Source of the DNA: an uncultured Exiguobacterium sp. | GTDB lineage: Bacteria; Bacillota; Bacilli; Exiguobacteriales; Exiguobacteriaceae | Reading direction: 5' to 3' | Assembly: GCA_913775715.1 (NCBI GenBank) | Contig: CAJYMC010000004.1 | Location: 1-64,000, forward strand | Length of the DNA: 64,000 nucleotides | Shown here: positions 1-64,000 of the stretch, piece by piece | Position numbering within the stretch: position 1 is the first letter of the stretch | How the letters are laid out: every line of letters starts with the position of its first letter | Notes under the pieces: generated by a model | Told to the model about the DNA's origin: nothing | Databases searched by the model: none | Seen by the model: the letters and a program-made list of their open reading frames with translations, nothing else | Position numbers and translations under genes: made by a program

Positions 1-142
1 TCCATAAAGTGTTTGACTTGCTCGTTGTGTGACCGAAGTCACGATTGACGAAGCTTGCGCTTCATTCATGTTTGTATTCCGTAGAATACGATTTTTGCCT
101 CATCGTTCAGTTTTCAAAGTTCGTCATTGTTTGTTTTGAAAA
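1..142 (-). other. Pre-16S rRNA leader (transcribed spacer)
   Basis: Read on the minus strand this stretch follows the tRNA-Ile gene and ends at the window edge in TTTATGGA, the usual start of a Bacillales 16S gene just before GAGTTTGATCC. It holds three compact hairpins with tetraloops (29-42, 50-63, 74-89) and the CTTTGAAAACTGAACGATG motif common in Firmicute rRNA spacers. The 16S gene itself is outside the window, so its presence is inferred. Confidence 0.65.
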
Positions 143-219
<77 letters not shown>

Positions 220-237
220 GTCAAAGCAAACAAAATA

Positions 238-314
238 TGGTGCACCCTGAGAGATTCGAACTCCCGACCCCTTGATTCGTAGTCAAGTACTCTATCCAGC
301 TGAGCTAAGGGTGC
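238..314 (-). tRNA. tRNA-Arg (ACG)
   Basis: Cloverleaf with acceptor GCACCCT/AGGGTGC, anticodon ACG (A34 is normally edited to inosine) and encoded CCA. Confidence 0.96.
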
Positions 315-318
315 GATA

Positions 319-405
319 TGGTGCGGTCGAGAGGACTTGAACCTCCACGATGTTGCCACCACTAGGCCCTCAACCTAGCGCGTCTACCGATTCCGCCACG
401 ACCGC
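319..405 (-). tRNA. tRNA-Leu (GAG)
   Basis: An 87-nt class II tRNA with a long variable arm, anticodon stem CTAGG/CCTAG around TTGAGGG, so anticodon GAG; CCA is encoded. Confidence 0.95.
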
Positions 406-422
406 AAATATGAAATTAAAAA

Positions 423-498
423 TGGTGTGTCATGCAGGATTCGAACCTGCGACCCTCTGATTAAAAGTCAGATGCTCTACCAACTGAGCTAATGACAC
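423..498 (-). tRNA. tRNA-Lys (TTT)
   Basis: Acceptor GTGTCAT/ATGACAC, anticodon TTT in the loop CTTTTAA, CCA encoded. Confidence 0.96.
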
Positions 499-505
499 AT
501 AGAAA

Positions 506-577
506 CTGGGCTGGAAGGGATCGAACCTTCGCGTGCTGGAATCAAAATCCAGTGCCTTACCACTTGGCTACAGCCCA
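506..577 (-). tRNA. tRNA-Gln (TTG)
   Basis: Acceptor TGGGCTG/CAGCCCA and anticodon TTG (loop TTTTGAT). It is the only tRNA of the ten here without an encoded CCA: the discriminator G is followed by TTT, so CCA must be added by the nucleotidyltransferase. Confidence 0.95.
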
Positions 578-581
578 AAAA

Positions 582-657
582 TGGCGGTCCTGACGGGATT
601 CGAACCCGCGATCTCCTGCGTGACAGGCAGGCATGTTAACCGCTACACCACAGGACC
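582..657 (-). tRNA. tRNA-Asp (GTC)
   Basis: Acceptor GGTCCTG/CAGGACC, anticodon GTC in loop CTGTCAC, CCA encoded. Confidence 0.96.
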
Positions 658-691
658 GCAATTTGAAATTGTAAACAACTCTTTAAAAAAA

Positions 692-767
692 TGGTGGAGG
701 ATGACGGGATCGAACCGCCGACCCCCTGCTTGTAAGGCAGGTGCTCTCCCAGCTGAGCTAATCCTCC
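692..767 (-). tRNA. tRNA-Val (TAC)
   Basis: Acceptor GGAGGAT/ATCCTCC, anticodon TAC in loop CTTACAA, CCA encoded. Confidence 0.96.
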
Positions 768-770
768 ATA

Positions 771-845
771 TGGTGACCCGTACGGGATTCGAACCCGTGA
801 TACCGCCGAGAAAGGGCGGTGTCTTAACCGCTTGACCAACGGGCC
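771..845 (-). tRNA. tRNA-Glu (TTC)
   Basis: Acceptor GGCCCGT pairs with ACGGGTC (one G-U pair), anticodon TTC in loop CTTTCTC, CCA encoded. Confidence 0.96.
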
Positions 846-894
846 ATATCGTAACTAATAATTATTCTCAAGAAACATTTTCACATAAGAGGTC

Positions 895-986
895 TGGCGG
901 AGATGGAGGGATTCGAACCCTCGCACCAGTTTCCCGGCCTACACCCTTAGCAGGGGCGCCCCTTATAGCCACTTGGGTACATCTCC
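895..986 (-). tRNA. tRNA-Ser (GCT)
   Basis: A 92-nt class II tRNA with a long variable arm, acceptor GGAGATG, anticodon GCT in loop CTGCTAA, CCA encoded. Confidence 0.95.
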
Positions 987-993
987 AAAAGAA

Positions 994-1068
994 TGGCTCC
1001 GCAAGTAGGATTTGAACCTACGACCTACCGGTTAACAGCCGGTTGCTCTACCGCTGAGCTATTGCGGA
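994..1068 (-). tRNA. tRNA-Asn (GTT)
   Basis: Acceptor TCCGCAA/TTGCGGA, anticodon GTT in loop CTGTTAA, CCA encoded. It is the promoter-proximal tRNA of the cluster. Confidence 0.96.
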
Positions 1069-1097
1069 ACGTTACGTTCTATTCGGAACACTTTTAT

Positions 1098-1126
1098 ATA
1101 GTAGCAACTTTTTTTCTTTCCGTCAA
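1098..1126 (-). promoter_or_regulatory. Sigma-A promoter of the tRNA (rRNA) cluster
   Basis: TTGACG (-35, 1121-1126) and TACTAT (-10, 1098-1103) are separated by 17 bp, with A/T-rich sequence upstream resembling an UP element. It reads into tRNA-Asn and presumably through to the 16S gene beyond the left edge. The rest of 1069-1217 holds no gene and no clean terminator for sprT. Confidence 0.8.
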
Positions 1127-1217
1127 TGCTTTTTTAAAAAAGTTTTTAGCGACGATAAGTTGTTTAGTTGCTGTCGTTTTGACGACTTCTATAATTTATC
1201 ATGCTCCGAAATGAACG

Positions 1218-1658
1218 TCAACTACTTTTGTAAAAAATCTTTCCACGACATCGACCACATCGATATCTTTCCGTATTCATGCGTCTTTTCCTTCTATATA
1301 ATGTGCTGCATTTCTCACATTCATAAAGATAGGATTTTTTTTCGTCTTCTTGTCTTCTCGGACTGTATCGAAGCCCACCGTAGCGCTCTAACCATTCCTT
1401 GAAGTCTTGATCTTGATGACGGTGCCCCATTCCTGCTAGATGTAAATGGTAGTGACACAGTTCATGAATCACGATTCCGCAGAAGACTTTCATGTCGTCG
1501 ATATATCGTTTATTGAAGTCTAAATGATGATCGCCTAAGAAATAGCGACCACCTGTCGTCTTCAGCCGTGGATTAAAATAAGCTTCATGTCGAAACGGTA
1601 AGGAAAATACGTCGAGCGAAAGTTGCTCGACGTATCGATGTAATTGTTCATTCGTCAT
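1218..1658 (-). CDS. SprT-like zinc metalloprotease family protein
   Basis: A 146-residue SprT-like protein. The HELCH motif at about residues 65-69 is the HExxH zinc site of the SprT domain, and the C-terminus carries two CxxC pairs that would form a zinc ribbon. Families of this kind are linked to proteolysis of DNA-protein crosslinks, but the short bacterial members are poorly studied, so substrate is unknown. The ATG overlaps the tex stop (ATGA, 1655-1658), so it is translationally coupled to tex. The tex-sprT pairing is also seen in Bacillus next to the sigB region. Confidence 0.88.
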   Translation of the reverse strand: MTNEQLHRYVEQLSLDVFSLPFRHEAYFNPRLKTTGGRYFLGDHHLDFNKRYIDDMKVFCGIVIHELCHYHLHLAGMGHRHQDQDFKEWLERYGGLRYSPRRQEDEKKSYLYECEKCSTLYRRKRRMNTERYRCGRCRGKIFYKSS

Positions 1659-3775
1659 TTCGGCGGAACCAGTGTCAAACCAATGCGCCCCCGCTCTGGT
1701 TCAACATTCGTCACCCATACCGTCACGATATCCCCGACCGCAACGACATCAAGTGGATGTTTGACACGTTTACGACTAAGCTTCGAGATATGAATCAATC
1801 CATTTTCTTTCACTCCGATATCAACGAACGCACCAAAATCAAGAACATTCCGGACCGTCCCTTGGAACTCCATCCCGACTTGGATCATATCCATTGATAA
1901 AACATCTTGGCGGAGCAACGGTTTATCGAGTGCTTCCCGTGGGTCACGACCCGGACGTTGTAACGCTTCGACGATGTCACGCAGGGTCGGTTCTCCGATC
2001 TCGAGTGTCTGTGCTATCTCCGGTAATGACAATGTAGACAATTGTTCCCGTACCGCATCCGTTCCAACTTGATCCAGCGTTAAGTCTAGTGTCTTAAATA
2101 ACTTCTCGACTGTTTTATATTGTTCCGGATGAATCGGCGTCCGGTCGAGCGGATGTGTACCTTCTAGAATTCGCAGGAATCCTGCAGCCTGTTCATATGC
2201 CTTTGCACCAAGACGAGGAACTTTCAATAATTCCTGACGTGTCTTGAACGTCCCAAGTTCCGAGCGGCGTTCGACGATTTTTTTCGCAGTCGCCTTCGTG
2301 ATTCCTGCGACGTAACTCAAAAGCGGTTCTGACGCTGTATTAACATCGACTCCGACTTGGTTGACGACCGTCTCGACGACGAAATCAAGTGTCTCCTTCA
2401 GTTTCGTTTGCGAGACATCATGTTGATATTGACCGACTCCGACAGACTGCGGGTCGACTTTGACAAGTTCAGCGAGTGGATCCTGCAGGCGACGTGCAAT
2501 CGAAATCGCGGATCGTTGTTCAACCTGAAGCTCCGGGAACTCGGTCCGGGCAATCTCTGAAGCGGAATAAATACTCGCCCCTGCCTCGTCGACGATCGTA
2601 AAGGCGATATCTGTTTGCCCCTTCATCCAGTCCGCAACGAATGCTTCTGTTTCCCGTGAAGCTGTACCATTACCAATCGCAATCAACTCGATCCCATATG
2701 TATTGACGAGCTGCGAAAGGGTTTGGCGTGCTTCTTTTGCTTTTTGCTCTGACATCGTCACGTAAATGACGCCGACTTCCTTCATCTCACCTGTCGGATC
2801 GATGACCGCCCACTTACACCCTGTCCGGTAAGCCGGATCTAGCCCAAGCATGACTTTCCCTTTCATCGGTGGCTGCATGTAGAGTTGGCGTAGGTTCTTA
2901 CCAAAGACGTCAATCGCTTGGAGCTCTGCCTTTTCCGTCAGTTCATTTCGAATTTCCCGTTCGATGGCAGGGAAGACGGATTTTTTATAGCCCATCGTAA
3001 TCGCCGCTTCGACGATATCACGTTTCTTTGGCGCCAGTTGTGCGTAGGAACGAAGCAATGTTGGTAAAACCTGTTGTTCCTCTAACACGACTTTCACAGA
3101 GACGATTTTCAATGCTTCCGCACGGTTGATCGCAAGAATCCGGTGCGGAACGATCTGTTGAATCCGCTCACTGTAGGCATAATACTGTGCAAATACACCT
3201 TTTTCATCGACTGCATCCTTTTTCTGTTTCGTGACGATTTCTGCTGAACGGCGCATTTGCTTACGAATGAACTCACGCACCGTCGCTTGTTCGCCCCACT
3301 CCTCGGCAATGATCGATTGTGCCCCGGTTAGGGCTTCTTCCGGATCCAGCCCATTGCTCAAGCGATGGAATGTCGCTTCATCATAAGCAGACTTGTCGCG
3401 GAACCAGTCAGCAAGTGGTGCAAGCCCTGCTTCCCGTGCAATTTCTGCCTTTGTCCGACGTTTTGGTCGAAACGGTAAATAGATATCTTCGACTTGTTGT
3501 AACGTCGTCGCTTCTTCGAGCGTTCGACGGAGTTCCGGCGTCAATGCACCTTGCTCCTCGATTTTTTCAAGGACGTCACTCCGTCTACTTTCAAGTTGTG
3601 TTAATTGTTTATGTCGATCGAGGATCGCTTTGATCGCGACCTCATCGAGTTCACCTGTCTGTTCTTTTCGGTAACGGGCGATGAACGGAATCGTACCGCC
3701 TTCTTCCGTCAATTGTAGGACTGCCTTTACTTGCGCAGGACGTACATTCAATTCACTTGCGATTCTCTTTTCCAT
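1655..3775 (-). CDS. tex: Tex family RNA-binding transcription accessory protein
   Basis: A 706-residue protein with the Tex order of domains: N-terminal helical part, YqgF/RNase H-like fold (about 315-460), helix-hairpin-helix region (about 490-560) and a C-terminal S1 RNA-binding domain (about 635-705). Tex binds nucleic acid and affects transcription and stress tolerance. I take ATG at 3775 as start because AGAGGTG sits 6 nt ahead; an in-frame GTG at 3784 lacks a spaced ribosome site. It lies downstream of sigB, separated by a terminator, and is coupled to sprT by a 4-nt overlap. Confidence 0.95.
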   Translation of the reverse strand: MEKRIASELNVRPAQVKAVLQLTEEGGTIPFIARYRKEQTGELDEVAIKAILDRHKQLTQLESRRSDVLEKIEEQGALTPELRRTLEEATTLQQVEDIYLPFRPKRRTKAEIAREAGLAPLADWFRDKSAYDEATFHRLSNGLDPEEALTGAQSIIAEEWGEQATVREFIRKQMRRSAEIVTKQKKDAVDEKGVFAQYYAYSERIQQIVPHRILAINRAEALKIVSVKVVLEEQQVLPTLLRSYAQLAPKKRDIVEAAITMGYKKSVFPAIEREIRNELTEKAELQAIDVFGKNLRQLYMQPPMKGKVMLGLDPAYRTGCKWAVIDPTGEMKEVGVIYVTMSEQKAKEARQTLSQLVNTYGIELIAIGNGTASRETEAFVADWMKGQTDIAFTIVDEAGASIYSASEIARTEFPELQVEQRSAISIARRLQDPLAELVKVDPQSVGVGQYQHDVSQTKLKETLDFVVETVVNQVGVDVNTASEPLLSYVAGITKATAKKIVERRSELGTFKTRQELLKVPRLGAKAYEQAAGFLRILEGTHPLDRTPIHPEQYKTVEKLFKTLDLTLDQVGTDAVREQLSTLSLPEIAQTLEIGEPTLRDIVEALQRPGRDPREALDKPLLRQDVLSMDMIQVGMEFQGTVRNVLDFGAFVDIGVKENGLIHISKLSRKRVKHPLDVVAVGDIVTVWVTNVEPERGRIGLTLVPPK

Positions 3776-3818
3776 CTGCTTCACCTCTCATTCATTATAC
3801 CGAAGAACGCATGGAAAA

Positions 3819-3848
3819 GAAAAAAGACTGACACGAGGTCAGTCTTTT
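3819..3848 (-). terminator. Intrinsic terminator after sigB
   Basis: AAAAGACTGAC/GTCAGTCTTTT forms an 11-bp hairpin followed by a T run on the minus strand. It overlaps the last codons of sigB, so the coding end is built into the hairpin. Confidence 0.85.
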
Positions 3849-4636
3849 GAGAATACTTCATTTGGTTCGACTTTGATTGCTTCACGTAACTTCTGTAAAG
3901 CGCGTCGTTGGAGACGGGAAACGTGCATTTGTGAAATGCCGAGTAGTTCGCCCGTTTCTTTTTGACTCATATTGCGGTAGTAGGCACATTCGAGAATCGA
4001 ACGCTCGCGGTCCGTTAAGACAGCAAATGCCTTTTCAAGAATCAAACGCTGATCAACGGAGTCGTAGCCGTTTTCTTGATTCCCGACGAGGTCGAGTAAC
4101 GTAACGGTACTACCTTCCTGATCTGCCTCAATTGAGCTATCGACAGATAACGCTTGATAACTCTTACCCATCTCAAGTGTTTCGAGGACTTCCTCTTCCG
4201 ATACTTCAAGACGCGCAGCAATCTCATCGATACGCGGAGAACGTTGCAACTCCGTCGTCAATTCCTCGACTGCCTTCTTGATTTTCGGTCCAAGTTCCTT
4301 GATGCGACGTGGAACATGAACGCTCCATGTCTTATCGCGGATGAAACGTTTGATTTCACCGATGATCGTTGGTACAGCAAACGATTCAAAACTGCGACCG
4401 AATTCCTTATCGAATCGACGAAGCGCCGCGAGTAACCCAATCATGCCGACCTGAACGAGGTCGTCATGAATCGGTCGACCCCGCGAGAACTTCCGGGCCA
4501 AAGCTTCTACCAAGTCTGAATAACGCTCGAGTAATGCTGCATGCACTTCCTCATCTTGGTCGTCCTGCTGATACAAATCAATCAGTCGAAGTACTTCATC
4601 ATCACTGTGATGGCGTTGTTGAGACTTTGCTGGCAC
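3839..4636 (-). CDS. sigB: RNA polymerase sigma-B (general stress sigma factor)
   Basis: A 265-residue sigma-70 family protein with regions 2, 3 and 4. The stretch RFIRDKTWSVHVPRRIKELG and the motif GISQMHVSRLQR are those of SigB. It should direct RNA polymerase to general stress promoters. GTG at 4636 is preferred because GAGGTGG lies 6 nt upstream; ATG at 4651 would add five residues but has a poor ribosome site. It overlaps rsbW by about 35 nt, as expected for a co-translated switch operon. No rsbX follows; a terminator and tex come next. Confidence 0.95.
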   Translation of the reverse strand: MPAKSQQRHHSDDEVLRLIDLYQQDDQDEEVHAALLERYSDLVEALARKFSRGRPIHDDLVQVGMIGLLAALRRFDKEFGRSFESFAVPTIIGEIKRFIRDKTWSVHVPRRIKELGPKIKKAVEELTTELQRSPRIDEIAARLEVSEEEVLETLEMGKSYQALSVDSSIEADQEGSTVTLLDLVGNQENGYDSVDQRLILEKAFAVLTDRERSILECAYYRNMSQKETGELLGISQMHVSRLQRRALQKLREAIKVEPNEVFSKD

Positions 4637-5084
4637 TTTGACCCACCTCATCTCTATTCATATATTTTGTCATATGGACAGTGACGCCGTTCGCTTTCTC
4701 GATCGTTACTTGATCCATCAATGCTTCGATCATCAAGATACCGAGTCCTCCTTCGTGCAAGGAGTCGAGATCGTGTGCATCCGTAATCGGTTCGCTTTGG
4801 CGTTTGACCTCATCTTTATCGAATGTAATGCCGTTGTCCTTGACGATGATTTCAAGACGATCATCCGGATAGACATTACATGTCAACGCGATACTACCAT
4901 CTTCTTTTCCTTCGTACGCATGTTGAACGGCGTTCGCACATGCTTCTGAGACAGCAATTTTGATATCTTCAATGTCATCGTACGTATATCCCATTCGGTT
5001 CGCGACGCCTGAAACCGTCAAACGGGCGATGGCTACATATTCCGGTTTTGCCGGTAATGTCATGTTCAGCTGTTCGTTCTTCAT
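4602..5084 (-). CDS. rsbW: Anti-sigma-B factor, serine-protein kinase RsbW
   Basis: A 160-residue GHKL-fold kinase with the N-box motif EACANAVQHAY and a DNG ATP-binding motif. RsbW holds SigB inactive and phosphorylates RsbV, releasing SigB when RsbV is dephosphorylated. The ATG overlaps the rsbV stop (5081-5084) and has AGAGGTGG upstream, and its 3' end overlaps sigB, keeping the three products in fixed ratio. Confidence 0.95.
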   Translation of the reverse strand: MKNEQLNMTLPAKPEYVAIARLTVSGVANRMGYTYDDIEDIKIAVSEACANAVQHAYEGKEDGSIALTCNVYPDDRLEIIVKDNGITFDKDEVKRQSEPITDAHDLDSLHEGGLGILMIEALMDQVTIEKANGVTVHMTKYMNRDEVGQSASKVSTTPSQ

Positions 5085-5407
5085 TGCGTTCCACCTCTTA
5101 CACCACTATCAATTGTAATGATGCTTGAAAGACCTGTGATTTCGAATAGACGACGGATGCGTTCAGAAACGCCAACGAGCGTGAACGATGTTCCGTTCTT
5201 TTTCGCTGCTTTGAGTGCACCGACGAACACGCCGAGACCAGTTGAATCCATATAGTGTACTTCATCCAAATGGACGATGACATCGTTCGTTTCGACTGCC
5301 GGGACTAATTCTTGGCGAAGCTTTGGTGCGGTATACGTATCAATCTCACCTGCGATATAAAGATGCGTCTGACCGTCTAGCTGCTCTGTTTTAATTGTTA
5401 AATCCAT
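5081..5407 (-). CDS. rsbV: Anti-anti-sigma factor RsbV
   Basis: A 108-residue STAS-domain protein. The phosphorylation site sits in the motif MDSTGLGVF (Ser about 55). When unphosphorylated it binds RsbW and frees SigB. ATG at 5407 has GGAGGA 9 nt upstream; an in-frame TTG at 5425 overlaps that ribosome site and is rejected. It is the first gene of rsbVW-sigB and has a SigB-like promoter about 90 nt upstream. No RsbU-type phosphatase gene precedes it. Confidence 0.95.
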   Translation of the reverse strand: MDLTIKTEQLDGQTHLYIAGEIDTYTAPKLRQELVPAVETNDVIVHLDEVHYMDSTGLGVFVGALKAAKKNGTSFTLVGVSERIRRLFEITGLSSIITIDSGVRGGTQ

Positions 5408-5496
5408 CTTCAAGTTCCTCCTCAAGGAAAATCTGTCTATGTGGTCTTGCTATTCATCCTACCTCATCCCTTTATAAAAAGGTCACTTGGGTATGT

Positions 5497-5521
5497 TTCC
5501 CCGTAAAGAAAACTTTAAAAC
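5497..5521 (-). promoter_or_regulatory. Candidate SigB-dependent promoter of rsbVW-sigB
   Basis: GTTTTA (5516-5521) and GGGGAA (5497-5502) are spaced by 13 bp on the minus strand, near the SigB consensus GTTTAA/GGGWAW. Autoregulation of this operon by SigB is standard in Bacillales. The rest of 5426-5601 shows no gene. Confidence 0.55.
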
Positions 5522-5601
5522 CCATTTTATAAAAAAAGAGGTCAAAAAAAGTCGTATACGCTAGTATCGACTCTTCTTGTGTTGCGCTTCTATGTAAGTG
5601 C

Positions 5602-5952
5602 CTAAAAATCAACCAAGCCTAAGCTGATTGCGACGGCACTATTTACTTTCATCATCGTATCTGGATCTAGATGTGTGACTTTATCCGTTAGACGGCGTTT
5701 ATCAATTGTACGGATTTGCTCAAGTAAGATGACCGAATCACGTTCTAATCCGTGTCGCTCTCGATATACTTCCACATGGGTCGGTAGTTTGGCTTTGTCG
5801 ATCTGTGCCGTGATCGCAGCCACGATGACTGTCGGGCTGAATCGGTTACCAATATCATTTTGTAGAACAAGCACGGGACGAACTCCCCCTTGTTCCGATC
5901 CGACCACAGGTGACAAATTTGCATAAAACACGTCGCCACGTTTGACTATCAA
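5602..5952 (-). CDS. mazF: MazF/EndoA-type endoribonuclease toxin
   Basis: A 116-residue MazF with the [19 protein letters not shown] signature. Arg25 and Thr48, the catalytic pair known from Bacillus EndoA, are both present, so the toxin should be an active sequence-specific mRNA interferase. It starts with TTG; its ribosome site GGGGTG lies inside the last codons of mazE (3-nt gap), making toxin translation depend on mazE translation. It sits between alr and rsbV as in Bacillus, but rsbR/S/T/U are missing from the interval. Confidence 0.95.
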
Positions 5953-5955
5953 AGC

Positions 5956-6180
5956 TTACACCCCGCTTACTTGACGTAGGAGTGAGAACTCCGCCTCCGT
6001 TTCAATCTGGAACATTTCGCCAACGATCGATAAATTGATTGCTGCCATTTCTTCGTAACCACGCTTCAATTCCTCACGTAGCTGACGCTTGCGTTCTTCG
6101 GTCGTATGGTTCGACTTCATCCCAATCGTCTCCTTCGCTACATTTCGCTCAACAAACTGCATTTCCCGTTGTTGGACCAA
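5956..6180 (-). CDS. mazE: MazE/EndoAI-type antitoxin with atypical N-terminus
   Basis: A 74-residue protein upstream of mazF. Its C-terminal half (ELKRGYEEMAAINLSIVGE and the ending LRQVSGV) matches the MazF-binding tail of Bacillus EndoAI. The N-terminal ribbon-helix-helix DNA-binding segment of EndoAI is not recognisable, and the frames upstream are closed by stops. The TTG at 6180 has GGAGGTG 8 nt upstream; an internal ATG at 6120 with AAGGAG 9 nt ahead would give an even shorter 54-residue product. Confidence 0.8.
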   Translation of the reverse strand: MVQQREMQFVERNVAKETIGMKSNHTTEERKRQLREELKRGYEEMAAINLSIVGEMFQIETEAEFSLLRQVSGV

Positions 6181-6319
6181 GATAATGGCACCTCCAGATT
6201 CACTGAAACCTTAACGAACGACTCACTTTCTACTTCAATATATCAGTCGAATTCAGAAAATACAATCAAAATTCAAACAAATAACATATTTTTGCCATCT
6301 TATTGATGTCTTGTACGAA

Positions 6320-7393
6320 TCATTGACGCGGCACGCGTTTCGAGAATTGGCAAAGAACTTCATAGTTGATCGTCCCGAGCCAATGGGCTGCTTCCTCGAT
6401 TGGTGCCCCTTCTCCAATCAGGATGACTTCCGTCCCGATCGGATATTCCCGTGGTAAACGAATCATGAGCCGGTCCATGCAGACTCGACCAACGATTTCA
6501 CACGGTAGACCGTCCACAATCAATGAATAGCCTTGGAACTTGCGTGACCAGCCATCCGCGTAACCGATCGGAACAGTACCGATCCATTCATCCGTCGGTG
6601 CCGTATAGGTTGCTCCATAACTGATCGTTTGACCGGGCTCGACTTGCTTGACCTGCATCAAACGACTTTTCAGTGAAAACGCTGGTTTCAAGAATTCATA
6701 ATGTCCTGCCATCTCATCGGACGGCATCGCCCCATATAATGCGATACCCACCCGAACGACGTTAAACGGTGCTTGTCCCGCTAAACGAATCGCTGCCGCA
6801 GAATTAGCGCAATGAATGTATCGAATGTCCGGTACATATGCGACATACGTTAAAAACGTCTCGAGCTGGTGTTCGAACAATCGGCTGTTTAGCTCGTCAG
6901 CGGTTGCGAAATGCGTATAGATACCTTCGAGTTCGACGAGATCATCATTACATTCAGTAAGAATTTGCTTCAACTCATCAACATGTTGCAGACCGAGTCG
7001 TCCCATTCCAGTATCGATCTTGATATGCAAACGGAGATGATCGATTTCAGTCAGATGACGTTTCGCCTCCCGGAGCCATTCAGCTGAAAAAACAGGAACG
7101 GCGACATCATAATTCGAAGCGACCGTCACATGTTCCGGTAGTAAAGCTTCAAGCATCAAAATCGGTGCTTGGATACCCGCTTCGCGCAACTCGATCGCTT
7201 CTTCAAGAAGTGCGACAGCGAGTAAGTCAGCCCCATTCTCAAGAGCAATCTCAGCAACTGTCACCGCCCCGTGACCATAGCCGTCCGCTTTAACGACTGC
7301 CATCACCTGTTGCTCGCCCATTCGTGTTTTAATTTCGCGTATATTATGTGCGATCGCTTCCCGATCGATTTCAATCCAAGTTGGTCGGTACAT
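6320..7393 (-). CDS. alr: Alanine racemase
   Basis: A 357-residue PLP-dependent racemase interconverting L- and D-alanine for peptidoglycan. Lys35 in AVVKADGYGHG is the PLP lysine and the segment SYGATYTAP lies in the C-terminal beta domain that supplies the catalytic tyrosine. It overlaps the end of acpS by 23 nt and precedes mazEF by about 140 nt of A/T-rich sequence. Confidence 0.96.
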   Translation of the reverse strand: MYRPTWIEIDREAIAHNIREIKTRMGEQQVMAVVKADGYGHGAVTVAEIALENGADLLAVALLEEAIELREAGIQAPILMLEALLPEHVTVASNYDVAVPVFSAEWLREAKRHLTEIDHLRLHIKIDTGMGRLGLQHVDELKQILTECNDDLVELEGIYTHFATADELNSRLFEHQLETFLTYVAYVPDIRYIHCANSAAAIRLAGQAPFNVVRVGIALYGAMPSDEMAGHYEFLKPAFSLKSRLMQVKQVEPGQTISYGATYTAPTDEWIGTVPIGYADGWSRKFQGYSLIVDGLPCEIVGRVCMDRLMIRLPREYPIGTEVILIGEGAPIEEAAHWLGTINYEVLCQFSKRVPRQ

Positions 7394-7751
7394 CCCATTC
7401 CCTCTTCTCTAATAAGACTTGCGCAGACGCGTAGTGCTCTGAATGCGTGATCGAGACATGGATGAAGCCATCGAATGGTCCGCTCATGATTGGTCGCCCC
7501 GTCTCGTTGTTTAAGACTTCAACATCCTGCCAGGTCACTTCTTTTCCAACACCGGTTCCGAATGCTTTGACGAACGCTTCCTTTGCAGCGAAGCGACCTG
7601 CCAAGTACTCGATTTTCCGGTGTCCCGAAAGCGATTGAAATCGCTCCTGCTCTGCCTGCGTCAAGATTCTACCCGCAAAACGTGGTTGCCGCTCAAGCGT
7701 TTGCTCGATTCGATTCAGTTCCACCAAATCGATTCCAATTCCATAAATCAT
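7371..7751 (-). CDS. acpS: Holo-[acyl-carrier-protein] synthase
   Basis: A 126-residue 4'-phosphopantetheinyl transferase that activates acyl carrier protein. The opening MIYGIGIDLVELNRIE and the FAAKEAFVKAFGTG motif hold the Mg/CoA-binding Asp and Glu. ATG at 7751 has GGAGG 8 nt upstream; a longer reading frame to 7790 adds residues not found in the family. It overlaps alr. Confidence 0.95.
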   Translation of the reverse strand: MIYGIGIDLVELNRIEQTLERQPRFAGRILTQAEQERFQSLSGHRKIEYLAGRFAAKEAFVKAFGTGVGKEVTWQDVEVLNNETGRPIMSGPFDGFIHVSITHSEHYASAQVLLEKREWDVPTNLD

Positions 7752-7819
7752 CCGAGACGCCTCCACAGTTCTATTCTTCGCCATCTTCATATAGAATGAA
7801 GATGAAGCGAGGTGTTGTC

Positions 7820-8560
7820 ATGTTTAGTCGAACGGAAAACCTACAAACGTTCACACGTTCTTATCCGGTCGTTTCGTTGTTCATTTTAATCCAAGTCGCC
7901 CTATTTGTCATCGAACAGTTAGGTGGACTCCTTAATCTGACGTTCTCTCCCTTAAGTGCAGGCGCAGCAATCAATCTCTTAATCGGACAAGGTGAATGGT
8001 GGCGTGTCGTCACGGCCACGTTCTTGCATTATGATTTTTGGCACATTGCGTTCAATACGTTTGCTCTCGTCATTTTCGCACCGCCTCTCGAGCGGATGAT
8101 CGGGCATACTCGATTCGCCGCTTTTTACTTGCTCGTCGGTACGCTCGCGAACGTCTTAACGTACTTCACCAAAATCAATGAACCGTTTTACGGACAAGCC
8201 GGAGCATCCGGCGCCATTCTTGGTCTGCTTGGTTTTTATGTCTACTTGAGTCGCTTCAAACGGACAGTCATCATGGCAGATGATACACGTCTTGTGTATA
8301 TCTTTACTGCGGTCACGGCAGTCTTTACGTTACTTGGATCGAACGTCGCTGTCTTCGGTCACTTGTACGGTTTTGTCCTCGGATTCCTCTTCGGATTCGT
8401 CTTCGGTAATCGTGCCGTGCCATTCACGCGTCCGTTCCAAACCGGTCGTCGGACGAGCGGTGGTCCCGTCTTCGTAAGCGGTTCTGGCCAACTTGGTCGT
8501 ATTTTCTTCTACATCATCATCGCCTTTGCCGTACTCGGATTATTCTTCCGTTACTTGTAA
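7820..8560 (+). CDS. Rhomboid family intramembrane serine protease
   Basis: A 246-residue polytopic protein with the rhomboid active site: Ser130 in GASGAILG and His181 in FGHLYG, plus the HYDFWHIAFN helix. It should cleave transmembrane substrates in the cytoplasmic membrane. ATG at 7820 is chosen for the AGGTG site ahead; the open frame extends upstream only through antisense of acpS. It is divergent from acpS and ends at a bidirectional terminator. Confidence 0.93.
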   Translation: MFSRTENLQTFTRSYPVVSLFILIQVALFVIEQLGGLLNLTFSPLSAGAAINLLIGQGEWWRVVTATFLHYDFWHIAFNTFALVIFAPPLERMIGHTRFAAFYLLVGTLANVLTYFTKINEPFYGQAGASGAILGLLGFYVYLSRFKRTVIMADDTRLVYIFTAVTAVFTLLGSNVAVFGHLYGFVLGFLFGFVFGNRAVPFTRPFQTGRRTSGGPVFVSGSGQLGRIFFYIIIAFAVLGLFFRYL

Positions 8561-8570
8561 AATGGCATAC

Positions 8571-8605
8571 AAAAAGGACTCCTCTACAAGCGGGAGTCCT
8601 TTTTT
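8571..8605. terminator. Bidirectional intrinsic terminator
   Basis: AAAAAGGACTCC/GGGAGTCCTTTTT hairpin with T runs on both strands serves the rhomboid gene and the convergent small gene at 8609. Confidence 0.9.
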
Positions 8606-8608
8606 GAC

Positions 8609-8872
8609 TTATTTGCGAAGTACTTCTGCTAAGTCTTTCACGTCATCAATCAGGTTATGGATCGTTTCCTGATTATCCGTATAGAGTGCTTTTAGTTCCT
8701 CAAAGCGTCCTTTTGGATCTTGTTTGACAGCAGACAATTGTGTTCCTGCGCCGCTGAATGTCCGTTTCACTGCTGCGAACTGCGCTTGACGCGTATCTTT
8801 ATGCAGTAGTGATAAAGTAGCGCCAACAAGTGCGCCACCGAGTGTTGCTACGACAAAATAGTTTTTCTTCAT
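8609..8872 (-). CDS. YtxH-like small membrane-associated protein
   Basis: An 87-residue protein with an N-terminal glycine-rich hydrophobic segment (about 4-24) and a helical tail ending in a DDVKDLAEVLRK-like stretch, a layout like YtxH stress-linked proteins. Function is unknown. It follows the HmoB-like gene with 19 nt between and probably belongs to the same transcript. Confidence 0.6.
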   Translation of the reverse strand: MKKNYFVVATLGGALVGATLSLLHKDTRQAQFAAVKRTFSGAGTQLSAVKQDPKGRFEELKALYTDNQETIHNLIDDVKDLAEVLRK

Positions 8873-8891
8873 CTGTTAGTCCCCCTGCATC

Positions 8892-9392
8892 TCACTCATT
8901 TGTTGGTGGTACGATTTGATACCGTTTCATGACCGGAGAAGGCGCAAACGACTTCCCTGCCTCTTCAGCATACTGGTCTACCGTGAGACGTTCAACTGAT
9001 TTTGCATAACGAGCCCCGTCCCCTGTCTCATGGAACTGGATCAATAAGACAAGATCCGTCCCCTTTTCGACACGTCCAATCCGAAAGGCCTGGAAGCCAC
9101 CATATTCTGCCCCAATGACTTTCGGGTTTGACATCACTTGATGCACGAATAAATCCCCGCTATTTTGATCCGCTGGAATCGACCAATAGAAGAGACTGCC
9201 TTCATCCGAAAAATTCCCACGTGATTCGAGCAACGTATAGGTATTGCCACTTTGAAAAGGTGATTTCGAGTCTGTCTCCATCCAGAGGATAGCATCACCG
9301 CTTCCGCTAGCGACACGAATTTGAGCATCACGAGAACGAATTTGTTCCACGAACGAACCGCTACCGAATGTAATTGAAAGTTTAGATGGCAT
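8892..9392 (-). CDS. HmoB/TRAP-like dimeric alpha-beta barrel protein
   Basis: A 166-residue protein whose pattern resembles Bacillus HmoB/YhgC: short N-terminal strand (KLSITFGSG), 'GDAILWMETDS', and a C-terminal ABM-like part with GGFQAFRIGRV and LLIQFHETGDG. HmoB is a heme-degrading monooxygenase, but I cannot confirm the heme ligands here, so activity is open. ATG at 9392 has CGGAGG upstream and lies inside the end of the carbinolamine dehydratase gene (11-nt overlap). Confidence 0.6.
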   Translation of the reverse strand: MPSKLSITFGSGSFVEQIRSRDAQIRVASGSGDAILWMETDSKSPFQSGNTYTLLESRGNFSDEGSLFYWSIPADQNSGDLFVHQVMSNPKVIGAEYGGFQAFRIGRVEKGTDLVLLIQFHETGDGARYAKSVERLTVDQYAEEAGKSFAPSPVMKRYQIVPPTNE

Positions 9393-9657
9393 CACAGGCC
9401 TCCGCAAGTTGAAAGTCTTTTTCCGTCAATCCGTTTTCATCATGAGTCGTCGCCGCAAGTGTAACATTTTTATAGTCAATCACGATCCGCGGATGATGAT
9501 TCAAGTTTTCAGCGATACTCCCGACTTCCTGTACAAAATCCAGTGCCGCAGGAAACGATGCGAGTGTATAGGTCCGGACGATTTCATCATCGACGACACT
9601 CCAATCTTGCAATCGTTCCAGGCGCTCTTCCACTTCATACTCATTCAACCTAGCCAT
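9382..9657 (-). CDS. Pterin-4a-carbinolamine dehydratase family protein
   Basis: A 91-residue DcoH/PhhB fold protein. The LNHHPRIVIDY motif with paired histidines and the THDENGLTEKDFQLA ending are diagnostic. The family dehydrates 4a-hydroxy-tetrahydrobiopterin; in bacteria without an obvious hydroxylase its role is uncertain. ATG at 9657 follows GGAGGAGAAAGGG. First gene of a three-gene minus-strand set. Confidence 0.9.
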   Translation of the reverse strand: MARLNEYEVEERLERLQDWSVVDDEIVRTYTLASFPAALDFVQEVGSIAENLNHHPRIVIDYKNVTLAATTHDENGLTEKDFQLAEACDAI

Positions 9658-9820
9658 CCCTTTCTCCTCCTCTACTATCATTTTCGTCCTATACCTTATA
9701 CCCCATTCCACCATTTCTCTATACCTGTTTGTATCCGATTTCTTCCTTTCGCCTTCTATGTGAGATAGAGTACAATGTGAAAGAGAACACTAATTCAAAA
9801 TCGGAAAGGGGCTCACGCAC

Positions 9821-10354
9821 ATGCGCGCTCTGATTGTTATTGATTACACGATCGACTTCGTTGCTGACGAAGGGAAGCTGACTTGTGGAAAACCAGGACA
9901 GGCGATTGAAGAACGGATCGCTACATTGATGGAGGAATTTTCAACAGAGGATTACGTCGTCATCGCCAACGATATTCACGAGGAAGGCGATACGTTCCAC
10001 CCGGAAACCGTCCTTTTCCCGCCGCATAATATTCGCGGGACACATGGACGTGATCTGTTTGGGAAAGTCGCAGCCATGGCACGTGTCGCTGATCACGTCA
10101 TCGATAAGACGCGTTATAGTGCGTTCGCCGGGACGGACCTTGATTTACGCTTGCGTGAACGCGATATCCGCGAAGTCCACCTCGTCGGCGTCTGTACGGA
10201 CATTTGTGTCCTTCATACAGCTGTCGATGCCTACAATCTTGGATATCGTATCGTCGTCCATGCCGATGCGGTCGCAAGCTTTAACGCGACGGGTCACGAG
10301 TGGGCGCTTACACACTTTAAACAATCGATCGGCGCAGAAGTCGTCGGCGAATAA
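9821..10354 (+). CDS. pncA: Nicotinamidase / isochorismatase-like hydrolase
   Basis: A 177-residue cysteine hydrolase with the triad Asp8, Lys96 and Cys129 (VCTDICV). It likely hydrolyses nicotinamide to nicotinate, because nicotinate phosphoribosyltransferase follows after 17 nt. The two form an NAD salvage unit. Confidence 0.92.
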   Translation: MRALIVIDYTIDFVADEGKLTCGKPGQAIEERIATLMEEFSTEDYVVIANDIHEEGDTFHPETVLFPPHNIRGTHGRDLFGKVAAMARVADHVIDKTRYSAFAGTDLDLRLRERDIREVHLVGVCTDICVLHTAVDAYNLGYRIVVHADAVASFNATGHEWALTHFKQSIGAEVVGE

Positions 10355-10371
10355 GAAGGGATCTGTCCGTC

Positions 10372-11823
10372 ATGTTACAACGTAATCTTGCACTCCATAC
10401 CGATCTATACTTACCGCGTTGGATGTACATCTATTGGAAAGAAGGACGTCATAATGAACGTGCCGTCTTTGATGTTTACTACCGTTCGAATCCGTTCGAA
10501 GGGGGCTACGTCGTTTTTGCGGGTCTCGAAAATATCATCGAGTATATCCAAACACTCCGTTTCACGGAAGAGGACATCACGTACTTGCAAGAGATGATTG
10601 GCTTCCCGGATGAGTTCAAGGATGAACTGCGTCAGTTCAAGTTCAATGGCTCGATCTCAAGTGTCAAGGAAGGCGAGATCGTCTTCCCGAACGAACCACT
10701 GATTCGGATCGAGGCACGCATTTTTGAAGCGAAGCTCTTGCAAACAGCGATTTTGAACATCGCGAACCACGAATCACTGATCGCGACAAAATACGCACGG
10801 ATTCGTCAATCGGCTCCCCGCGCGAAGTTCCTCGAAGCTGGCGCCCGCCGTGCGCAAGGCATCGATGCCGCTTACTTCGGAACGCGTGCTTCGTACCTCG
10901 CTGGTTTTGACGTCACAAGTCTTGCTTCAGCAGGACGTGACTTCGGCATTCCATGCGGTGGAACGATGGAGCACGCCGACATTCAATTCCACGATGACGA
11001 ATTGACGGCATTCCGGACATTTGCTTCTCATTATCCAGATCAAGCGACGTTACTCGTCGATACGTACGACACGCTCAAGAGTGGTCTTCCGAATGCCATC
11101 ACGGTCGCGAAGGAACTTCAAGCTAAAGGACATAAACTGCGCGGCATCCGGATTGATTCCGGTGACTTATCCTACCTGTCAAAACGTGCCCGCAACATGC
11201 TTGACGAAGCCGGTTTTCCGGAAGTCGATATCGTCTTGTCAGGGGACCTCGATGAGTACGTCATCCAAGACTTGCGCATCCAAGGTGCCCAAGCCAATAC
11301 GTTCCTCGTCGGGACACGCGGTATCACGGCCTACGAACAACCTGCTCTTGGGATGGTCTATAAACTGGTCGCGCGTGAAGTAGACGGCGAGCTTGCACCC
11401 GTCATCAAAGTGTCATCTTCAAAAGCCAAGACGACGACACCTCACATCAAGGAAGTCTATCGCATCATCGACCCGGTGACGGATAAGTTCAAAGGGGATT
11501 ACGTGACGTTGATGGATGAAGATCCATCGACACTCGAAGCTGTTGATCTCATCGACGTCCGGGACCCATCGTTCCGTAACCGTGTTGAGCAGTTCAAGGT
11601 CGAACGTTTGCTTGAACCGATCTTCAAGGATGGAGAGCTAGTCTATACAGTTCCAACGATTGAAGAGAGCCGTCACTTCCATGAAACGCAGATTGGTCGT
11701 CTGTGGGAAGAGTACAAACGGCTGCGTTTGCCAGAGATTTATGCTGTCACATTCAGCGATCGTCTCTGGAAGCTCAAACTCGACATGATTCGGGATACCC
11801 GACTGGCAAGTGGTTTAAAATAA
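10372..11823 (+). CDS. pncB: Nicotinate phosphoribosyltransferase
   Basis: A 483-residue NAPRTase that converts nicotinate and PRPP to nicotinate mononucleotide. The GFDVTSLASAGRDFGIPCGG region, MEHADIQFH and RIDSGDLSYLS are family landmarks. Co-transcribed with pncA and followed by a strong terminator. Confidence 0.95.
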   Translation: MLQRNLALHTDLYLPRWMYIYWKEGRHNERAVFDVYYRSNPFEGGYVVFAGLENIIEYIQTLRFTEEDITYLQEMIGFPDEFKDELRQFKFNGSISSVKEGEIVFPNEPLIRIEARIFEAKLLQTAILNIANHESLIATKYARIRQSAPRAKFLEAGARRAQGIDAAYFGTRASYLAGFDVTSLASAGRDFGIPCGGTMEHADIQFHDDELTAFRTFASHYPDQATLLVDTYDTLKSGLPNAITVAKELQAKGHKLRGIRIDSGDLSYLSKRARNMLDEAGFPEVDIVLSGDLDEYVIQDLRIQGAQANTFLVGTRGITAYEQPALGMVYKLVAREVDGELAPVIKVSSSKAKTTTPHIKEVYRIIDPVTDKFKGDYVTLMDEDPSTLEAVDLIDVRDPSFRNRVEQFKVERLLEPIFKDGELVYTVPTIEESRHFHETQIGRLWEEYKRLRLPEIYAVTFSDRLWKLKLDMIRDTRLASGLK

Positions 11824-11829
11824 GACGCC

Positions 11830-11872
11830 AAAAAGCGCCGTTCTTCCTCCCTCAGGATAAACGGCGCTTTTT
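11830..11872. terminator. Intrinsic terminator, pncB and convergent gene
   Basis: AAAAAGCGCCGTT/AACGGCGCTTTTT hairpin; symmetric A and T flanks let it work for both pncB and the minus-strand gene at 11874. Confidence 0.9.
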
Positions 11873-11873
11873 A

Positions 11874-12200
11874 TCATGTTAATCCTGCTTCGTTTCCGAC
11901 AGGTGTCATTTCTGTTGGCGCTTGTTCCATCTTCTTACGAAAGTACCACGCGAAACCAAGCGCACCTCCGATGAAGACGATATACGTTATGCGTTGACCG
12001 AATTCAGCTAAGGAATCCGCGTAAAAAATACTGATTAAATGATCACTTCCACTAATGAGTAGCAAACAGGCAATCAGGAGCGCAATGCGATAAGCAAGCG
12101 TCGGGCGGTCTGTCGGTTCAGCATGCCAATACATGATGATATGGTGGGCAAGTAGGACGATACCCAGGATTCCTAATATTCCAATGAGTACTTGCGGCAT
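11874..12200 (-). CDS. Hypothetical three-helix membrane protein
   Basis: A 108-residue protein with three hydrophobic spans (about 3-24, 37-52, 70-88) and a hydrophilic C-terminal tail. I recognise no family. The ribosome site AGGAGG is 10 nt ahead of ATG. It is divergent from the YwpF-like gene. Confidence 0.7.
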   Translation of the reverse strand: MPQVLIGILGILGIVLLAHHIIMYWHAEPTDRPTLAYRIALLIACLLLISGSDHLISIFYADSLAEFGQRITYIVFIGGALGFAWYFRKKMEQAPTEMTPVGNEAGLT

Positions 12201-12341
12201 AATGAACGATCCTCCTGTTAGTAGTATCTAGTCTTATTTAAACATAGTTCATACGAATTTCGTCAGGAAAAGTTTCCCGTCCCACATTCCTCACGGTATA
12301 CTGTAGAAAAATCGTAAGCGATCAAGGGAGGGCATTTTTTC

Positions 12342-12833
12342 ATGAAAACCTTTAAATTATGCACATTACGCATTTTAATGGACGAGTCAGGACGTGATAC
12401 GACAATTCCTGTCGCCATTCAGGACGGATTGACGGTCAGTACCGAACAGACAGCACAATGGGTCGCGGAAATCGTCGTTCCTTCGAGCGATCAGCCGATC
12501 GTCGATGAATTGTTCACAAAACATTTACGTGCTTTGATTGAAATCACGATCTCACGACCCGATAATGACCCTGCCGCAATGATCGTCACGCCTCTTGAAC
12601 GGACTGCCTTAAGCGAACACGTCTCGTATGTCTTCACCGGTAAGATGGTCATGATGAAGAATGATTTATCCGAATCGATCTTACGTGAAGTCGTTGAGGA
12701 TGGATTTGCCGGCGAGGAACTCGTCCAAGAATACAAGGATCGTCGGTCAAAACGTGGTGCGCATATCACGAGCATCGCTAAAGAAACATTTAAACAGTAT
12801 CTAGCAGAACATCCAGAAACACCGATTTCTTAA
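12342..12833 (+). CDS. YwpF family protein
   Basis: A 163-residue protein starting MKTFKLCTLRIL, matching the opening of Bacillus YwpF (MKTFKLVSLQIL), with further similarity through ISRPDNDPAAMIVTP. YwpF has no established function. Its stop overlaps the stop of the convergent phosphatase gene by 4 nt, leaving no room for a terminator. Confidence 0.75.
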   Translation: MKTFKLCTLRILMDESGRDTTIPVAIQDGLTVSTEQTAQWVAEIVVPSSDQPIVDELFTKHLRALIEITISRPDNDPAAMIVTPLERTALSEHVSYVFTGKMVMMKNDLSESILREVVEDGFAGEELVQEYKDRRSKRGAHITSIAKETFKQYLAEHPETPIS

Positions 12834-13420
12834 GGTTTTTCGACCTCATCCGTGATGTGATCCGCTACATTGATTCGATCAATCGTATAGTGGTCTGTAT
12901 ATTGGATATAATTCGCACACGCATTTTTCAAAGGTGTCCGGTAACTGAATGTCTCATCGATCGACGATAAGGCTGCTTTGATCGTATGCGAGTGACAGAC
13001 AATTAAGATTCGTTTCCCCTCATAGGTGCGTGTCACTTCCTGTAATGCTTCGAATACACGATCCTGGATGGCTTGTTCTGTTTCAAGACCTGGCACAAGT
13101 GTCGTATCGTTCGCTTGAACGGCTTCGTAAATCGCTGCGACCGGTTCACCGGAAGCGGCTCCGAATTCGCGTTCGACGAGTCGGTCATCGGTCGCTGTGA
13201 TCGTTAAACCAACAGCACGGCCGATGATTTCTGCCGTCTCAACAGCACGCGACAATGGACTTGCTAACAAGACATCCCACTCCTCATCGGCTAGATAAGC
13301 GGCACTGAGTTCCGCTTGTCTTTTTCCTGTTGCATTCAACGGGATATCTTCTCTTCCTTGGATCCGCTCATTTAAGTTCCAATCGGTCTGACCATGTCGC
13401 ACTAAACAAATTTCAGTCAT
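12830..13420 (-). CDS. Histidine phosphatase family protein
   Basis: A 196-residue phosphoglycerate-mutase-like phosphatase. The LVRHGQTDWN motif holds the phosphorylated histidine and IVCHSHTIKA the second catalytic histidine. Substrate is unknown. ATG at 13420 follows AAGGAG by 8 nt. It follows the esterase gene by 17 nt, suggesting co-transcription. Confidence 0.92.
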   Translation of the reverse strand: MTEICLVRHGQTDWNLNERIQGREDIPLNATGKRQAELSAAYLADEEWDVLLASPLSRAVETAEIIGRAVGLTITATDDRLVEREFGAASGEPVAAIYEAVQANDTTLVPGLETEQAIQDRVFEALQEVTRTYEGKRILIVCHSHTIKAALSSIDETFSYRTPLKNACANYIQYTDHYTIDRINVADHITDEVEKP

Positions 13421-13437
13421 GTCTCTGTCTCCTTCAT

Positions 13438-14427
13438 TCAAGAAATATGACTGATTGTATCATGTTTTTCATCCGGAAGTTGCCGAGGTGGCAGTAACAG
13501 CACCTGACAAGTAAATTGCTCGATGCGCTCAAGTAACCGTTCAATTTTTAATGGATTTTCTGTTTGAGCGAAACTGGCAAGTGAATGCGTACCATTCGGA
13601 AAAGAGAACAAACGAACATCCGCTCCGACATCGGCTCCTTTTTCAACGAAATGTAGGGCTTGGGAAAATGGGACGATTGGGTCTTTTTTGCCATGCAGGA
13701 GCATGATTGGTGGGGCATCCGATGATAGGTGTGTGACAGGTGAGACGTGCGTCATCAACTTGCGCCATTCTTCCCGCCCCCCTTTGTAGAACTTGATGTG
13801 GGCAATCCACGTCTGGATGAAATTAAACAACAAAAAATTCGTCGGTGGATATAAGGCGATGACACCACTGATTAATGGCATATGTCGCTCATCGCGCTCC
13901 CCAACGAAAGCAGATGGGGCAAGTGCCGTCGTCAGCATGAGTGCAGCTCCGGCTGAGTCTCCCCATACCATCATCCGTCCTCTTAAAATGCGAAGTTCCT
14001 CCGCTTTCTTGTTCAAAAAACATAATGCATCTCTTACATCTTCGAGGTTATCCGGAAAATAACTACCTTCTTCGAACAGACGATAATCGATACTACAGAC
14101 AGCAACCCCAAGTTCAAGCAAGCGATCAACGATCGGGCTAAAACAGAACATGTCTTCACGCTCTCCTCGAACGAACGCGCCACCGTGTGCGTAGATGGCG
14201 ACCGGAAACGGTCCTTCTCCCGGCGGATAGTAGAGATCGAGTTGTAAGTCACGGTCTCCCACTTGTTTATAGAGGAGTGTCCGCGGTGCGAGTTGCTTTT
14301 CTGTGATTGGCAAGGCGGGTTCAGTCCACCGAAGTAATGCACCGTAATTATTCCAGATACTTGCTCCCGCAGCTGCTGTCGTTAGTAATGCAGCCCCCCC
14401 CATTAGCCATGCAGTTTCACGTTTCAC
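13438..14427 (-). CDS. Alpha/beta hydrolase (HSL-type esterase) with N-terminal membrane segment
   Basis: A 329-residue hydrolase with an N-terminal hydrophobic helix (about 7-24), the oxyanion motif HGGAF, nucleophile GDSAG, and Asp and His in 'HGKKDPIVPF' and 'NGTHSL'. This is the hormone-sensitive-lipase-like arrangement. Probably membrane-anchored; orientation is not clear. A run of seven C at 14394-14400 near its start is a possible slippage spot but the frame is intact. Confidence 0.88.
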   Translation of the reverse strand: MKRETAWLMGGAALLTTAAAGASIWNNYGALLRWTEPALPITEKQLAPRTLLYKQVGDRDLQLDLYYPPGEGPFPVAIYAHGGAFVRGEREDMFCFSPIVDRLLELGVAVCSIDYRLFEEGSYFPDNLEDVRDALCFLNKKAEELRILRGRMMVWGDSAGAALMLTTALAPSAFVGERDERHMPLISGVIALYPPTNFLLFNFIQTWIAHIKFYKGGREEWRKLMTHVSPVTHLSSDAPPIMLLHGKKDPIVPFSQALHFVEKGADVGADVRLFSFPNGTHSLASFAQTENPLKIERLLERIEQFTCQVLLLPPRQLPDEKHDTISHIS

Positions 14428-14515
14428 TTGATCACCTCCAAAAGACGTGCCAGTTTCTTCACTTTGTTATCTTTTACCCCGTTTTAAAAGAAGTCGAACG
14501 TCTCGGTATTCGTAC

Positions 14516-14575
14516 TTGACGCTTCTTCAGCGTTCCGCTATAGTGAAAAAGTCCAAATCGGAATAATTACGTTTT
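14516..14575 (+). promoter_or_regulatory. Sigma-A promoter with Zur box
   Basis: TTGACG (14516-14521) and TATAGT (14539-14544) with a 17-bp spacer. Immediately downstream, 14555-14575 reads AAATCGGAAT-A-ATTACGTTTT, only two changes from the Bacillus Zur consensus of inverted AAATCGTAAT halves. Zinc-replete Zur would block early transcription of the zinc lipoprotein gene. Confidence 0.85.
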
Positions 14576-14595
14576 AATAACGGAGGTAACATATA

Positions 14596-15573
14596 ATGAA
14601 GAAAATCGTTCCTGCTTTAACGGTCGCATTCGCGAGCGCTAGTATCCTCGCAGCTTGTGGATCGAACACCAATTCATCGACTTCAGATGAGAAAAAGACA
14701 GAAATCTATGCATCGACGTTCGCGACTGCTGCTATTGCCCGCGAAATCGGTGGTAATCAAGTCGACGTCAAGATGATCGTCCCACCTGGAGCAGATCCCC
14801 ACTCTTACGAGCCGACGTCAAAACAACTCACTGAGATTGCCAAGGGCGACTTGTTCCTCTTAACCGGTACGACGCTCGAGCCGTATTCGAAAAAAATCCA
14901 GGAGAGTCTAAATGGCACGGATGTCCGCTTCGTCGAGACGAGTAAGGACGTCAACTTACTAGAATCTAATGCTACACTTCATGCACATGAAGAAGAAGGG
15001 CACGATGATCATACAACGGATGAACATACGCATGAAGAAGAGGGGCATGACCACGGAAAATACGATCCACACGTCTGGCTCGACCCTGTCAACGCAAAAG
15101 CAATGGCACGCTCGATTACAAGTGCTCTATCAAAAGAAGTACCAAAAGACAAAACAACATTCGAAAAAAACTTAAAAGCGTTCGATCAACAAGCTGACGC
15201 ACTCGATGAAGAGTTCAAACAAGCGGTCGCTGATGGATCGAAAAAAGAACTTCTCGTTACGCATGCCGCTTACGGTTACCTCGCAGAACGATATGGTTTC
15301 ACACAACTGCCAATCGCGGGTATATCCCCTTCCGATGAACCGTCGCAAAAACAATTGGCTGCTTTAGTGAAAGAAGCACGGATGCATGATTTGAAATACG
15401 TCGCGTTCGAAGAAACGGTCTCACCAAAGGTCGCACGTGTCATCCAAAAAGAAATCGGAGCTGAATCCGTGACGATTCATAATCTAGAGTCGGTCACGAA
15501 AGCCCAACAAAACAGCTCTTATTTCAAGTTGATGGAAGAAAACGTCCAAACATTGAAAAAGGCACTTCAGTAA
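14596..15573 (+). CDS. Zinc ABC transporter substrate-binding lipoprotein (ZnuA/AdcA-like)
   Basis: A 325-residue lipoprotein (lipobox SILAAC, Cys21) of the cluster 9 metal-binding family. PPGADPHSYEP holds the first zinc histidine, followed by a histidine/glutamate-rich loop (about 132-155, repeated HEEEGHD units) and DPHVWLDP. It captures zinc outside the membrane. No permease or ATPase gene is adjacent, so it must work with components encoded elsewhere. The Zur box upstream fixes the metal as zinc with good confidence. Confidence 0.93.
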   Translation: MKKIVPALTVAFASASILAACGSNTNSSTSDEKKTEIYASTFATAAIAREIGGNQVDVKMIVPPGADPHSYEPTSKQLTEIAKGDLFLLTGTTLEPYSKKIQESLNGTDVRFVETSKDVNLLESNATLHAHEEEGHDDHTTDEHTHEEEGHDHGKYDPHVWLDPVNAKAMARSITSALSKEVPKDKTTFEKNLKAFDQQADALDEEFKQAVADGSKKELLVTHAAYGYLAERYGFTQLPIAGISPSDEPSQKQLAALVKEARMHDLKYVAFEETVSPKVARVIQKEIGAESVTIHNLESVTKAQQNSSYFKLMEENVQTLKKALQ

Positions 15574-15638
15574 AGTACAGTTGACACGCGTTACTCAATG
15601 CGGTACGGTAAGAAACGTGTTTTACAACAATTGAATGA

Positions 15639-15801
15639 CTTCTTTTTATCGCGAGAAACGGAGGGACTGGCCCAATGATGTTTCGGCAGCGGACGATTTG
15701 ATTCGTACTGTGCCAAATCCAGCAAGCGAAAGCTTGAGAGATAAGAAGAGCGTCTTTATTTCATAAAGACCTCCTTCTTTCTTGCGAAGGAGTCTTTTTT
15801 T
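15639..15801 (+). ncRNA. SAM riboswitch (S-box) with terminator
   Basis: The conserved core GGAGGGACTGGCCC (15660-15673) followed by ATGA and CGGCAGC, and a closing P1 helix (CTTCT..TTATC with GATAAGAAG at about 15741-15749) identify an S-box. The downstream hairpin AAGACCTCCTTC/GAAGGAGTCTT with a long T run (15765-15801) is the terminator. High SAM should end transcription before the transporter gene. Confidence 0.93.
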
Positions 15802-15828
15802 GTATCTTTGAGAAACGAGGTGTCAACA

Positions 15829-17139
15829 ATGAATGAAACGATCACGCCTAACAAATGGGCGCTGCTTCCTCTCGTCGTATTCCTAGTCCTCTTCATCGGA
15901 GCCGGGATCTTCTATGACGACTTTTACAAATTCCCGATCCTTATCGCCGCATTGATCGCTTTGATCTTTGCTGCAATCACGACAAAAGGATCCATCAATC
16001 AAACGGTCGAACGAATTGCAACAGGTGCCGGAAATCCCGACATCATGATTATGGTCTTCATCTTCTTATTAGCCGGTACGTTCTCTGGAACGGCGGAAGC
16101 GATCGGTGCGATTGATGCAACCGTCAATGCTGCTTTGACGTTCCTACCTCCGTCACTTCTGATGAGCGGTCTGTTCGTCATCGCTGCCTTCATCTCGATG
16201 GCAATGGGAACTTCGACCGGAACGATTGCTGCACTCGCACCGATCGCCTTCGGTATTCATGAAGCGACAGGCATCAACGTTGCGATCGCAGCAGCGTCAG
16301 TCGTTGGGGGTTCGATGTTCGGCGATAACCTGTCGTTCATCTCAGATACGACGATTGCCGCCGTCCGGACGCAAAAAACGAACATGCGTGATAAATTCCG
16401 GACGAACTTCATGATCGTCCTACCGGCTGCCATCTTGACGGTCATCTTACTCGCGTTCGTTTCTGGTTCTGGCGATGCGGTAACGGCTAAAGCATTCGAG
16501 TTCTACAAATTGATTCCATATCTCGCTGTCATCGTCCTTGCATTATTTGGTGTCAATGTCATCCTCGTTCTCGTCGGTGGTACATTGCTCACTGGCATCA
16601 TCGGTATGATTGACGGTAGCTTCGGTTTAAGTGGGTTCGTCCTTTCGATGTCAAAAGGAATGATGGGCATGGCAGAGATTTCGATTTTGACGCTCCTCAT
16701 GGGTGGTCTCGTCAGTTTGATCACGTTCAACGGTGGAATCGCCTACTTGAAAGAGACGTTGACGCGCAAGATTTCACAGCGTCGTGGTGCCGAATTCAGT
16801 ATGGCGGCACTCGTCAGCGCGACGAACCTCGCAACGGCGAACAATACAATCTCGATTCTCGTCGCTGGACCACTCGCGGCTGAAATCGCCGATACGTATG
16901 AAATCGATCGTAAGAAATCAGCGAGTATTCTTGATATCTTCTCTTGCGGTATTCAAGGTATCATTCCGTATGGGGCACAACTCTTGATTGCAGCAGAGTT
17001 GACGAAGACGGCTTCGCCGGAACTGATTCCGTATCTGTTCTATCCGTTCCTGCTCTTCGTCTGTGGATCGATTGCTATCTTCTTCGGATTGCCACGGATG
17101 AAGAAGACTTCGACGAAACAAGAAAAAATTTCTTCTTAA
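15829..17139 (+). CDS. NhaC-family transporter, probable methionine uptake (MetT-like)
   Basis: A 436-residue protein with about eleven hydrophobic spans and NhaC-superfamily motifs (GGSMFGDNLSFISDTTIAA). By annotation habit it would be a Na+/H+ antiporter, but an S-box directly upstream points to methionine; NhaC-type MetT proteins under S-box control have been predicted as methionine transporters. ATG at 15829 follows GAGGTG by 6 nt. Confidence 0.85.
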   Translation: MNETITPNKWALLPLVVFLVLFIGAGIFYDDFYKFPILIAALIALIFAAITTKGSINQTVERIATGAGNPDIMIMVFIFLLAGTFSGTAEAIGAIDATVNAALTFLPPSLLMSGLFVIAAFISMAMGTSTGTIAALAPIAFGIHEATGINVAIAAASVVGGSMFGDNLSFISDTTIAAVRTQKTNMRDKFRTNFMIVLPAAILTVILLAFVSGSGDAVTAKAFEFYKLIPYLAVIVLALFGVNVILVLVGGTLLTGIIGMIDGSFGLSGFVLSMSKGMMGMAEISILTLLMGGLVSLITFNGGIAYLKETLTRKISQRRGAEFSMAALVSATNLATANNTISILVAGPLAAEIADTYEIDRKKSASILDIFSCGIQGIIPYGAQLLIAAELTKTASPELIPYLFYPFLLFVCGSIAIFFGLPRMKKTSTKQEKISS

Positions 17140-17144
17140 CCATA

Positions 17145-17183
17145 AAAACAGGTCCAATCGCGTCGACGATTGGACCTGTTTCA
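17145..17183. terminator. Bidirectional intrinsic terminator
   Basis: AAACAGGTCCAATCG/CGATTGGACCTGTTT, a 15-bp perfect stem, separates the NhaC-type gene from the convergent small gene. Confidence 0.88.
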
Positions 17184-17387
17184 TTATTTTTTCTGCTTTG
17201 CTTGTCGTTCTAAGATTAAATAGGCGATTGCCGGAAGTGGAAACTGAAGGAGACCAGCGCCTCCCCAGACCCACGGATTACGTCCTGACTTTCGTGCACT
17301 AAAAAATAGACTCACTGCTTGTGTGACCAGCAAGGCACTAATACTAAGCCAAGCTCCCTTTGATAGCTTTTTATTCTTTTGAGCCAT
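17184..17387 (-). CDS. Small hypothetical membrane protein
   Basis: A 67-residue basic protein with two hydrophobic spans (about 13-29 and 42-58) and lysine-rich ends. AGGAGG-like sequence precedes the ATG. No family recognised. Confidence 0.6.
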   Translation of the reverse strand: MAQKNKKLSKGAWLSISALLVTQAVSLFFSARKSGRNPWVWGGAGLLQFPLPAIAYLILERQAKQKK

Positions 17388-17545
17388 CTGTTATCCTCCT
17401 TTTTTGGACAGGCATTCAGATTTTATTACGCTTCTATTTTACCTCATATCCTATCTCTTCATGAGCATAGAAACGGACGGCTATGCTCGTTCGTGCTAAA
17501 CTAAACAAGCAAATCTAAACTACGTTTTATGAGGAGGAGTAACAC

Positions 17546-18358
17546 ATGCAATACGCAAAACTTTCAAACGGTATTACGATTCCCCAAATCGGATTCGGTG
17601 TCTGGCAAGTAGACGAAGAAACAGAAGCACCAGCTGCTGTCGCTGAAGCACTACGTGTCGGCTATCGTCACATCGATACAGCTGCTGTATACAAAAACGA
17701 GCGCGGTGTCGCAAAAGGAATCAAGGAAAGCGGCGTGAAACGTGAGGATCTCTTCTTAACGTCAAAAGTCTGGAACGATGATATTCGTGCCGGTCGGACG
17801 AAGGAAGCATTCGCAGAATCGCTCGAACGTCTCGAAACAGATTATCTTGACCTCTACCTGATCCACTGGCCGGTCGAAGGCTATATCGAAGCGTGGAAAG
17901 CAATGGTTGAATTGTATGAAGCAGGCAAGATCAAAGCGATCGGTGTCTCGAACTTCAAGGAACATCACCTCGATACATTGGCAGAAGAGGGCTTGATGGC
18001 ACCAATGATCAACCAAGTCGAGTTGCATCCACAATTGCCGCAACACGAACTGCACGAATACTTGCAAGATCACAACATCCAAGTCGAAGCATGGAGCCCA
18101 CTCATGCAAGGGAAATTCCTTGAAATCAACGATTTCAAGGAAATCGCAGAGAAGCACGGCAAGACGCCTTCACAAGTTGTCTTACGTTGGCACCTCGACA
18201 ACGGCATCGTCGCTCTTCCAAAATCCGTTACACCAGCACGCATTGCGGAAAACTTCGACGTCTTTGATTTCCAACTCGATGCCGATGATCTTGAGAAAAT
18301 TGATCGTATCGCAACGGATGTCCGCCTCGGACCAGATCCGGACGAAATCGATTTTTAA
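17546..18358 (+). CDS. Aldo/keto reductase
   Basis: A 270-residue TIM-barrel NADPH-dependent reductase. The catalytic tetrad Asp44, Tyr49, Lys74 and His107 is visible, as is the LPKSVTPARIAEN cofactor loop. Closest in style to 2,5-diketogluconate/methylglyoxal reductases of Bacilli; the physiological carbonyl substrate cannot be told. Monocistronic with its own terminator. Confidence 0.94.
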   Translation: MQYAKLSNGITIPQIGFGVWQVDEETEAPAAVAEALRVGYRHIDTAAVYKNERGVAKGIKESGVKREDLFLTSKVWNDDIRAGRTKEAFAESLERLETDYLDLYLIHWPVEGYIEAWKAMVELYEAGKIKAIGVSNFKEHHLDTLAEEGLMAPMINQVELHPQLPQHELHEYLQDHNIQVEAWSPLMQGKFLEINDFKEIAEKHGKTPSQVVLRWHLDNGIVALPKSVTPARIAENFDVFDFQLDADDLEKIDRIATDVRLGPDPDEIDF

Positions 18359-18406
18359 TTTGACGATTCACGTAAAAGAGAGCCTCTTGATTCATCTGAA
18401 CGACGA

Positions 18407-18450
18407 AAGACCCGTTTCAAGTCCATGACTTGGAATCGGGTCTCTTTTTT
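18407..18450 (+). terminator. Intrinsic terminator after aldo/keto reductase
   Basis: AGACCCGTTTCAAG pairs with CTTGGAATCGGGTCT around a short loop, followed by a T run. Confidence 0.85.
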
Positions 18451-18464
18451 ATGATTTAAGCTGA

Positions 18465-18926
18465 TCAGACATAATAAATTAAAATCGTATCTTCCGCTTC
18501 TTCCGCCTTTTGAAAATAGGCGCGCAGATCGGCGAACTGTTCCCAGACATCCTCGAATTCTCCCGGTGTTCCGGCTTCATCATGAATCGAAGCGAGTGCC
18601 CGTTGATCAAAATTCCGCATCACCTCAGCCGAGATGATGAGGAGTGGCAAGGGAAGAATACCGACAATCGCCGCTTTTTCTTCGTTGACGATCAACTCTT
18701 CGCCAACGATCGCTCGTCCCAGGTTGTAATGTGTGTCTTGATCAATATAGATATCGATTTGATTCATCAAATGATAGATAGCGTTCGTCTGTTCGAGAGC
18801 AAATAATTGCTCATGATCGGGTTGTGTCTCATGAATGAATAAAATCCAGTCCATGATGATATGGGGATCGTTTCCGAACGACTCCCAGACCGCATCCGTG
18901 ACGCGGACGAAATGTACGTTTTCCAT
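18465..18926 (-). CDS. Hypothetical acidic protein
   Basis: A 153-residue acidic soluble protein with alternating helices, ending in a hydrophobic strand (DTILIYYV). I recognise no domain. It is monocistronic, upstream of alsT's terminator on the same strand, and its 3' end faces the aldo/keto reductase terminator. Confidence 0.7.
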   Translation of the reverse strand: MENVHFVRVTDAVWESFGNDPHIIMDWILFIHETQPDHEQLFALEQTNAIYHLMNQIDIYIDQDTHYNLGRAIVGEELIVNEEKAAIVGILPLPLLIISAEVMRNFDQRALASIHDEAGTPGEFEDVWEQFADLRAYFQKAEEAEDTILIYYV

Positions 18927-18977
18927 TCTCCCCCTCCCTTCTGTACTCTGTATTCCCTTTTTAAATTCGTTCTATAC

Positions 18978-19007
18978 AAAAAAAGAGCCAGATTTCTCTG
19001 ACTCCCT
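18978..19007 (-). terminator. Intrinsic terminator after the alanine symporter
   Basis: GAGTCAGA/TCTGGCTC hairpin followed by seven T on the minus strand. Confidence 0.8.
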
Positions 19008-19012
19008 TTTCC

Positions 19013-20458
19013 CTAGATTGCTTTTTCATCTTTTTCTGACTCCTGCCATGCTTCAAGCGTATCTTTCCCTGGCAAATTCGGAATCGAATCCGCATAGAAC
19101 CGTGGCTCTTTTCCAGCTTTTCGTTGCCCGACATAATCTTCGAGCGCTAGTTTCACGATTTTCGAAAGACGGAAGATCGCATACAGATTGACGACAGCCA
19201 TCAGTCCCATGAAGATATCTGCTAAAGCCCAAACAAGGCTCGCTGATTCGACGAGGGATCCGAAAACGATCATTGCAAGAACGATTACTCGATACATCGT
19301 GATGATTTTCTTATCTTCTCGGATGAAGTTAATGTTTGATTCACCATAGTAATAGTTTCCGACGACGGAACTAAACGCAAAGAGGAAAATCGCGAGTACC
19401 ATAAAACCTGTCGCAAGCGATCCGACTTGTGACGAAAGTGCTCCCTGTGCTAAATCAATACCAGCTAAAGCATCGCCATTCGCATCTTTCGTCGGAACCC
19501 CACTGACGAGAACAATCATCGCTGTCGCTGAACAGACCATCAATGTATCAACGAAGACCGCAAACGATTGAATCAATCCTTGTTTGACCGGGTGAGAGAC
19601 TTCCGCTGTTGCCGCTGCGTTCGGCGCTGAACCCATACCGGCTTCGTTCGAGAATAAACCACGACGAATCCCGTTTAAGAGCGCCGCCCCTACTGCTCCG
19701 CCTGCGAGAGTCTTAAACTCAAATAAACCTTCCTGGAAGATCAATTTAAAGACACTTGGTAATACTTCAAGATTCGTCACCATGATATAGAGCGCGATCA
19801 AGATATAACCACCTGCCATAATCGGTACGAGGAATGAAGCAACCGTCGCGATACTGCGTACGCCACCAAAAATGACGAGTGCTGTCAGTACGACTAATGC
19901 GACAGTAATCCACATCTTATCAAAACCATATTGATTTTGAAGTGAGAGTGAAATCGTGTTTGATTGTAAAGAATTAAAAACAAATCCAAATGAAATCGTA
20001 ATCAGTACGCTAAATAAGATTCCTAACCACCGCTGACCAAGTGCTTTTTCCATGTAGTAGGCTGGGCCCCCACGCCACGCCTTATCATCACGTACCTTAT
20101 AAATTTGAGCGAGTGTACTTTCAACGAATGCCGATGCCGATCCGATCAAGGCAATTAACCACATCCAGAAAACCGCTCCCGGTCCACCGAGTGCGATTGC
20201 AGCTGCGACACCCGCAATGTTGCCGGTTCCGACACGCGCTGCCGTACTGATGGCGAATGCTTGGAATGGCGATACGCCATCTTTCCCTTTATCCGTTCCT
20301 TGGAACAGTAAACGTAACATCTCCGGGATCATCCGGAATTGAACAAACCGCATCCGGAATGTAAAATAAATGCCTAATCCAACGAGTAAAATAATCAATA
20401 CATTCGTCCATAAGTAATCATTTGCTCGATCTACTAGTTTCATCACTTCTTTTTCCAT
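19013..20458 (-). CDS. Alanine/glycine:cation symporter (AGCS family)
   Basis: A 481-residue AlsT/AgcS-type transporter taking up alanine or glycine with Na+. STAARVGTGNIAGVA near residue 90 is the family signature; GGPAYYME and GMGSAPNAAA also fit. About ten to eleven membrane spans. ATG at 20458 follows GAGGAG; a TTG directly before it is not needed. Confidence 0.94.
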   Translation of the reverse strand: MEKEVMKLVDRANDYLWTNVLIILLVGLGIYFTFRMRFVQFRMIPEMLRLLFQGTDKGKDGVSPFQAFAISTAARVGTGNIAGVAAAIALGGPGAVFWMWLIALIGSASAFVESTLAQIYKVRDDKAWRGGPAYYMEKALGQRWLGILFSVLITISFGFVFNSLQSNTISLSLQNQYGFDKMWITVALVVLTALVIFGGVRSIATVASFLVPIMAGGYILIALYIMVTNLEVLPSVFKLIFQEGLFEFKTLAGGAVGAALLNGIRRGLFSNEAGMGSAPNAAATAEVSHPVKQGLIQSFAVFVDTLMVCSATAMIVLVSGVPTKDANGDALAGIDLAQGALSSQVGSLATGFMVLAIFLFAFSSVVGNYYYGESNINFIREDKKIITMYRVIVLAMIVFGSLVESASLVWALADIFMGLMAVVNLYAIFRLSKIVKLALEDYVGQRKAGKEPRFYADSIPNLPGKDTLEAWQESEKDEKAI

Positions 20459-20573
20459 CAAATCTCCTCACTTCCATCCATCTTTTTTCTCTATTTGTAT
20501 GTAAGTTTTTTTCACATGTGATTTATCATACGCAATTTTTTTTGAAAAATCAAACTCACTTATACCTCAAACC

Positions 20574-20624
20574 ACAAAAAACGTGTTAAACCTCACATCA
20601 GATGTCAGGTTTAACACGTTTACG
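20574..20624 (-). terminator. Intrinsic terminator after the CoA-disulfide reductase fusion gene
   Basis: AAACGTGTTAAACCT/AGGTTTAACACGTTT is a 15-bp stem with a T run on the minus strand, isolating this gene from the symporter downstream. Confidence 0.9.
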
Positions 20625-20640
20625 TAAATATTTTTTTAGA

Positions 20641-23094
20641 TTAGATGAACAGATTAAGATTGGCACCATCCGTTGCACCAAGGTAACTGGCGACACCACC
20701 GTAATCAATGCCATCGAGGAGTTCTTCCTTCTTGATGCCCATGATATCCATCGACATCGTGCAGGCGATCATCCGGACACCGGCCGCTTGGGCTTTTGCC
20801 ATCATCGTCTCGAGCGCATCGACTTGTTTGTCCTTCATGACTTTTTTCATCATCTTTTGACCGGCTCCTGCCATGTTCATGTTCGAGAGTGGTAATTCTC
20901 CGGCATGTTTTGGCATCATCATGCCCATCATCCGTTCAATGCCGGCTTTCTCGACTGCCGGTGCGTCTGGTTTTCGAATGATGTTCAAGCCCCAGAACGT
21001 AAAGAACATTGTCACTTGTTTCCCCATCGCTTGTGCACCTTGTGCGATGACGAAAGAGGCAAGTGCTTTATCAAGATCACCACTGAAGACGACCATCGTC
21101 GCATCGTCTGCCGGATTGACTTGAACTGGTGTTGCAGCAGGTGTCTCTCCTTGCCCTTTCTCAAGCAAGACCTCGACGACCCCTTGATTCATCTCCGCTG
21201 AATGAACTGTGTGACCTAGTTTTTTCGCCCATGCTTGAACATCCGGCAAGAATCCTGGGTCTGACGCCTTGACGAAAATCTGCTCGCCATCCGTCATCTG
21301 ATCGATTTTTGTTTTCAGCTCTAAGATTGGACCTGGGCACTGTAAGCCGCATGTATCGAGCAGCGTCACTTGTTCTGGTGCAGTCTTCGTTGTTGGCTCA
21401 CGTTTCGTTACCGTCACAGCAGTTTCCTCCTTCGCTTGGCTTCGCGCTTCCTGATCACGATGCACGACCGACCATGTTTTGTATCCGCCGCTTAAGTTTT
21501 TCACATCATAACCGTGTTGTTGCAACAGTTGACTCGCAACATATCCACGTAATCCGACTTGGCACGTCACATAGATCGTTTGATCCTTCGGCAGATCAGT
21601 CAACTTCTCACGTAACGTCGGTAACGAGATATTGACCGATCCCGGAATCGCGCTTAACTCGTTTTCCGATGGTTCACGGACATCGAGTAATAAGCCACCG
21701 TTGGCGACAATCGCATCAATTTCGTGCCAATGAACGTTCGCACTGTCACCAAGCACGATGTTCGACGCAATATATCCTGCCATATTGACCGGATCTTTTG
21801 CTGAACTATATGGCGGTGCATATGATAGTTCAAGATCTGGTAGATCAAGCACTGTCAATCCACCTTTAATCGCTGTCGCGAGAACATCGATTCGTTTCTC
21901 GACACCTGTCATGCCGATTGCCTGCGCTCCATAGATCGTTCCTTCGATCGGATCAAACAGTAGCTTCATCGAAATCGGACTCGCCCCTGGGTAGTATCCC
22001 GCATGCGATCCGGGGTGGAGGTGCACCGCTTCGTAACGAAGACCGAGCTGACGTAACCGTTTTTCATTGTTACCGGTCGAAGCGACCGTCAAGTCGAAGA
22101 CTTTTGCTACCGCTGTTCCGAGCGTGCCGCTGTACCGGACGTCGCGTCCGGCGATGATGTCAGCAACGAGGCGTCCTTGACGGTTTGCCGGCCACGCGAG
22201 TGGAACATGTGTCGCTTCCTTCGTGATATAGTCTTTGACTTCGATCGCGTCACCAATCGCAAAGATCGATGGATCGGATGTCCGTAGTTGATCGTCGACT
22301 TGAATCGTCTGTTTAATGCCAAGTGTTAAACCAGCATCTGCTGCGAGCGTGCTCTCCGGTGCTACACCAATCGATAGGATATTCATCTCGGTTTCGATCA
22401 CGCGTCCGCTTGTCAGGACGACGCGGCGACCTGCCTCTTCAAAACGTGCGACGCCATCTTCTAGAATCAACTCGACGCCTTTCGCACGAAGATGTTCATG
22501 AACGATTGCTGCCATTTCCGGGTCGACCGGAGCCATGACTTGATCCGCCATCTCGACGAGGGTGACGTGCGCCCCACGTTCGACGAGGTTTTCTGCCATT
22601 TCGAGACCGATGAATCCTCCACCGATGACGACTGCCCGCTCTGGACGCGTATTATCAACGTATTCCCGCATCCGGTCCGTATCCGGAATGTTCCGTAATG
22701 TAAAGATGTTCGTTGCGTCATCGAGTCCTGGAATGTTTGGACGAATCGGTTTTGCACCTGGAGAAAGAATCAGATGATCGTACGATTCATCGTATTCTTC
22801 ACCCGTTTCAACATTGCGGATCGTGACCGTTTTTACTTCACGGTTAATCCGAATCGCTTCCGACAAATTGCGGACATCTAAATTAAACCGTGCATGCATG
22901 CCTTCTGGCGTTTGGACGAGTAATTTATTGCGATCTTTGATGACATCTCCGATATAGTAAGGCAGTCCACAGTTCGCGAACGAAATCTCTTTTCCCCGTT
23001 CAAGCAAAAGGATTTCTGCCGTTTCGTCAATCCGACGCAGTCGCGCTGCTGCCGTGGCGCCGCCTGCGACGCCGCCTACGATGATCGTTTTCAT
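20641..23094 (-). CDS. CoA-disulfide reductase fused to rhodanese, TusA and DsrE domains
   Basis: An 817-residue four-domain protein: FAD/NAD(P)H disulfide reductase (1-445; redox Cys42 in FANCGLPYYIG), rhodanese (about 455-550; active loop CQVGLRG), TusA-like sulfur carrier (about 585-660; CGLQCPGP) and DsrE/F-like domain (about 675-817; conserved ACTMSMDIMG). All four catalytic cysteines are present, so a sulfane sulfur could be passed along one chain. Likely role: persulfide/CoA-persulfide reduction in sulfide or polysulfide stress. ATG at 23094 follows AAGGAGG by 9 nt. Confidence 0.93.
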   Translation of the reverse strand: MKTIIVGGVAGGATAAARLRRIDETAEILLLERGKEISFANCGLPYYIGDVIKDRNKLLVQTPEGMHARFNLDVRNLSEAIRINREVKTVTIRNVETGEEYDESYDHLILSPGAKPIRPNIPGLDDATNIFTLRNIPDTDRMREYVDNTRPERAVVIGGGFIGLEMAENLVERGAHVTLVEMADQVMAPVDPEMAAIVHEHLRAKGVELILEDGVARFEEAGRRVVLTSGRVIETEMNILSIGVAPESTLAADAGLTLGIKQTIQVDDQLRTSDPSIFAIGDAIEVKDYITKEATHVPLAWPANRQGRLVADIIAGRDVRYSGTLGTAVAKVFDLTVASTGNNEKRLRQLGLRYEAVHLHPGSHAGYYPGASPISMKLLFDPIEGTIYGAQAIGMTGVEKRIDVLATAIKGGLTVLDLPDLELSYAPPYSSAKDPVNMAGYIASNIVLGDSANVHWHEIDAIVANGGLLLDVREPSENELSAIPGSVNISLPTLREKLTDLPKDQTIYVTCQVGLRGYVASQLLQQHGYDVKNLSGGYKTWSVVHRDQEARSQAKEETAVTVTKREPTTKTAPEQVTLLDTCGLQCPGPILELKTKIDQMTDGEQIFVKASDPGFLPDVQAWAKKLGHTVHSAEMNQGVVEVLLEKGQGETPAATPVQVNPADDATMVVFSGDLDKALASFVIAQGAQAMGKQVTMFFTFWGLNIIRKPDAPAVEKAGIERMMGMMMPKHAGELPLSNMNMAGAGQKMMKKVMKDKQVDALETMMAKAQAAGVRMIACTMSMDIMGIKKEELLDGIDYGGVASYLGATDGANLNLFI

Positions 23095-23129
23095 CTGATG
23101 ATTCCTCCTTGAATTTCTATCTGTCACCT

Positions 23130-23158
23130 AATATACCCTGTTAGGTATATCATTTCAA
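23130..23158 (-). promoter_or_regulatory. Sigma-A promoter with CsoR/CstR-like inverted repeat
   Basis: TTGAAA (23153-23158) and TATATT (23130-23135) spaced by 17 bp. The spacer and -10 carry the inverted repeat ATATACC-N6-GGTATAT (23131-23150). Position and sequence resemble operators of the persulfide sensor CstR, which controls genes for rhodanese, TusA and CoA-disulfide-reductase-like proteins; that regulator is inferred, not seen here. Confidence 0.65.
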
Positions 23159-23294
23159 GTCAATTGCTCTCAGATTCACAAACAAGACATATCTCTGCTC
23201 TTTTGTATTTTCTTCCTATCTTAACGGACATTAGTTGCAATTCCTTCTGAAATGCTTGAAACTGAATTTATAGTATATAAAGGGGGATTTTGCA

Positions 23295-23822
23295 ATGGAC
23301 CAAGAACGTAACTCGAACGAATCAAACGAGAACAATAAAGTGACACCGATTCACCAAGATCGTCAATCCGAAACAAACGAACAAGGAATCGCGCCGCAAC
23401 AGCAACAACACTTGGAAGCATTCCAAGCTTTCCTCGTTGAAAAAGGCATTCCAATGGAAGCACGTGAGAATGAGACACACGTCTTCTTCATGACACAAGA
23501 AAAAACACCGGCAGGAGCAGAACCGATGATGATGATCGTCTTCAGTAAGACGACGACAGATGTCGAATTGTTCGCTCGTACGGTGACACACGTACCAGAC
23601 GGTGTAGAGGATCTCCCGATTCTGAACGCCATCAATGACTTCAACCAAGAATTCAAATACTTCCGCGTCGTTCTCGACAGCGACCGTGATGTCACGATCG
23701 CATCAACGATCGATCTTGATCACGGCTTCAATCCGGCTGCGATCTTCGGACATTCTGTCATGATGTTCCAAGCATCAGACGAAGTCTACACGTATCTGAC
23801 AAAACTGTATGAACAGTTCTGA
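23295..23822 (+). CDS. YbjN domain-containing protein
   Basis: A 175-residue protein with a glutamine/asparagine-rich hydrophilic N-terminus (1-40) and a YbjN-like alpha/beta domain resembling type III secretion chaperone folds (LEAFQAFLVEKGIP through the C-terminus). Function unknown. ATG follows AGGGGG by 8 nt; it ends at a strong terminator that insulates the iron operon. Confidence 0.75.
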   Translation: MDQERNSNESNENNKVTPIHQDRQSETNEQGIAPQQQQHLEAFQAFLVEKGIPMEARENETHVFFMTQEKTPAGAEPMMMIVFSKTTTDVELFARTVTHVPDGVEDLPILNAINDFNQEFKYFRVVLDSDRDVTIASTIDLDHGFNPAAIFGHSVMMFQASDEVYTYLTKLYEQF

Positions 23823-23833
23823 TTTTTCATTTT

Positions 23834-23871
23834 AAACGGCTTTGGAGCCCTGCTCCGAAGCCGTTTTTTTA
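23834..23871 (+). terminator. Intrinsic terminator after the YbjN gene
   Basis: AACGGCTTTGGAG pairs with CTCCGAAGCCGTT, followed by a long T run, just ahead of the Fur-controlled promoter. Confidence 0.9.
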
Positions 23872-23883
23872 TTTAAAGTTCAA

Positions 23884-23912
23884 TTGACAATGAGAATTAT
23901 TCTCGATATAGT
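23884..23912 (+). promoter_or_regulatory. Sigma-A promoter with Fur box in the spacer
   Basis: Perfect -35 TTGACA (23884-23889), 17-bp spacer and -10 TATAGT (23907-23912). The spacer contains TGAGAAT-T-ATTCTCG (23891-23905), a 7-1-7 Fur box one substitution per half from the Bacillus consensus TGATAATNATTATCA. Iron-loaded Fur would sit between -35 and -10. Confidence 0.92.
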
Positions 23913-23972
23913 TAGATTTGTGAAAACGACTACATGACGATCACGTATTACTTATTCTGGGGGAATTCTGAT

Positions 23973-25157
23973 ATGAAAAAACGTTTAAAAGTAGCCTCGA
24001 TCTTCATGGTGGCAGGCATCTTGGCTGCCTGCGGTTCGAATGAAACGGATACGTCTGCACCGAAAAAAGAGAAAACGGAACAGTCGACCGAAACGAAGTC
24101 ACCGGATGCAGGAATCGCTGCGACGACACTGACAGATGAATTGACGATCTTCAGCTCAATCAAAACAGAACTCGACAAAGCAAAAGAAGGACAAGCGATC
24201 GATTGGAAGATGGTCACGACAAGTTATGAATCGAAACTCAAAGGTGGTGTCGAGACGACAGCACCAGAAATCGAACAAGTCATCCAGTCTGCTTTAGCAG
24301 GTGTGGAAGCAAAGGATCTCGATGAGAATATCGCTCGTCAACTCGTTGATAAAGGTCTACAATCGTATTTCTATAAATTACAAAAAGCAACGCAAGCAAA
24401 AGCTGAAGAAGCACTCGTCGCTGGTAAACCGGAAGCTGCAACGGAAGCACTCAAGGACGTGGAAGCGATGGCGAAGACTGTCTTCATTCCGACAGCTGAA
24501 AAACGGGACGCGAGCTACGGCTTTAAAAACGAAGACGCCATCGCTCAAGCGATCACATCCGGTCTTGCAGCGCAGCAAGAAGCCATCGACGCAAAAGAGC
24601 TCGGGGACTTCAACGTCGCAAAACAAGTGACGGATAAATCGATTTATCGTTCCTTCTATTTAGCTGCCCTCGGCTACGCACAAAAAATCGAGGATGGCGT
24701 CAAAGCCGGTACGGACGAAAAAGAATTGCAGATGGAGCAAGCAGAAGGATATGGTTTCCTCCTTGCGATCGAAGAATCATTAGCAGGCGGAGATGAAGAG
24801 GCTGTCAAAATGCTGAAAGAGCGCTATGATTTTTCAAAAACAAAACCAGCTGACGTCTCTTACAAGGAAATCGAAGAATTGTTCGCAAACGCGCTGACGG
24901 AAAAAGTCGACGGTTATCATGAAGAGGCACAAGAAGCGATCGAGAAGAAAGACGTCGATACGGCACGTGCAGAAGCAATGGAAGCGAACATGTTCGTTGT
25001 TGCGATGAAACCGACGCTTGAGAATCGTCTCGGCAAGGACAAAGCAGCACAAGTCGCGAAAGACGCAAACGAATGGTTCGCACTCGTCGAAAAAGGTGAC
25101 GTCAAGGCTGAAACGACAGGCGAACGGATCACAGATGCACTCGAACCACTTAACTAA
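23973..25157 (+). CDS. Iron-regulated lipoprotein with internal repeat
   Basis: A 394-residue lipoprotein (lipobox GILAAC, Cys20) with an acidic, Lys/Glu-rich linker and an all-helical remainder. Two segments, about 130-185 and 225-280, share the pattern V-DK-..-S-FY-..-A-KAE/KIED-..-AE, pointing to an internal duplication. It resembles, in style, the helical extracytoplasmic domains found with FTR1 permeases rather than imelysin/EfeO, whose HxxE motif I do not see. As the first gene of the Fur-controlled operon it is probably an iron-binding or iron-delivering surface protein. ATG at 23973 follows GGGGG. Confidence 0.8.
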   Translation: MKKRLKVASIFMVAGILAACGSNETDTSAPKKEKTEQSTETKSPDAGIAATTLTDELTIFSSIKTELDKAKEGQAIDWKMVTTSYESKLKGGVETTAPEIEQVIQSALAGVEAKDLDENIARQLVDKGLQSYFYKLQKATQAKAEEALVAGKPEAATEALKDVEAMAKTVFIPTAEKRDASYGFKNEDAIAQAITSGLAAQQEAIDAKELGDFNVAKQVTDKSIYRSFYLAALGYAQKIEDGVKAGTDEKELQMEQAEGYGFLLAIEESLAGGDEEAVKMLKERYDFSKTKPADVSYKEIEELFANALTEKVDGYHEEAQEAIEKKDVDTARAEAMEANMFVVAMKPTLENRLGKDKAAQVAKDANEWFALVEKGDVKAETTGERITDALEPLN

Positions 25158-25183
25158 GAAGGAAATGGAAACGGAGGGATAAG

Positions 25184-26095
25184 ATGAATATCGGAATCAC
25201 AGGAGGCGCCGGCTTCATTGGCGCCGCCCTCGCCCTCCGGCTTCAGCAGCATCATACCGTCCACGTCCTTGATGCTTTCACGGACTACTATGATGTCCAG
25301 TTAAAAGAAGAACGAGCAGCTGAATTAAGACGTGCCGGCGTTATCGTTACGACGGGTGACGTTCATCACGATCTCGACGCCTGGATGGAGACATCGTTCG
25401 ATGCTGTCTTCCATCTCGCAGCTCTTCCAGGTGTTCCCCGTTCGCTCGAAGAACCGCACCACTATATTCGTGAGGACATCGACATGACGGTGACCTTGTT
25501 AGAAGCCGCAAAAAGACATCGCATGCCGCATGTCTTTTTCGCGTCTTCTTCTTCCGTTTACGGGGAACAGACTGGTCCACTGAAAGAGGAACAGGCAACG
25601 GGACACGTCGCCAGCCCTTACGCGGCAGCCAAGTATAGTGCCGAAAGCTTTTGTCATGCTTATGCTCATTTATATGATGTAAATGTGACGCTGTTTCGCT
25701 TCTTTACGGTCTATGGTCCATCGGGTCGTCCCGATATGGCGCTGTTTCGTTTCATCGAACAGGCATTACGCGGAGAGGCACTCACCGTCTTCGGTGATCC
25801 GATCCGTGACTTCACGTATATCGATGACATCACTCGCGGAATGGAACAGGCGTTGCTGGCTCGTGCCGTCGGGACGTATAACCTCGGCGCGAATCAGCCG
25901 GTCTCCGTCCGCACGCTAGCTGAACGGATCGGTCAACGGTTTAATGTGCCTGTGCATACTCAGGCTGCACGACACGGAGACGTGACGATGACATGGAGTG
26001 ATACGACGGCAGCACAGGAAGCCTTCGGTTACCAACCGTCAATCGAGATTGATGTTGGACTGGAGCAGGTGATCGCGTGGCATCAAAATCGCTGA
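25184..26095 (+). CDS. NAD-dependent sugar-nucleotide epimerase, UDP-glucuronate epimerase-like
   Basis: A 303-residue extended SDR with the GITGGAGFIGAAL NAD-binding motif, serine run plus SSVYGE, and the catalytic YAAAK. The early 'DAFTDYYDVQLKEERAAEL' stretch resembles UDP-glucuronate 4-epimerases, so a UDP-uronic acid is a plausible substrate, though UDP-Glc/Gal cannot be excluded. It supplies an activated sugar to the operon's glycosyltransferases. Starts 26 nt after the lipoprotein gene. Confidence 0.88.
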   Translation: MNIGITGGAGFIGAALALRLQQHHTVHVLDAFTDYYDVQLKEERAAELRRAGVIVTTGDVHHDLDAWMETSFDAVFHLAALPGVPRSLEEPHHYIREDIDMTVTLLEAAKRHRMPHVFFASSSSVYGEQTGPLKEEQATGHVASPYAAAKYSAESFCHAYAHLYDVNVTLFRFFTVYGPSGRPDMALFRFIEQALRGEALTVFGDPIRDFTYIDDITRGMEQALLARAVGTYNLGANQPVSVRTLAERIGQRFNVPVHTQAARHGDVTMTWSDTTAAQEAFGYQPSIEIDVGLEQVIAWHQNR

Positions 26096-26931
26096 TTCGA
26101 ACGTTTCTGTATCTGACGCTTACCGGACTTGTCATCTTTTTACTGCTCCGTTTTTTCTTGGAGTTACCGGTCTCGTATCGGTACATTGAAGCTTTATTCA
26201 AGAGTCCCTGGACGATCCTTGCGACCTTGACGTATGCGATCGCCTTTTATTTACGCGCGGTCGCCTGGCGCCGCGCCGACTCAAAACGTGCACCGACTGC
26301 TGTATACCTGTCGAGCCTGTATCTCGGACTGACGATCAATCATCTCTCACCGGTCAAACTGGGAGAGATGATCCGACTCGTGACGGCGAGAGCCGTCGGA
26401 AGTCCATGGAAACAGACGAGCGCGATCTTCGTCTTACAACGAAGTATTGACTTGATCGTTCTGTGTACCTTCATTTTGATCGGTTGGTTGTTTCACCCGA
26501 TCGTTTTGCTCGTCGCGCTCCTTGCGACCGGATTATTGCTCGTGTTACGTCGACATGTCCCGCATCTCCCATCACTCGCTCTGTTCGGAACGCTCGCTTG
26601 GACCGTCGAGGCACTTGCCGTCTTTCTCCTCTTGCATGGAGCCGGTGTCGATGTGTCCTTTCCGACGACCTTGATCGCGATGAGTGCCGGTGTCCTGTCT
26701 GGTGTGATTCAGTTCACGCCGGGTGGACTCGGTACGTACGAACTCGCAATGGGTACGGTGTTACGGCAAGCCGGTGTTGCTCATGCGTACGATGTTGCCT
26801 TGATGACGCACTTCTTTAAATATGCCTTTGCTTTTCTCATCCCGCTGTACGTTCTCATTCGGCATCCGGCTACACTTCGGTTGTTGGTTCGTCAGCTCAA
26901 ATACACTGATTGGAAAGGAGGAAGACGATGA
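26077..26931 (+). CDS. Lysylphosphatidylglycerol synthase TM-domain (UPF0104) flippase-like protein
   Basis: A 284-residue polytopic protein with about seven hydrophobic spans and the family motifs SPVKLGEMIR and TPGGLGTYE. Family members include the flippase half of MprF and the archaeal AglD-associated proteins; in a glycosylation operon a lipid-linked sugar flippase is the natural guess. It has no lysyl-transferase domain. GTG at 26077 overlaps the epimerase end by 19 nt with AGGTG ahead. Confidence 0.88.
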   Translation: MASKSLIRTFLYLTLTGLVIFLLLRFFLELPVSYRYIEALFKSPWTILATLTYAIAFYLRAVAWRRADSKRAPTAVYLSSLYLGLTINHLSPVKLGEMIRLVTARAVGSPWKQTSAIFVLQRSIDLIVLCTFILIGWLFHPIVLLVALLATGLLLVLRRHVPHLPSLALFGTLAWTVEALAVFLLLHGAGVDVSFPTTLIAMSAGVLSGVIQFTPGGLGTYELAMGTVLRQAGVAHAYDVALMTHFFKYAFAFLIPLYVLIRHPATLRLLVRQLKYTDWKGGRR

Positions 26932-28364
26932 AAAGTGCTTCTCGCTTTGAAAAAGTCGCAGCACGCGCCTGGAACTTACTCAATGAAGGAAAACCCTTTA
27001 CACCTATTTTTACGATCGGCGTCTTCTTGACGTACGTCTTATGGACGCAAATGCCTCTCGCAGAAGCTGGTCTTGGTTTCATCGTGACGCTTCCTTTATT
27101 CATTTTGCTTTGGCGTTATGATTTCCCGTTATTTTTACGAAATTACCTTTGGATTCCGGTCATCGTTTGGCTGTTCCTTCGGGGTACAAATGTAGATTAT
27201 TTACCTTTGTTCGCCTATGGCACAGGTCTCTATTTCTTCTTTACGATTTTTTTCTGGGGGACGATCTATTATCATCTCCGGATCGGAACGCGCTGGACGA
27301 ACTTCACGCGCTTTTGGAAACTCGTTCTGAAAAATAGTGATTCGACAAGTGGTAACGCGCAGGAGCAACTGCCTAAAGTTGCTCTGTTGCTCATGTACTG
27401 GTGGACGGCAAGTGACGCGTCGACACTCGACATGACGTTCATCTGGTTCCCAATTGGTCTATTCGTCTTTGCATGGATCCTGCATCACTACCTGTTCGAC
27501 TGGAAACCGAAGTTGCCCGAGGCAATGACGGCAGATGCCGATCTTCCGACTTCAGAAAAAGTCTATGTCCTGATTGTCGACGGGATGCGTAAAGATCGCT
27601 ACATGGCAGCAAACACACCGTTCCTCGAACGATTGCGTCAGGAAGGAACGGAATATACGAATATGGAGACGGTTTACCCTGCCCGGACCGTCGTCTGCTT
27701 CAGTTCGATGTTCACCGGTGCTCGCCCAAAAGATCATGGCATTCATTCGAACATGGTCTGGAATACGACCGGCGTTAAAACGGATACCGTCTTCGATCGC
27801 CTCCGTGCCGTTGACAAGTCAGGAAAAATCCTTGGTATCGCACACCTTGTCGATGCGTTCGGTTCAACCGACGTACGGACCGTCACGGCGGTCATGCATA
27901 ACGATGTCGCGGATCGAAATATCGTAGAGCGTGCCAAACAAATCGTCCATGAAGAAGATCCGGATTTGCTCGCGATTCAGTTGATCGGAACGGATCAAAC
28001 AGGACACAGTCGAGGTACCCTCTATTCCGAGTATGTCGAAAAAATCGAGGAAGCGGATGCGCTCCTTGCCGAGTTTTGTGAGGAACTCGATCGCCTTGGT
28101 AAACTCGAGGATGCGACATTCATCGTCATGGCAGATCACGGTCAAGCGGACGGAATCGGTGGACACGGTCACTTGGATGAAGGCGAACGGTTCGTTCCGT
28201 TCTGGATGTATGGTAAGAACGTTCATGCCGGTCTAAAAGTCGATACGCACCGTCATATCCTGTCACTCGGACCAACGATCACCAAAGTCCTAGGGGCAGA
28301 CATCCCGCACGATAGCCGTGGTGTACTATTGACAGAAGCGTTCAAGGAGGCGAAGTCTAAATGA
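26928..28364 (+). CDS. Membrane-anchored alkaline-phosphatase-superfamily phosphodiesterase
   Basis: A 478-residue protein. The first about 190 residues hold five to six hydrophobic spans; the rest is a type I phosphodiesterase/nucleotide pyrophosphatase domain with a metal site in LIVDGMRKDRYM, nucleophile Thr in YPARTVVCFSSMFTG, KDHGIHSN, QLIGTDQTGHSRG and MADHGQADGIGGHGHLDEG. Such enzymes cleave or transfer phosphodiesters, including phosphoglycerol or phosphoethanolamine groups. The substrate here is unknown. ATGA overlaps with both neighbours show tight coupling. Confidence 0.87.
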   Translation: MKSASRFEKVAARAWNLLNEGKPFTPIFTIGVFLTYVLWTQMPLAEAGLGFIVTLPLFILLWRYDFPLFLRNYLWIPVIVWLFLRGTNVDYLPLFAYGTGLYFFFTIFFWGTIYYHLRIGTRWTNFTRFWKLVLKNSDSTSGNAQEQLPKVALLLMYWWTASDASTLDMTFIWFPIGLFVFAWILHHYLFDWKPKLPEAMTADADLPTSEKVYVLIVDGMRKDRYMAANTPFLERLRQEGTEYTNMETVYPARTVVCFSSMFTGARPKDHGIHSNMVWNTTGVKTDTVFDRLRAVDKSGKILGIAHLVDAFGSTDVRTVTAVMHNDVADRNIVERAKQIVHEEDPDLLAIQLIGTDQTGHSRGTLYSEYVEKIEEADALLAEFCEELDRLGKLEDATFIVMADHGQADGIGGHGHLDEGERFVPFWMYGKNVHAGLKVDTHRHILSLGPTITKVLGADIPHDSRGVLLTEAFKEAKSK

Positions 28365-29089
28365 AGATCATCGTCTTTTTACCGGCACACAACGAGGAAG
28401 CGTCGCTCCCGCTCGTCTTAAAGCGAATCCCGGACATGATCGACGGTATTCCGGTCGAGACCCTCGTCATCGACGACGGCTCAGTGGATGCGACGAGTAC
28501 GATCGCGCGTCAACACGGCGCACATGTCTATCGGTTCGAACAAAATCAAGGACTCGGCGCTGCAGTTCGGGAAGGACTCCGCCAGTCCTACGAACTCGGC
28601 GCGGATGTTGCTGTCATGATTGATGCCGATAACGAATATCCTGCCGATCAAATTCCGGATATCGTCCGACCGATCTTACACGATCAGGCCGACTATGTAT
28701 TCGGTTCTCGTTTCCTCGGTACCGTCGACGGGATGCGGCTCTATCGCTATATCGGCAATCATGTCTTTACGTGGTTGCAATGCATCTTGCTGAAACGTAG
28801 AATTCATGACGGTCAAAGCGGGATGCGTGCTTTTTCACGCGCAGCTTGTCACCATGCTGAGATCATTCACGATTATAACTATGCTCAAGTCTTAACCCTC
28901 AATCTCGTCCGAAAAGGCTTCCGCCTGCACGAAGTTCCGATTCGTTATCGGGTCCGGGAAACAGGAAAGTCCTTTATCCGTCTGAATTATGTCCAACGTG
29001 TTCTCCCGGCGATTTACCGGGAGTGGCGACGACCGATCACACAGCTTAGCGTTGAAAAACGTATGGAACGAAAGGAGCACCTCGGATGA
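28361..29089 (+). CDS. Family 2 glycosyltransferase, polyprenyl-phosphate sugar synthase-like
   Basis: A 242-residue GT-A protein: FLPAHNEEASLP start, DDGSVDAT, metal motif IDADNEYPADQIP, GSRFLG and HDGQSGMRAFSR. This is the single-domain dolichyl-phosphate-mannose-synthase type, without membrane tail, which charges a polyprenyl phosphate with a sugar on the cytoplasmic side. It fits as the step before the flippase. Overlaps both neighbours by 4 nt. Confidence 0.9.
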   Translation: MKIIVFLPAHNEEASLPLVLKRIPDMIDGIPVETLVIDDGSVDATSTIARQHGAHVYRFEQNQGLGAAVREGLRQSYELGADVAVMIDADNEYPADQIPDIVRPILHDQADYVFGSRFLGTVDGMRLYRYIGNHVFTWLQCILLKRRIHDGQSGMRAFSRAACHHAEIIHDYNYAQVLTLNLVRKGFRLHEVPIRYRVRETGKSFIRLNYVQRVLPAIYREWRRPITQLSVEKRMERKEHLG

Positions 29090-29820
29090 AACGCCTTCTT
29101 TTGCTACCGCTCCTCCTACTCTCACTGTTCGTGAGCACTTCCACGGTTTCCGCTTATAGTTACGGAGACCCCGGAAAGGAAGCTTTTGCGGAAGCCTATA
29201 AACAATTTGAAGAACAACTCGATGCCAAGGATTACGCGCTTGCGAAAGAGACGCTTACCGCCTATGATAAAGAATTCAAACTGTACTTCCCGGAAGCGAA
29301 AGCGAAGATCGACACGGCGCTTGAACAAGAAGATGCAGAGGCTGCAAAACAAGCGTACCGCGTCGCTCTCCGTCAAAATATCGAACGTCGCCTGCACTTT
29401 GCTGAAGAGCAGTTCGAGGACTTCGGTCAAGCGAAACTCTTACTTGCGAAAGCCCGCGGGACATACGATGTGCTCGCACCTTACGTCAAGGAAAGCAAGG
29501 ATGCACAAACATCCGATGACGTGTATACTGCATTTGATGAATCATTAAAGGCACTCGGAAACCCTGGTCTGTTTGGGGTCGGAAAAAAAGCGAGTGATGA
29601 AGCATCCTTCAAGAAAAACATTACGATGATCGAAGATACGTTGACGCCTCTCTTCGTCCTTCCGGGTGAAGAAAAAACAGGCGTTTTCACGGAAGAAGAC
29701 TCCTTCCTCGGTCAAACGTTCGGAACAGACGCGATCTGGAAATTGATTGCGTTCGGACTCGTCATCGTCCTCATCGTCATCGTCGTCATTGGTCAATGGA
29801 AGAAGAAACGCCGCTCATAA
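29086..29820 (+). CDS. Secreted, C-terminally tethered helical protein linked to FTR1
   Basis: A 244-residue protein with signal peptide (1-23, cleavage after VSA), a long helical extracellular part rich in Lys/Glu/Ala, and a C-terminal membrane helix (about 215-237) with a KKKRRS tail. Its extracytoplasmic domain resembles the N-terminal extensions of some large FTR1 proteins, here split off as its own gene 12 nt before the permease. Probably an iron-binding partner or regulator of FTR1. Start overlaps the GT2 gene. Confidence 0.82.
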   Translation: MKRLLLLPLLLLSLFVSTSTVSAYSYGDPGKEAFAEAYKQFEEQLDAKDYALAKETLTAYDKEFKLYFPEAKAKIDTALEQEDAEAAKQAYRVALRQNIERRLHFAEEQFEDFGQAKLLLAKARGTYDVLAPYVKESKDAQTSDDVYTAFDESLKALGNPGLFGVGKKASDEASFKKNITMIEDTLTPLFVLPGEEKTGVFTEEDSFLGQTFGTDAIWKLIAFGLVIVLIVIVVIGQWKKKRRS

Positions 29821-29832
29821 GGAGGAAGACAG

Positions 29833-30750
29833 ATGGATTTTCAAGCGTTTTTGATTACGCTTCGGGAGTGTCTCGAGGCTGTTCTCATCGTTGGGTTGAT
29901 CTTAGGTTATCTCGATCGATTGAACGCTCCACAATATAAAAAGTGGGTCTACGCAGGTGTCGGGTTGGCACTTCTCGCTAGCCTTGGTGTCGCGTTCCTG
30001 TTCCAAGTCGTCTTTACGAGTTTTGCGAGCTTCGGAAGCGACACGTATCTCCGTCTCGGCATCATGATGGTCTCCGTCCTGCTCTTGACACACATGGTCC
30101 TCTGGATGGGCAAGGAAGCGAAAGAGAATCAACAAGCCTCCCAAGCGAAGGTCGCTGCTGCCGTTTCGACGGGTAGTGCCATCACGATGATCATCCACTC
30201 CTTCCTCGTCATCGTTCGAGAAGGAATTGAGACCGTCTTCTTCTTCGCTGCCATCTCAGGTGGAGAAATCGAAAAAGTCCTGACGAGTTATGGTGCGGTT
30301 TCCGGTCTGTTACTCGCCTTGATCTTCGGATACTTATTTGTTTCCGGCTCAATGAAGATTCCCGTCAAACGCTTCTTCCAAGTGACGGGTGTGCTCATTC
30401 TATTCATCGCAGCGGGCATGCTCGTCCAGACGATTGGCCGCTTCCAAGATCTTGGTTTGCTCGGTAGCCTTTTGATGAATGCTGACGGTACACCAGCTGC
30501 TCTATATAACATCGTCGGCTTCATGCCGGAGCACTACATCGATCAGGTGCAATACTTGCGGGATACCGGGAATTCGACGTTGATCAGCGGGCAAATCGGA
30601 ACGTTCATGGGCGCGATGTTCGGATACAGCCATAACCCATCGCTTGAACAAGTCGTCGCTTGGTGGGGCTACTTCGCCTTTGCCGGTTGGATGTTACTCC
30701 GCCAAAACAAACCATCGAAGTCATCGAAGTCCTTACAGGAGGTTTCTTGA
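29833..30750 (+). CDS. FTR1 family iron permease (EfeU-like)
   Basis: A 305-residue seven-helix permease. The two REXXE iron motifs are RECLE (11-15; Cys replaces the usual Gly) and REGIE (129-133). In EfeUOB systems ferrous iron is oxidised during uptake by EfeB, but no peroxidase gene is present in this operon. Fur control matches an iron role. Its TGA overlaps the TTG of the next gene, and an intrinsic terminator begins 8 nt later. Confidence 0.94.
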   Translation: MDFQAFLITLRECLEAVLIVGLILGYLDRLNAPQYKKWVYAGVGLALLASLGVAFLFQVVFTSFASFGSDTYLRLGIMMVSVLLLTHMVLWMGKEAKENQQASQAKVAAAVSTGSAITMIIHSFLVIVREGIETVFFFAAISGGEIEKVLTSYGAVSGLLLALIFGYLFVSGSMKIPVKRFFQVTGVLILFIAAGMLVQTIGRFQDLGLLGSLLMNADGTPAALYNIVGFMPEHYIDQVQYLRDTGNSTLISGQIGTFMGAMFGYSHNPSLEQVVAWWGYFAFAGWMLLRQNKPSKSSKSLQEVS

Positions 30751-32123
30751 CCGTCCGAAGCGATCGTTCACGTCCGCGTGGACGATCGCTTTTTTGGATC
30801 ACGTTGCTATTCATCGGTGGCTGGATTGGTTTACGGATCATTTACGTCAGTCCCTTCATCGCGAGCTACGATATTGCGAACTTCACGCTCGCTGTGACCG
30901 ATTATGATCTGGCTGATTTACGTCCGCACTTTCCGGGTTATCCCTTTTTCATCTTATTTGCCACCCTGTTTCTGCCACTGATGATACCTGTCAAAGCGCT
31001 CGGACTCGTCTCCACACTCGGACTGGCAAGTGCCCTCTTGCCACTTTACTCGCTTTTCCGTCGTCATGCGTATGATACGACTCGGCTGATTGCTGCCTTT
31101 ACCGTTCTCTCCACTGCATCACTCGTGACGTTCGCTGCAACCGGGATGTCGGATGGACTCGCCCTCGGACTACTCGTCTGGTACGGCTGGAGCATCGAAC
31201 GCGCACGGCATCAGACTCGTCGCTGGCTCCCGTATCTTCTGTTTGGTTTACTGATGGCGACTCGCCTGTCCTATGCGCCGTTTGGTTTCATGTTGCTTGT
31301 CCTGTTGTGGCAGGTACGAAAGGATTACTGGCAACTCTTATCCGAGTGCGCCCTTCTTGTTCTGGCGCAACTGGCTTGGTTGCTACCGGTCGCTTTTTCT
31401 GTCGGTGGGCCCTATTCGTTTCTTCAATTATCACTCCGCTTCGTCAGTGGTCATTTTTCCGATTGGGGTGGTTCTGCTCAAACCGATGACGCTTCTATCG
31501 TTCAACGATTTGTTCAGACGCTTCAGCAACTCTTCTGGCATGGAATCGGTTATGGAACGTGGATTGGACTAGTGTCTGGACTGCTACTATTCTTACGCAG
31601 ACGTTGGACGGTCGATGTCGTTTGGGGAGCGACGGCTGGACTCTATTTCGTTTGGGTCTGGCTCGGACAAAATATCGATAAACCCCGTCACATCTTACCG
31701 CTTGTCCTATTGCTACTCATCTGGTCAATCCGTCAGCTTCCGTTGCGGATGTATCTGCCGTTTTTAGTCGTTCAGTTGACGATCGGTAGCATTGCGTTGA
31801 ACGAACAAGCAACGCGTCCTCCGGCGACGATTGAACTAGCGCGTTACGTAGCGACTCTTCCAATCGGCGCGACAGTCTTTACCGACGAGGAAGCTCGCCA
31901 ATTCCAGTCCGAACGTCCGGATGCCGCGATCGTTCCGATCGGTTCGGTCAGTAAATGGAACGCAGAACCAAAATCCGTTCAGAGTTACGTAACTGGTCGA
32001 TTGCTCGAGCGCCTCCACGCTCAAGGCGTGCGACCAAACGTCAAACAAATCATTCGCTTCACGAGTGATACCCGATACGAACCGGAAGATGCGCAAGCGA
32101 TGCTGTATCAACTAACGCCTTGA
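30747..32123 (+). CDS. GT-C-like multispanning glycosyltransferase
   Basis: A 458-residue protein with a basic N-terminus, ten to eleven hydrophobic spans and a soluble C-terminal part of about 95 residues. The first loop after helix 1 contains TDYDLADLRPHFPGYPFF, whose acidic residues and H-x-PGYP resemble GT-C transferases that use polyprenyl-phosphate sugars outside the membrane. TTG at 30747 overlaps the FTR1 stop (TTGA) and has AGGAGG 4 nt ahead. The first codons encode an intrinsic terminator hairpin, so expression probably depends on read-through. Codons near the start could also be skipped by a later start such as TTG at about 30803. Confidence 0.75.
   Translation: MTVRSDRSRPRGRSLFWITLLFIGGWIGLRIIYVSPFIASYDIANFTLAVTDYDLADLRPHFPGYPFFILFATLFLPLMIPVKALGLVSTLGLASALLPLYSLFRRHAYDTTRLIAAFTVLSTASLVTFAATGMSDGLALGLLVWYGWSIERARHQTRRWLPYLLFGLLMATRLSYAPFGFMLLVLLWQVRKDYWQLLSECALLVLAQLAWLLPVAFSVGGPYSFLQLSLRFVSGHFSDWGGSAQTDDASIVQRFVQTLQQLFWHGIGYGTWIGLVSGLLLFLRRRWTVDVVWGATAGLYFVWVWLGQNIDKPRHILPLVLLLLIWSIRQLPLRMYLPFLVVQLTIGSIALNEQATRPPATIELARYVATLPIGATVFTDEEARQFQSERPDAAIVPIGSVSKWNAEPKSVQSYVTGRLLERLHAQGVRPNVKQIIRFTSDTRYEPEDAQAMLYQLTP
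30758..30795 (+). terminator. Intrinsic terminator/attenuator inside the GT-C gene start
   Basis: AAGCGATCGT (30758-30767) pairs with ACGATCGCTT (30782-30791); T-G wobble and CACG/CGTG extend it to a 15-bp stem with a TCCG loop, followed by TTTT. A ribosome initiating at 30747 would cover the left arm, which would favour read-through. Confidence 0.8.
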
Positions 32124-32143
32124 CGGCACGACTACACCCATAC

Positions 32144-32197
32144 GAAAAACCATGTCGATTCCCGAATGACACCGTGGAAATCGACATGGTTTTTTTC
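32144..32197. terminator. Terminator at the end of the iron operon
   Basis: AAAACCATGTCGATT pairs with AATCGACATGGTTTT, followed by T; A-rich left flank lets it also serve the convergent GNAT gene. Confidence 0.88.
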
Positions 32198-32762
32198 ATT
32201 GCTGCGTATCGTAACGACGTTCCATATAATCAAAGGTACCGCCGCTGATTTCAATCGTCCGAATTGGTTCGAAGCCGAGACGGCGATACAGGCGCTGTGC
32301 CCCGGCATTCGTTTGATCCGCATTTAAGGTGAACGCTTGTAGTCCTCGTTTCTCGCCCTCTTCCGCCGCTGCCTGCAACAGTTCCGTACCAATTCCTTTT
32401 CCGCCATGACGCGCATCAACCGATAAGGTATCCAGGTAATAGACCGGTCCTTCCGTCTCGATATCGATCTGGATATCTTGACCCGTCCAGCGCTTTAGTT
32501 GGTCTTTGATCGGTTCGTCGAGTCGTTCCGCATCCGTCCCGGCATACGCAATGACGATACCCGCTACTTCATCCTCGATGATTTTCACGAGGATGTTTTC
32601 ATAACTCAATCGGTTTCCTGTTTCAGCGACGAAGTAAGCGAGTCGCTCTAGAACGTCCTCCCGTTTTGTCGTTCCCGTCAGTGTCTCAGCGATCTCATGA
32701 ATCGCTTGCTCAATCAAGGGGGCAATCTGTTGCGCTTCAGAAGCATGTGCTTGTCGAATCAT
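32196..32762 (-). CDS. GNAT family N-acetyltransferase
   Basis: A 188-residue acetyltransferase with the acetyl-CoA loop in VDARHGGKGIGTELL and C-terminal NAGAQRLYRRLGFE. Substrate unknown. It ends inside the shared terminator. Confidence 0.9.
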   Translation of the reverse strand: MIRQAHASEAQQIAPLIEQAIHEIAETLTGTTKREDVLERLAYFVAETGNRLSYENILVKIIEDEVAGIVIAYAGTDAERLDEPIKDQLKRWTGQDIQIDIETEGPVYYLDTLSVDARHGGKGIGTELLQAAAEEGEKRGLQAFTLNADQTNAGAQRLYRRLGFEPIRTIEISGGTFDYMERRYDTQQ

Positions 32763-32802
32763 CTCATCGTTCTCCTTTCGTTTTTTCTAATCCATGAACC
32801 TG

Positions 32803-32833
32803 AAAAATCGGACTCGACGATGTCGAATCCGAT
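32803..32833 (-). terminator. Intrinsic terminator after the YitT-like gene
   Basis: ATCGGATTCGAC/GTCGAGTCCGAT hairpin followed by five T on the minus strand. Confidence 0.82.
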
Positions 32834-32861
32834 ACATGATTTTTTTAGACATTCATCCATT

Positions 32862-33479
32862 TCACTGCGTGACTTTTTGTACGACAGGTGCCGGTACGAT
32901 GACAGGCTCCCGTGTCATGACAGCAACGACACGTCCAGCGATCGCTACAGCCAGTAACGTATACAACGTTAAGCTAAGCGGCAGATAGACGAGTGAGATG
33001 ACTAACACGATGGCATCGAGTCCGAACAAGATCGTCCCGATCGATAGACCTGTCAGTTTGCTGAGTCCCATCGATAGCAAATCGTCTCCACCTGTTGCCG
33101 CTCCACTTTTCAAAACAAGTCCGAGACCATATCCGGTCACGATTCCGCTAGCGATCGCTGCGATGAGCGTCGCTGGCCAAGCCTGTTCTGGAAAGTGGAA
33201 CAAATCGAGTCTGTGCCACATCTCATAAAAGACTGATAATGCACCTGCTGAAAGTAACGCTTCGCTGACGAAACGTTTTCCTTTGAAGTACAAGGCACCA
33301 ATGAAAAATGGAATATCGAGCACGATCATTGAGATCGAAGGATTGATATCAAAAAAGTATCGACCGAGCAACGATAATCCGATGAAGCCACCTTCTGCTA
33401 ATCCGAACTGTTCATTCAATGTGTAGTAACCGAACGCCATGATCAGCGTACCGGTTAAGATGGTTGCGATTCGTTTCAT
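32862..33479 (-). CDS. YitT/YczE family membrane protein
   Basis: A 205-residue membrane protein with about five spans and the family's glycine-rich first repeats (LAEGGFIGLSLLG and SGAATGGDDLL). YitT-type proteins are thought to be transporters but substrates are unknown. It has no C-terminal DUF2179 domain, so it is the short form. Its ribosome site GGGAGAGG lies in the right arm of a hairpin in a long structured leader. Confidence 0.85.
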   Translation of the reverse strand: MKRIATILTGTLIMAFGYYTLNEQFGLAEGGFIGLSLLGRYFFDINPSISMIVLDIPFFIGALYFKGKRFVSEALLSAGALSVFYEMWHRLDLFHFPEQAWPATLIAAIASGIVTGYGLGLVLKSGAATGGDDLLSMGLSKLTGLSIGTILFGLDAIVLVISLVYLPLSLTLYTLLAVAIAGRVVAVMTREPVIVPAPVVQKVTQ

Positions 33480-33489
33480 GTTTTATTGT

Positions 33490-33691
33490 CCTCTCCCGTT
33501 TACATCGTGGGAGAGGTTTTATACGTCCCGTTTGGGTATTCATCTATTTTCGCTCTCCCTGATTTTTATAAGCCATTACCGTCTGTTCGTTATGACCGGT
33601 ACTGCTAAAAATCAGGTAAGCTGAATAGATGATTGGTCCTCTCGGTATCCATCGGTTTCCACCCCTTCATTAAAAATCTACTTTCATTATA
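33490..33691 (-). ncRNA. Structured leader upstream of the YitT-like gene, candidate riboswitch
   Basis: Read on the minus strand: -10 TATAAT at 33686-33691, then a roughly 190-nt leader. Three nested helices are visible: 33540-33548 with 33624-33632 (9 bp), 33558-33568 with 33606-33616 (11 bp), and 33577-33581 with 33597-33601 (5 bp). Near the start codon CCTCTCCC (33490-33516) forms an 8-bp hairpin with the ribosome site GGGAGAGG. An upstream GGGAGAG copy at 33553-33559, partly inside the 11-bp helix, could pair instead with CTCTCCC and free the site. That is switch architecture, but I match no known class. The remaining 33692-33802 shows no gene. Confidence 0.65.
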
Positions 33692-33802
33692 ACCCGAATT
33701 TCAGTAACTAAAACAGTTTTACGCATTCTTCACATAATCCAAACACTTTTGCTCACTCATTCACAATTTAGACAAGGTTATGCTCAACATTGAACAAACC
33801 AC

Positions 33803-33863
33803 TTGAAAATGACCTTGTGAAGGATTACACTAAGTATATCAAATGAATGTGATATTTATCACA
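33803..33863 (+). promoter_or_regulatory. Promoter of NADH oxidase with Rex-like operator
   Basis: TTGAAA (33803-33808), 17-bp spacer, TACACT (33826-33831). Downstream, 33848-33863 is the perfect palindrome-like TGTGATATTTATCACA, followed by A, close to the Rex consensus TTGTGA-N6-TCACAA and also compatible with FNR/CRP sites. Rex senses NADH/NAD+, which suits the downstream gene. Confidence 0.7.
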
Positions 33864-33889
33864 AACAAAACACAAAGGAGACTTTACCC

Positions 33890-35239
33890 ATGAAAGTAGC
33901 AGTCATCGGATGTACACACGCAGGAACAGCAGCAGTCAAAGAACTCGCTTCACAACAAGACGTCGAGATCACCGTTTATGAGCGGAATGACAATGTATCG
34001 TTTCTCTCTTGTGGAATCGCGCTTCACGTCGGTGGTGTCGTCAAACATGCGGAATCACTTTTCTACTCATCACCAAGTGAACTCGCTGAACTCGGCGCTG
34101 AGATGCGTCTGAAACATGATGTACTTGAAATCGATAGTGAACGCCAAACGATCGTTGCGAAAAACCTCATGACTGGCGAAGTCGTTCACGATACGTACGA
34201 TAAACTCATCATGACGACAGGGTCATGGCCAATCATTCCAATGCTTCCTGGCATTGAGTTGAATCAGATCGAGCTCTGTAAAAACTATCACCACGCTCAA
34301 ACAATCATTGAAAAAGCGACAGATGCAGAGCGGATCACAGTCGTTGGTGCAGGGTATATCGGTGCTGAGCTCGTCGAAGCGTTTGAAGCATACGGAAAAG
34401 ACGTCACGTTCATCGATAGTGCGGATCGCATTCTCAACAAATACCTCGACCGCTCGTTCACTGATGTCATCGAACGTGAATTGACAGACCGTGGTATTCG
34501 CCTCGAACTCGGACAAACTGTCCAAAGCTTTAAAGGGGAAAATGGCTCCGTGACACACGTCGTCACAGACAAAGGAACGTTCGAAACGGATCTTGTCATT
34601 CTCTGTGTCGGCTTCCGTCCAAGTACGGAACTCTTAAAAGGACAGGTCGATATGCTACCGAACGGTGCCATCATCGTTGACGATTATATGCGGACAAGCA
34701 ACCCGAACATCTTTGCTGCTGGTGACAGCTGTGCCGTCTATTACAATCCAGCTCGGACACACGCCTATATTCCACTCGCAACGAATGCTGTCCGGATGGG
34801 AACATTGATCGGTAAAAACTTACGCGCACCAAAGATTCGTTACCAAGGAACACAAGGCACATCTGGTCTTCGCCTATATGATTTGAACATCGCGTCGACT
34901 GGTTTGACAGAAGAAGCGGCACCCTTGTTCGGACTTGAAGTGAGTAGCACGACGGTCACAGATGCGTATCGCCCAGAGTTCATGCCAACAGCAGAAGACG
35001 TCCAATTGAAGCTCGTCTTCGAGACAGCAACCCATCGTGTCGTCGGTGCACAAATCATCTCAAAAGTTGATTTGACACAAGCGATGAACACACTTTCTGT
35101 CGCGATTCAAAATGATATGACACTTGAAGAGCTCGCTTTCGTCGACTTCTTCTTCCAACCGCACTACAACAAACCGTGGAACTTGCTGAACCAAGCAGCT
35201 CTGCAAGCGATGAATGAGCGTCAATCCGCTCGTGTCTAA
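33890..35239 (+). CDS. nox: NADH oxidase, water-forming type (FAD-dependent)
   Basis: A 449-residue FAD/NAD disulfide-reductase-like enzyme. The single redox cysteine (SFLSCGIALHVGG, Cys41) and the His10 of CTHAGTAA are those of H2O-forming Nox of lactic bacteria; the sequence GAGYIGAEL is the NADH motif. It would reoxidise NADH with O2. A CoA-disulfide reductase assignment is the main alternative. The promoter carries a Rex-like operator. Confidence 0.85.
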   Translation: MKVAVIGCTHAGTAAVKELASQQDVEITVYERNDNVSFLSCGIALHVGGVVKHAESLFYSSPSELAELGAEMRLKHDVLEIDSERQTIVAKNLMTGEVVHDTYDKLIMTTGSWPIIPMLPGIELNQIELCKNYHHAQTIIEKATDAERITVVGAGYIGAELVEAFEAYGKDVTFIDSADRILNKYLDRSFTDVIERELTDRGIRLELGQTVQSFKGENGSVTHVVTDKGTFETDLVILCVGFRPSTELLKGQVDMLPNGAIIVDDYMRTSNPNIFAAGDSCAVYYNPARTHAYIPLATNAVRMGTLIGKNLRAPKIRYQGTQGTSGLRLYDLNIASTGLTEEAAPLFGLEVSSTTVTDAYRPEFMPTAEDVQLKLVFETATHRVVGAQIISKVDLTQAMNTLSVAIQNDMTLEELAFVDFFFQPHYNKPWNLLNQAALQAMNERQSARV

Positions 35240-35259
35240 GCGCATTACACGATCAATCA

Positions 35260-35291
35260 AACAAGCAACGGATCACCGTTGCTTGTTTTTC
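35260..35291 (+). terminator. Intrinsic terminator after nox
   Basis: ACAAGCAACGG-ATCA-CCGTTGCTTGT followed by T run. Confidence 0.9.
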
Positions 35292-35322
35292 CCTAGGAAG
35301 CGATTTCGAATGAAAACACCAG

Positions 35323-35805
35323 TTATATCGTCTTTTTCTCCGATTTAGTCTCAAATAGATGCTGCCAGTCTTGATACGGCATCGTACCATTCACTGTTTC
35401 CATGTCAAAGCGTAACGGTGCAATCAATTCGAGCGAATTGCCATCTGGATCCTCGAAGTAGATCGCCGCGTGCGCATGTGGATGGTTATCGAGAACAAGC
35501 GGTTGATCGGCTGCCGCTACACCAAAAGCGGACCGAACGATAATGCCCCTCTCCTTTAACCAGTCCTGTGCTTTATCGATATTTTCCTGCCCCATTCGAA
35601 ACGCCACATGTCGAATCGATGGATGATACGGTAACTCGGCTTGACCGGCTTTCCATAAACCTAACCAACTCTTGCCGTGCTCGATCCAAAAGAAAGCGAC
35701 GCGTTCATTTCGGAACGCACATGCTAGACCTAATTTTTCGTAAAAGACAATCGATCGTTCGAGTTCTTTGACCGGTAAATGAGCTTCATACAGTCCAGCA
35801 ATCAT
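35323..35805 (-). CDS. VOC family (glyoxalase-like) protein
   Basis: A 160-residue vicinal-oxygen-chelate protein with paired beta-alpha-beta-beta-beta modules; candidate metal ligands are His near EAHLPVKELERSIVFYEKL, His in SIRHVAFRM and Glu in DPDGNSLELIAP. Function unassigned. ATG at 35805 follows GAGGAG by 10 nt; a GTG nine bases upstream is too close to the site. Confidence 0.88.
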   Translation of the reverse strand: MIAGLYEAHLPVKELERSIVFYEKLGLACAFRNERVAFFWIEHGKSWLGLWKAGQAELPYHPSIRHVAFRMGQENIDKAQDWLKERGIIVRSAFGVAAADQPLVLDNHPHAHAAIYFEDPDGNSLELIAPLRFDMETVNGTMPYQDWQHLFETKSEKKTI

Positions 35806-35869
35806 CTTCTTCACACTCCTCTTTTTCTAGTATAAACCATCAATTTCCAAATTTACTAACATCAGAAAC

Positions 35870-35894
35870 GTTTAATCCGACCTGTTGAGGGAAC
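35870..35894 (+). promoter_or_regulatory. Candidate SigB promoter of the SDR gene
   Basis: GTTTAA (35870-35875) and GGGAAC (35889-35894) with 13 bp between match the SigB consensus almost perfectly. The gene behind it resembles Bacillus general-stress SDRs. Confidence 0.7.
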
Positions 35895-35936
35895 ATACAC
35901 CCTATACCAAAACCAACTTTCAGGAGGAATGTTTAC

Positions 35937-36821
35937 ATGGCTGCATCGAAAAATCCGTTAACCCAATACTTCAATGACGATTTCCCAAAACAATATCAGG
36001 ACGCACCAGCGGTTCAAGCAAAAATGGAACCTGTTCCCGATTGTGGCGAAGAGAGTTATAAAGGCTCCGGCAAATTGATCGGTAAAAAAGCACTGATTAC
36101 GGGTGGCGACTCCGGCATCGGCCGAGCAGCAGCAATCGCCTACGCTCGTGAAGGGGCTGACATCGTCCTCAACTACTTACCGGAAGAACAACAGGATGCG
36201 GAAGAGGTCAAAGCACTCGTTGAAGCAGCGGGACAAAAAGCATATCTCTTACCTGGTGATTTGAGTGACGAGGCGTTCTGTGGACAACTCGTCAAAGAAG
36301 CATACGAATCACTCGGCGGACTCGATATTTTGGCACTTGTCGCCGGTAAACAACAAGCTGTCGAAGATATTCTCGACCTGTCGACGGAGCAATTGCGCAA
36401 AACATACGAAATTAATGTCTTCTCCCTCTTCTGGGTCGTCAAAGCAGCCTTGCCACTCTTGAAAGAAGGGGCTTCGATCATCACGACGACATCGGTTCAA
36501 GGATACAACCCAAGCGCGAACCTCTTGGATTACGCTTCGACGAAGTTTGCCATCAACGGTTTCACGCGTGGACTCGCTAAACAAGTCGCACCAAAAGGAA
36601 TCCGTGTCAACTCCGTCGCACCTGGTCCGATTTGGACACCGCTTCAAATCTCGGGTGGTCAGCCAAGCGAGAATATTCCAGAGTTCGGGCAGGAAACACC
36701 ATTGAAACGAAGTGGTCAACCAGTCGAACTGTCGGATGTGTATGTCTTTCTCGCTTCAGACGCTGCGAGCTATGTCACGGCGCAAATCTATGGTGTCACA
36801 GGCGGAATCGAATTGGCATAA
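35937..36821 (+). CDS. SDR family oxidoreductase (YhxC/YhdF-like general stress type)
   Basis: A 294-residue short-chain dehydrogenase with the long N-terminal extension typical of this subgroup ([15 protein letters not shown]), cofactor motif [10 protein letters not shown], and catalytic YASTK. The substrate is unknown. The SigB-like promoter suggests induction by general stress. A strong terminator follows. Confidence 0.92.
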
Positions 36822-36834
36822 AAATTGAATCTCG

Positions 36835-36862
36835 ACAGGATAGCTTCGGCTATCCTGTTTTC
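36835..36862 (+). terminator. Intrinsic terminator after the SDR gene
   Basis: ACAGGATAGC-TTCG-GCTATCCTGT, a perfect 10-bp stem with UUCG loop and short T run. A weaker SigB-like pair, GTTTTC-N13-GGGATA, starts at its right arm. Confidence 0.85.
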
Positions 36863-36944
36863 GCCGTGTCTTAACGGGATATCAGTTGCATCACCAGGTA
36901 CCATTTAGTCTAATGAGAGTAATAACGATAAAGGAGTGAATCAG

Positions 36945-37496
36945 ATGACTGAAAAAGAAAAGATGATTCAAGGGGAACTCTACTTAGCACAAGATCCGGA
37001 ACTCGTAGCTGATCGCATCCGAGCACAATCGCTCTGTTATGAGTTCAATCAATTGAGTGTCCATGATGGGACTAAACGGAAGGCACTTCTTCAACAATTA
37101 TTCCAGACGGATCAAGCCGACTTTTACATTGAACCGACCTTTAAATGTGATTATGGCTACAACATTACGTTAGGGACTCGCTTTTATGCCAATTACGACT
37201 GTGTCTTGCTCGATATTTGCCCGATTACGATCGGTGACAACTGCATGTTTGCTCCAGGAGTACATATCTATACCGCGACTCATCCTCTCGATCCTGTCGA
37301 GCGCAACAGCGGTTATGAATTCGGAAAACCGGTCGTCATCGGGAACAACGTCTGGATCGGTGGACGCGCGGTCATCAATCCCGGTGTGACGATTGGAGAC
37401 AATGCTGTCATCGCCTCAGGAAGTGTCGTCGTCAAGGATGTACCGGCAAACAGCGTCGTCGGTGGAAATCCGGCCCGAGTCATCAAAACGATTTAA
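36945..37496 (+). CDS. maa: Maltose/galactoside O-acetyltransferase family protein
   Basis: A 183-residue left-handed beta-helix acetyltransferase; hexapeptide repeats run from about 90 to the end ([19 protein letters not shown]), and [17 protein letters not shown] is the active-site loop with His. The opening [19 protein letters not shown] is the Mac domain. ATG at 36945 follows AAGGAGTG. Physiological acceptor sugars unknown. Confidence 0.92.
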
Positions 37497-37593
37497 TTCT
37501 CATCAAATTCTAATCTGTTCCTCAGCTTCCTTTCACGTGGTCTGGTTATTCTATGTATAAGAACAACAGCCACTACTAAAGGAGGACATCATC

Positions 37594-38478
37594 ATGACTG
37601 AAAAACTAACAGATAAAGGGAATAAGCGCTTCAAAAAAGGAATCGCTACACTTGCCGTAACGGGTACAGTCTTAACAGGAGCCGGCGCATTTCTCCTTTT
37701 CACAGGTCCAGGACACTCTCTCGTCAACTCGACGGTCACCACTTCACAGCAGGCAGAGCAAAAAGTCGAAGCTGCTTCGCGCCAAGTCGAACAAAAGCTT
37801 CCTGCTTCGATGCGTGACGATCAAGAAATCGAAGGCACATTACAAAAACTATCGGATCGTTCAATGACGATCGACGTCAACGGTGATACTCAGACGTATG
37901 ACTTTGCTTCGTCAGTCGAACGCGAAGCTGTGCAAGAAGGCGATTGGGTCAAAATCGATCTGAATGCGAATCAGCAAATCACGGAACTTGAGCGAGAAGA
38001 TCAAGACGATCGGAATGACCGAGAGGACGATGGCAATCGCTCAGATGATTCATCGGGTGATGCGAATGAACGATACGGCATCCTTCGTGCCCTATCACAA
38101 AGTGAATTGACACTCGAACAAGATGGACAAGAGACGGTTTACGCGATTGCGGATCGTGCGGAACGTGATGCTGCGAAATCTGGGGATATCGTAAAAATCG
38201 AATTGAATGCAGACGGTCAAGTCCGTGAAATCGACCGTGACGATGACAACGAGGATCGTAATGCTACACGCGACGAAGACCGTGACGATGCACGGGAACA
38301 AGAAGTCCGCGGCACGCTCGCTAAAATAACGAATCAAGAGATCGTCATCGAACAGAATGGTGCGCAAAAGTCATACTCTCGTGCATCAAACATGGAGCAA
38401 GATGATGACGTCCGCGTCGGTGGTTCCGTCAAACTTGAGTTGAACGCGTCAGACGAAGTGACAGAAATCGATGAATAA
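37594..38478 (+). CDS. Membrane-anchored protein with three DUF5666-like repeats
   Basis: A 294-residue protein: basic N-terminus, one membrane helix (about 16-38), a coiled stretch, then three homologous repeats of about 55 residues (about 78-135, 160-217, 238-294). Each follows G-L-L-I-NG-Y-A-E-GD-VKIELNA-VTEI, and they are separated by Asp/Arg-rich spacers. Small SH3/OB-like beta units are likely. It stands 19 nt before a two-component system, suggesting a shared signal or output at the cell surface. AAAGGAGG precedes the ATG. Confidence 0.8.
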   Translation: MTEKLTDKGNKRFKKGIATLAVTGTVLTGAGAFLLFTGPGHSLVNSTVTTSQQAEQKVEAASRQVEQKLPASMRDDQEIEGTLQKLSDRSMTIDVNGDTQTYDFASSVEREAVQEGDWVKIDLNANQQITELEREDQDDRNDREDDGNRSDDSSGDANERYGILRALSQSELTLEQDGQETVYAIADRAERDAAKSGDIVKIELNADGQVREIDRDDDNEDRNATRDEDRDDAREQEVRGTLAKITNQEIVIEQNGAQKSYSRASNMEQDDDVRVGGSVKLELNASDEVTEIDE

Positions 38479-38497
38479 TCATTAAAGGAGGATGTTT

Positions 38498-39181
38498 ATG
38501 CCAACCACCATCTTAATCGTTGAGGACGATGCGAAAATCGCACGCCTCCTTGAACTCGAACTCCAATATGCCGGGTACGCGACACGTGTCGCCCCCAACG
38601 GAAAAGATGGTCTCGCTGCCGCTGAGCATTCGGTTGATCTCGTCTTACTCGACGTGATGATGCCGGAGCTGAGCGGCTTCGAGGTGTTGCGCAGGCTCCG
38701 TGGAAAAGATATTCATGTCCCCGTCATTATGCTAACGGCACGTGGAGAAGTTTACGATAAAGTCGCAGGACTCGATCTTGGTGCGAATGATTATGTGACG
38801 AAACCGTTCGAAATGGAGGAACTCCTTGCCCGGATCCGGGCGTTACTCCGTACTCCGACTTCAACGAATAACGCATCGCGCACGTTACAGTTCGCTGATC
38901 TTGTACTCGACCTTGATCGACATGAAGCATTTCGCGATGAATTGCGACTTGATTTGACACCACGCGAGTTCGAACTCCTGACGTATTTACTCGAAAACAA
39001 GGAGCATGTCCTGACACGCGAACAAATCCTAAATCGCGTCTGGGGGTACGATTACTTCGGCGAGACGAATATCGTCGACGTCTACATCCGTTATCTTCGG
39101 AAAAAAGTCGATGTTCACCCTCCTGCTTTGATCCAGACCGTTCGTGGGGTGGGTTATGTGCTGAGGGAGGCGAATCCATGA
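38498..39181 (+). CDS. OmpR/PhoB-family response regulator
   Basis: A 227-residue regulator with receiver domain (phospho-acceptor Asp52 in LLDVMMP, Lys in VTKPFEMEEL) and winged-helix output (about 128-225). ATG at 38498 has AAAGGAGG 6 nt upstream. Its stop overlaps the kinase ATG by 4 nt. Confidence 0.95.
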   Translation: MPTTILIVEDDAKIARLLELELQYAGYATRVAPNGKDGLAAAEHSVDLVLLDVMMPELSGFEVLRRLRGKDIHVPVIMLTARGEVYDKVAGLDLGANDYVTKPFEMEELLARIRALLRTPTSTNNASRTLQFADLVLDLDRHEAFRDELRLDLTPREFELLTYLLENKEHVLTREQILNRVWGYDYFGETNIVDVYIRYLRKKVDVHPPALIQTVRGVGYVLREANP

Positions 39182-40449
39182 AGCTTCGAACGAAACTCGC
39201 CTTGTCCGTCACCGCCTTTACGACACTCTTATTATTGCTTTCGTTCATCGTCGTGACCTTCGTCGTCCGCAATCATTTGATTGAATCCCGTTATACGCAG
39301 CTTGAACAGGCAGAGGAATTGATGGAAGATGACTCGTCGGTTCGAGCATTGCTGACGCTTCATGAAGACGCCGTCGTCTTATCGAATAAAGATGGACGAT
39401 GGGTCATTTCAAACGACGAAGAGGATGACGACTCTTCTACCGTTAACGGAGACATACAAGCGAGTGATCTACCCGGCATTCCGAGGTCGAATGATCCATT
39501 TAAGTCTGGCGATTGGTTCGGGATTGTTTATCAGGACCAAGCCTATCTGTTCGAAGATGAAAGCGTCGATGATACGGTCTCGACACTCGTCTTGACCTTC
39601 ACCATCGTGTTGGTCGTTGGCATCGTCATTGCGTTCATCAGTAGCTTCTGGATTGCGTATCAGACGCTCCGACCGCTCAGGCAACTGAATGATACAATGC
39701 AACGGATCTCGTCTTCCGGAACGCTTGAGACCGTGCAGACCGAACGTGATGATGAGATTGGTCGCCTCGGTCGCGTCTTTAATCAGATGATTGGTCGTGT
39801 CGATCAATCAATGGAACAACAACGGCAATTCGTCGCCGATGTCTCGCATGAGATGAAGACACCATTGACGGTCATCGAAGGCTATACGCAATTGTTGAAA
39901 CGATGGGGCAAAACGAAACCGGACGTCCTCGATGAATCAATTGAACACATCTTGCAGGAGACGCACGCGATGCGGACGACCTTGATCGAACCCATGCTCG
40001 AACTGTCCCGTCTCGGGTATGAGGAAACATCAGTTGAAGAGATCGACTTAGCGGAGCTTGGGAGCGAACTCGCCGATCGGATGTATCACGCGACAGGGAC
40101 AATCATCCCTGTTGATGCCTCTGGAACGATCCGGGCGAATCGAGAAGCGGTGCTACGCATCTTAACGATTTATATCGATAACGCCCTGAAGTACGCTACT
40201 TCTCCTGAATTACATCTGCGCAAGGAGCGACTCGCTGTTCTTGACCAAGGCACATCTCTAACGGATGAAGAACGTTCCCGGTTATTTGATCGGTTTTACC
40301 GACTCGATGCAGCACGCGATCGTTCAGGAAGTGGACTCGGTTTGTCGATTGCCGCTGCACTTGCGACGACACATCATTTTCAGGTCGGTAGTGAAGCGCG
40401 TCAGCCAGACGGAAGCTGTTTCTATCTGATTCCCGAGCAGTCGGGATGA
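39178..40449 (+). CDS. Sensor histidine kinase
   Basis: A 423-residue kinase with two membrane helices (about 8-30 and 135-162) enclosing an acidic extracytoplasmic sensor of about 100 residues, a HAMP linker, phospho-His in DVSHEMKTPL and a shortened HATPase domain with N-box NALKY and GSGLGLSI. The G1 DXGXG box is reduced to a brief 'VLDQGTSL', and the domain looks compacted, but key parts remain. Pairs with the upstream regulator. Confidence 0.93.
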   Translation: MKLRTKLALSVTAFTTLLLLLSFIVVTFVVRNHLIESRYTQLEQAEELMEDDSSVRALLTLHEDAVVLSNKDGRWVISNDEEDDDSSTVNGDIQASDLPGIPRSNDPFKSGDWFGIVYQDQAYLFEDESVDDTVSTLVLTFTIVLVVGIVIAFISSFWIAYQTLRPLRQLNDTMQRISSSGTLETVQTERDDEIGRLGRVFNQMIGRVDQSMEQQRQFVADVSHEMKTPLTVIEGYTQLLKRWGKTKPDVLDESIEHILQETHAMRTTLIEPMLELSRLGYEETSVEEIDLAELGSELADRMYHATGTIIPVDASGTIRANREAVLRILTIYIDNALKYATSPELHLRKERLAVLDQGTSLTDEERSRLFDRFYRLDAARDRSGSGLGLSIAAALATTHHFQVGSEARQPDGSCFYLIPEQSG

Positions 40450-40516
40450 AACTTTTCCTGCATCAGTGTCGTACACTTAAAGAAGAACGTCACATGATGA
40501 AAGAAGGAAACTCACG

Positions 40517-41590
40517 ATGGCTAAAAAACGTTGGGGTGGACTTGCTGTTGCCGGCGCCTTTCTCTTATCGAAGGGAAAAGTCATCCTTGCCTTATTGAAA
40601 TTTTCGAAGTTCGGAGGCACCCTGATTTCGTTCGGAATCTCCCTTCTCTTTTACGCTCAAATATTCGGGGTCTGGTTCGGGGTTGGATTGCTCTATCTCC
40701 TATTCATTCATGAGATGGGACATCTACTTGCTGCGAAGCGACTTGGTTTTAAGACTGGTCCTGCGATTTTCGTTCCTTTCATGGGAGCCGTCATCGGGAT
40801 CAAGGATACGTTTCGAACACCAAAACAAGAAGCGATTCTTGCGTACGGTGGACCACTCGCGGGTCTCCTGTCCCTGATTCCGCTTGCGATTGGATACGCT
40901 GTGACGGGAAATGACTTTTGGCTCGTCATCTTCCATCTCGGAGCTCTATTAAATCTCTTCAACCTACTTCCCGTCAGTCCGCTTGACGGTGGACGGATTC
41001 TTGCGGGACTTCCAATCATCGTCTGGGTTGCGGGACTTGCCGCCTTGATTGCTTACGGTATCACGAACTTCAGCTTGATTTTGCTTTTGATCGCTTTCTT
41101 CGGCGGTAGTGCTGTCTGGAAACGGTATAAGTTCGCAAAACAATATGAAGAGAACCGGTCGACCTTGATGTTATACCGTGCTGCACGCGAACGCGTCTTA
41201 CGCGCAAAGGCGGAGCAGGAACGCGTAAACGCTGAAGTCGCTCTTGCTCCAGAAATAGAAGAAGAACAAACAGTCGAAAGTACGTACGATCCGATTGCTT
41301 GGTCACTACGACTTGATTTACAAGATTTGCGACAAGCGAGTCCACAAGAGGCACGTCAGGAAGCGGACGATCTGTTACGGTATCAATATGATGCTGCGAA
41401 CGATTACAATGCGTTGTTGCGTCGAATCGATCAGCGGATCGAACCTCTCCGACTCGCTGAAGAGTCCGTTCAGTATCATCAGATGCCGAAAAAACAACAA
41501 ACGATCACGCTCCTTGCTTACTTGGCGCTCGGTGCTATTTTATTCATTGCTTTTGAATACTCGAAAGGATACTTGCCTATCCCCTCTTAA
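40517..41590 (+). CDS. Site-2 protease (M50) family membrane metalloprotease
   Basis: A 357-residue protein with HEMGH zinc site in a membrane helix (about 71), the second M50 motif PVSPLDGGRI (about 150), several spans, a long cytoplasmic helical segment and a final C-terminal membrane helix. No PDZ domain is seen. Substrate unknown; adjacency to the two-component system is suggestive only. Confidence 0.88.
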   Translation: MAKKRWGGLAVAGAFLLSKGKVILALLKFSKFGGTLISFGISLLFYAQIFGVWFGVGLLYLLFIHEMGHLLAAKRLGFKTGPAIFVPFMGAVIGIKDTFRTPKQEAILAYGGPLAGLLSLIPLAIGYAVTGNDFWLVIFHLGALLNLFNLLPVSPLDGGRILAGLPIIVWVAGLAALIAYGITNFSLILLLIAFFGGSAVWKRYKFAKQYEENRSTLMLYRAARERVLRAKAEQERVNAEVALAPEIEEEQTVESTYDPIAWSLRLDLQDLRQASPQEARQEADDLLRYQYDAANDYNALLRRIDQRIEPLRLAEESVQYHQMPKKQQTITLLAYLALGAILFIAFEYSKGYLPIPS

Positions 41591-41602
41591 ATCGAGTTCT
41601 AT

Positions 41603-41632
41603 CGGATGCGCTTCATGGCGCATCCTTTTTTC
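41603..41632 (+). terminator. Intrinsic terminator after the M50 gene
   Basis: GGATGCGC/GCGCATCC stem with TTCATG loop and six T. Confidence 0.88.
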
Positions 41633-41740
41633 ATGGAACAAACACATTGACTAGAGTGATTTCTTGCATCTCGTCAAAGAAGCGACTACTCTGAGTAAAA
41701 CCCTACTTACCACTTGTCTAAAAAAGGAGGCTCTCCTTCC

Positions 41741-43129
41741 ATGAATAAAAACACTGCCCGTCTGGGTGAAGCACCTGTCAATCAGCTCTTACTTAGTCTC
41801 TCCCTACCAGCGATGGTCGGGATGCTCGTCACGGCACTCTACAATATCGTCGATACGATATTCGTCGCCCAAGGCATCGGTACGGCTGCTGTCGCCGCCG
41901 TCGGAATCGCTTTTCCCGTCCAGCTCGTATTGATGGCAATCGCCAACTCGATCGGCATCGGAGGTGCTGCAATTGCATCACAACGGCTCGGCCAAAAACA
42001 AACGGATGGTGCTAGTCGTGCTTATGCGAATGTCTTGATGGCGGTCTTTCTCATCAGTATGCTCGCCATCATCAGTGCTTTCATCTTCGTCGAACCGTTA
42101 CTTCGTCTCTTTGGAGCGACAGATAAAATCATGCCGTATAGCATCGCTTTCTTACGTGTCCTCTTGATTGGATCTCCTTTCTTCATGTTAACGATGGCGT
42201 CGAGTGCTATGTTACGCGCAGAAGGACGCGCGAACTATCAGATGCGCGTCATGCTGACGACGGTTGCGATCAACATCGTCCTGACCCCGCTGTTCATCTT
42301 TGGTCTTGATTGGGGCATCCAAGGTGCTGCACTCGGGACAGTCGTTGCGCAAGTCGTCGGTGCTGCACTTGTTTTCCGATTCTTCTTTACGAAACGTCGG
42401 CAAACGGGGTTAACACTCGATCGACATGCTTTCAAACTCGATTTCCGTTTAACATTTCGGATGATGCAAATCGGATCATCGTCTTTCATCATGCAGGTCT
42501 CTCAATCGATTTTGTTCATCACCGTCAACCATATGCTCGTCCGGTACGGAGGTACGACAGAACTAGCGACGTTTGCGGTCATCAATAAATTCATGGCGCT
42601 CGTCGGTATGCCGATCATGGGAATCGTGCAAGGGATGCAACCGATTGTCGGGTATAATTTCGGTTCTCGGCAATTTAGCCGGATGTCGCTTGCTATCAAG
42701 CTCGCAATCCGTTACGGCTTATCGTTATCAATCAGCTTGTGGTTACTGATTCAACTGTTCCCCCGTTTTTGGGTCGGCTTGTTCACGGAAGAAGCAGCAC
42801 TGCTGCAGGAAGGCTCGAGTGCGATGCGCATCTTATTCGCTTTATCGTTCGTCTACGGGATTCAAATGATTGTCAACGGGATGTATCAATCGCTCGCCAA
42901 AGCAAAAGTCGCTTTATTCTTGTCCTTGTCACGCCAAACGTTATACACGATTCCACTCGTCCTGATCTTACCCCTGTTCTTCGGTGTCAACGGTGTCTGG
43001 TTCGCTTTCCCGATTGCTGATGCGATGGCTGTTTTGACGGCCCTTGTCTTCGCCTATAAAGATCGCGTTCTGTTATTTAAACCGGAGGAATACGTCGCAG
43101 AGGAACAAAAAGTCGCCACCGCGAAGTGA
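41741..43129 (+). CDS. MATE family efflux transporter
   Basis: A 462-residue twelve-helix antiporter with MATE motifs at the start (LSLPAMVGMLVTALYNIVDT) and mid-protein (PIMGIVQGMQPIVGYNFG). It likely exports cationic drugs using Na+ or H+. ATG at 41741; the ribosome site AAGGAG can pair with CTCCTT three bases on, so it sits in a small hairpin. Confidence 0.93.
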   Translation: MNKNTARLGEAPVNQLLLSLSLPAMVGMLVTALYNIVDTIFVAQGIGTAAVAAVGIAFPVQLVLMAIANSIGIGGAAIASQRLGQKQTDGASRAYANVLMAVFLISMLAIISAFIFVEPLLRLFGATDKIMPYSIAFLRVLLIGSPFFMLTMASSAMLRAEGRANYQMRVMLTTVAINIVLTPLFIFGLDWGIQGAALGTVVAQVVGAALVFRFFFTKRRQTGLTLDRHAFKLDFRLTFRMMQIGSSSFIMQVSQSILFITVNHMLVRYGGTTELATFAVINKFMALVGMPIMGIVQGMQPIVGYNFGSRQFSRMSLAIKLAIRYGLSLSISLWLLIQLFPRFWVGLFTEEAALLQEGSSAMRILFALSFVYGIQMIVNGMYQSLAKAKVALFLSLSRQTLYTIPLVLILPLFFGVNGVWFAFPIADAMAVLTALVFAYKDRVLLFKPEEYVAEEQKVATAK

Positions 43130-43143
43130 CTGGAATAGATATT

Positions 43144-43173
43144 AGATCATCTGCCTTGCAGATGGTCTTTTTT
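43144..43173 (+). terminator. Intrinsic terminator after the MATE gene
   Basis: GATCATCTGC-CTT-GCAGATGGTC followed by six T. Confidence 0.88.
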
Positions 43174-43237
43174 GATGGACTTCTATAATACGAACATGTA
43201 TTCTGTTACTAGTGAATGACAGAAAGGAGCCTGCTGC

Positions 43238-43804
43238 ATGTATACATTAGCGATTGACTTTGAAACGGCAAATCGGAATAGCCGAAGCATTTGTGCGTTT
43301 GGTTGGTCCGTCCTCTCCAACGGTCGCGTCACGGAGAGTAAACAGGTCTTAATCAATCCCGAAGAGAACTTCGACGCCGGAAACATCCGGGTTCATGGAA
43401 TTCGTCCGAGTGATGTCTTCGATGCACCGACGTTACCTGAAGCGATGGAAGCACATGGCTTATACGATTTAATCGCAGGTGCTCAACTGGTCGTTGCCCA
43501 CAATGCATCATTTGATATGGGGGCGCTCCAAAAAGCGATTCAAAAATACGATATGTACCAGATGCCCGCTTTCACGTACGGTTGCACGGTCAAATTATCC
43601 CGCAAACTGTATCCGTGGTTGCCGAACCATCGATTGAATACGATGGCAGAATTCCTCAACGTCTCTTTCCAGCACCATGATGCGAAAGAGGATGCCTACG
43701 TCTGTGCCTTGCTCTTAAACGATATGTTGGAACGAACGAATCTACAGGATCCGGTCACCTTGCATACGTTCTGTGGCGTTCGGATGGGACAGGTTGCCTA
43801 TTAA
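43238..43804 (+). CDS. DEDDh 3'-5' exonuclease (DNA polymerase III epsilon-like)
   Basis: A 188-residue single-domain exonuclease with Asp7-x-Glu9 (IDFETANR), VVAHNASFD and the final H-x4-D motif in HHDAKEDA. Stand-alone proteins of this type process DNA or RNA ends; the substrate is not clear. Confidence 0.92.
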   Translation: MYTLAIDFETANRNSRSICAFGWSVLSNGRVTESKQVLINPEENFDAGNIRVHGIRPSDVFDAPTLPEAMEAHGLYDLIAGAQLVVAHNASFDMGALQKAIQKYDMYQMPAFTYGCTVKLSRKLYPWLPNHRLNTMAEFLNVSFQHHDAKEDAYVCALLLNDMLERTNLQDPVTLHTFCGVRMGQVAY

Positions 43805-43813
43805 TAAACAAAA

Positions 43814-43846
43814 AAAGCACTCTAGACACAAAATCTAGAGTGCTTT
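43814..43846. repeat. 33-bp terminator repeat, copy 1
   Basis: A hairpin with 13-bp arms (AAAGCACTCTAGA/TCTAGAGTGCTTT) and a 7-nt loop, identical over 33 bp to copy 2 at 44204. The left flank is A-rich; the right flank lacks the T run. Confidence 0.92.
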
Positions 43847-44203
43847 CAGGTTTGTAGACAACAGGGATGACTCCAAAAAATGACGCGTCTTTTCACGCCC
43901 TTTCCTCAGGCGAGACACAAGCCAGTTTTCCCGCTTCGAGCAGGAAAACGGGTCTCGTTTGTCTCTGACAGCGCATAATGCGCTTTTTCCTGTAGGAGTG
44001 GCGTGAAACGCGTTATTTTTTTCTAGAAGAAGGATTCGAGAAGCGTTTTGTTCACTCGACATCGCTTTCTAGGGAAAAACAAGCAAGAGCGACCCTGCAG
44101 CGAAGCGAAGCGGCGAGATGCTTGTCCAAGGAAAACGATGCGAGACGAACAAAAAAGCGCAATCCTTCTCGTTAGAGAAAAATTGCACTTTACCTTCAGT
44201 CTC
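43847..44203. repeat. Compound fold-back element between duplicated terminators
   Basis: This 357-bp gene-free interval consists of two long imperfect inverted repeats. Fold 1: 43875-43910 with 43989-44022, enclosing smaller hairpins including AGCGCA-TAA-TGCGCT. Fold 2: 44026-44064 with 44136-44170, enclosing a CAAGCA/TGCTTG hairpin. A last hairpin pairs about 44152-44161 with 44182-44191. No convincing reading frame is present. It could be a non-autonomous repeat or a structured RNA. Confidence 0.7.
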
Positions 44204-44236
44204 AAAGCACTCTAGACACAAAATCTAGAGTGCTTT
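44204..44236. repeat. 33-bp terminator repeat, copy 2
   Basis: Identical to 43814-43846. Here the right flank has the T run, while the left flank lacks the A run. Together the copies look like one bidirectional terminator split by an insertion that duplicated it. Confidence 0.92.
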
Positions 44237-44250
44237 TTGATACTGTTCTA

Positions 44251-45366
44251 TTATTTGCTTGCTTGTTTGATCGGGAACCAGCCTGGACGACTTGTGATGC
44301 CTGCCCATAATGCATCTGGAACGACGAGTTCTGCTTGTGCTTCTGGATCAAGTTCGGTCCGGATTGACGCAAGATCACCCGCTTCGACTTTTTCAACCCA
44401 CTTCGGTTCCATGATCAGCTCACGACCGAGAGCGATCATTGGAACGACAGCCAAACCTTGTTCGACTTCGTCCGCTGTGTGCAACGATCCAACACCGATG
44501 ACAGGTACTTGTTCGCCAACACGTTCTTGGACGAGCGTGATTGGTGATGTCGTTGCATTTTCGTCACGAATCGAACCTGCGAAGAAGTCCATCACGGAAA
44601 CGTGCAAGTAATCGAGGTCTTTTTTCGCCAGCTCATCGACGAGACGCATCGTATCATCGAGTGTAATTCCTGGATTTTCGATCTCTTCTGGAGAGAAACG
44701 GTATCCGACGATGAACGAAGGATCTTGTTTCGCGACAGCTTCGACTGCATCCACGACCGCTAATGGGAAGGCGAGACGTTTTTCTAAGCTACCGCCCCAT
44801 TTGTCTTCGCGACGGTTTGAATGTGGTGAGAAGAATTGTTGAATCAAGTACGTATTCGCACCGTGAATCTCAACACCATCAAATCCAGCTTCCATCGCAC
44901 GACGTGTCGCTTGACCGAATGCTTCAACGATTGCTTCAACTTCTTCTGCCTCTAGCGCACGAGGTGTCATTGCCCCTTCACGTACAGGTGCAACAGCACT
45001 TGCACTGACTGTTTGCCCACCGACGAGTTCTGGTGGTGCCATACGACCAGCGTGGAAGATTTGTAAGATTGCTTTTGCGCCTTTATCTTGAATCGTTTTT
45101 GCGAGTCGCTTCAGACTTGGAACGAGATCGTCACGATGCGCACCGAATTCATTCGGGAATCCTTGACCGTCTGCTGTGACGTTCGCACATGCTGTAATGA
45201 CCGCACTGACGCCACCTGAACGTTCTGCATAGTACGCGAGTTCCGCATCCGATACTTCGCCGTTCTCTTGTGCTGCATAGTTCGTCATCGGTGCCATCAA
45301 GACGCGGTTTTTCAGCGTCACACCGTTTGGTAATGTAAATGGTTCAAACATTGCTTGAGTTGCCAT
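44251..45366 (-). CDS. NADH:flavin oxidoreductase, old yellow enzyme family
   Basis: A 371-residue FMN TIM-barrel enzyme: LKNRVLMAPMTNYAA start, active-site region DGVEIHGANTYLIQQFFSPHSN and C-terminal GRELIMEPKWVEKVE. It would reduce activated double bonds with NAD(P)H. Physiological substrate unknown. Confidence 0.93.
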   Translation of the reverse strand: MATQAMFEPFTLPNGVTLKNRVLMAPMTNYAAQENGEVSDAELAYYAERSGGVSAVITACANVTADGQGFPNEFGAHRDDLVPSLKRLAKTIQDKGAKAILQIFHAGRMAPPELVGGQTVSASAVAPVREGAMTPRALEAEEVEAIVEAFGQATRRAMEAGFDGVEIHGANTYLIQQFFSPHSNRREDKWGGSLEKRLAFPLAVVDAVEAVAKQDPSFIVGYRFSPEEIENPGITLDDTMRLVDELAKKDLDYLHVSVMDFFAGSIRDENATTSPITLVQERVGEQVPVIGVGSLHTADEVEQGLAVVPMIALGRELIMEPKWVEKVEAGDLASIRTELDPEAQAELVVPDALWAGITSRPGWFPIKQASK

Positions 45367-45459
45367 GAGTGAAGTGCCTCCTCTTAATTTCTTGAATTGA
45401 ATATCGACAGTATACGCTCGTCTTCCTCTGAATAGCTACTGATGTGCTTACGCAATGTG

Positions 45460-47550
45460 TCACTTGCGGATTGCTTTACGGCGCCCCCCCGGCCACCACC
45501 AGTTCCAGTGACCAAATAGTTTCATCAGTGCGGGGACGAGGAGCATCCGGACGATCGTGGCATCAATAAAAATCGCAAGCGCGATACCGACGCCTAGTTG
45601 TTTAATTGGACTGACGCCCGTGAAGGCAAACGCTCCTGTGACGACAATCATGATTAAGGCAGCAGACGTAATGATCTTACTCGTCTTCGCAAGCCCCATC
45701 TCGGTCGCGTAATCGTTATCGCCCGTCTCGTCATAATATTCTTCCATTCGCGAGACGAGGAACACTTCATAATCCATCGATAAACCAAAGACGAGTGAGA
45801 AGATGAAGACCGGTGTCAGAATTCCGATCGTCTCCTGCGGAAGAACTGCGCCGGACTCAAACAAGATGACGAGTAATCCGAATGTCGCTCCTAGACTAAG
45901 CAAATTCATCAAAATCGCCTTGATTGGGATCAAGATGGACCGGAACGCAATCAGCAAGATGATGAATGTCGCCAAAACGACGACACCGACTGCTAGTGGG
46001 AGTTTCGATTCAATGGCATCATAAATTTCCTGATTGAAGGCTGCTGGTCCTCCGACAAGGTAACCGTCCGCCTGCATCTTTCGCACCCAGTCCTGCGAAG
46101 CAGCATCGCCGGGATCGCCTTTTAAGTTAACATCAATTCGTGCTTGGTCGTCCTCTGACAGAAATGCCGTTAAAGCTTCGCGTCCGGTCGGAACAGCGAG
46201 TAACTGTTCGAGCGGCACTTGTTGCTGTTCGGCAATCGTTGCGGCGGATACGACGGAACGCACATCGGGATCCGACTCGAGTCGAATCGTCACGTCTTCG
46301 ATTTTTTCTCGCCCCACCTCTGAGGAAGCATCAGCAGATAAGATGAGGACGGCGTCCGTTCCATCGTTTCCGAATGTTTTTTCCCACGACTCAAAAGCGA
46401 GACGCGACGGATACGATTCTGGTAAAGCAGTCGCTTGCGGAATATTCAACGTCAAGTCGCGTAACGGCAATAAACAAGGTAACAACAGCAATAAGGACAA
46501 AATCGTGACTGCGACTGGACGTTTCATGACGAAACGAGCGAGGCGACGCCAACGATCTTCACTACGACCTGCTCGTCGCCGGAAAAGTCGTCCTTTCTCT
46601 AACACCTTCCCGAAGACGATCAATAGTGCTGGTAGTAACGTTAATGCACTGATGACTGCCCCGAGGACCGAAACGAGCGTCCCGATCGCGACAGCCTGGA
46701 AGACATCCACATCAATCAGTAATAGCCCGGCAAGTCCGACGAATACACAGATTCCGGAAAATAAAATCGAACGCCCTGCCGTCTCAACCGAACGGATCGC
46801 CGCCTTCCGAATATTTTGTCCGTCCTGCCGTTCTTCTCGGAAACGGTTGACGTATAACAGCGAAAAATCAATTCCGAGCGCCAGCGAAATCATCGCGACC
46901 GCATTCAAGACGAAGATCGATAATTCTTGTTGTCCGGCGACAAAATAAAGAACACCGGCACCAAAGACAAAAGTGACGAGTCCCATGATCAACGGTAGGA
47001 TGGCGGCAATCGGAGTACCAAAAACGAGTAGCAAGACGATCAACGCTGCTGGAATCCCGATCAACTCAGCCCGGATGAGGTCATTTTTTGACGCTGTGTT
47101 CAAATCATCAACGACGACTGGTTCACCCGTTAACCGAATCGTTCCGGTGTCATCCAGTTGACGTGTGACCGCAGCTGCCCATTTCGCATCAAGTGTCGGT
47201 ACACCGACCGTCACGTATCCCTTATCGTCCCGAATCGCTCGCGGATTTTCGACGGGACCAATGACGTTCCCGACGCCTTTGATGTCACGGAAGCGCTCGA
47301 CATGTTGCACCATCGTTTGTTGTAGGTTCTCTTGATTCTCAAATAGGACGATGATCGTATGCGGATCCTGACCGAAATCTTGATCGAGTACTCTCTCGAC
47401 GCGTTGAAAATCACCGTCACGTGTAAACCCGTTTCCTTCAAGCCGATCCGGTAATTGGTAGGCAAAATAACCAAGCACGACAAGCAGGATCGCCCAAACG
47501 ACCAACACTCCTCGAAAATACGTACTCATCAGATGACCAAGCCGTTCCAT
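45460..47550 (-). CDS. MMPL/RND family transporter
   Basis: A 696-residue protein with two copies of a one-plus-five helix RND module and an extracytoplasmic domain between helices of each half; SLALGIDFSLLYVNRFREE and FGLSMDYEVFLVSRMEEYY carry the conserved Asp-Tyr pairs. MMPL proteins export lipids or drugs. ATG at 47550 follows AAAGGGG by 7 nt. No TetR regulator is adjacent. Confidence 0.92.
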   Translation of the reverse strand: MERLGHLMSTYFRGVLVVWAILLVVLGYFAYQLPDRLEGNGFTRDGDFQRVERVLDQDFGQDPHTIIVLFENQENLQQTMVQHVERFRDIKGVGNVIGPVENPRAIRDDKGYVTVGVPTLDAKWAAAVTRQLDDTGTIRLTGEPVVVDDLNTASKNDLIRAELIGIPAALIVLLLVFGTPIAAILPLIMGLVTFVFGAGVLYFVAGQQELSIFVLNAVAMISLALGIDFSLLYVNRFREERQDGQNIRKAAIRSVETAGRSILFSGICVFVGLAGLLLIDVDVFQAVAIGTLVSVLGAVISALTLLPALLIVFGKVLEKGRLFRRRAGRSEDRWRRLARFVMKRPVAVTILSLLLLLPCLLPLRDLTLNIPQATALPESYPSRLAFESWEKTFGNDGTDAVLILSADASSEVGREKIEDVTIRLESDPDVRSVVSAATIAEQQQVPLEQLLAVPTGREALTAFLSEDDQARIDVNLKGDPGDAASQDWVRKMQADGYLVGGPAAFNQEIYDAIESKLPLAVGVVVLATFIILLIAFRSILIPIKAILMNLLSLGATFGLLVILFESGAVLPQETIGILTPVFIFSLVFGLSMDYEVFLVSRMEEYYDETGDNDYATEMGLAKTSKIITSAALIMIVVTGAFAFTGVSPIKQLGVGIALAIFIDATIVRMLLVPALMKLFGHWNWWWPGGRRKAIRK

Positions 47551-47579
47551 GATGCGTCCCCTTTCTGTATAAACGTACA

Positions 47580-47618
47580 AAAAACATCCTTCTTGCTGAA
47601 AAGCGAAAAGGATGTTTC
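47580..47618 (-). terminator. Intrinsic terminator before the MMPL gene
   Basis: AAACATCCTT/AAGGATGTTT arms with T run on the minus strand, ending the gene at 47620. Confidence 0.82.
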
Positions 47619-47619
47619 A

Positions 47620-48414
47620 TTACGTCTTTTGAAAAATTTGAACCCATGTGTTGCCGAATGTCGACGATGTCGATACGATCGCAAGACGTCGCGCCTCTTC
47701 ATCGAGTAACACACTTTTGAGTAAAACGGAGGAATGACATCCCTCGAACTTATATTTCAGCTGATTCTTCTCATACAAGTAAAAACGAGATGAATCGGTG
47801 ATCGAAAACAATTGGTGCCGGTGATCAACGAGTGAGTACTCCGCGTAATCTGAAAAAGGAATAATCGATTCCTGATTCGTCGCAGCGTCCCAAATCACAT
47901 ACCGTTTTTGTAGATCATCATAAGAAATGATTGTCGTAGGTGCGATGAATCGTTCGAACGTCAAACGTGTATCATATCCTCGCTCCACTAAGCGTCCGAA
48001 TAGTGGCGCCTCTTCATAATTTGAGTACCGCCAGTCCCCTGTTTGAACGTTCACACAGACGACGTCTGTTTCTGCCGTGTACAGAAAGATCTCATCATCT
48101 TGCCACAAGAATAAATTACTGAACCATGCTTCGGAAAAAGCAGCGGGTCGCTTGATATAATCTAAATGCCCTTGCTCTAAATCTAGTAAACCAAAATAAG
48201 CTGACTCTTCAAATACGATGAACAATCGTCCACCGCCTGGCTCAATGTACCAGGAGAATGGAACATACGCACATGCTGTTTCCCATAGTGGTCTTAAATC
48301 CGCATCACATTTCATAAATCCGTGGCGATCTCGAAAAAGAAGCAAATCCTCCCCGATTCGATCGAACAGTGAGACGGATTCATGGAGTAACAGCTCTGCA
48401 GCAGGTTTATACAT
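47620..48414 (-). CDS. Hypothetical protein, beta-propeller-like
   Basis: A 264-residue soluble protein made of recurring short beta segments with aromatic residues (LFIVFEESAYFGLLDLEQG, EIFLYTAETDVVCVNVQTG, KRYVIWDAAT), which suggests a small beta-propeller. No family or motif recognised. ATG at 48414 follows AGGAAGTG by 6 nt. Confidence 0.65.
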   Translation of the reverse strand: MYKPAAELLLHESVSLFDRIGEDLLLFRDRHGFMKCDADLRPLWETACAYVPFSWYIEPGGGRLFIVFEESAYFGLLDLEQGHLDYIKRPAAFSEAWFSNLFLWQDDEIFLYTAETDVVCVNVQTGDWRYSNYEEAPLFGRLVERGYDTRLTFERFIAPTTIISYDDLQKRYVIWDAATNQESIIPFSDYAEYSLVDHRHQLFSITDSSRFYLYEKNQLKYKFEGCHSSVLLKSVLLDEEARRLAIVSTSSTFGNTWVQIFQKT

Positions 48415-48529
48415 ATGCATCACTTCCTACTTCATACGGTATCAACCTTCTCAGTTTCTCGCTACTATTGATGCGCTCGACTTGCACCTCCTGTTATACT
48501 AACTTCATGGAAAAAGGAGGACGAACACG

Positions 48530-48703
48530 ATGAAACCTTTACAATTATCAGCAGAGACGGCTGTCGAACTCTCAAAACGTCTGAACGTACCACTTGAACA
48601 ACTGATGCATATGCCGCGCCATATCTTGATTCAAAAGCTCGTCGAACTCGAGCAGGAACAAGCGAAAACGGAATCGGATTCGTCTAGCGAATCGGAATCT
48701 TGA
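48530..48703 (+). CDS. yycC: YycC family small protein
   Basis: A 57-residue protein starting MKPLQLSAETAVELSKRLNV and continuing PLEQLMHMPRHIL, matching Bacillus YycC closely, with a Ser/Glu-rich tail. AAAGGAGG precedes the ATG. Function unknown; a homeodomain-like helical fold is plausible. Confidence 0.88.
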   Translation: MKPLQLSAETAVELSKRLNVPLEQLMHMPRHILIQKLVELEQEQAKTESDSSSESES

Positions 48704-48705
48704 GT

Positions 48706-48739
48706 AAAAAGCCTCTATTCCAACGCGGAAGGAGGCTTT
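48706..48739. terminator. Intrinsic terminator between yycC and the M50-like gene
   Basis: AAAGCCTC/GAGGCTTT hairpin. The T run is better on the minus strand, so it mainly serves the gene at 48749. Confidence 0.7.
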
Positions 48740-48748
48740 AATCTTCGT

Positions 48749-49231
48749 TTAAGATTGTGGATGATAGTCGGATTTACCGTAACGGAAGACATTGATGATT
48801 GCTTTTCCGTCACTCGGATAACCGTTCGGATGATCGATCGGAAAGAGGGAGAAAAAGACGAAATAAAACGAGAAATACGCAAATTGGTACGTAAAGATCG
48901 ACGCCTCGAACACGCCGGCATATATGAGACCATTTACGACTAAGATACTCACTAAGTTCGCGATCGATCCACCAGCGTAGACCATGATATTAGCAAACTT
49001 CGTTTCATGACGTAGTGCCTCATACTGACACCATCCATCCCAAAAATAAACACGATTCAGTCGAATCGGACCAACACGAAGCAATGACTTGCCTGAACCA
49101 ATATTGATTTCCATGTTTCCACCGAACAATCGGGCAAAAAAGTAATGGCCCATCTCATGAATCAATGTCACGATAGGTAGCAGTAAAAAGAACGATAAAA
49201 AGAATTTCCATAAATCACCGAAACCGAACAT
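48749..49231 (-). CDS. M50-like small membrane metalloprotease homologue
   Basis: A 160-residue protein with HEMGH in a first membrane helix (about 25-29) and four or so spans. The second motif is present as a degenerate NGYPSDGKA rather than the canonical NxxPxxDG, so catalysis is possible but unproven. It is the second HEMGH protein in the window. Confidence 0.75.
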   Translation of the reverse strand: MFGFGDLWKFFLSFFLLLPIVTLIHEMGHYFFARLFGGNMEINIGSGKSLLRVGPIRLNRVYFWDGWCQYEALRHETKFANIMVYAGGSIANLVSILVVNGLIYAGVFEASIFTYQFAYFSFYFVFFSLFPIDHPNGYPSDGKAIINVFRYGKSDYHPQS

Positions 49232-49372
49232 ACAACGTACACCCTCTCACTTCAAAACAACATCTTAAATACTACATATGAATTTTCCCGAAAGATGTAT
49301 CTTCAAACAATGTTTCGATGATTTTCGCAAGTCAATTGCATGACAGACTGACATCGGACTGTCATCCACGTA

Positions 49373-49412
49373 AAAAAAAGGACGAAGCCCTATAGCGCTC
49401 CATCCTTCTTGA
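49373..49412 (-). terminator. Intrinsic terminator after the pullulanase gene
   Basis: An imperfect stem AAGGATGGAGC with GGCTTCGTCCTT followed by eight T on the minus strand. Confidence 0.65.
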
Positions 49413-49413
49413 T

Positions 49414-51420
49414 TTAATCGGTTTTCTTACGACGTTTGTTCGCTGCGTACAACAATCCGATAATCGTTAGTGCTGCACCGCCTGCTACCGCGTATTTCTT
49501 GTAGTCTGCTTTTCGTTCGGCGATGACCGTCGTCGTCAATGCTTGGACGACCAACTGTTTCTCTTCATGCAGTCGTGGTGCGTGCAACTTGACGGCCCCC
49601 GACTCCACCAATACCTCGAATTCACCGTTTGGCAATTCAATCGTGATATCCTCTTCCGTCGCATTATGGTAGACACGCTGCCGTTCGATGTATCCTTCAT
49701 AGGTTCGTTTCAGTTCAAAGGCAATGACACCTTCCCCTTCTTCAAGGAAGCGTAGATGTTTTTTGATCATCGCTGCGTTTGCGAGACGGAACATCGGATA
49801 CTGACGACGGAGGGCAATCAATCCTTTGACGTACTCGACGGCCGGACGCTCTGTTTCCGCCCGTTCATAGTCAAGACGATTGACTACTTCACCGGCATTG
49901 AAACTGTCACGAATTCCGTCCTTCGTCCGGAAGAACTCTTGTCCGGCATGGAGGAAGGGAATGCCTTGTCCCGTCAAGATGATGGCATTTGCGAGCATTT
50001 GCCGTTTCCGGCGAATCGCTTCCGTATCCTCTGGACGAGACACCGTTAATTTATCCCAAATCGTCAAATCATCGTGTGCTTCGACGTACGAGACGACCTG
50101 ATTTGGTTCATCGGCAAATCCTTGCGAAGAGACGTTGCCGGCGATTCCCCGTTTGACTTCACTCGTCCGGTCGAATGCGCCACTGATGAAACCGCGGTCT
50201 TCCGGCGTTTGAACATCGCCTTTGACCCCATCCCGTAAGCCGTTATTGAAATGAGCGATTCCTGGCATCTTCGGTGCATTGAAGTAGTTCGCTTTTTCTT
50301 CTGGATCGAGTGGCGTATCGAGATCCCAGCCTTCACCAATGATTAGAATCGACGGATCGATCCGGTCAAGTGCATGGCGCACCTGATTCATCGTCTCGAC
50401 ATCATGCAGTCCCATCAAATCGAATCGGAAACCATCCAGATGGTACTCTTTCGCCCAGTACGTCACACAATCAAGAATGAACTTCCGCATCATCAAACGT
50501 TCAGATGCCGTATCATTTCCACAGAAACTACCGTTCGACAAGCTACCATCCGCCTCTTGACGATAGAAGTAGCCAGGAACGAATTGACCAAGCGGAACCG
50601 TTGCTGCATCATACGTATGATTGAAGACGACGTCCATGATGACACGAATCCCGCGGTCATGTAACGCTTGTACCAATTGTTTTAATTCAAGGATCCGCGT
50701 TCGTGGATCATCCGGATTCGATGAGTACGAACCTTCCGGCGCAAAGTAGTTCACCGGATCATACCCCCAGTTATAGTTATCCGGGTCGTTCGACGCTGTC
50801 TCATTGACTGAGCCAAAATCATAGATCGGTAGTAACTGGACATGTGTCACACCAAGATCCGCTAAATAATCAAGTCCTGTCAATCCACCATTTGGTGTCC
50901 GGGTCCCTGCTTCCGTCAGCCCAGCGAACGTACCACGTGCGACGATACCACTAGCCGGATGACTCGTTGCATCGCGTACATGTAATTCATACACAACTGC
51001 GTCTTGCGAAGAATGGAACAGTGGGCGTTCTTCAATCCATCGTTCCGGTGTCACACTTGTCGGGTCAATTAACGCACCGCGTTTCCCGTTCGTTCCGACG
51101 GCTTTCGCATACGGATCGACCGCCTCGACTTTTTGTCCGTTGATGCTCGCTTGAAACGTATAGAAATAACCTTCATATGCCGCTCGATCGAGTTCAACGA
51201 CGTACGTTCCCCGTTCGCCTGCCATCATCTCGACCTCTTCGACTTTTCGTGCGCGTAGTGTCTTGTAGAGACGAATCACGACACGTTCTGCCGTCGGCGC
51301 CCACAAGCGCACGCGAATCGCTGTCTCTGAGAAGGTCGCTCCTAAATCATTTCCACTATAGGCAAATCGCTCATCCAGTTCTTGCGGTGTGAGCGTCAAC
51401 ATGTCTGCTGTTTGTTTCAA
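49414..51420 (-). CDS. pulA: Type I pullulanase with C-terminal membrane tail
   Basis: A 668-residue GH13 enzyme with an N-terminal CBM48-like domain, the type I signature YNWGYDP, and catalytic regions VFNHTY, GFRFDLMGLHD, IGEGWD and YVEAHDD. It cuts alpha-1,6 links in pullulan/branched dextrins. Unusually it ends in a membrane helix (about 643-660) and a KRRKKTD tail, but has no signal peptide and no LPxTG. TTG at 51420 follows GGGGTG by 7 nt. Confidence 0.93.
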   Translation of the reverse strand: MKQTADMLTLTPQELDERFAYSGNDLGATFSETAIRVRLWAPTAERVVIRLYKTLRARKVEEVEMMAGERGTYVVELDRAAYEGYFYTFQASINGQKVEAVDPYAKAVGTNGKRGALIDPTSVTPERWIEERPLFHSSQDAVVYELHVRDATSHPASGIVARGTFAGLTEAGTRTPNGGLTGLDYLADLGVTHVQLLPIYDFGSVNETASNDPDNYNWGYDPVNYFAPEGSYSSNPDDPRTRILELKQLVQALHDRGIRVIMDVVFNHTYDAATVPLGQFVPGYFYRQEADGSLSNGSFCGNDTASERLMMRKFILDCVTYWAKEYHLDGFRFDLMGLHDVETMNQVRHALDRIDPSILIIGEGWDLDTPLDPEEKANYFNAPKMPGIAHFNNGLRDGVKGDVQTPEDRGFISGAFDRTSEVKRGIAGNVSSQGFADEPNQVVSYVEAHDDLTIWDKLTVSRPEDTEAIRRKRQMLANAIILTGQGIPFLHAGQEFFRTKDGIRDSFNAGEVVNRLDYERAETERPAVEYVKGLIALRRQYPMFRLANAAMIKKHLRFLEEGEGVIAFELKRTYEGYIERQRVYHNATEEDITIELPNGEFEVLVESGAVKLHAPRLHEEKQLVVQALTTTVIAERKADYKKYAVAGGAALTIIGLLYAANKRRKKTD

Positions 51421-51531
51421 AGCTAAGCACCCCTTTCATTTCATGGTTTTTATTATAACAAAATTTCAAAGCAGTGGACGCTTCCGGTATTCCTCTCTAA
51501 AATAGAGAGTGGAATGAAAGGGGAGATTAAC

Positions 51532-52026
51532 ATGGCAGCAAAAGATAATTCATTTGATATCGTGTCACAAATCAACATCGAGGAAGTCAAGAACGCCGTC
51601 CAGATCGCTTTGAAGGAAATTACGAACCGCTTCGACTTCAAAGGTTCAAAGAGCGACATGAAGCTCGAAAAAGAGGATTTGATTCTAATCTCAGATGACG
51701 ATTTTAAACTCGATCAAGTCAAAGATGTCTTAACAGCAAAATTGATCAAGCGCGAAGTCCCGACCAAAAACCTGCAGTATGAAAAAGTCGAGCAGGCTGC
51801 TGGGAACACGGTTCGTCAACGCGTCATTCTGAAAAGTGGAATCGATCGTGACGATGCGAAAAAAATCAACAATGCCGTCAAAGAATCAAAATTAAAAGTG
51901 AAGACACAGATCCAAGATGATCAAATCCGTGTCACAGGTAAATCACGTGACGACTTGCAACAAGTCATGCAAATCGTTCGTGAGCTTCCGTTATCGGTCG
52001 ACGTTCAGTTCATTAACTTCCGTTAA
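51532..52026 (+). CDS. YajQ family nucleotide-binding protein
   Basis: A 164-residue UPF0234/YajQ protein with two ferredoxin-like halves ([18 protein letters not shown]; ending VDVQFINFR). Members bind c-di-GMP or nucleic acid in some species. ATG at 51532 follows AAGGGGAG by 6 nt. Confidence 0.94.
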
Positions 52027-52073
52027 TCCACTCGCGTCAAATCGGCTGAACGTTCTTGTTCAGTCCATCAAAC

Positions 52074-52121
52074 AAAAAAGGGAGGTGCTTTCTGGATCGT
52101 ATCCAAAAAGTACCTCCCTTC
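52074..52121 (-). terminator. Terminator between yajQ and hydroxybutyrate dehydrogenase
   Basis: AAGGGAGGTGCTTT with AAAAAGTACCTCCCTT forms a stable stem; T run on the minus strand. Confidence 0.82.
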
Positions 52122-52135
52122 ATTTATAGTGTTGC

Positions 52136-52921
52136 TTACTGCGCTGTATAACCACCATCAAGAACAACTGCTTGACCCGTGACACCTGCTGCTTTGTCAC
52201 TTGCAAGGAAAATAGCGTAATCCGCGATTTCTTTGACTTGGAGTAACCGTTGTTGCGGGACAAGTGGATAGATGACTTCTTCTAATACACGTTCGAGTGG
52301 TACATTCCGTGTTTCAGCGAGCGAAGACAATTGGTTTTGGACGAGTGGTGTATCGACATATCCTGGGCAAATCGCGTTGACCGTGATACCTGAAGTTGCT
52401 CCTTCTAATGCTGCGACTTTCGTTAAACCGATGACGCCGTGTTTCGCACTGTTATAAGCAGCTTTCCCTGCAAAACCAATCAATCCGTTGATCGATGACA
52501 TGTTTAAGATACGTCCAGACCCTTGTTTTTTCATGATCGGGAAGACATATTTCGTATAGAGGAACGGTGCACGAAGCATGATGCTTTGAAGCAAGTCAAA
52601 TTTCTCAGTTGAGAACTCTTCGATTGGTGAGACGTGCTGCATTCCTGCGTTGTTGATGACGATATCGATCGTTCCGTAATGCGCGACAGTCTGTTCGATA
52701 CTTGATTTGATTGCTTCTTCATTCGTCACATCACCCGCGACGGCAAATGCATCGAAGCCTTTTTCACGAAGTGTTTCAGCAGAGCGTTTTGCAGCTTCTT
52801 CCTGAAGATCGACGATAACGACCTTCGCACCTTCTTGGGCGAATTCTTCAGCGATCTCAAGACCGATTCCGCTTGCTGCTCCTGTAATCAATGCAACTTT
52901 TCCTTCGAGTTGTTTCATCAT
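52136..52921 (-). CDS. 3-hydroxybutyrate dehydrogenase (SDR)
   Basis: A 261-residue SDR with TGAASGIGLEIA, NNAG, YNSAKHG catalytic motif and the hydroxybutyrate dehydrogenase features ICPGYVDTPLVQNQ and GGYTAQ end. It would interconvert 3-hydroxybutyrate and acetoacetate with NAD. Divergent from a LysR regulator that may control it. Confidence 0.9.
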   Translation of the reverse strand: MMKQLEGKVALITGAASGIGLEIAEEFAQEGAKVVIVDLQEEAAKRSAETLREKGFDAFAVAGDVTNEEAIKSSIEQTVAHYGTIDIVINNAGMQHVSPIEEFSTEKFDLLQSIMLRAPFLYTKYVFPIMKKQGSGRILNMSSINGLIGFAGKAAYNSAKHGVIGLTKVAALEGATSGITVNAICPGYVDTPLVQNQLSSLAETRNVPLERVLEEVIYPLVPQQRLLQVKEIADYAIFLASDKAAGVTGQAVVLDGGYTAQ

Positions 52922-53042
52922 GATGGATTCCTTCTTTCTTTATCTTTACGTGTTCGGTCTCTTTACTGTACGCTGATTGAAAGAATAATAAAAATGAATA
53001 CTTGTTATGACATCTATAACTCAAAAGAATAGGAGAATACTG

Positions 53043-53921
53043 ATGGATTTCCGCCAACTGGAATACTTTACGGAAGTGGCACGCTTCAAAAGCTTTACTC
53101 GTGCCGCTGAACATCTCCACGTCACGCAACCGACACTCAGTAAAATGGTCCGTCACTTAGAAGAAGAACTTGAGATGGAATTGTTCGATCGGAGTAAACG
53201 ACAAATCGTCCTGACGGATGCCGGTGAGACCTTATTGATTGAAGGTGAAAAGATTCTGCGGCAGTTATCTGACCTGCCTTCCCACCTCTATGATGTCATG
53301 CATCTGACGAAGGGAACGATTCGGCTCGGCGTGCCCCCACTGATCGGTTCGCTGTTTTTCCCGGGTCTACTACGTCACTTCGAAGAGATGTATCCGATGA
53401 TTCAAATCGAATTAATCGAAGCTGGTGGACATGCGCTAGAAAAAGCGGTTGTCGCCGGTGAAGTCGATTTGATCGCAACGGTGTTGCCTTCAGATGAGCA
53501 TTTAACGACTCATCCTTTCATTGAAGAAGAATTGCATTTGTTTTTACCAAGTAATCATCCACTCGCTGATAGGTCAATGATTGCGTTAGAGGAAGTCGCG
53601 GACATGCCGTTCGTCTTGTTCAATGAAACATTCTCGCTTCACGATGTCGTCTTGAACGCCTGTCAGGATGCTGGATTTACGCCTAACGTGTCGCGGGTGA
53701 GCTCGCAATGGGACTTCTTATGTTTACTAGTCGCAGAAGGAAATGCCGTGACTGTCCTGCCGCGTTCGATCGCGGATCGCTTTTCGATTCGTGGCGTCAA
53801 AACGATTCCGCTTGAAACACGTGTTCCGTGGCACTTAGGAATCGCCGTCCCGACCGGTCGCTATCAATCGTACGTGACGCGGAAATGGATCCAATTCGTC
53901 AGCGAGATGTATTCCAAATAA
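53043..53921 (+). CDS. LysR family transcriptional regulator
   Basis: A 292-residue LTTR with N-terminal winged helix-turn-helix (FTRAAEHLHVTQPTLSKMV) and periplasmic-binding-like effector domain. Divergent arrangement with the dehydrogenase gene, about 120 nt apart, suggests it regulates that gene. ATG at 53043 follows AGGAGA. Confidence 0.93.
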   Translation: MDFRQLEYFTEVARFKSFTRAAEHLHVTQPTLSKMVRHLEEELEMELFDRSKRQIVLTDAGETLLIEGEKILRQLSDLPSHLYDVMHLTKGTIRLGVPPLIGSLFFPGLLRHFEEMYPMIQIELIEAGGHALEKAVVAGEVDLIATVLPSDEHLTTHPFIEEELHLFLPSNHPLADRSMIALEEVADMPFVLFNETFSLHDVVLNACQDAGFTPNVSRVSSQWDFLCLLVAEGNAVTVLPRSIADRFSIRGVKTIPLETRVPWHLGIAVPTGRYQSYVTRKWIQFVSEMYSK

Positions 53922-54012
53922 GCATACCTTTCATAAAAACCATGTATTTGTAGCATGGTATTTCTTCCTTTACGATAAGAACATCGTTAAAAAAGAAAGG
54001 AAGTCCTTTACC

Positions 54013-54426
54013 ATGGCAACTCATTTTGAATCACGTCACGAAACAGGCGTAAAAAAACTCAGCGAATTCACAGACGCAAACGCTGCACAATCTACGCATG
54101 ACAAAATCTCTGAATCCCTGAAAGATATCGCTCCAGCAGTCGGTGAGTGGATTACGGATTTCGCATACGGTGAAGTTTACAGCCGTGATGGTCTCGTCAA
54201 CCGTGACCGCGCAATCGTTACGATTGCTTCTCTCGTCACACAAGGTACAGAACCACAGCTTGCTCTCCACATCAATACTGGATTGACAGCTGGTTTAACA
54301 GGAAACGAAATCGTCGAAGCTATCATGCATCTTGTTCCTTACACTGGATTCCCACGTGTCTTGAACGCACTCGAAGTCGCAAAAGTCGTCTTCGCAGAAC
54401 GTGGCGTCACAGTCGAAACAGAATAA
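54013..54426 (+). CDS. Carboxymuconolactone decarboxylase family protein
   Basis: A 137-residue CMD/AhpD-fold protein (VNRDRAIVTIASLVTQG, LALHINTGLTAGLTGNEIVE, PYTGFPRVLNALE). The CxxC redox pair of AhpD peroxidoreductases is absent, so it is the decarboxylase-like or YurZ-type branch. An inverted repeat ACCATG-N9-CATGGT at about 53940-53960 lies upstream, either a terminator of lysR or an operator. Confidence 0.88.
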   Translation: MATHFESRHETGVKKLSEFTDANAAQSTHDKISESLKDIAPAVGEWITDFAYGEVYSRDGLVNRDRAIVTIASLVTQGTEPQLALHINTGLTAGLTGNEIVEAIMHLVPYTGFPRVLNALEVAKVVFAERGVTVETE

Positions 54427-54503
54427 GATCCGTACGACTTAATTGAAAAAAAGATGGGCATGACGCATTTTCGGGTATCTCCTTAACAAAGGAGTGGTCG
54501 ATT

Positions 54504-55097
54504 ATGCGTTATGCCCTTTTTGCGGATCTTCACAGCTCAGTAGCCGACACAGCGGCTGTCCTAGCTGACATACGGCGGCTCGCTCCCGATGCGCATGTGT
54601 TTTGTCTCGGTGATGTTCATGAATGCCATATCGGTAAAAAGCGAGCGAAGCGCTATTCTTTTGAATCGCTCTCCCTCGTCGTAACGCTCGATGATGATTT
54701 TTTAGAGCTGATTGATTTTAAGACGTTACTTGGTAATCAAGAAGAGCGCATCCTGTCGCTCGTTCCACCGCATCTATCTCCTGTCATCGATGCATTACGC
54801 GATTGCCCTCGAAAACAACGGATCGAGGGGGCGTTATTGATTCATGGAGATCAACTCAGTTGGTCGCGGGATTTTCTACCCGATCTGTCACAACAACGCG
54901 AACCGTTACTCTTTTTTGGTCATAGTCATATCAGAGGTTTGTTTCGAAATGGCATCGCGAAACCGAGCCCACTAGGTCAAACTTTATCCATCAAAGGAAA
55001 ACGGTATGCCGTCAATCTAGGTCCCGTCGTCTTCGAACGAGAGTGGTGTCTTTACGATTCAGAGCAACAAACGATCGTATTCCATCAGGCGAACTAA
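54504..55097 (+). CDS. Calcineurin-like metallophosphoesterase
   Basis: A 197-residue phosphoesterase with the motifs ADLH, GDVHE, GNQEE, LIHGD and GHSHIRG that bind two metal ions. YfcE/MJ0936-like. Substrate unknown. Confidence 0.9.
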   Translation: MRYALFADLHSSVADTAAVLADIRRLAPDAHVFCLGDVHECHIGKKRAKRYSFESLSLVVTLDDDFLELIDFKTLLGNQEERILSLVPPHLSPVIDALRDCPRKQRIEGALLIHGDQLSWSRDFLPDLSQQREPLLFFGHSHIRGLFRNGIAKPSPLGQTLSIKGKRYAVNLGPVVFEREWCLYDSEQQTIVFHQAN

Positions 55098-55106
55098 GAA
55101 GATACG

Positions 55107-55142
55107 ACAAAAGCCGTCGGGCACAGGGCTCGACGGCTTTTG
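55107..55142. terminator. Bidirectional terminator
   Basis: ACAAAAGCCGTCG/CGACGGCTTTTGT stem between the phosphoesterase gene and the convergent gene. Confidence 0.85.
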
Positions 55143-55159
55143 TTCGTGCATCTTATTGA

Positions 55160-55765
55160 TCAGAGATACCGGACAAGCGATGCCTTGACGACATCCACTT
55201 GTGTGAAGTTCGTTTCTTCCGCGAATGTTTCGATGACTTGACGGACATCCCCTTGACGACGTACGAAGCTCGTTGGGACTGGTGTCGTACCGACAAGTTG
55301 CTCATGCAGACTCGTCAATCGATGATCATCGATGATCGTCGTCATCAAATCAAGGAACAGGAGAACATGCAGACGGTTCAAATAATCCCACGGCTTGTCT
55401 TCCGAACGGAATTCATTTCGAGCGAGCCACTTTTTCAATCCGATCGCATCGATTTGACTCAACGTCTCTGTCGTGCGTGCCGACTTCCAAAGCGTCAACA
55501 GTTCACCCAGTTTTTTTCGTGTCTGTTTCTTACGCATGAAGAATTCAAAATTATCTTTCGTCCGTAATGCGTCTCCTTCGATCGCAGCAATCAAATCAGC
55601 TTCCGGCGCCGTCACGAAATCGTGAATGAAATCGACAGACTCTCCCGGTAACCAAGCAGCGACTTTCCCGTGAAAATCAGCCATGAAAGCGACCGTTTCT
55701 GCCAAAGGCTCCTGCTTCATCTGTGAAGCAGCTTGCTGTAATCGTTCTTTCGTCTCAGTCTTCAT
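55160..55765 (-). CDS. Hypothetical helical protein downstream of argS
   Basis: A 201-residue, mainly helical soluble protein, no motif or membrane segment recognised. It lies 30 nt after argS on the same strand and may be co-transcribed. Confidence 0.7.
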   Translation of the reverse strand: MKTETKERLQQAASQMKQEPLAETVAFMADFHGKVAAWLPGESVDFIHDFVTAPEADLIAAIEGDALRTKDNFEFFMRKKQTRKKLGELLTLWKSARTTETLSQIDAIGLKKWLARNEFRSEDKPWDYLNRLHVLLFLDLMTTIIDDHRLTSLHEQLVGTTPVPTSFVRRQGDVRQVIETFAEETNFTQVDVVKASLVRYL

Positions 55766-55795
55766 AATCTACCTCTTCTTATTCGTGGATTGGTC

Positions 55796-57478
55796 TTACA
55801 TTTCTTCTGGAGCGCCGACACCGAGTAAACGAAGACCTTCTGTCAAGACAATCGTGACGGACTTGACGAGTGCAAGACGCGATTGTTTTGCTGCGTCATC
55901 TTCGAGAACACGGACGTGTCCGTAGTATTTATTAAAGCTTTGTGCAAGATCTAAGACATAACGGCTGATGATTGATGGCTCACGACGTGTGAACGCGCGA
56001 TCGATGACCGTCGAGAATTGGTTCAGCATCGAGACGACACCCCATGCATGATCATCGGAACTACCAGCGAATGGTGTGCCATCATAGCCACCTTTACGAA
56101 GCAACGAGTGCGCACGAGCATTCGTGTACTGGACATACGGTCCTGTTTCGCCTTCGAATTTCAACATCTGCTCAAGATCGAACTCGATGTTGTTCATCCG
56201 TTCGTTCTTCAAGTCGTGGAAGATGACGGCGCCGACACCAACTTGACGAGCCGTTGCTTCAGCATTCGCTAAGTCCGGATTTTTTTCCGCGATGTTTTGC
56301 TTCGCGACGTCGATCGCTTCTTGTAGTACTTCTTCAAGTAAGACAATCCGACCTTTACGCGTCGACATTTTCTTTCCGTCCTTCATGATCAGACCAAACG
56401 GCACATGGTGCATGCCGTCGACGTTCTCAAATCCAAGTTTCTTCAGGACTGCGAATAACTGCTTGAAGTGAAGCGCTTGTTCCCCACCGACGACGTAGAA
56501 CGCTTGCTCAAAACGATACGTTTCAAGACGATAGACAGCAGCTGCTAAGTCACGTGTCGCATAAAGCGTTGCGCCATCTTTCTTTTTAATCAAGGCAGGC
56601 GGCATACCTTCTGCTTCGAGGTCGACGACCATTGCCCCTTCTGATTCGACGAGAAGATTTTTTTCTTCGAGCAAATCGATGACGTGTTGCATCTTATCGT
56701 TGTAGAAGGCTTCTCCGTTCAAGCTATCGAATTTAACACCGAGCATCTCATAGACACGGTTGAACTCAACGAGTGAGACTTCACGGAACCACGTCCAAAG
56801 CGTCGTCGCCTGCTCGTCACCTTGTTCGAGTTTTTTGAACCAGAGACGCCCTTCGTCCTCAAGTGCCGGATTTGTTTCCGCTTCTTCGTGGAACCGAACG
56901 TATAACTTCAACAATTCCTTGATTGGTTCTGCACGGACCGCTTCTTCCTCACCCCACATCGTATAGGCGACCATCAATTTCCCGAACTGTGTTCCCCAGT
57001 CCCCTAAGTGGTTGACACCAACGACATCGTAACCTTTCTTACGTGAGATTTGGTTAAGCGCGTTCCCGATGACCGTCGAACGCAAGTGCCCCATCGAGAA
57101 AGGTTTCGCAATGTTTGGTGATGAGAAGTCCGTGACAATCGTTTTTCCATTGGCTTCACTTGATCCGAATGCCTCTTGCTCCGTCAGGACTTGGTTGACG
57201 ATTTCTTGCGAGACGACTTCCCGGTTCAAGAAGACGTTGATATAAGGACCAACGGCTTGAACGTTCGAGAACAGCGGTGCGTCGATTTTTTCTGCGATAT
57301 CTGAAGCGATCATGTTCGGTGCTTTGCGGAATGCTTTCGCAAGCATGAAACATGGGAATGCCAGATCTCCATGATCTTCATGTTTCGGTTGCTCGATCAG
57401 TTGTTCGATTTGTTCAACCGATAAGGCACCTTCCATGACGTGATGTAATACTTCTGCATACTGCGCTTTATAACTCAT
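55796..57478 (-). CDS. argS: Arginyl-tRNA synthetase
   Basis: A 560-residue class I synthetase with HIGH-like FSMGHLRS, KMSKS-like KKMSTRKG and a DALR anticodon-binding domain (YVLDLAQSFNKYYGH). It charges tRNA-Arg. ATG at 57478 has AGGAGG 8 nt upstream. Expression is controlled by the T-box leader upstream, sensing uncharged tRNA-Arg. Confidence 0.96.
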   Translation of the reverse strand: MSYKAQYAEVLHHVMEGALSVEQIEQLIEQPKHEDHGDLAFPCFMLAKAFRKAPNMIASDIAEKIDAPLFSNVQAVGPYINVFLNREVVSQEIVNQVLTEQEAFGSSEANGKTIVTDFSSPNIAKPFSMGHLRSTVIGNALNQISRKKGYDVVGVNHLGDWGTQFGKLMVAYTMWGEEEAVRAEPIKELLKLYVRFHEEAETNPALEDEGRLWFKKLEQGDEQATTLWTWFREVSLVEFNRVYEMLGVKFDSLNGEAFYNDKMQHVIDLLEEKNLLVESEGAMVVDLEAEGMPPALIKKKDGATLYATRDLAAAVYRLETYRFEQAFYVVGGEQALHFKQLFAVLKKLGFENVDGMHHVPFGLIMKDGKKMSTRKGRIVLLEEVLQEAIDVAKQNIAEKNPDLANAEATARQVGVGAVIFHDLKNERMNNIEFDLEQMLKFEGETGPYVQYTNARAHSLLRKGGYDGTPFAGSSDDHAWGVVSMLNQFSTVIDRAFTRREPSIISRYVLDLAQSFNKYYGHVRVLEDDAAKQSRLALVKSVTIVLTEGLRLLGVGAPEEM

Positions 57479-57511
57479 CTTTATTTCCTCCTGCTTTACT
57501 GATTTTTTGGC

Positions 57512-57750
57512 AATAAAAAACGCCCCTTGCGCCACGCGCAAAGAGACGGAATGACCGCGGTACCACTCTTCTTGGTGTCATTTCGACACCCACCTTGTTC
57601 GGGGATAACGGGGTTCCCCCGGCTACGCCTTTTCCATCAGGAATCGGGTAGCGTCTCAGAAGTGCGTTTCACGACCGGTTCGTCCTCAGGCTTCCACCAT
57701 TCCCTGATTCGCTAGTTGACGAAAATCAATCGTTACTCTCTTCATCATCG
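57512..57750 (-). ncRNA. T-box leader of argS
   Basis: On the minus strand the T-box core AGTGGTACCGCGG (57555-57567) precedes a GC-rich terminator with T run (57512-57546). Upstream are Stem I elements: AGAGAGTAACG, GGTGGAAGCC and a likely specifier region AAACGCAC, where CGC would be an Arg codon. The leader fills the 57479-57886 gap apart from promoters. Confidence 0.9.
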
Positions 57751-57886
57751 ACTGTATTCGATATCTTTCACATTATACGCAATTCTTTCTTTTCTCTCAA
57801 CCTTATTTTTTTGGTAAATGGCTTATCAAAATTTCCACAATTCGGGTATAGGAATAAAAGATACTTCTCAGGGGGAGGGATGTTTC

Positions 57887-59563
57887 ATGCGCTACTATCA
57901 ACATGTAGCCCGGACGAGCTGGATCGTCTTCGGTCTCGTCGCCTTGACATTATTAGTGATCGGCATCGTTCATCCACCAACCTTCCATCCTTCTGTTACG
58001 ATCATTGATACTCTTTATTTATTTGGACTCGTTCTCCTGTTTCAGTTCGATAATGTCCGTCGTGGTGGCATTTACTATACATTCCAAGAAGGAATCATCT
58101 TATTTTTATTCCTCAATTACGGTTTAACGTACGCCTTGATTTTAAGCCAAATCGGTATTCTTGTCTTTCAATTCATGTCTCATCGAAAAGCGATTCGCTG
58201 GAAACGTTTCGTCTATCTTTATCCGATCAACGCCCTGTTCGATTTAGTCTACACCTCGCTTCCGGTCTTTGCGTATTATGCGCTCGGCGGACCGATCGGC
58301 TCCAGCTTTACGTATACAAAAGCCCTGATTCCTTTCATCGGCTTTTTAATCACCGTCTTCCTTGTCTCTTACTTCCAATGTCTGTTCGTCAATCGCTTCC
58401 TCTATTTGAAATATGATTGGCGACGTCTCGTGAAGCTGCAGTCCCTCGTCTATGGCATTAGCATGTTAAGTGCTCTACTTGGGATTTGGTTCTACGATGA
58501 AAGTCCGCTCGTCGCGGCTACGGTTTCCGCCTTGATTCTCTTTTTGTTCAAACGTCTGTTACAAGAGCGTGGTGACTCTCTTGAAGCGAATGATAATGCG
58601 AAACGATTTGATGATGCGAAGGAACACTTATTGATTTCCCGCTTTGAACGCGAGACGATCGATTCACTGCTCCTCGATTTACCGCATCTGTTGCCATTTT
58701 CTGAAGGATGGATCTCGATTCAACAACAGCGGAAACAAGTCATCTATAACATTCGGACGAAACAACCGATCGACGTGCTACCGCTGTTTCACTCTTTGAC
58801 AGCCGACGATTTGCATACTCCGATCATCTATGGTCTTCGTTGTGACTGGGGAAACGATATTCAAATCGGATTACCTGTCGATCGTCATTCAATGCTAGCG
58901 ATCCCTTCGATCACAAGCGGTGAAGTCGATGTCTCAATCATCCTGTTCCACCAAGTCGCAGATGCCTATGATGCGACGAATGCCGATGAGTTATCTCGTC
59001 TACTCCGTATCTTTTGTCGTGTCTTAGAGCGCTCTCGTGAAACGGTTCAACTCTATACAGAAAGTCGGACCGATGCCTTGACGGAATTACCGAATAGTCG
59101 TGCCTTTTACGAACACGGTCGGCAAGAATTTGCTGCTGACTGCTATCCGCTCTCCGTAATTCTGTTTGATATCGATCATTTTAAACGCGTCAATGATACG
59201 TACGGTCATAAAGTAGGTGATCTCGTCCTTCGTGAACTCGGTCGGCGCATCCAGGCGATCCAGCTACAATATGATGATGTCTTCGCTGCTCGTTATGGTG
59301 GGGAGGAATTCGTGCTTCTCTTGCGAAATGGTAGTCAAGAGGTTGCTATCCAGATTGCTGAGACGGTCCGCCATGCAGTCATGGATCGTCCCTTCCTCGT
59401 CGATGGTCACCGACTGTCCTTAACCGTCAGCCTCGGAATTGATACAGTGGAAGAAAGATATCAACGGACGTTTGAAGAATCACTCCGTCAAGCCGACCAT
59501 GCACTCTATGTCGGTGGAAAACACAACGGACGCAATTGTACCGCGCATTATGCAAACCTTTGA
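57887..59563 (+). CDS. Membrane-bound diguanylate cyclase (GGDEF)
   Basis: A 558-residue protein: six to eight hydrophobic spans forming an N-terminal sensor (about 15-225), a middle domain of about 170 residues without a clear motif (GAF-like in place), and a C-terminal GGDEF domain with the active RYGGEEFVLLL. It should make c-di-GMP. ATG at 57887 follows GGGGAGGG. A GGGTAT motif upstream (57844-57849) resembles a SigB -10 but lacks a good -35. Confidence 0.9.
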   Translation: MRYYQHVARTSWIVFGLVALTLLVIGIVHPPTFHPSVTIIDTLYLFGLVLLFQFDNVRRGGIYYTFQEGIILFLFLNYGLTYALILSQIGILVFQFMSHRKAIRWKRFVYLYPINALFDLVYTSLPVFAYYALGGPIGSSFTYTKALIPFIGFLITVFLVSYFQCLFVNRFLYLKYDWRRLVKLQSLVYGISMLSALLGIWFYDESPLVAATVSALILFLFKRLLQERGDSLEANDNAKRFDDAKEHLLISRFERETIDSLLLDLPHLLPFSEGWISIQQQRKQVIYNIRTKQPIDVLPLFHSLTADDLHTPIIYGLRCDWGNDIQIGLPVDRHSMLAIPSITSGEVDVSIILFHQVADAYDATNADELSRLLRIFCRVLERSRETVQLYTESRTDALTELPNSRAFYEHGRQEFAADCYPLSVILFDIDHFKRVNDTYGHKVGDLVLRELGRRIQAIQLQYDDVFAARYGGEEFVLLLRNGSQEVAIQIAETVRHAVMDRPFLVDGHRLSLTVSLGIDTVEERYQRTFEESLRQADHALYVGGKHNGRNCTAHYANL

Positions 59564-59578
59564 AAGGTCGTGACTCTA

Positions 59579-60361
59579 TTGTCGATTACGGAAATTGAAA
59601 TGACGCTACCGACATCACAAACTCACCGGACGATTCGGATTCATCGTCCGCCACATTTAGATTCAAACGAAGCCTTACCAGTTATTTATATGCACGATGG
59701 ACAAAATGTCTTCAGTGGAGAGACCGCCTCATTCGGAAAAGGCTGGGAAATTCATCTTGCGCTTCAGCAAACACAGATCCCGGCAATGGTCGTCGCGATT
59801 GACAGCCCGGAAGACGGCATGGACCGTTACGACGACTACGCTCCTTGGAGTGATGAGGCTTTATTGATGCGGACCGCTTATCCTTCGCACCGGAAGTCGA
59901 TTGGTGGAAACGGTAAGGTCTATATGGACTGGATCATTCGCGAGCTAAAACCATATATTGATGCCAACTACGCGACACGCCCTGACGATACGACGATGAT
60001 TGGCAGCTCGATGGGTGGCGTCATCTCGCTTTATGGATTATTCGCGTATCCGGAAGTCATCACGCGTGTCGCTGCCCTGTCGACGGCCGGATGGGCAAAC
60101 TTCTCCTCACTCCTTGAATTCATCGAACGCAGTCCGACGCTGTCTACTGCCCATCGCTGTTATATGGATGTCGGGACAAAAGAAGTGAGTGGTCCGATGA
60201 CCGAGACGGATTATTTGCACACGAATGATGTCTTAGCGCGAGCGGTCGAACAGAAACTCGCTCAAAGTCGCTATACGATCATCCCGGAAGCGATCCATCA
60301 TGAAACGGCCTGGGCAGAGCGTTTACCCGATGTTTTACGTTACTTGTTTCCTTCATCGTGA
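59579..60361 (+). CDS. Alpha/beta hydrolase, esterase D-like
   Basis: A 260-residue putative esterase with VIYMHDGQNVF, nucleophile elbow GSSMGG, and His near the end (IHHETAW). Related proteins hydrolyse small esters or siderophores. TTG at 59579 has AAAGGTCGTGA ahead; GTG at 59570 is too near that site. It follows the cyclase gene by 15 nt and is likely co-transcribed. Confidence 0.87.
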   Translation: MSITEIEMTLPTSQTHRTIRIHRPPHLDSNEALPVIYMHDGQNVFSGETASFGKGWEIHLALQQTQIPAMVVAIDSPEDGMDRYDDYAPWSDEALLMRTAYPSHRKSIGGNGKVYMDWIIRELKPYIDANYATRPDDTTMIGSSMGGVISLYGLFAYPEVITRVAALSTAGWANFSSLLEFIERSPTLSTAHRCYMDVGTKEVSGPMTETDYLHTNDVLARAVEQKLAQSRYTIIPEAIHHETAWAERLPDVLRYLFPSS

Positions 60362-60367
60362 ATACAC

Positions 60368-60410
60368 AAAAAGCCGGGCGATTTCTACTAAAGAAATCCT
60401 CCGGCTTTTT
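60368..60410. terminator. Bidirectional nested terminator
   Basis: AAAAAGCCGG/CCGGCTTTTT outer arms enclose a GATTTCT/AGAAATC stem; serves the esterase and trhO. Confidence 0.88.
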
Positions 60411-60419
60411 ACGCGTGCC

Positions 60420-61343
60420 TTATACTAATTCTTCTTGTTGCTCTTTTTCATAACGGTTGCGCGGATGCTCCCGGCATTCATCGGAACACGAACGCATGAC
60501 TTTCGGTTCGCATTCTTCACAGCAGAAGTGCTGTCGATTACATTCCGGGTTTGCACAATTAACGTAGCGTGTCTCCGGTTTTCCACAGTAGTAACATTCT
60601 GAGACGACAGAAGGGTTAACGGTATTAACAGGAACCTGTACGCGCTCATCAAAGACGTATAGTTCACCTTCCCAGTCTTCTCCTTGTGTCTGTTCGTCTT
60701 TTCCGTACATGACGACTCCGCCTTTTAGATGGAAGATATCGTCACTCTGTTGCCGTTTACGGAAGTACGCCGTGAATTTCTCACAACGAACGCCACCCGT
60801 ACAGTATGTGAGAACCTTTTTTCCTTCAAACAAATGCTCGTTCTCGTCTAGCCATTCCGGGAATTCCCGTGAAGCATCGACATCGACTTTTACGGCATTT
60901 TTGAAATGTCCAAGGTCGTATTCGTAGTTGTTTCGTACATCGAGAATGACGACGTCATCTTGTTTCATCATTTCTTTCCACTCTGCTGGTTCGAGATATG
61001 CAGCGTGTTCTTCTGGTACGTTGAATTCGTCTTCAAAACGCCATGTGACGAGTTCTTTTTTGTAACGGACGAATGTCTTTTTGAAGGCGTGCTCTTCGAC
61101 TTCATCGATTTTGAATTCGATATCAGCGAATCGTGGATCCGCCGTCAAATCCTTCATGTATTGTTCCGTTTGTTCGACCGTTCCAGAGAGTGTGCCGTTT
61201 ATACCTTCTGGTGCAATCAAAATTCGACCTTTAATACCGAGCTCTTTACAGTAAGCAAGATGCTCTTTCGTCAGCTGTTCCGCATTTTCAATTGGAACAT
61301 ACTTATAAAATAATAGTACGCGATAAGGTTTCATATTCCTCAT
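60420..61343 (-). CDS. trhO: tRNA uridine(34) hydroxylase TrhO (rhodanese family)
   Basis: A 307-residue protein: N-terminal acylphosphatase-like domain with GRILIAPEGINGTLSG, rhodanese domain with active loop CTGGVRCEK, and a C-terminal zinc-binding Cys-rich part (four CxxC-like pairs). TrhO makes 5-hydroxyuridine at tRNA wobble position 34 with O2. The start MRNMKPYRVLLF matches the length of Bacillus YbfQ. An unusual structured leader lies upstream. Confidence 0.92.
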   Translation of the reverse strand: MRNMKPYRVLLFYKYVPIENAEQLTKEHLAYCKELGIKGRILIAPEGINGTLSGTVEQTEQYMKDLTADPRFADIEFKIDEVEEHAFKKTFVRYKKELVTWRFEDEFNVPEEHAAYLEPAEWKEMMKQDDVVILDVRNNYEYDLGHFKNAVKVDVDASREFPEWLDENEHLFEGKKVLTYCTGGVRCEKFTAYFRKRQQSDDIFHLKGGVVMYGKDEQTQGEDWEGELYVFDERVQVPVNTVNPSVVSECYYCGKPETRYVNCANPECNRQHFCCEECEPKVMRSCSDECREHPRNRYEKEQQEELV

Positions 61344-61360
61344 TAGCCCCCATGTCAGTT

Positions 61361-61428
61361 TTTTGCAGTAAAACGAACGTTGGCAAACGAAGCGTCTAGC
61401 TATTGACTAGCTGGGAACGCCTGCAAAA
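61361..61428 (-). promoter_or_regulatory. Structured leader of trhO
   Basis: Outer arms TTTTGCAG (61361-61368) and CTGCAAAA (61421-61428) enclose a hairpin, GCGT/ACGC plus a 6-bp stem (61392-61420). The structure ends 17 nt before the start codon. Function unknown. Confidence 0.45.
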
Positions 61429-61572
61429 CGCACCCATTTAAGTATAATACCAACTCCCTTTCGAATGTACAATCCACAATTCCTGAATCCCTTTCACGGA
61501 ATTTCATTCCCTTTCTGAATCAGAAAGAGGTAAAATAAAACACAGTAGTACATCTTGCAAGGAGGATTCCGA

Positions 61573-62217
61573 ATGCTCCATACACTTCGTGACTGGATCG
61601 AGCAGATGATTTTCTTTCTCCAAGACTTACCTGGAGGAGCTGCCACCGGTTTGATTGCCCCGTTTCTTGAGTCTCTATTTCCTTTCCTGCCACTCGTCCT
61701 GATCATTTCCGCGAATGCGGCAACCTATGGTTTTGGCATGGGTGTTCTCGTATCATGGGTCGGGAGCATGCTTGGATCACTCGTTGTCTTCGCTTGTATT
61801 CGATATCTATTTCGTCGTCCGGTCACGCGTTGGCTTGAAAAACACCATGCCGCGCAACAGTGGATCGAACGTGTTCGCCACATGAGTCCCATCTCACTCG
61901 GATTCTTTTTCTCGCTTCCGTTCATGCCTGCGTTCATCATCACGTCCATTTCCGCTATGATTCAACTATCGCTGCGGACGTATTTGATCGCTGCTGGTGC
62001 CGGTCGTTTGATCGTCGTCATCATCTTCTCGCTGATCGGAAAGGAATGGTCGACGTTTCTCGAACGTCCGATGCGTCTCGTTCTTCTATTTTTGATTTTA
62101 CTCGCCATCTGGGGAGTCAGTCGTGGAACGGAAGAGTGGTTAAAGCGTCGCGCCCTTTCAAAACGCGCAGATCATCTACGAGAAATCGAAAACAAAATCG
62201 AGCATCCATCTGAATAA
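61573..62217 (+). CDS. Small multi-drug export protein family, membrane protein
   Basis: A 214-residue membrane protein with about five spans, an early FLESLFPFLPLVLIISANAA helix and basic C-terminal tail. It matches the 'putative small multi-drug export' family by pattern (GVLVSWVGSMLGSL, SLPFMPAFIITSISAM). Function is not established. ATG at 61573 follows AAGGAGG by 7 nt. Confidence 0.8.
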   Translation: MLHTLRDWIEQMIFFLQDLPGGAATGLIAPFLESLFPFLPLVLIISANAATYGFGMGVLVSWVGSMLGSLVVFACIRYLFRRPVTRWLEKHHAAQQWIERVRHMSPISLGFFFSLPFMPAFIITSISAMIQLSLRTYLIAAGAGRLIVVIIFSLIGKEWSTFLERPMRLVLLFLILLAIWGVSRGTEEWLKRRALSKRADHLREIENKIEHPSE

Positions 62218-62223
62218 CGATCC

Positions 62224-62258
62224 AAGCCTGTCTATAACTCCCATAGACAGGCTTTTTT
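62224..62258 (+). terminator. Intrinsic terminator
   Basis: AAGCCTGTCTAT-N7-ATAGACAGGCTT followed by T run. After it, 62259-62489 holds only regulatory sequence. Confidence 0.9.
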
Positions 62259-62353
62259 TAGTCTTTAATCGTTTTCATCATACCGATAGGTCTTTTGGAT
62301 CATTTTTAAAGGTTATTAATATATAAGTATAACGTTCAAACAATGTTCAATAT

Positions 62354-62368
62354 TAAAAACGCTTACAT
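62354..62368 (+). promoter_or_regulatory. Candidate cre (CcpA) site upstream of DUF485-actP
   Basis: Reverse-strand ATGTAAGCGTTTTTA agrees with the cre consensus WTGNAANCGNWNNCW except one position. A perfect inverted repeat ATTGGT-ATG-ACCAAT (62372-62386) and a TATAAT (62392-62397) follow. CcpA repression of acetate uptake is well known in Bacilli. Confidence 0.5.
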
Positions 62369-62489
62369 CTAATTGGTATGACCAATATTAATATAATAAT
62401 CACTTTTCTCTTCGGAAAATTAGGATAGCTTTTCCAGAAACGACATCTCTATAATGAATTTACATTCATTTCATAAAGGAGGCGTCCTC

Positions 62490-62816
62490 ATGCATCAAGT
62501 GTCCGAAGTCCAGAAAAATGAAGCGACTCAGCCCGCTCCAGCGATCGTCGAAAGCGCTACTTTTCAACAATTGATGCGCCAAAAGAATGGATTCATTCTT
62601 CCAGCCATTAGTTTTTGCCTGATTTTTTATTTTGCGCTTCCGATTTTGACAAGTTACTTCACGATTTTGAATGAGCCGGTGTTCGGAGATATCACGGGAG
62701 CTTGGATCTTCGCATTTGCCCAGTTCATCATGACATGGACGTTCTGTATGATATACAGCAAAAAAGCTCGCGCCTTTGATCGACTTGTCGAACAAATCAA
62801 GGAGGAGTCGAAATGA
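62490..62816 (+). CDS. DUF485 domain membrane protein
   Basis: A 108-residue protein with two hydrophobic spans (about 38-62 and 75-93), the size and position of YjcH-type DUF485 proteins that precede acetate symporters. ATG follows AAAGGAGG by 7 nt; overlaps the symporter start by 4 nt. Confidence 0.9.
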   Translation: MHQVSEVQKNEATQPAPAIVESATFQQLMRQKNGFILPAISFCLIFYFALPILTSYFTILNEPVFGDITGAWIFAFAQFIMTWTFCMIYSKKARAFDRLVEQIKEESK

Positions 62817-64000
62817 ATTACACTGCCGTTGCTTTATTCGCGGCGATCGTCGGTTTGACGCTCGTCATTACATACTTTGCTGCCCGTAAAACAAAAACTG
62901 CTAACGATTTTTATACAGCAGACGGTGGACTCACCGGTGCCCAAAACGGAATGGCGATTGCGGGTGACTATATGTCCGCTGCCTCATTCCTCGGAATTGC
63001 CGGTATGATCGCTTTAGCCGGATTCGATGGGTTCTTCTACTCGATCGGTTTCCTCGTTGCCTATCTCGTCGTCTTATACCTCGTTGCCGAACCGCTTCGG
63101 AACCTCGGGAAGTATACGATGGCGGATATGATTGCCGCTCGTTTCAACGCGTCAAAAGTTCGTGGGGTCGCTGCCATGAACTCAATCGCAATCTCGATTT
63201 TCTATATGATTGCACAACTCGTCGGTGCAGGTGCCTTGATTGAACTATTATTAGGTATTCCTTATACGACGAGTGTCATCATCGTCGGCATTTTGATGAC
63301 GATATACGTTGTTTTCGGAGGTATGACTGCGACATCGTGGGTCCAAATCATTAAAGCAATTCTCTTGATGGCAGGAACAGCTGTCATCTCGTTCATGGTC
63401 TTCGCAAAGTTCGACTTCTCAATCTTCAAGATGTTTTCAGAAGTTAAACAAGCGACACCGCTCGGAGATTCATTCTTGAACCCTGGGAACAAGTTCAAGT
63501 TACCACTCGATACGATTTCACTAAATCTTGCGCTCGTTCTCGGAACAGCCGGATTGCCACATATCTTGATTCGTTTCTTTACCGTCAAAGATGCTCCAAC
63601 AGCTCGTAAATCCGTCGTGTACGCAACATGGATCATCGGTGTCTTTTATATCTTGACGATCTTCCTCGGCTTTGGTGCCGCTGCTTTCGTTGGCTCTGAA
63701 GATATCATTGCCGCCAATGCCGCTGGTAACATGGCTGCGCCACTTCTCGCTAAAGCACTTGGTGGCGATTTACTTTTTGCGTTCGTCGCTGCGGTCGCTT
63801 TTGCGACGATTCTCGCTGTTGTTGCAGGACTTGTCTTATCCGCTGCGTCTGCCTTTGCCCATGACTTCTATAGTCATATTCTACGCAAAGGGCTAGCAAC
63901 GGAAAAAGAACAGATGACGGCAGCACGCCTTGCTTCCATCGCCGTCGCCTTGATTTCGATGGTACTAGCATTGTTCGCACAATCGATGAACGTCGCGTTC
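62813..64000 (+). CDS. actP: Cation/acetate symporter (SSS family), 3' end beyond window
   Basis: The first 396 codons are present, no stop. Sodium:solute symporter features include FYTADGGLTGAQNGMAIAGD and SAASFLGIAG near the start and LPHILIRFFTVKDAPTARKS. Together with DUF485 this fits ActP. ATG at 62813 overlaps the DUF485 stop and has GGAGGA upstream. Confidence 0.92.
   Translation, partial: MNYTAVALFAAIVGLTLVITYFAARKTKTANDFYTADGGLTGAQNGMAIAGDYMSAASFLGIAGMIALAGFDGFFYSIGFLVAYLVVLYLVAEPLRNLGKYTMADMIAARFNASKVRGVAAMNSIAISIFYMIAQLVGAGALIELLLGIPYTTSVIIVGILMTIYVVFGGMTATSWVQIIKAILLMAGTAVISFMVFAKFDFSIFKMFSEVKQATPLGDSFLNPGNKFKLPLDTISLNLALVLGTAGLPHILIRFFTVKDAPTARKSVVYATWIIGVFYILTIFLGFGAAAFVGSEDIIAANAAGNMAAPLLAKALGGDLLFAFVAAVAFATILAVVAGLVLSAASAFAHDFYSHILRKGLATEKEQMTAARLASIAVALISMVLALFAQSMNVAF

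What the first reader, a model, noticed from the sequence alone, without database searches (positions are those of the whole stretch)
23884..32123. Fur-controlled operon joining FTR1 iron uptake to a complete lipid-linked glycosylation route
Seen: one Fur/sigma-A promoter, then eight same-strand genes with mostly 4-nt overlaps or short gaps. Known families: sugar-nucleotide epimerase, polyprenyl-phosphate GT2, UPF0104 flippase-like protein, GT-C-like transferase, membrane phosphodiesterase, lipoprotein, tethered secreted protein and FTR1. Inference: iron starvation turns on synthesis of a sugar (possibly uronic acid) on a lipid carrier, its flipping and transfer outside, onto the lipoprotein, tethered protein or a glycolipid, which would bind iron for the permease. 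EfeB and EfeO are absent, so this is not a standard EfeUOB system.
Basis: partly seen in the sequence, partly recalled or inferred. Interest (0 to 1): 0.88.

Follow-up and report, generated by a model that had tools for sequence, protein, structure and literature searches.

The report
Iron importer with built-in sugar-coating machinery
Many Bacillus-like bacteria keep an iron importer, surface proteins distantly related to algal iron-uptake proteins, and enzymes for attaching an acidic sugar outside the cell together under what looks like one iron switch, which suggests that sugar-coating the cell surface is part of how they collect iron.

Summary
Eight co-directional genes (23973-32123) follow one sigma-A-type promoter with a Fur-like box; that block is nearly invariant in 17 of 17 genus loci, window included. 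In 398 genomes of the class, this-type FTR1, GT2 and phosphodiesterase occur in exactly the same 54. The 37 positives outside the genus all carry the tethered helical protein and the GT-C transferase too, in several orders, sometimes unlinked. In 8 genomes with split sets, 19 of 21 separate units have a Fur-like box of 12+ of 14 in the standard upstream window; the other two only inside over-long ORF calls. The sugar is most likely a uronic acid: the SDR keeps UDP-glucuronate 4-epimerase residues, and a UDP-glucose-dehydrogenase-type gene adjoins the cluster in 9 of 37 genomes. The transferase is GT-C: PMT/TMEM260-like by family profiles, ArnT-like by fold. The lipoprotein is distantly FEA1-related and homologous to the tethered protein. 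Best reading: a Fur-controlled FTR1 importer with a dedicated lipid-linked uronic-acid pathway. Acceptor and iron role of the sugar are inferred.

The parts
23834..23866 (+). terminator-like hairpin of the upstream YbjN-like gene, sets the operon apart
23884..23912 (+). sigma-A-type promoter TTGACA-17-TATAGT
   Evidence: 11 of 12; near-invariant block in 17 of 17 genus loci
23891..23905 (+). Fur-like box TGAGAATTATTCTCG between -35 and -10
   Evidence: not significant in the window alone
23973..25157 (+). lipoprotein, all-helical by model, distantly related to FEA1-related lipoproteins
25184..26095 (+). SDR sugar-nucleotide enzyme, most likely UDP-glucuronate 4-epimerase (UDP-GlcA to UDP-GalA)
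26077..26931 (+). UPF0104/LPG_synthase_TM membrane protein, candidate flippase of the lipid-linked sugar
   Evidence: PF03706 74.9 bits, cut-off 33.4; TIGR00374 33 bits, below its cut-off 43.2; role inferred
26928..28364 (+). membrane phosphodiesterase, NPP/alkaline-phosphatase superfamily, active-site motifs kept; role unknown
28361..29089 (+). GT2, dolichyl/polyprenyl-phosphate sugar synthase type
29086..29820 (+). secreted protein tethered by a C-terminal TM; homologous to part of the lipoprotein; constant partner of this FTR1
29833..30750 (+). FTR1/EfeU-type iron permease with two REXXE motifs (RECLE 11, REGIE 129)
30747..32123 (+). GT-C transferase, family PMT_2/TMEM260-like by profiles, ArnT-like by fold

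Best explanation
It is one functional unit: a Fur-repressed iron importer with its own surface-glycosylation pathway. Under iron starvation, UDP-glucuronate (from an NDP-sugar dehydrogenase encoded elsewhere in this genome, and within the cluster in some relatives) is converted by the SDR to UDP-galacturonate; the GT2 puts the uronic acid on polyprenyl phosphate; a flippase (the UPF0104 protein where present) turns it over; and the GT-C enzyme transfers it outside the membrane, most likely onto the FEA1-like tethered protein and lipoprotein that work with FTR1. These FEA1-like proteins, with the acidic sugar, would collect ferric iron and hand it to FTR1 without an EfeB-type peroxidase. Shown by computation: gene set, co-occurrence, shared Fur-like boxes, family assignments, uronate signature. 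Inferred: Fur binding, direction of flow, protein as acceptor, iron binding by protein and sugar, the phosphodiesterase's role (trimming, or adding a phosphate-linked group).
For: Identical presence of FTR1, GT2 and PDE in 54 of 398 genomes with no exception at the score gap; tethered protein in 37 of 37 outside-genus positives and 0 of 28 other genomes tested; GT-C in 37 of 37 at the fetched loci. The association survives rearrangement and unlinking; of 21 separate units in 8 split genomes, 19 have a box of 12 or more of 14 in the -250 to +115 window and two have one (11 and 13 of 14) inside over-long ORF calls, against 24 of 345 control transcription-unit starts at 11 or more and 9 at 12 or more. 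The SDR keeps the Arg185 equivalent, Thr178 equivalent, Tyr and Lys of UDP-GlcA 4-epimerase; a UDP-glucose-dehydrogenase-type gene lies within 500 bp of the cluster in 13 of 81 loci and in 9 of 37 outside genomes. GT-C: PMT_2 in 10 of 16 and TMEM260-like in 9 of 16 members; ArnT, then oligosaccharyltransferases, by fold. Lipoprotein: 18 of 19 members hit the FEA1-related model at E up to 0.01; lipoprotein-tethered protein hhalign probability 97.5%. GT-C adjoins FTR1 or the tethered protein in 35 of 37 outside genomes (orders printed); in three split genomes it stays with them while UPF0104, PDE and GT2 sit elsewhere, and in those three the tethered protein has a 78-145 residue linker rich in S, T, P and A. 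In the two genus genomes that lack seven of the genes, the lipoprotein left behind has diverged more than in sister genomes and its promoter/box has decayed.
Against: No experiment. In 2 of 5 clearly unlinked genomes the GT-C gene sits with PDE and GT2, not with the tethered protein. By fold the GT-C enzyme is nearest ArnT, whose acceptor is a lipid (acceptor recalled). SDR and UPF0104 genes are each missing from the fetched loci of 11 of 37 genomes. The FEA1 relation of the window's lipoprotein is far below the curated cut-off, and some members also hit unrelated lipoprotein models; its model matches no solved structure with confidence, and no conserved iron site was identified. Only 3 of 17 aligned tethered proteins have a long S/T/P/A linker. 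The dN/dS rise of the leftover lipoprotein (0.10-0.11) is matched by one intact but more distant pair (window-L005, 0.106, near synonymous saturation). PDE topology is ambiguous.
Confidence: 0.58

Rival explanations
1. Same coupling to iron, but the uronic acid goes onto a glycolipid or wall polymer (as in ArnT or rhizobial Rgt lipid A modification), making an acidic surface layer that concentrates ferric iron for the FEA1-like proteins and FTR1.
For: ArnT is the top fold match of the GT-C enzyme; a bactoprenyl-phosphate-GalA synthase (RgtE) and GalA transferases acting on lipid A are described (PMC7663294 passages); 14 of 17 aligned tethered proteins have no long S/T-rich region; a phosphodiesterase fits polymer or lipid modification.
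Against: Family profiles point to protein O-mannosyltransferase families; GT-C adjoins FTR1 or the tethered protein in 35 of 37 outside genomes.
Confidence: 0.27
2. The FEA1-like proteins are glycosylated, but the sugar only stabilises or positions them; it has no part in binding iron.
For: The Pgf set of Streptococcus mutans (GT2, PMT_2-type membrane protein, epimerase) is required for the modification, likely glycosylation, and protease stability of Cnm (PMC5856776 passages); the same kinds of protein are here.
Against: A dedicated, Fur-boxed set with a uronic-acid precursor route rather than a neutral sugar is more than stability needs; this is indirect.
Confidence: 0.12
3. The sugar genes are general envelope genes that merely share an operon and regulator with FTR1.
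For: Operons can group unrelated genes; the window alone cannot exclude it.
Against: Co-occurrence without exception, including unlinked genomes, and loss together.
Confidence: 0.03

Closest known systems
EfeUOB / FepABC (FTR1-type importer with M75 protein EfeO and Dyp peroxidase EfeB)
   Same: FTR1-type permease and extracytoplasmic helical partner proteins; iron-regulated operons (recalled, and in the abstract start of PMC3577903 listed)
   Different: No EfeO or EfeB here; FEA1-like partners instead; an eight-gene set with a sugar pathway. The genome carries a separate complete EfeUOB.
Pgf operon of Streptococcus mutans (PMC5856776, passages read)
   Same: GT2, PMT_2-type membrane protein and sugar epimerase in one operon acting on surface proteins
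   Different: No iron genes, no phosphodiesterase and no uronate reported in the passages read
Galacturonic-acid route to lipid A (RgtE bactoprenyl-phosphate-GalA synthase plus Rgt transferases; PMC7663294, passages read)
   Same: Polyprenyl-phosphate-linked uronic acid used outside the membrane
   Different: Acceptor there is lipopolysaccharide, absent in this Gram-positive; no link to FTR1 in the passages read
FEA1/phytotransferrin of algae (PMC7676907, passages and reference list read)
   Same: Surface iron-assimilation protein; the cited title of Allen et al. 2007 says FEA1 is expressed with FTR1 in iron-deficient Chlamydomonas; distant profile similarity
   Different: Similarity far below the curated cut-off; the algal receptor works by endocytosis; no glycosylation genes named in the passages

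Membership tests
FTR1 iron permease (PF03239) | Pfam gathering score | tested here: met
   136.7 bits against 25.3
FTR1 iron permease (PF03239) | two REXXE motifs | tested here: met
   RECLE 11, REGIE 129; 72 of 72 family members at the scanned loci have two or three [RK]EXXE
EfeU equivalog (NF041756) | curated cut-off 255 bits | tested here: not met
   174 bits
EfeUOB system | EfeO (M75) and EfeB (Dyp) genes next to FTR1 | tested here: not met
   none among the eight proteins; the genome's other FTR1 locus has both
FEA1-related lipoprotein (NF038033) | curated cut-off 250 bits | tested here: not met
   32.4 bits for the window's protein; 18 of 19 family members match at E up to 0.01, best 4.5e-13; their bit scores were not printed
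UDP-glucuronate 4-epimerase | Arg185 (carboxylate of UDP-GalA), Thr178, Tyr149, Lys153 in B. cereus numbering | tested here: met
   R182, T175, Y146, K150; Arg185 role from PMC12338863, roles of the other three recalled
UDP-glucuronate 4-epimerase | activity on UDP-GlcA | not testable with these tools
   needs enzyme assay
Protein O-mannosyltransferase type (PMT_2, TMEM260-like) | profile match | tested here: inconclusive
   10 and 9 of 16 members match; the window's own protein matches neither at E 0.01
GT-C fold | predicted fold matches solved GT-C enzymes | tested here: met
   ArnT E 9.3e-6, OST/PglB E 3e-4 to 8e-4; mean pLDDT 82.7
Fur regulon | 7-1-7 Fur-like box at the promoter, conserved among relatives | tested here: met
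   not significant in the window alone; binding not testable here
Protein O-glycosylation system (Pgf-like) | acceptor protein carries the sugar | not testable with these tools
   needs mass spectrometry

The most novel reading that the evidence does not exclude
A new class of bacterial iron uptake in which an iron-controlled, lipid-linked uronic-acid transferase coats FEA1-like (phytotransferrin-like) surface proteins, and the acidic glycan itself is part of the ferric-iron capture site that feeds FTR1.
Probability: 0.4. Interest if true: 0.92.

Novelty: new variant of a known kind. Interest (0 to 1): 0.82.

Why it matters
FTR1-type importers are known with oxidases, M75 proteins or P19-type partners (recalled); none that I know of, and none seen in the listings of the paper searches, needs a sugar-transfer pathway. 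A five-gene core (FTR1, tethered FEA1-like protein, GT2, GT-C, phosphodiesterase) present in 54 of 54 positive genomes among 398, even when scattered and separately Fur-boxed, makes a testable case that glycosylation is part of iron acquisition. It also gives a bacterial handle on FEA1-type proteins; the review read says the role of Chlamydomonas FEA1 was suggested but never actually demonstrated (PMC7676907).

Tried and rejected
Ordinary EfeUOB: rejected for this operon (no EfeO/EfeB), though present elsewhere in the genome. Tethered protein as a split-off N-terminal domain of the long EfeU: hhalign probability 3%, rejected. Tethered protein as M75/imelysin relative: 3 of 17 members hit PF09375, best E 2e-4, too weak to use. 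Lipoprotein fold: no confident PDB match. R/K-E/D-x-x-E motif counts in the lipoprotein (53 of 63 have at least one) were dropped as non-discriminating in a Glu/Lys-rich protein. PDE topology by hydropathy and charge: inconclusive. Plasmid carriage: no match at E 1e-30 in 72,556 records. A GPI-anchor-like role for PDE plus GT2 plus GT-C was considered only as an analogy from memory. Sequence searches of solved structures with the lipoprotein, tethered-protein and GT-C alignments gave no convincing match (TMEM260 for GT-C at E 0.038).

Rows dropped before the co-occurrence count: four genomes with weak phosphodiesterase hits, 32-35% identity (G106, G140, G169, G170), and five with weak FTR1 hits, 91-111 bits (G105, G112, G246, G269, G356); none of these is in the lists of the other genes. 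The cut was set after seeing the scores, at a gap (FTR1 265.9 against 111.1 bits; PDE 334.3 against 288.8; G101's PDE is in two pieces). The three class searches each report 398 genomes and I take them as the same draw; unlisted negatives were not seen one by one. Some named loci and unnamed-genome loci are the same genome fetched twice (L028/L094, L036/L095, L042/L077 and L032/L125 by equal contig length); only L042 and L094 were left out as duplicates. Genomes are related, so the Fisher value (4e-68) overstates independence. The box in L079 was found only by looking beyond the standard window (best of 2,400 bases), and an 11 of 14 match there is weak evidence; the box before the L118 lipoprotein lies at +151 of the longest ORF call.
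Full report
What is there. The window lies in a 3.06 Mb genome, 100% complete; its close relatives among the named loci are Exiguobacterium. Eight same-strand genes run from 23973 to 32123 with gaps of +26, -19, -4, -4, -4, +12 and -4 nt, behind a promoter scoring 11 of 12 at 23884-23912 that contains a Fur-like palindrome. In this window alone that box is not significant (2 hits, 3.94 expected). Across the genus, the block from TTGAC to TATAGT is invariant in 17 of 17 loci (window included) apart from three positions, while the surrounding intergenic sequence varies more.

Conservation in the genus. 17 of 19 genus genomes have this FTR1 and this phosphodiesterase, and the same two lack both. 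The eight genes are in the same order in 16 of 16 fetched genus loci besides the window (L004-L019). In the two lacking genomes the upstream gene is 99.4% identical to the window's, seven genes are gone, a 17-residue match to the GT-C C-terminus remains, and the lipoprotein is kept but only 83-85% identical (against 96.7-98.5% in the six fetched sister genomes whose upstream gene is 98.9-99.4% identical); the promoter and box have decayed. Its dN/dS to the window is 0.10-0.11 against 0.028-0.035 for three close intact copies; but an intact, more distant pair (window-L005) also gives 0.106 at near-saturated dS, so the ratio alone is weak. The lipoprotein appears to lose constraint when the rest is lost; this does not separate the role of FTR1 from that of the sugar genes. 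The sister genus (19 genomes) has no FTR1 at E 0.001 and no such phosphodiesterase at E 1e-20.

Conservation in the class. One scan of named genomes with a phosphodiesterase alignment gave 24 loci, 16 of them outside Exiguobacterium (records named Bacillus, Robertmurraya, Ectobacillus, Neobacillus, Peribacillus, Brevibacillus and a Bacillaceae bacterium). Scans of 398 class genomes with phosphodiesterase, FTR1 and GT2 each gave, at the score gap, the same 54 genomes: 17 genus and 37 others (GT2 positives span 28 of 145 genera). Four weak phosphodiesterase and five weak FTR1 hits were left out; they are in neither of the other lists. In 7 of the 37, phosphodiesterase and FTR1 are on different contigs; two of those (G059, G060) involve contig ends, five (G092, G130, G166, G195, G305) are clearly unlinked.

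The core set. In loci fetched for all 37 outside genomes, FTR1, GT-C, tethered protein, GT2 and phosphodiesterase are in 37 of 37, lipoprotein in 34, SDR in 26, UPF0104 in 26 and UDP-glucose dehydrogenase in 9. Whole-genome searches of 66 chosen genomes found the tethered protein in 37 of 37 positives plus the window genome and in 0 of 28 others, and the lipoprotein at 243 bits or more in 34 of 37, the window genome and the two remnant genomes, with 27.3 bits or less in the other 26 non-positives (absent in G249, G305, G336). Orders include lipo-SDR-UPF0104-PDE-GT2-tethered-FTR1-GTC, (UGD)-lipo-tethered-GTC-FTR1-(SDR)-PDE-GT2, FTR1-tethered-GTC-(lipo)-SDR-PDE-GT2, and split sets. GT2 adjoins PDE in 37 of 37, and GT-C adjoins FTR1 or the tethered protein in 35 of 37, all but G166 and G195.

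Fur-like boxes elsewhere. Outside the genus, the first gene of 55 of 58 scored units has a box of 11 or more of 14 within -250 to +115, and 50 of 58 one of 12 or more (my count of its rows; some genomes appear twice; the three misses are L037, cut at the contig end, L079, and the detached UPF0104 gene of L086). Of four later loci, two (L123, L125) show no box of 12 or more before the lipoprotein, only a perfect one before the tethered protein. Many Bacillaceae loci have such a second box. In eight genomes with split sets (G059, G060, G092, G130, G147, G166, G195, G305) there are 21 separate units: 19 have a box of 12 or more in the standard window; the SDR unit of G092 has 11 of 14 at +194 and the G195 lipoprotein 13 of 14 at +151 of over-long ORF calls. 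Control: 24 of 345 other transcription-unit starts in the loci reach 11 and 9 reach 12, four of those nine being divergent to a cluster gene and sharing its box; cluster unit starts, internal ones included, reach 11 in 89 of 141.

The sugar. The SDR's best solved relatives are 5u4q (named dTDP-glucose 4,6-dehydratase) and 6zl6 (named only epimerase-domain protein; that this is the B. cereus UDP-GlcA 4-epimerase is recalled, and its residue 185 is Arg as in the paper). The window's SDR keeps Arg185, which binds the UDP-GalA carboxylate (PMC12338863, passages), as R182, with T175, Y146 and K150. The motif FTVYGPxxRPDM is in 56 of 59 SDRs at the scanned loci (52 by the first pattern, four more with RPFTVYGP; loci of one genome may count twice). 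A UDP-glucose-dehydrogenase-type gene lies within 500 bp of the cluster in 13 of 81 scanned loci, none of them in the genus and two of them divergent (Pfam family checked for two). No chance rate was computed for this. NDP-sugar dehydrogenase-family genes occur in all 15 genomes tested, the window's included, so supply is plausible. GT2's nearest solved relative is dolichol-phosphate mannose synthase (E 1.2e-16); it hits the AglJ, dolichyl-phosphate hexose transferase, PpgS and PgfS models below cut-off.

The transferase. The window's GT-C protein has no useful Pfam hit of its own, but 10 of 16 family members hit PMT_2 and 9 of 16 TMEM260-like. Its AlphaFold model (pLDDT 82.7) matches ArnT (E 9.3e-6) and oligosaccharyltransferases. 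Protein and lipid acceptors are both compatible.

The iron side. FTR1 passes PF03239 and has two REXXE motifs. The lipoprotein matches the FEA1-related lipoprotein model weakly over residues 172-308 (32.4 bits, cut-off 250); 18 of 19 family members match at E up to 0.01, best 4.5e-13, while other lipoprotein models match 7 or fewer members. It is homologous to the tethered protein by profile (hhalign 97.5%, E 5.6e-12, 146 columns), with the caution that both are helical. A title cited in PMC7676907 reports FEA1 expressed with FTR1 in iron-deficient Chlamydomonas; its passages call ISIP2a a phytotransferrin and say an Ostreococcus FEA1-related protein binds iron. The lipoprotein model is all-helical (pLDDT 88.4) with no confident match. 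Anchoring varies: TM, lipid, or a Cu_amine_oxidN1 domain on one or both proteins in G130, G092 and G195, so the FEA1-like part rather than the anchor is what is kept.

The unexplained part. The phosphodiesterase is as constant as FTR1, with NPP-type motifs in 68 of 72 copies by a loose pattern (the L043 pieces fall below that count's score limit), and N-terminal membrane segments of unclear number. Its substrate is unknown.

Literature. Searches for FEA1-related lipoprotein (0 papers), Exiguobacterium with EfeU/FTR1, FTR1/Fur/glycosyltransferase/lipoprotein (20 of 26 listed), phytotransferrin/FEA1 (20 of 27 listed), FTR1/protein glycosylation/uronic acid and annotation-style names (0 papers) showed, by title and abstract start, no paper describing this set. 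Most subscription journals are not held.

Verdict. The mechanism is supported up to 'FTR1 importer with Fur-like boxes, coupled to a lipid-linked uronic-acid transfer pathway and FEA1-like surface proteins'; the acceptor and the iron role of the sugar remain inference.

Noticed in passing
G000:C7, L003 8918-12628: The window's genome has a complete standard EfeUOB set (582-aa FTR1, Dyp peroxidase with a Tat-like start by eye, M75 lipoprotein) besides the operon studied.
   Followed up: yes
L114, L115 (genomes G011, G012): Two genus genomes lack seven of the eight genes; the lipoprotein stays as a diverged leftover with a decayed promoter/box.
   Followed up: yes
L041 11558-17219: Arginine-deiminase-pathway-type genes (by eye) lie between GT2 and the tethered protein; both halves keep their own Fur-like box.
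   Followed up: partly
L076, L078, L118: FEA1-like proteins carry a Cu_amine_oxidN1 domain; its use as an anchor is a guess.
   Followed up: partly
window 856-870: Another Fur-like box (TAATAATTATTCTCA, 12 of 14); no ORF of 120 aa or more overlaps 300-1217.
   Followed up: no
L118 6925-8664 and 8762-9772: In one genome the lipoprotein-type and tethered-type genes are convergent, each with Fur-like boxes near its start, and both proteins end in Cu_amine_oxidN1 domains.
   Followed up: partly
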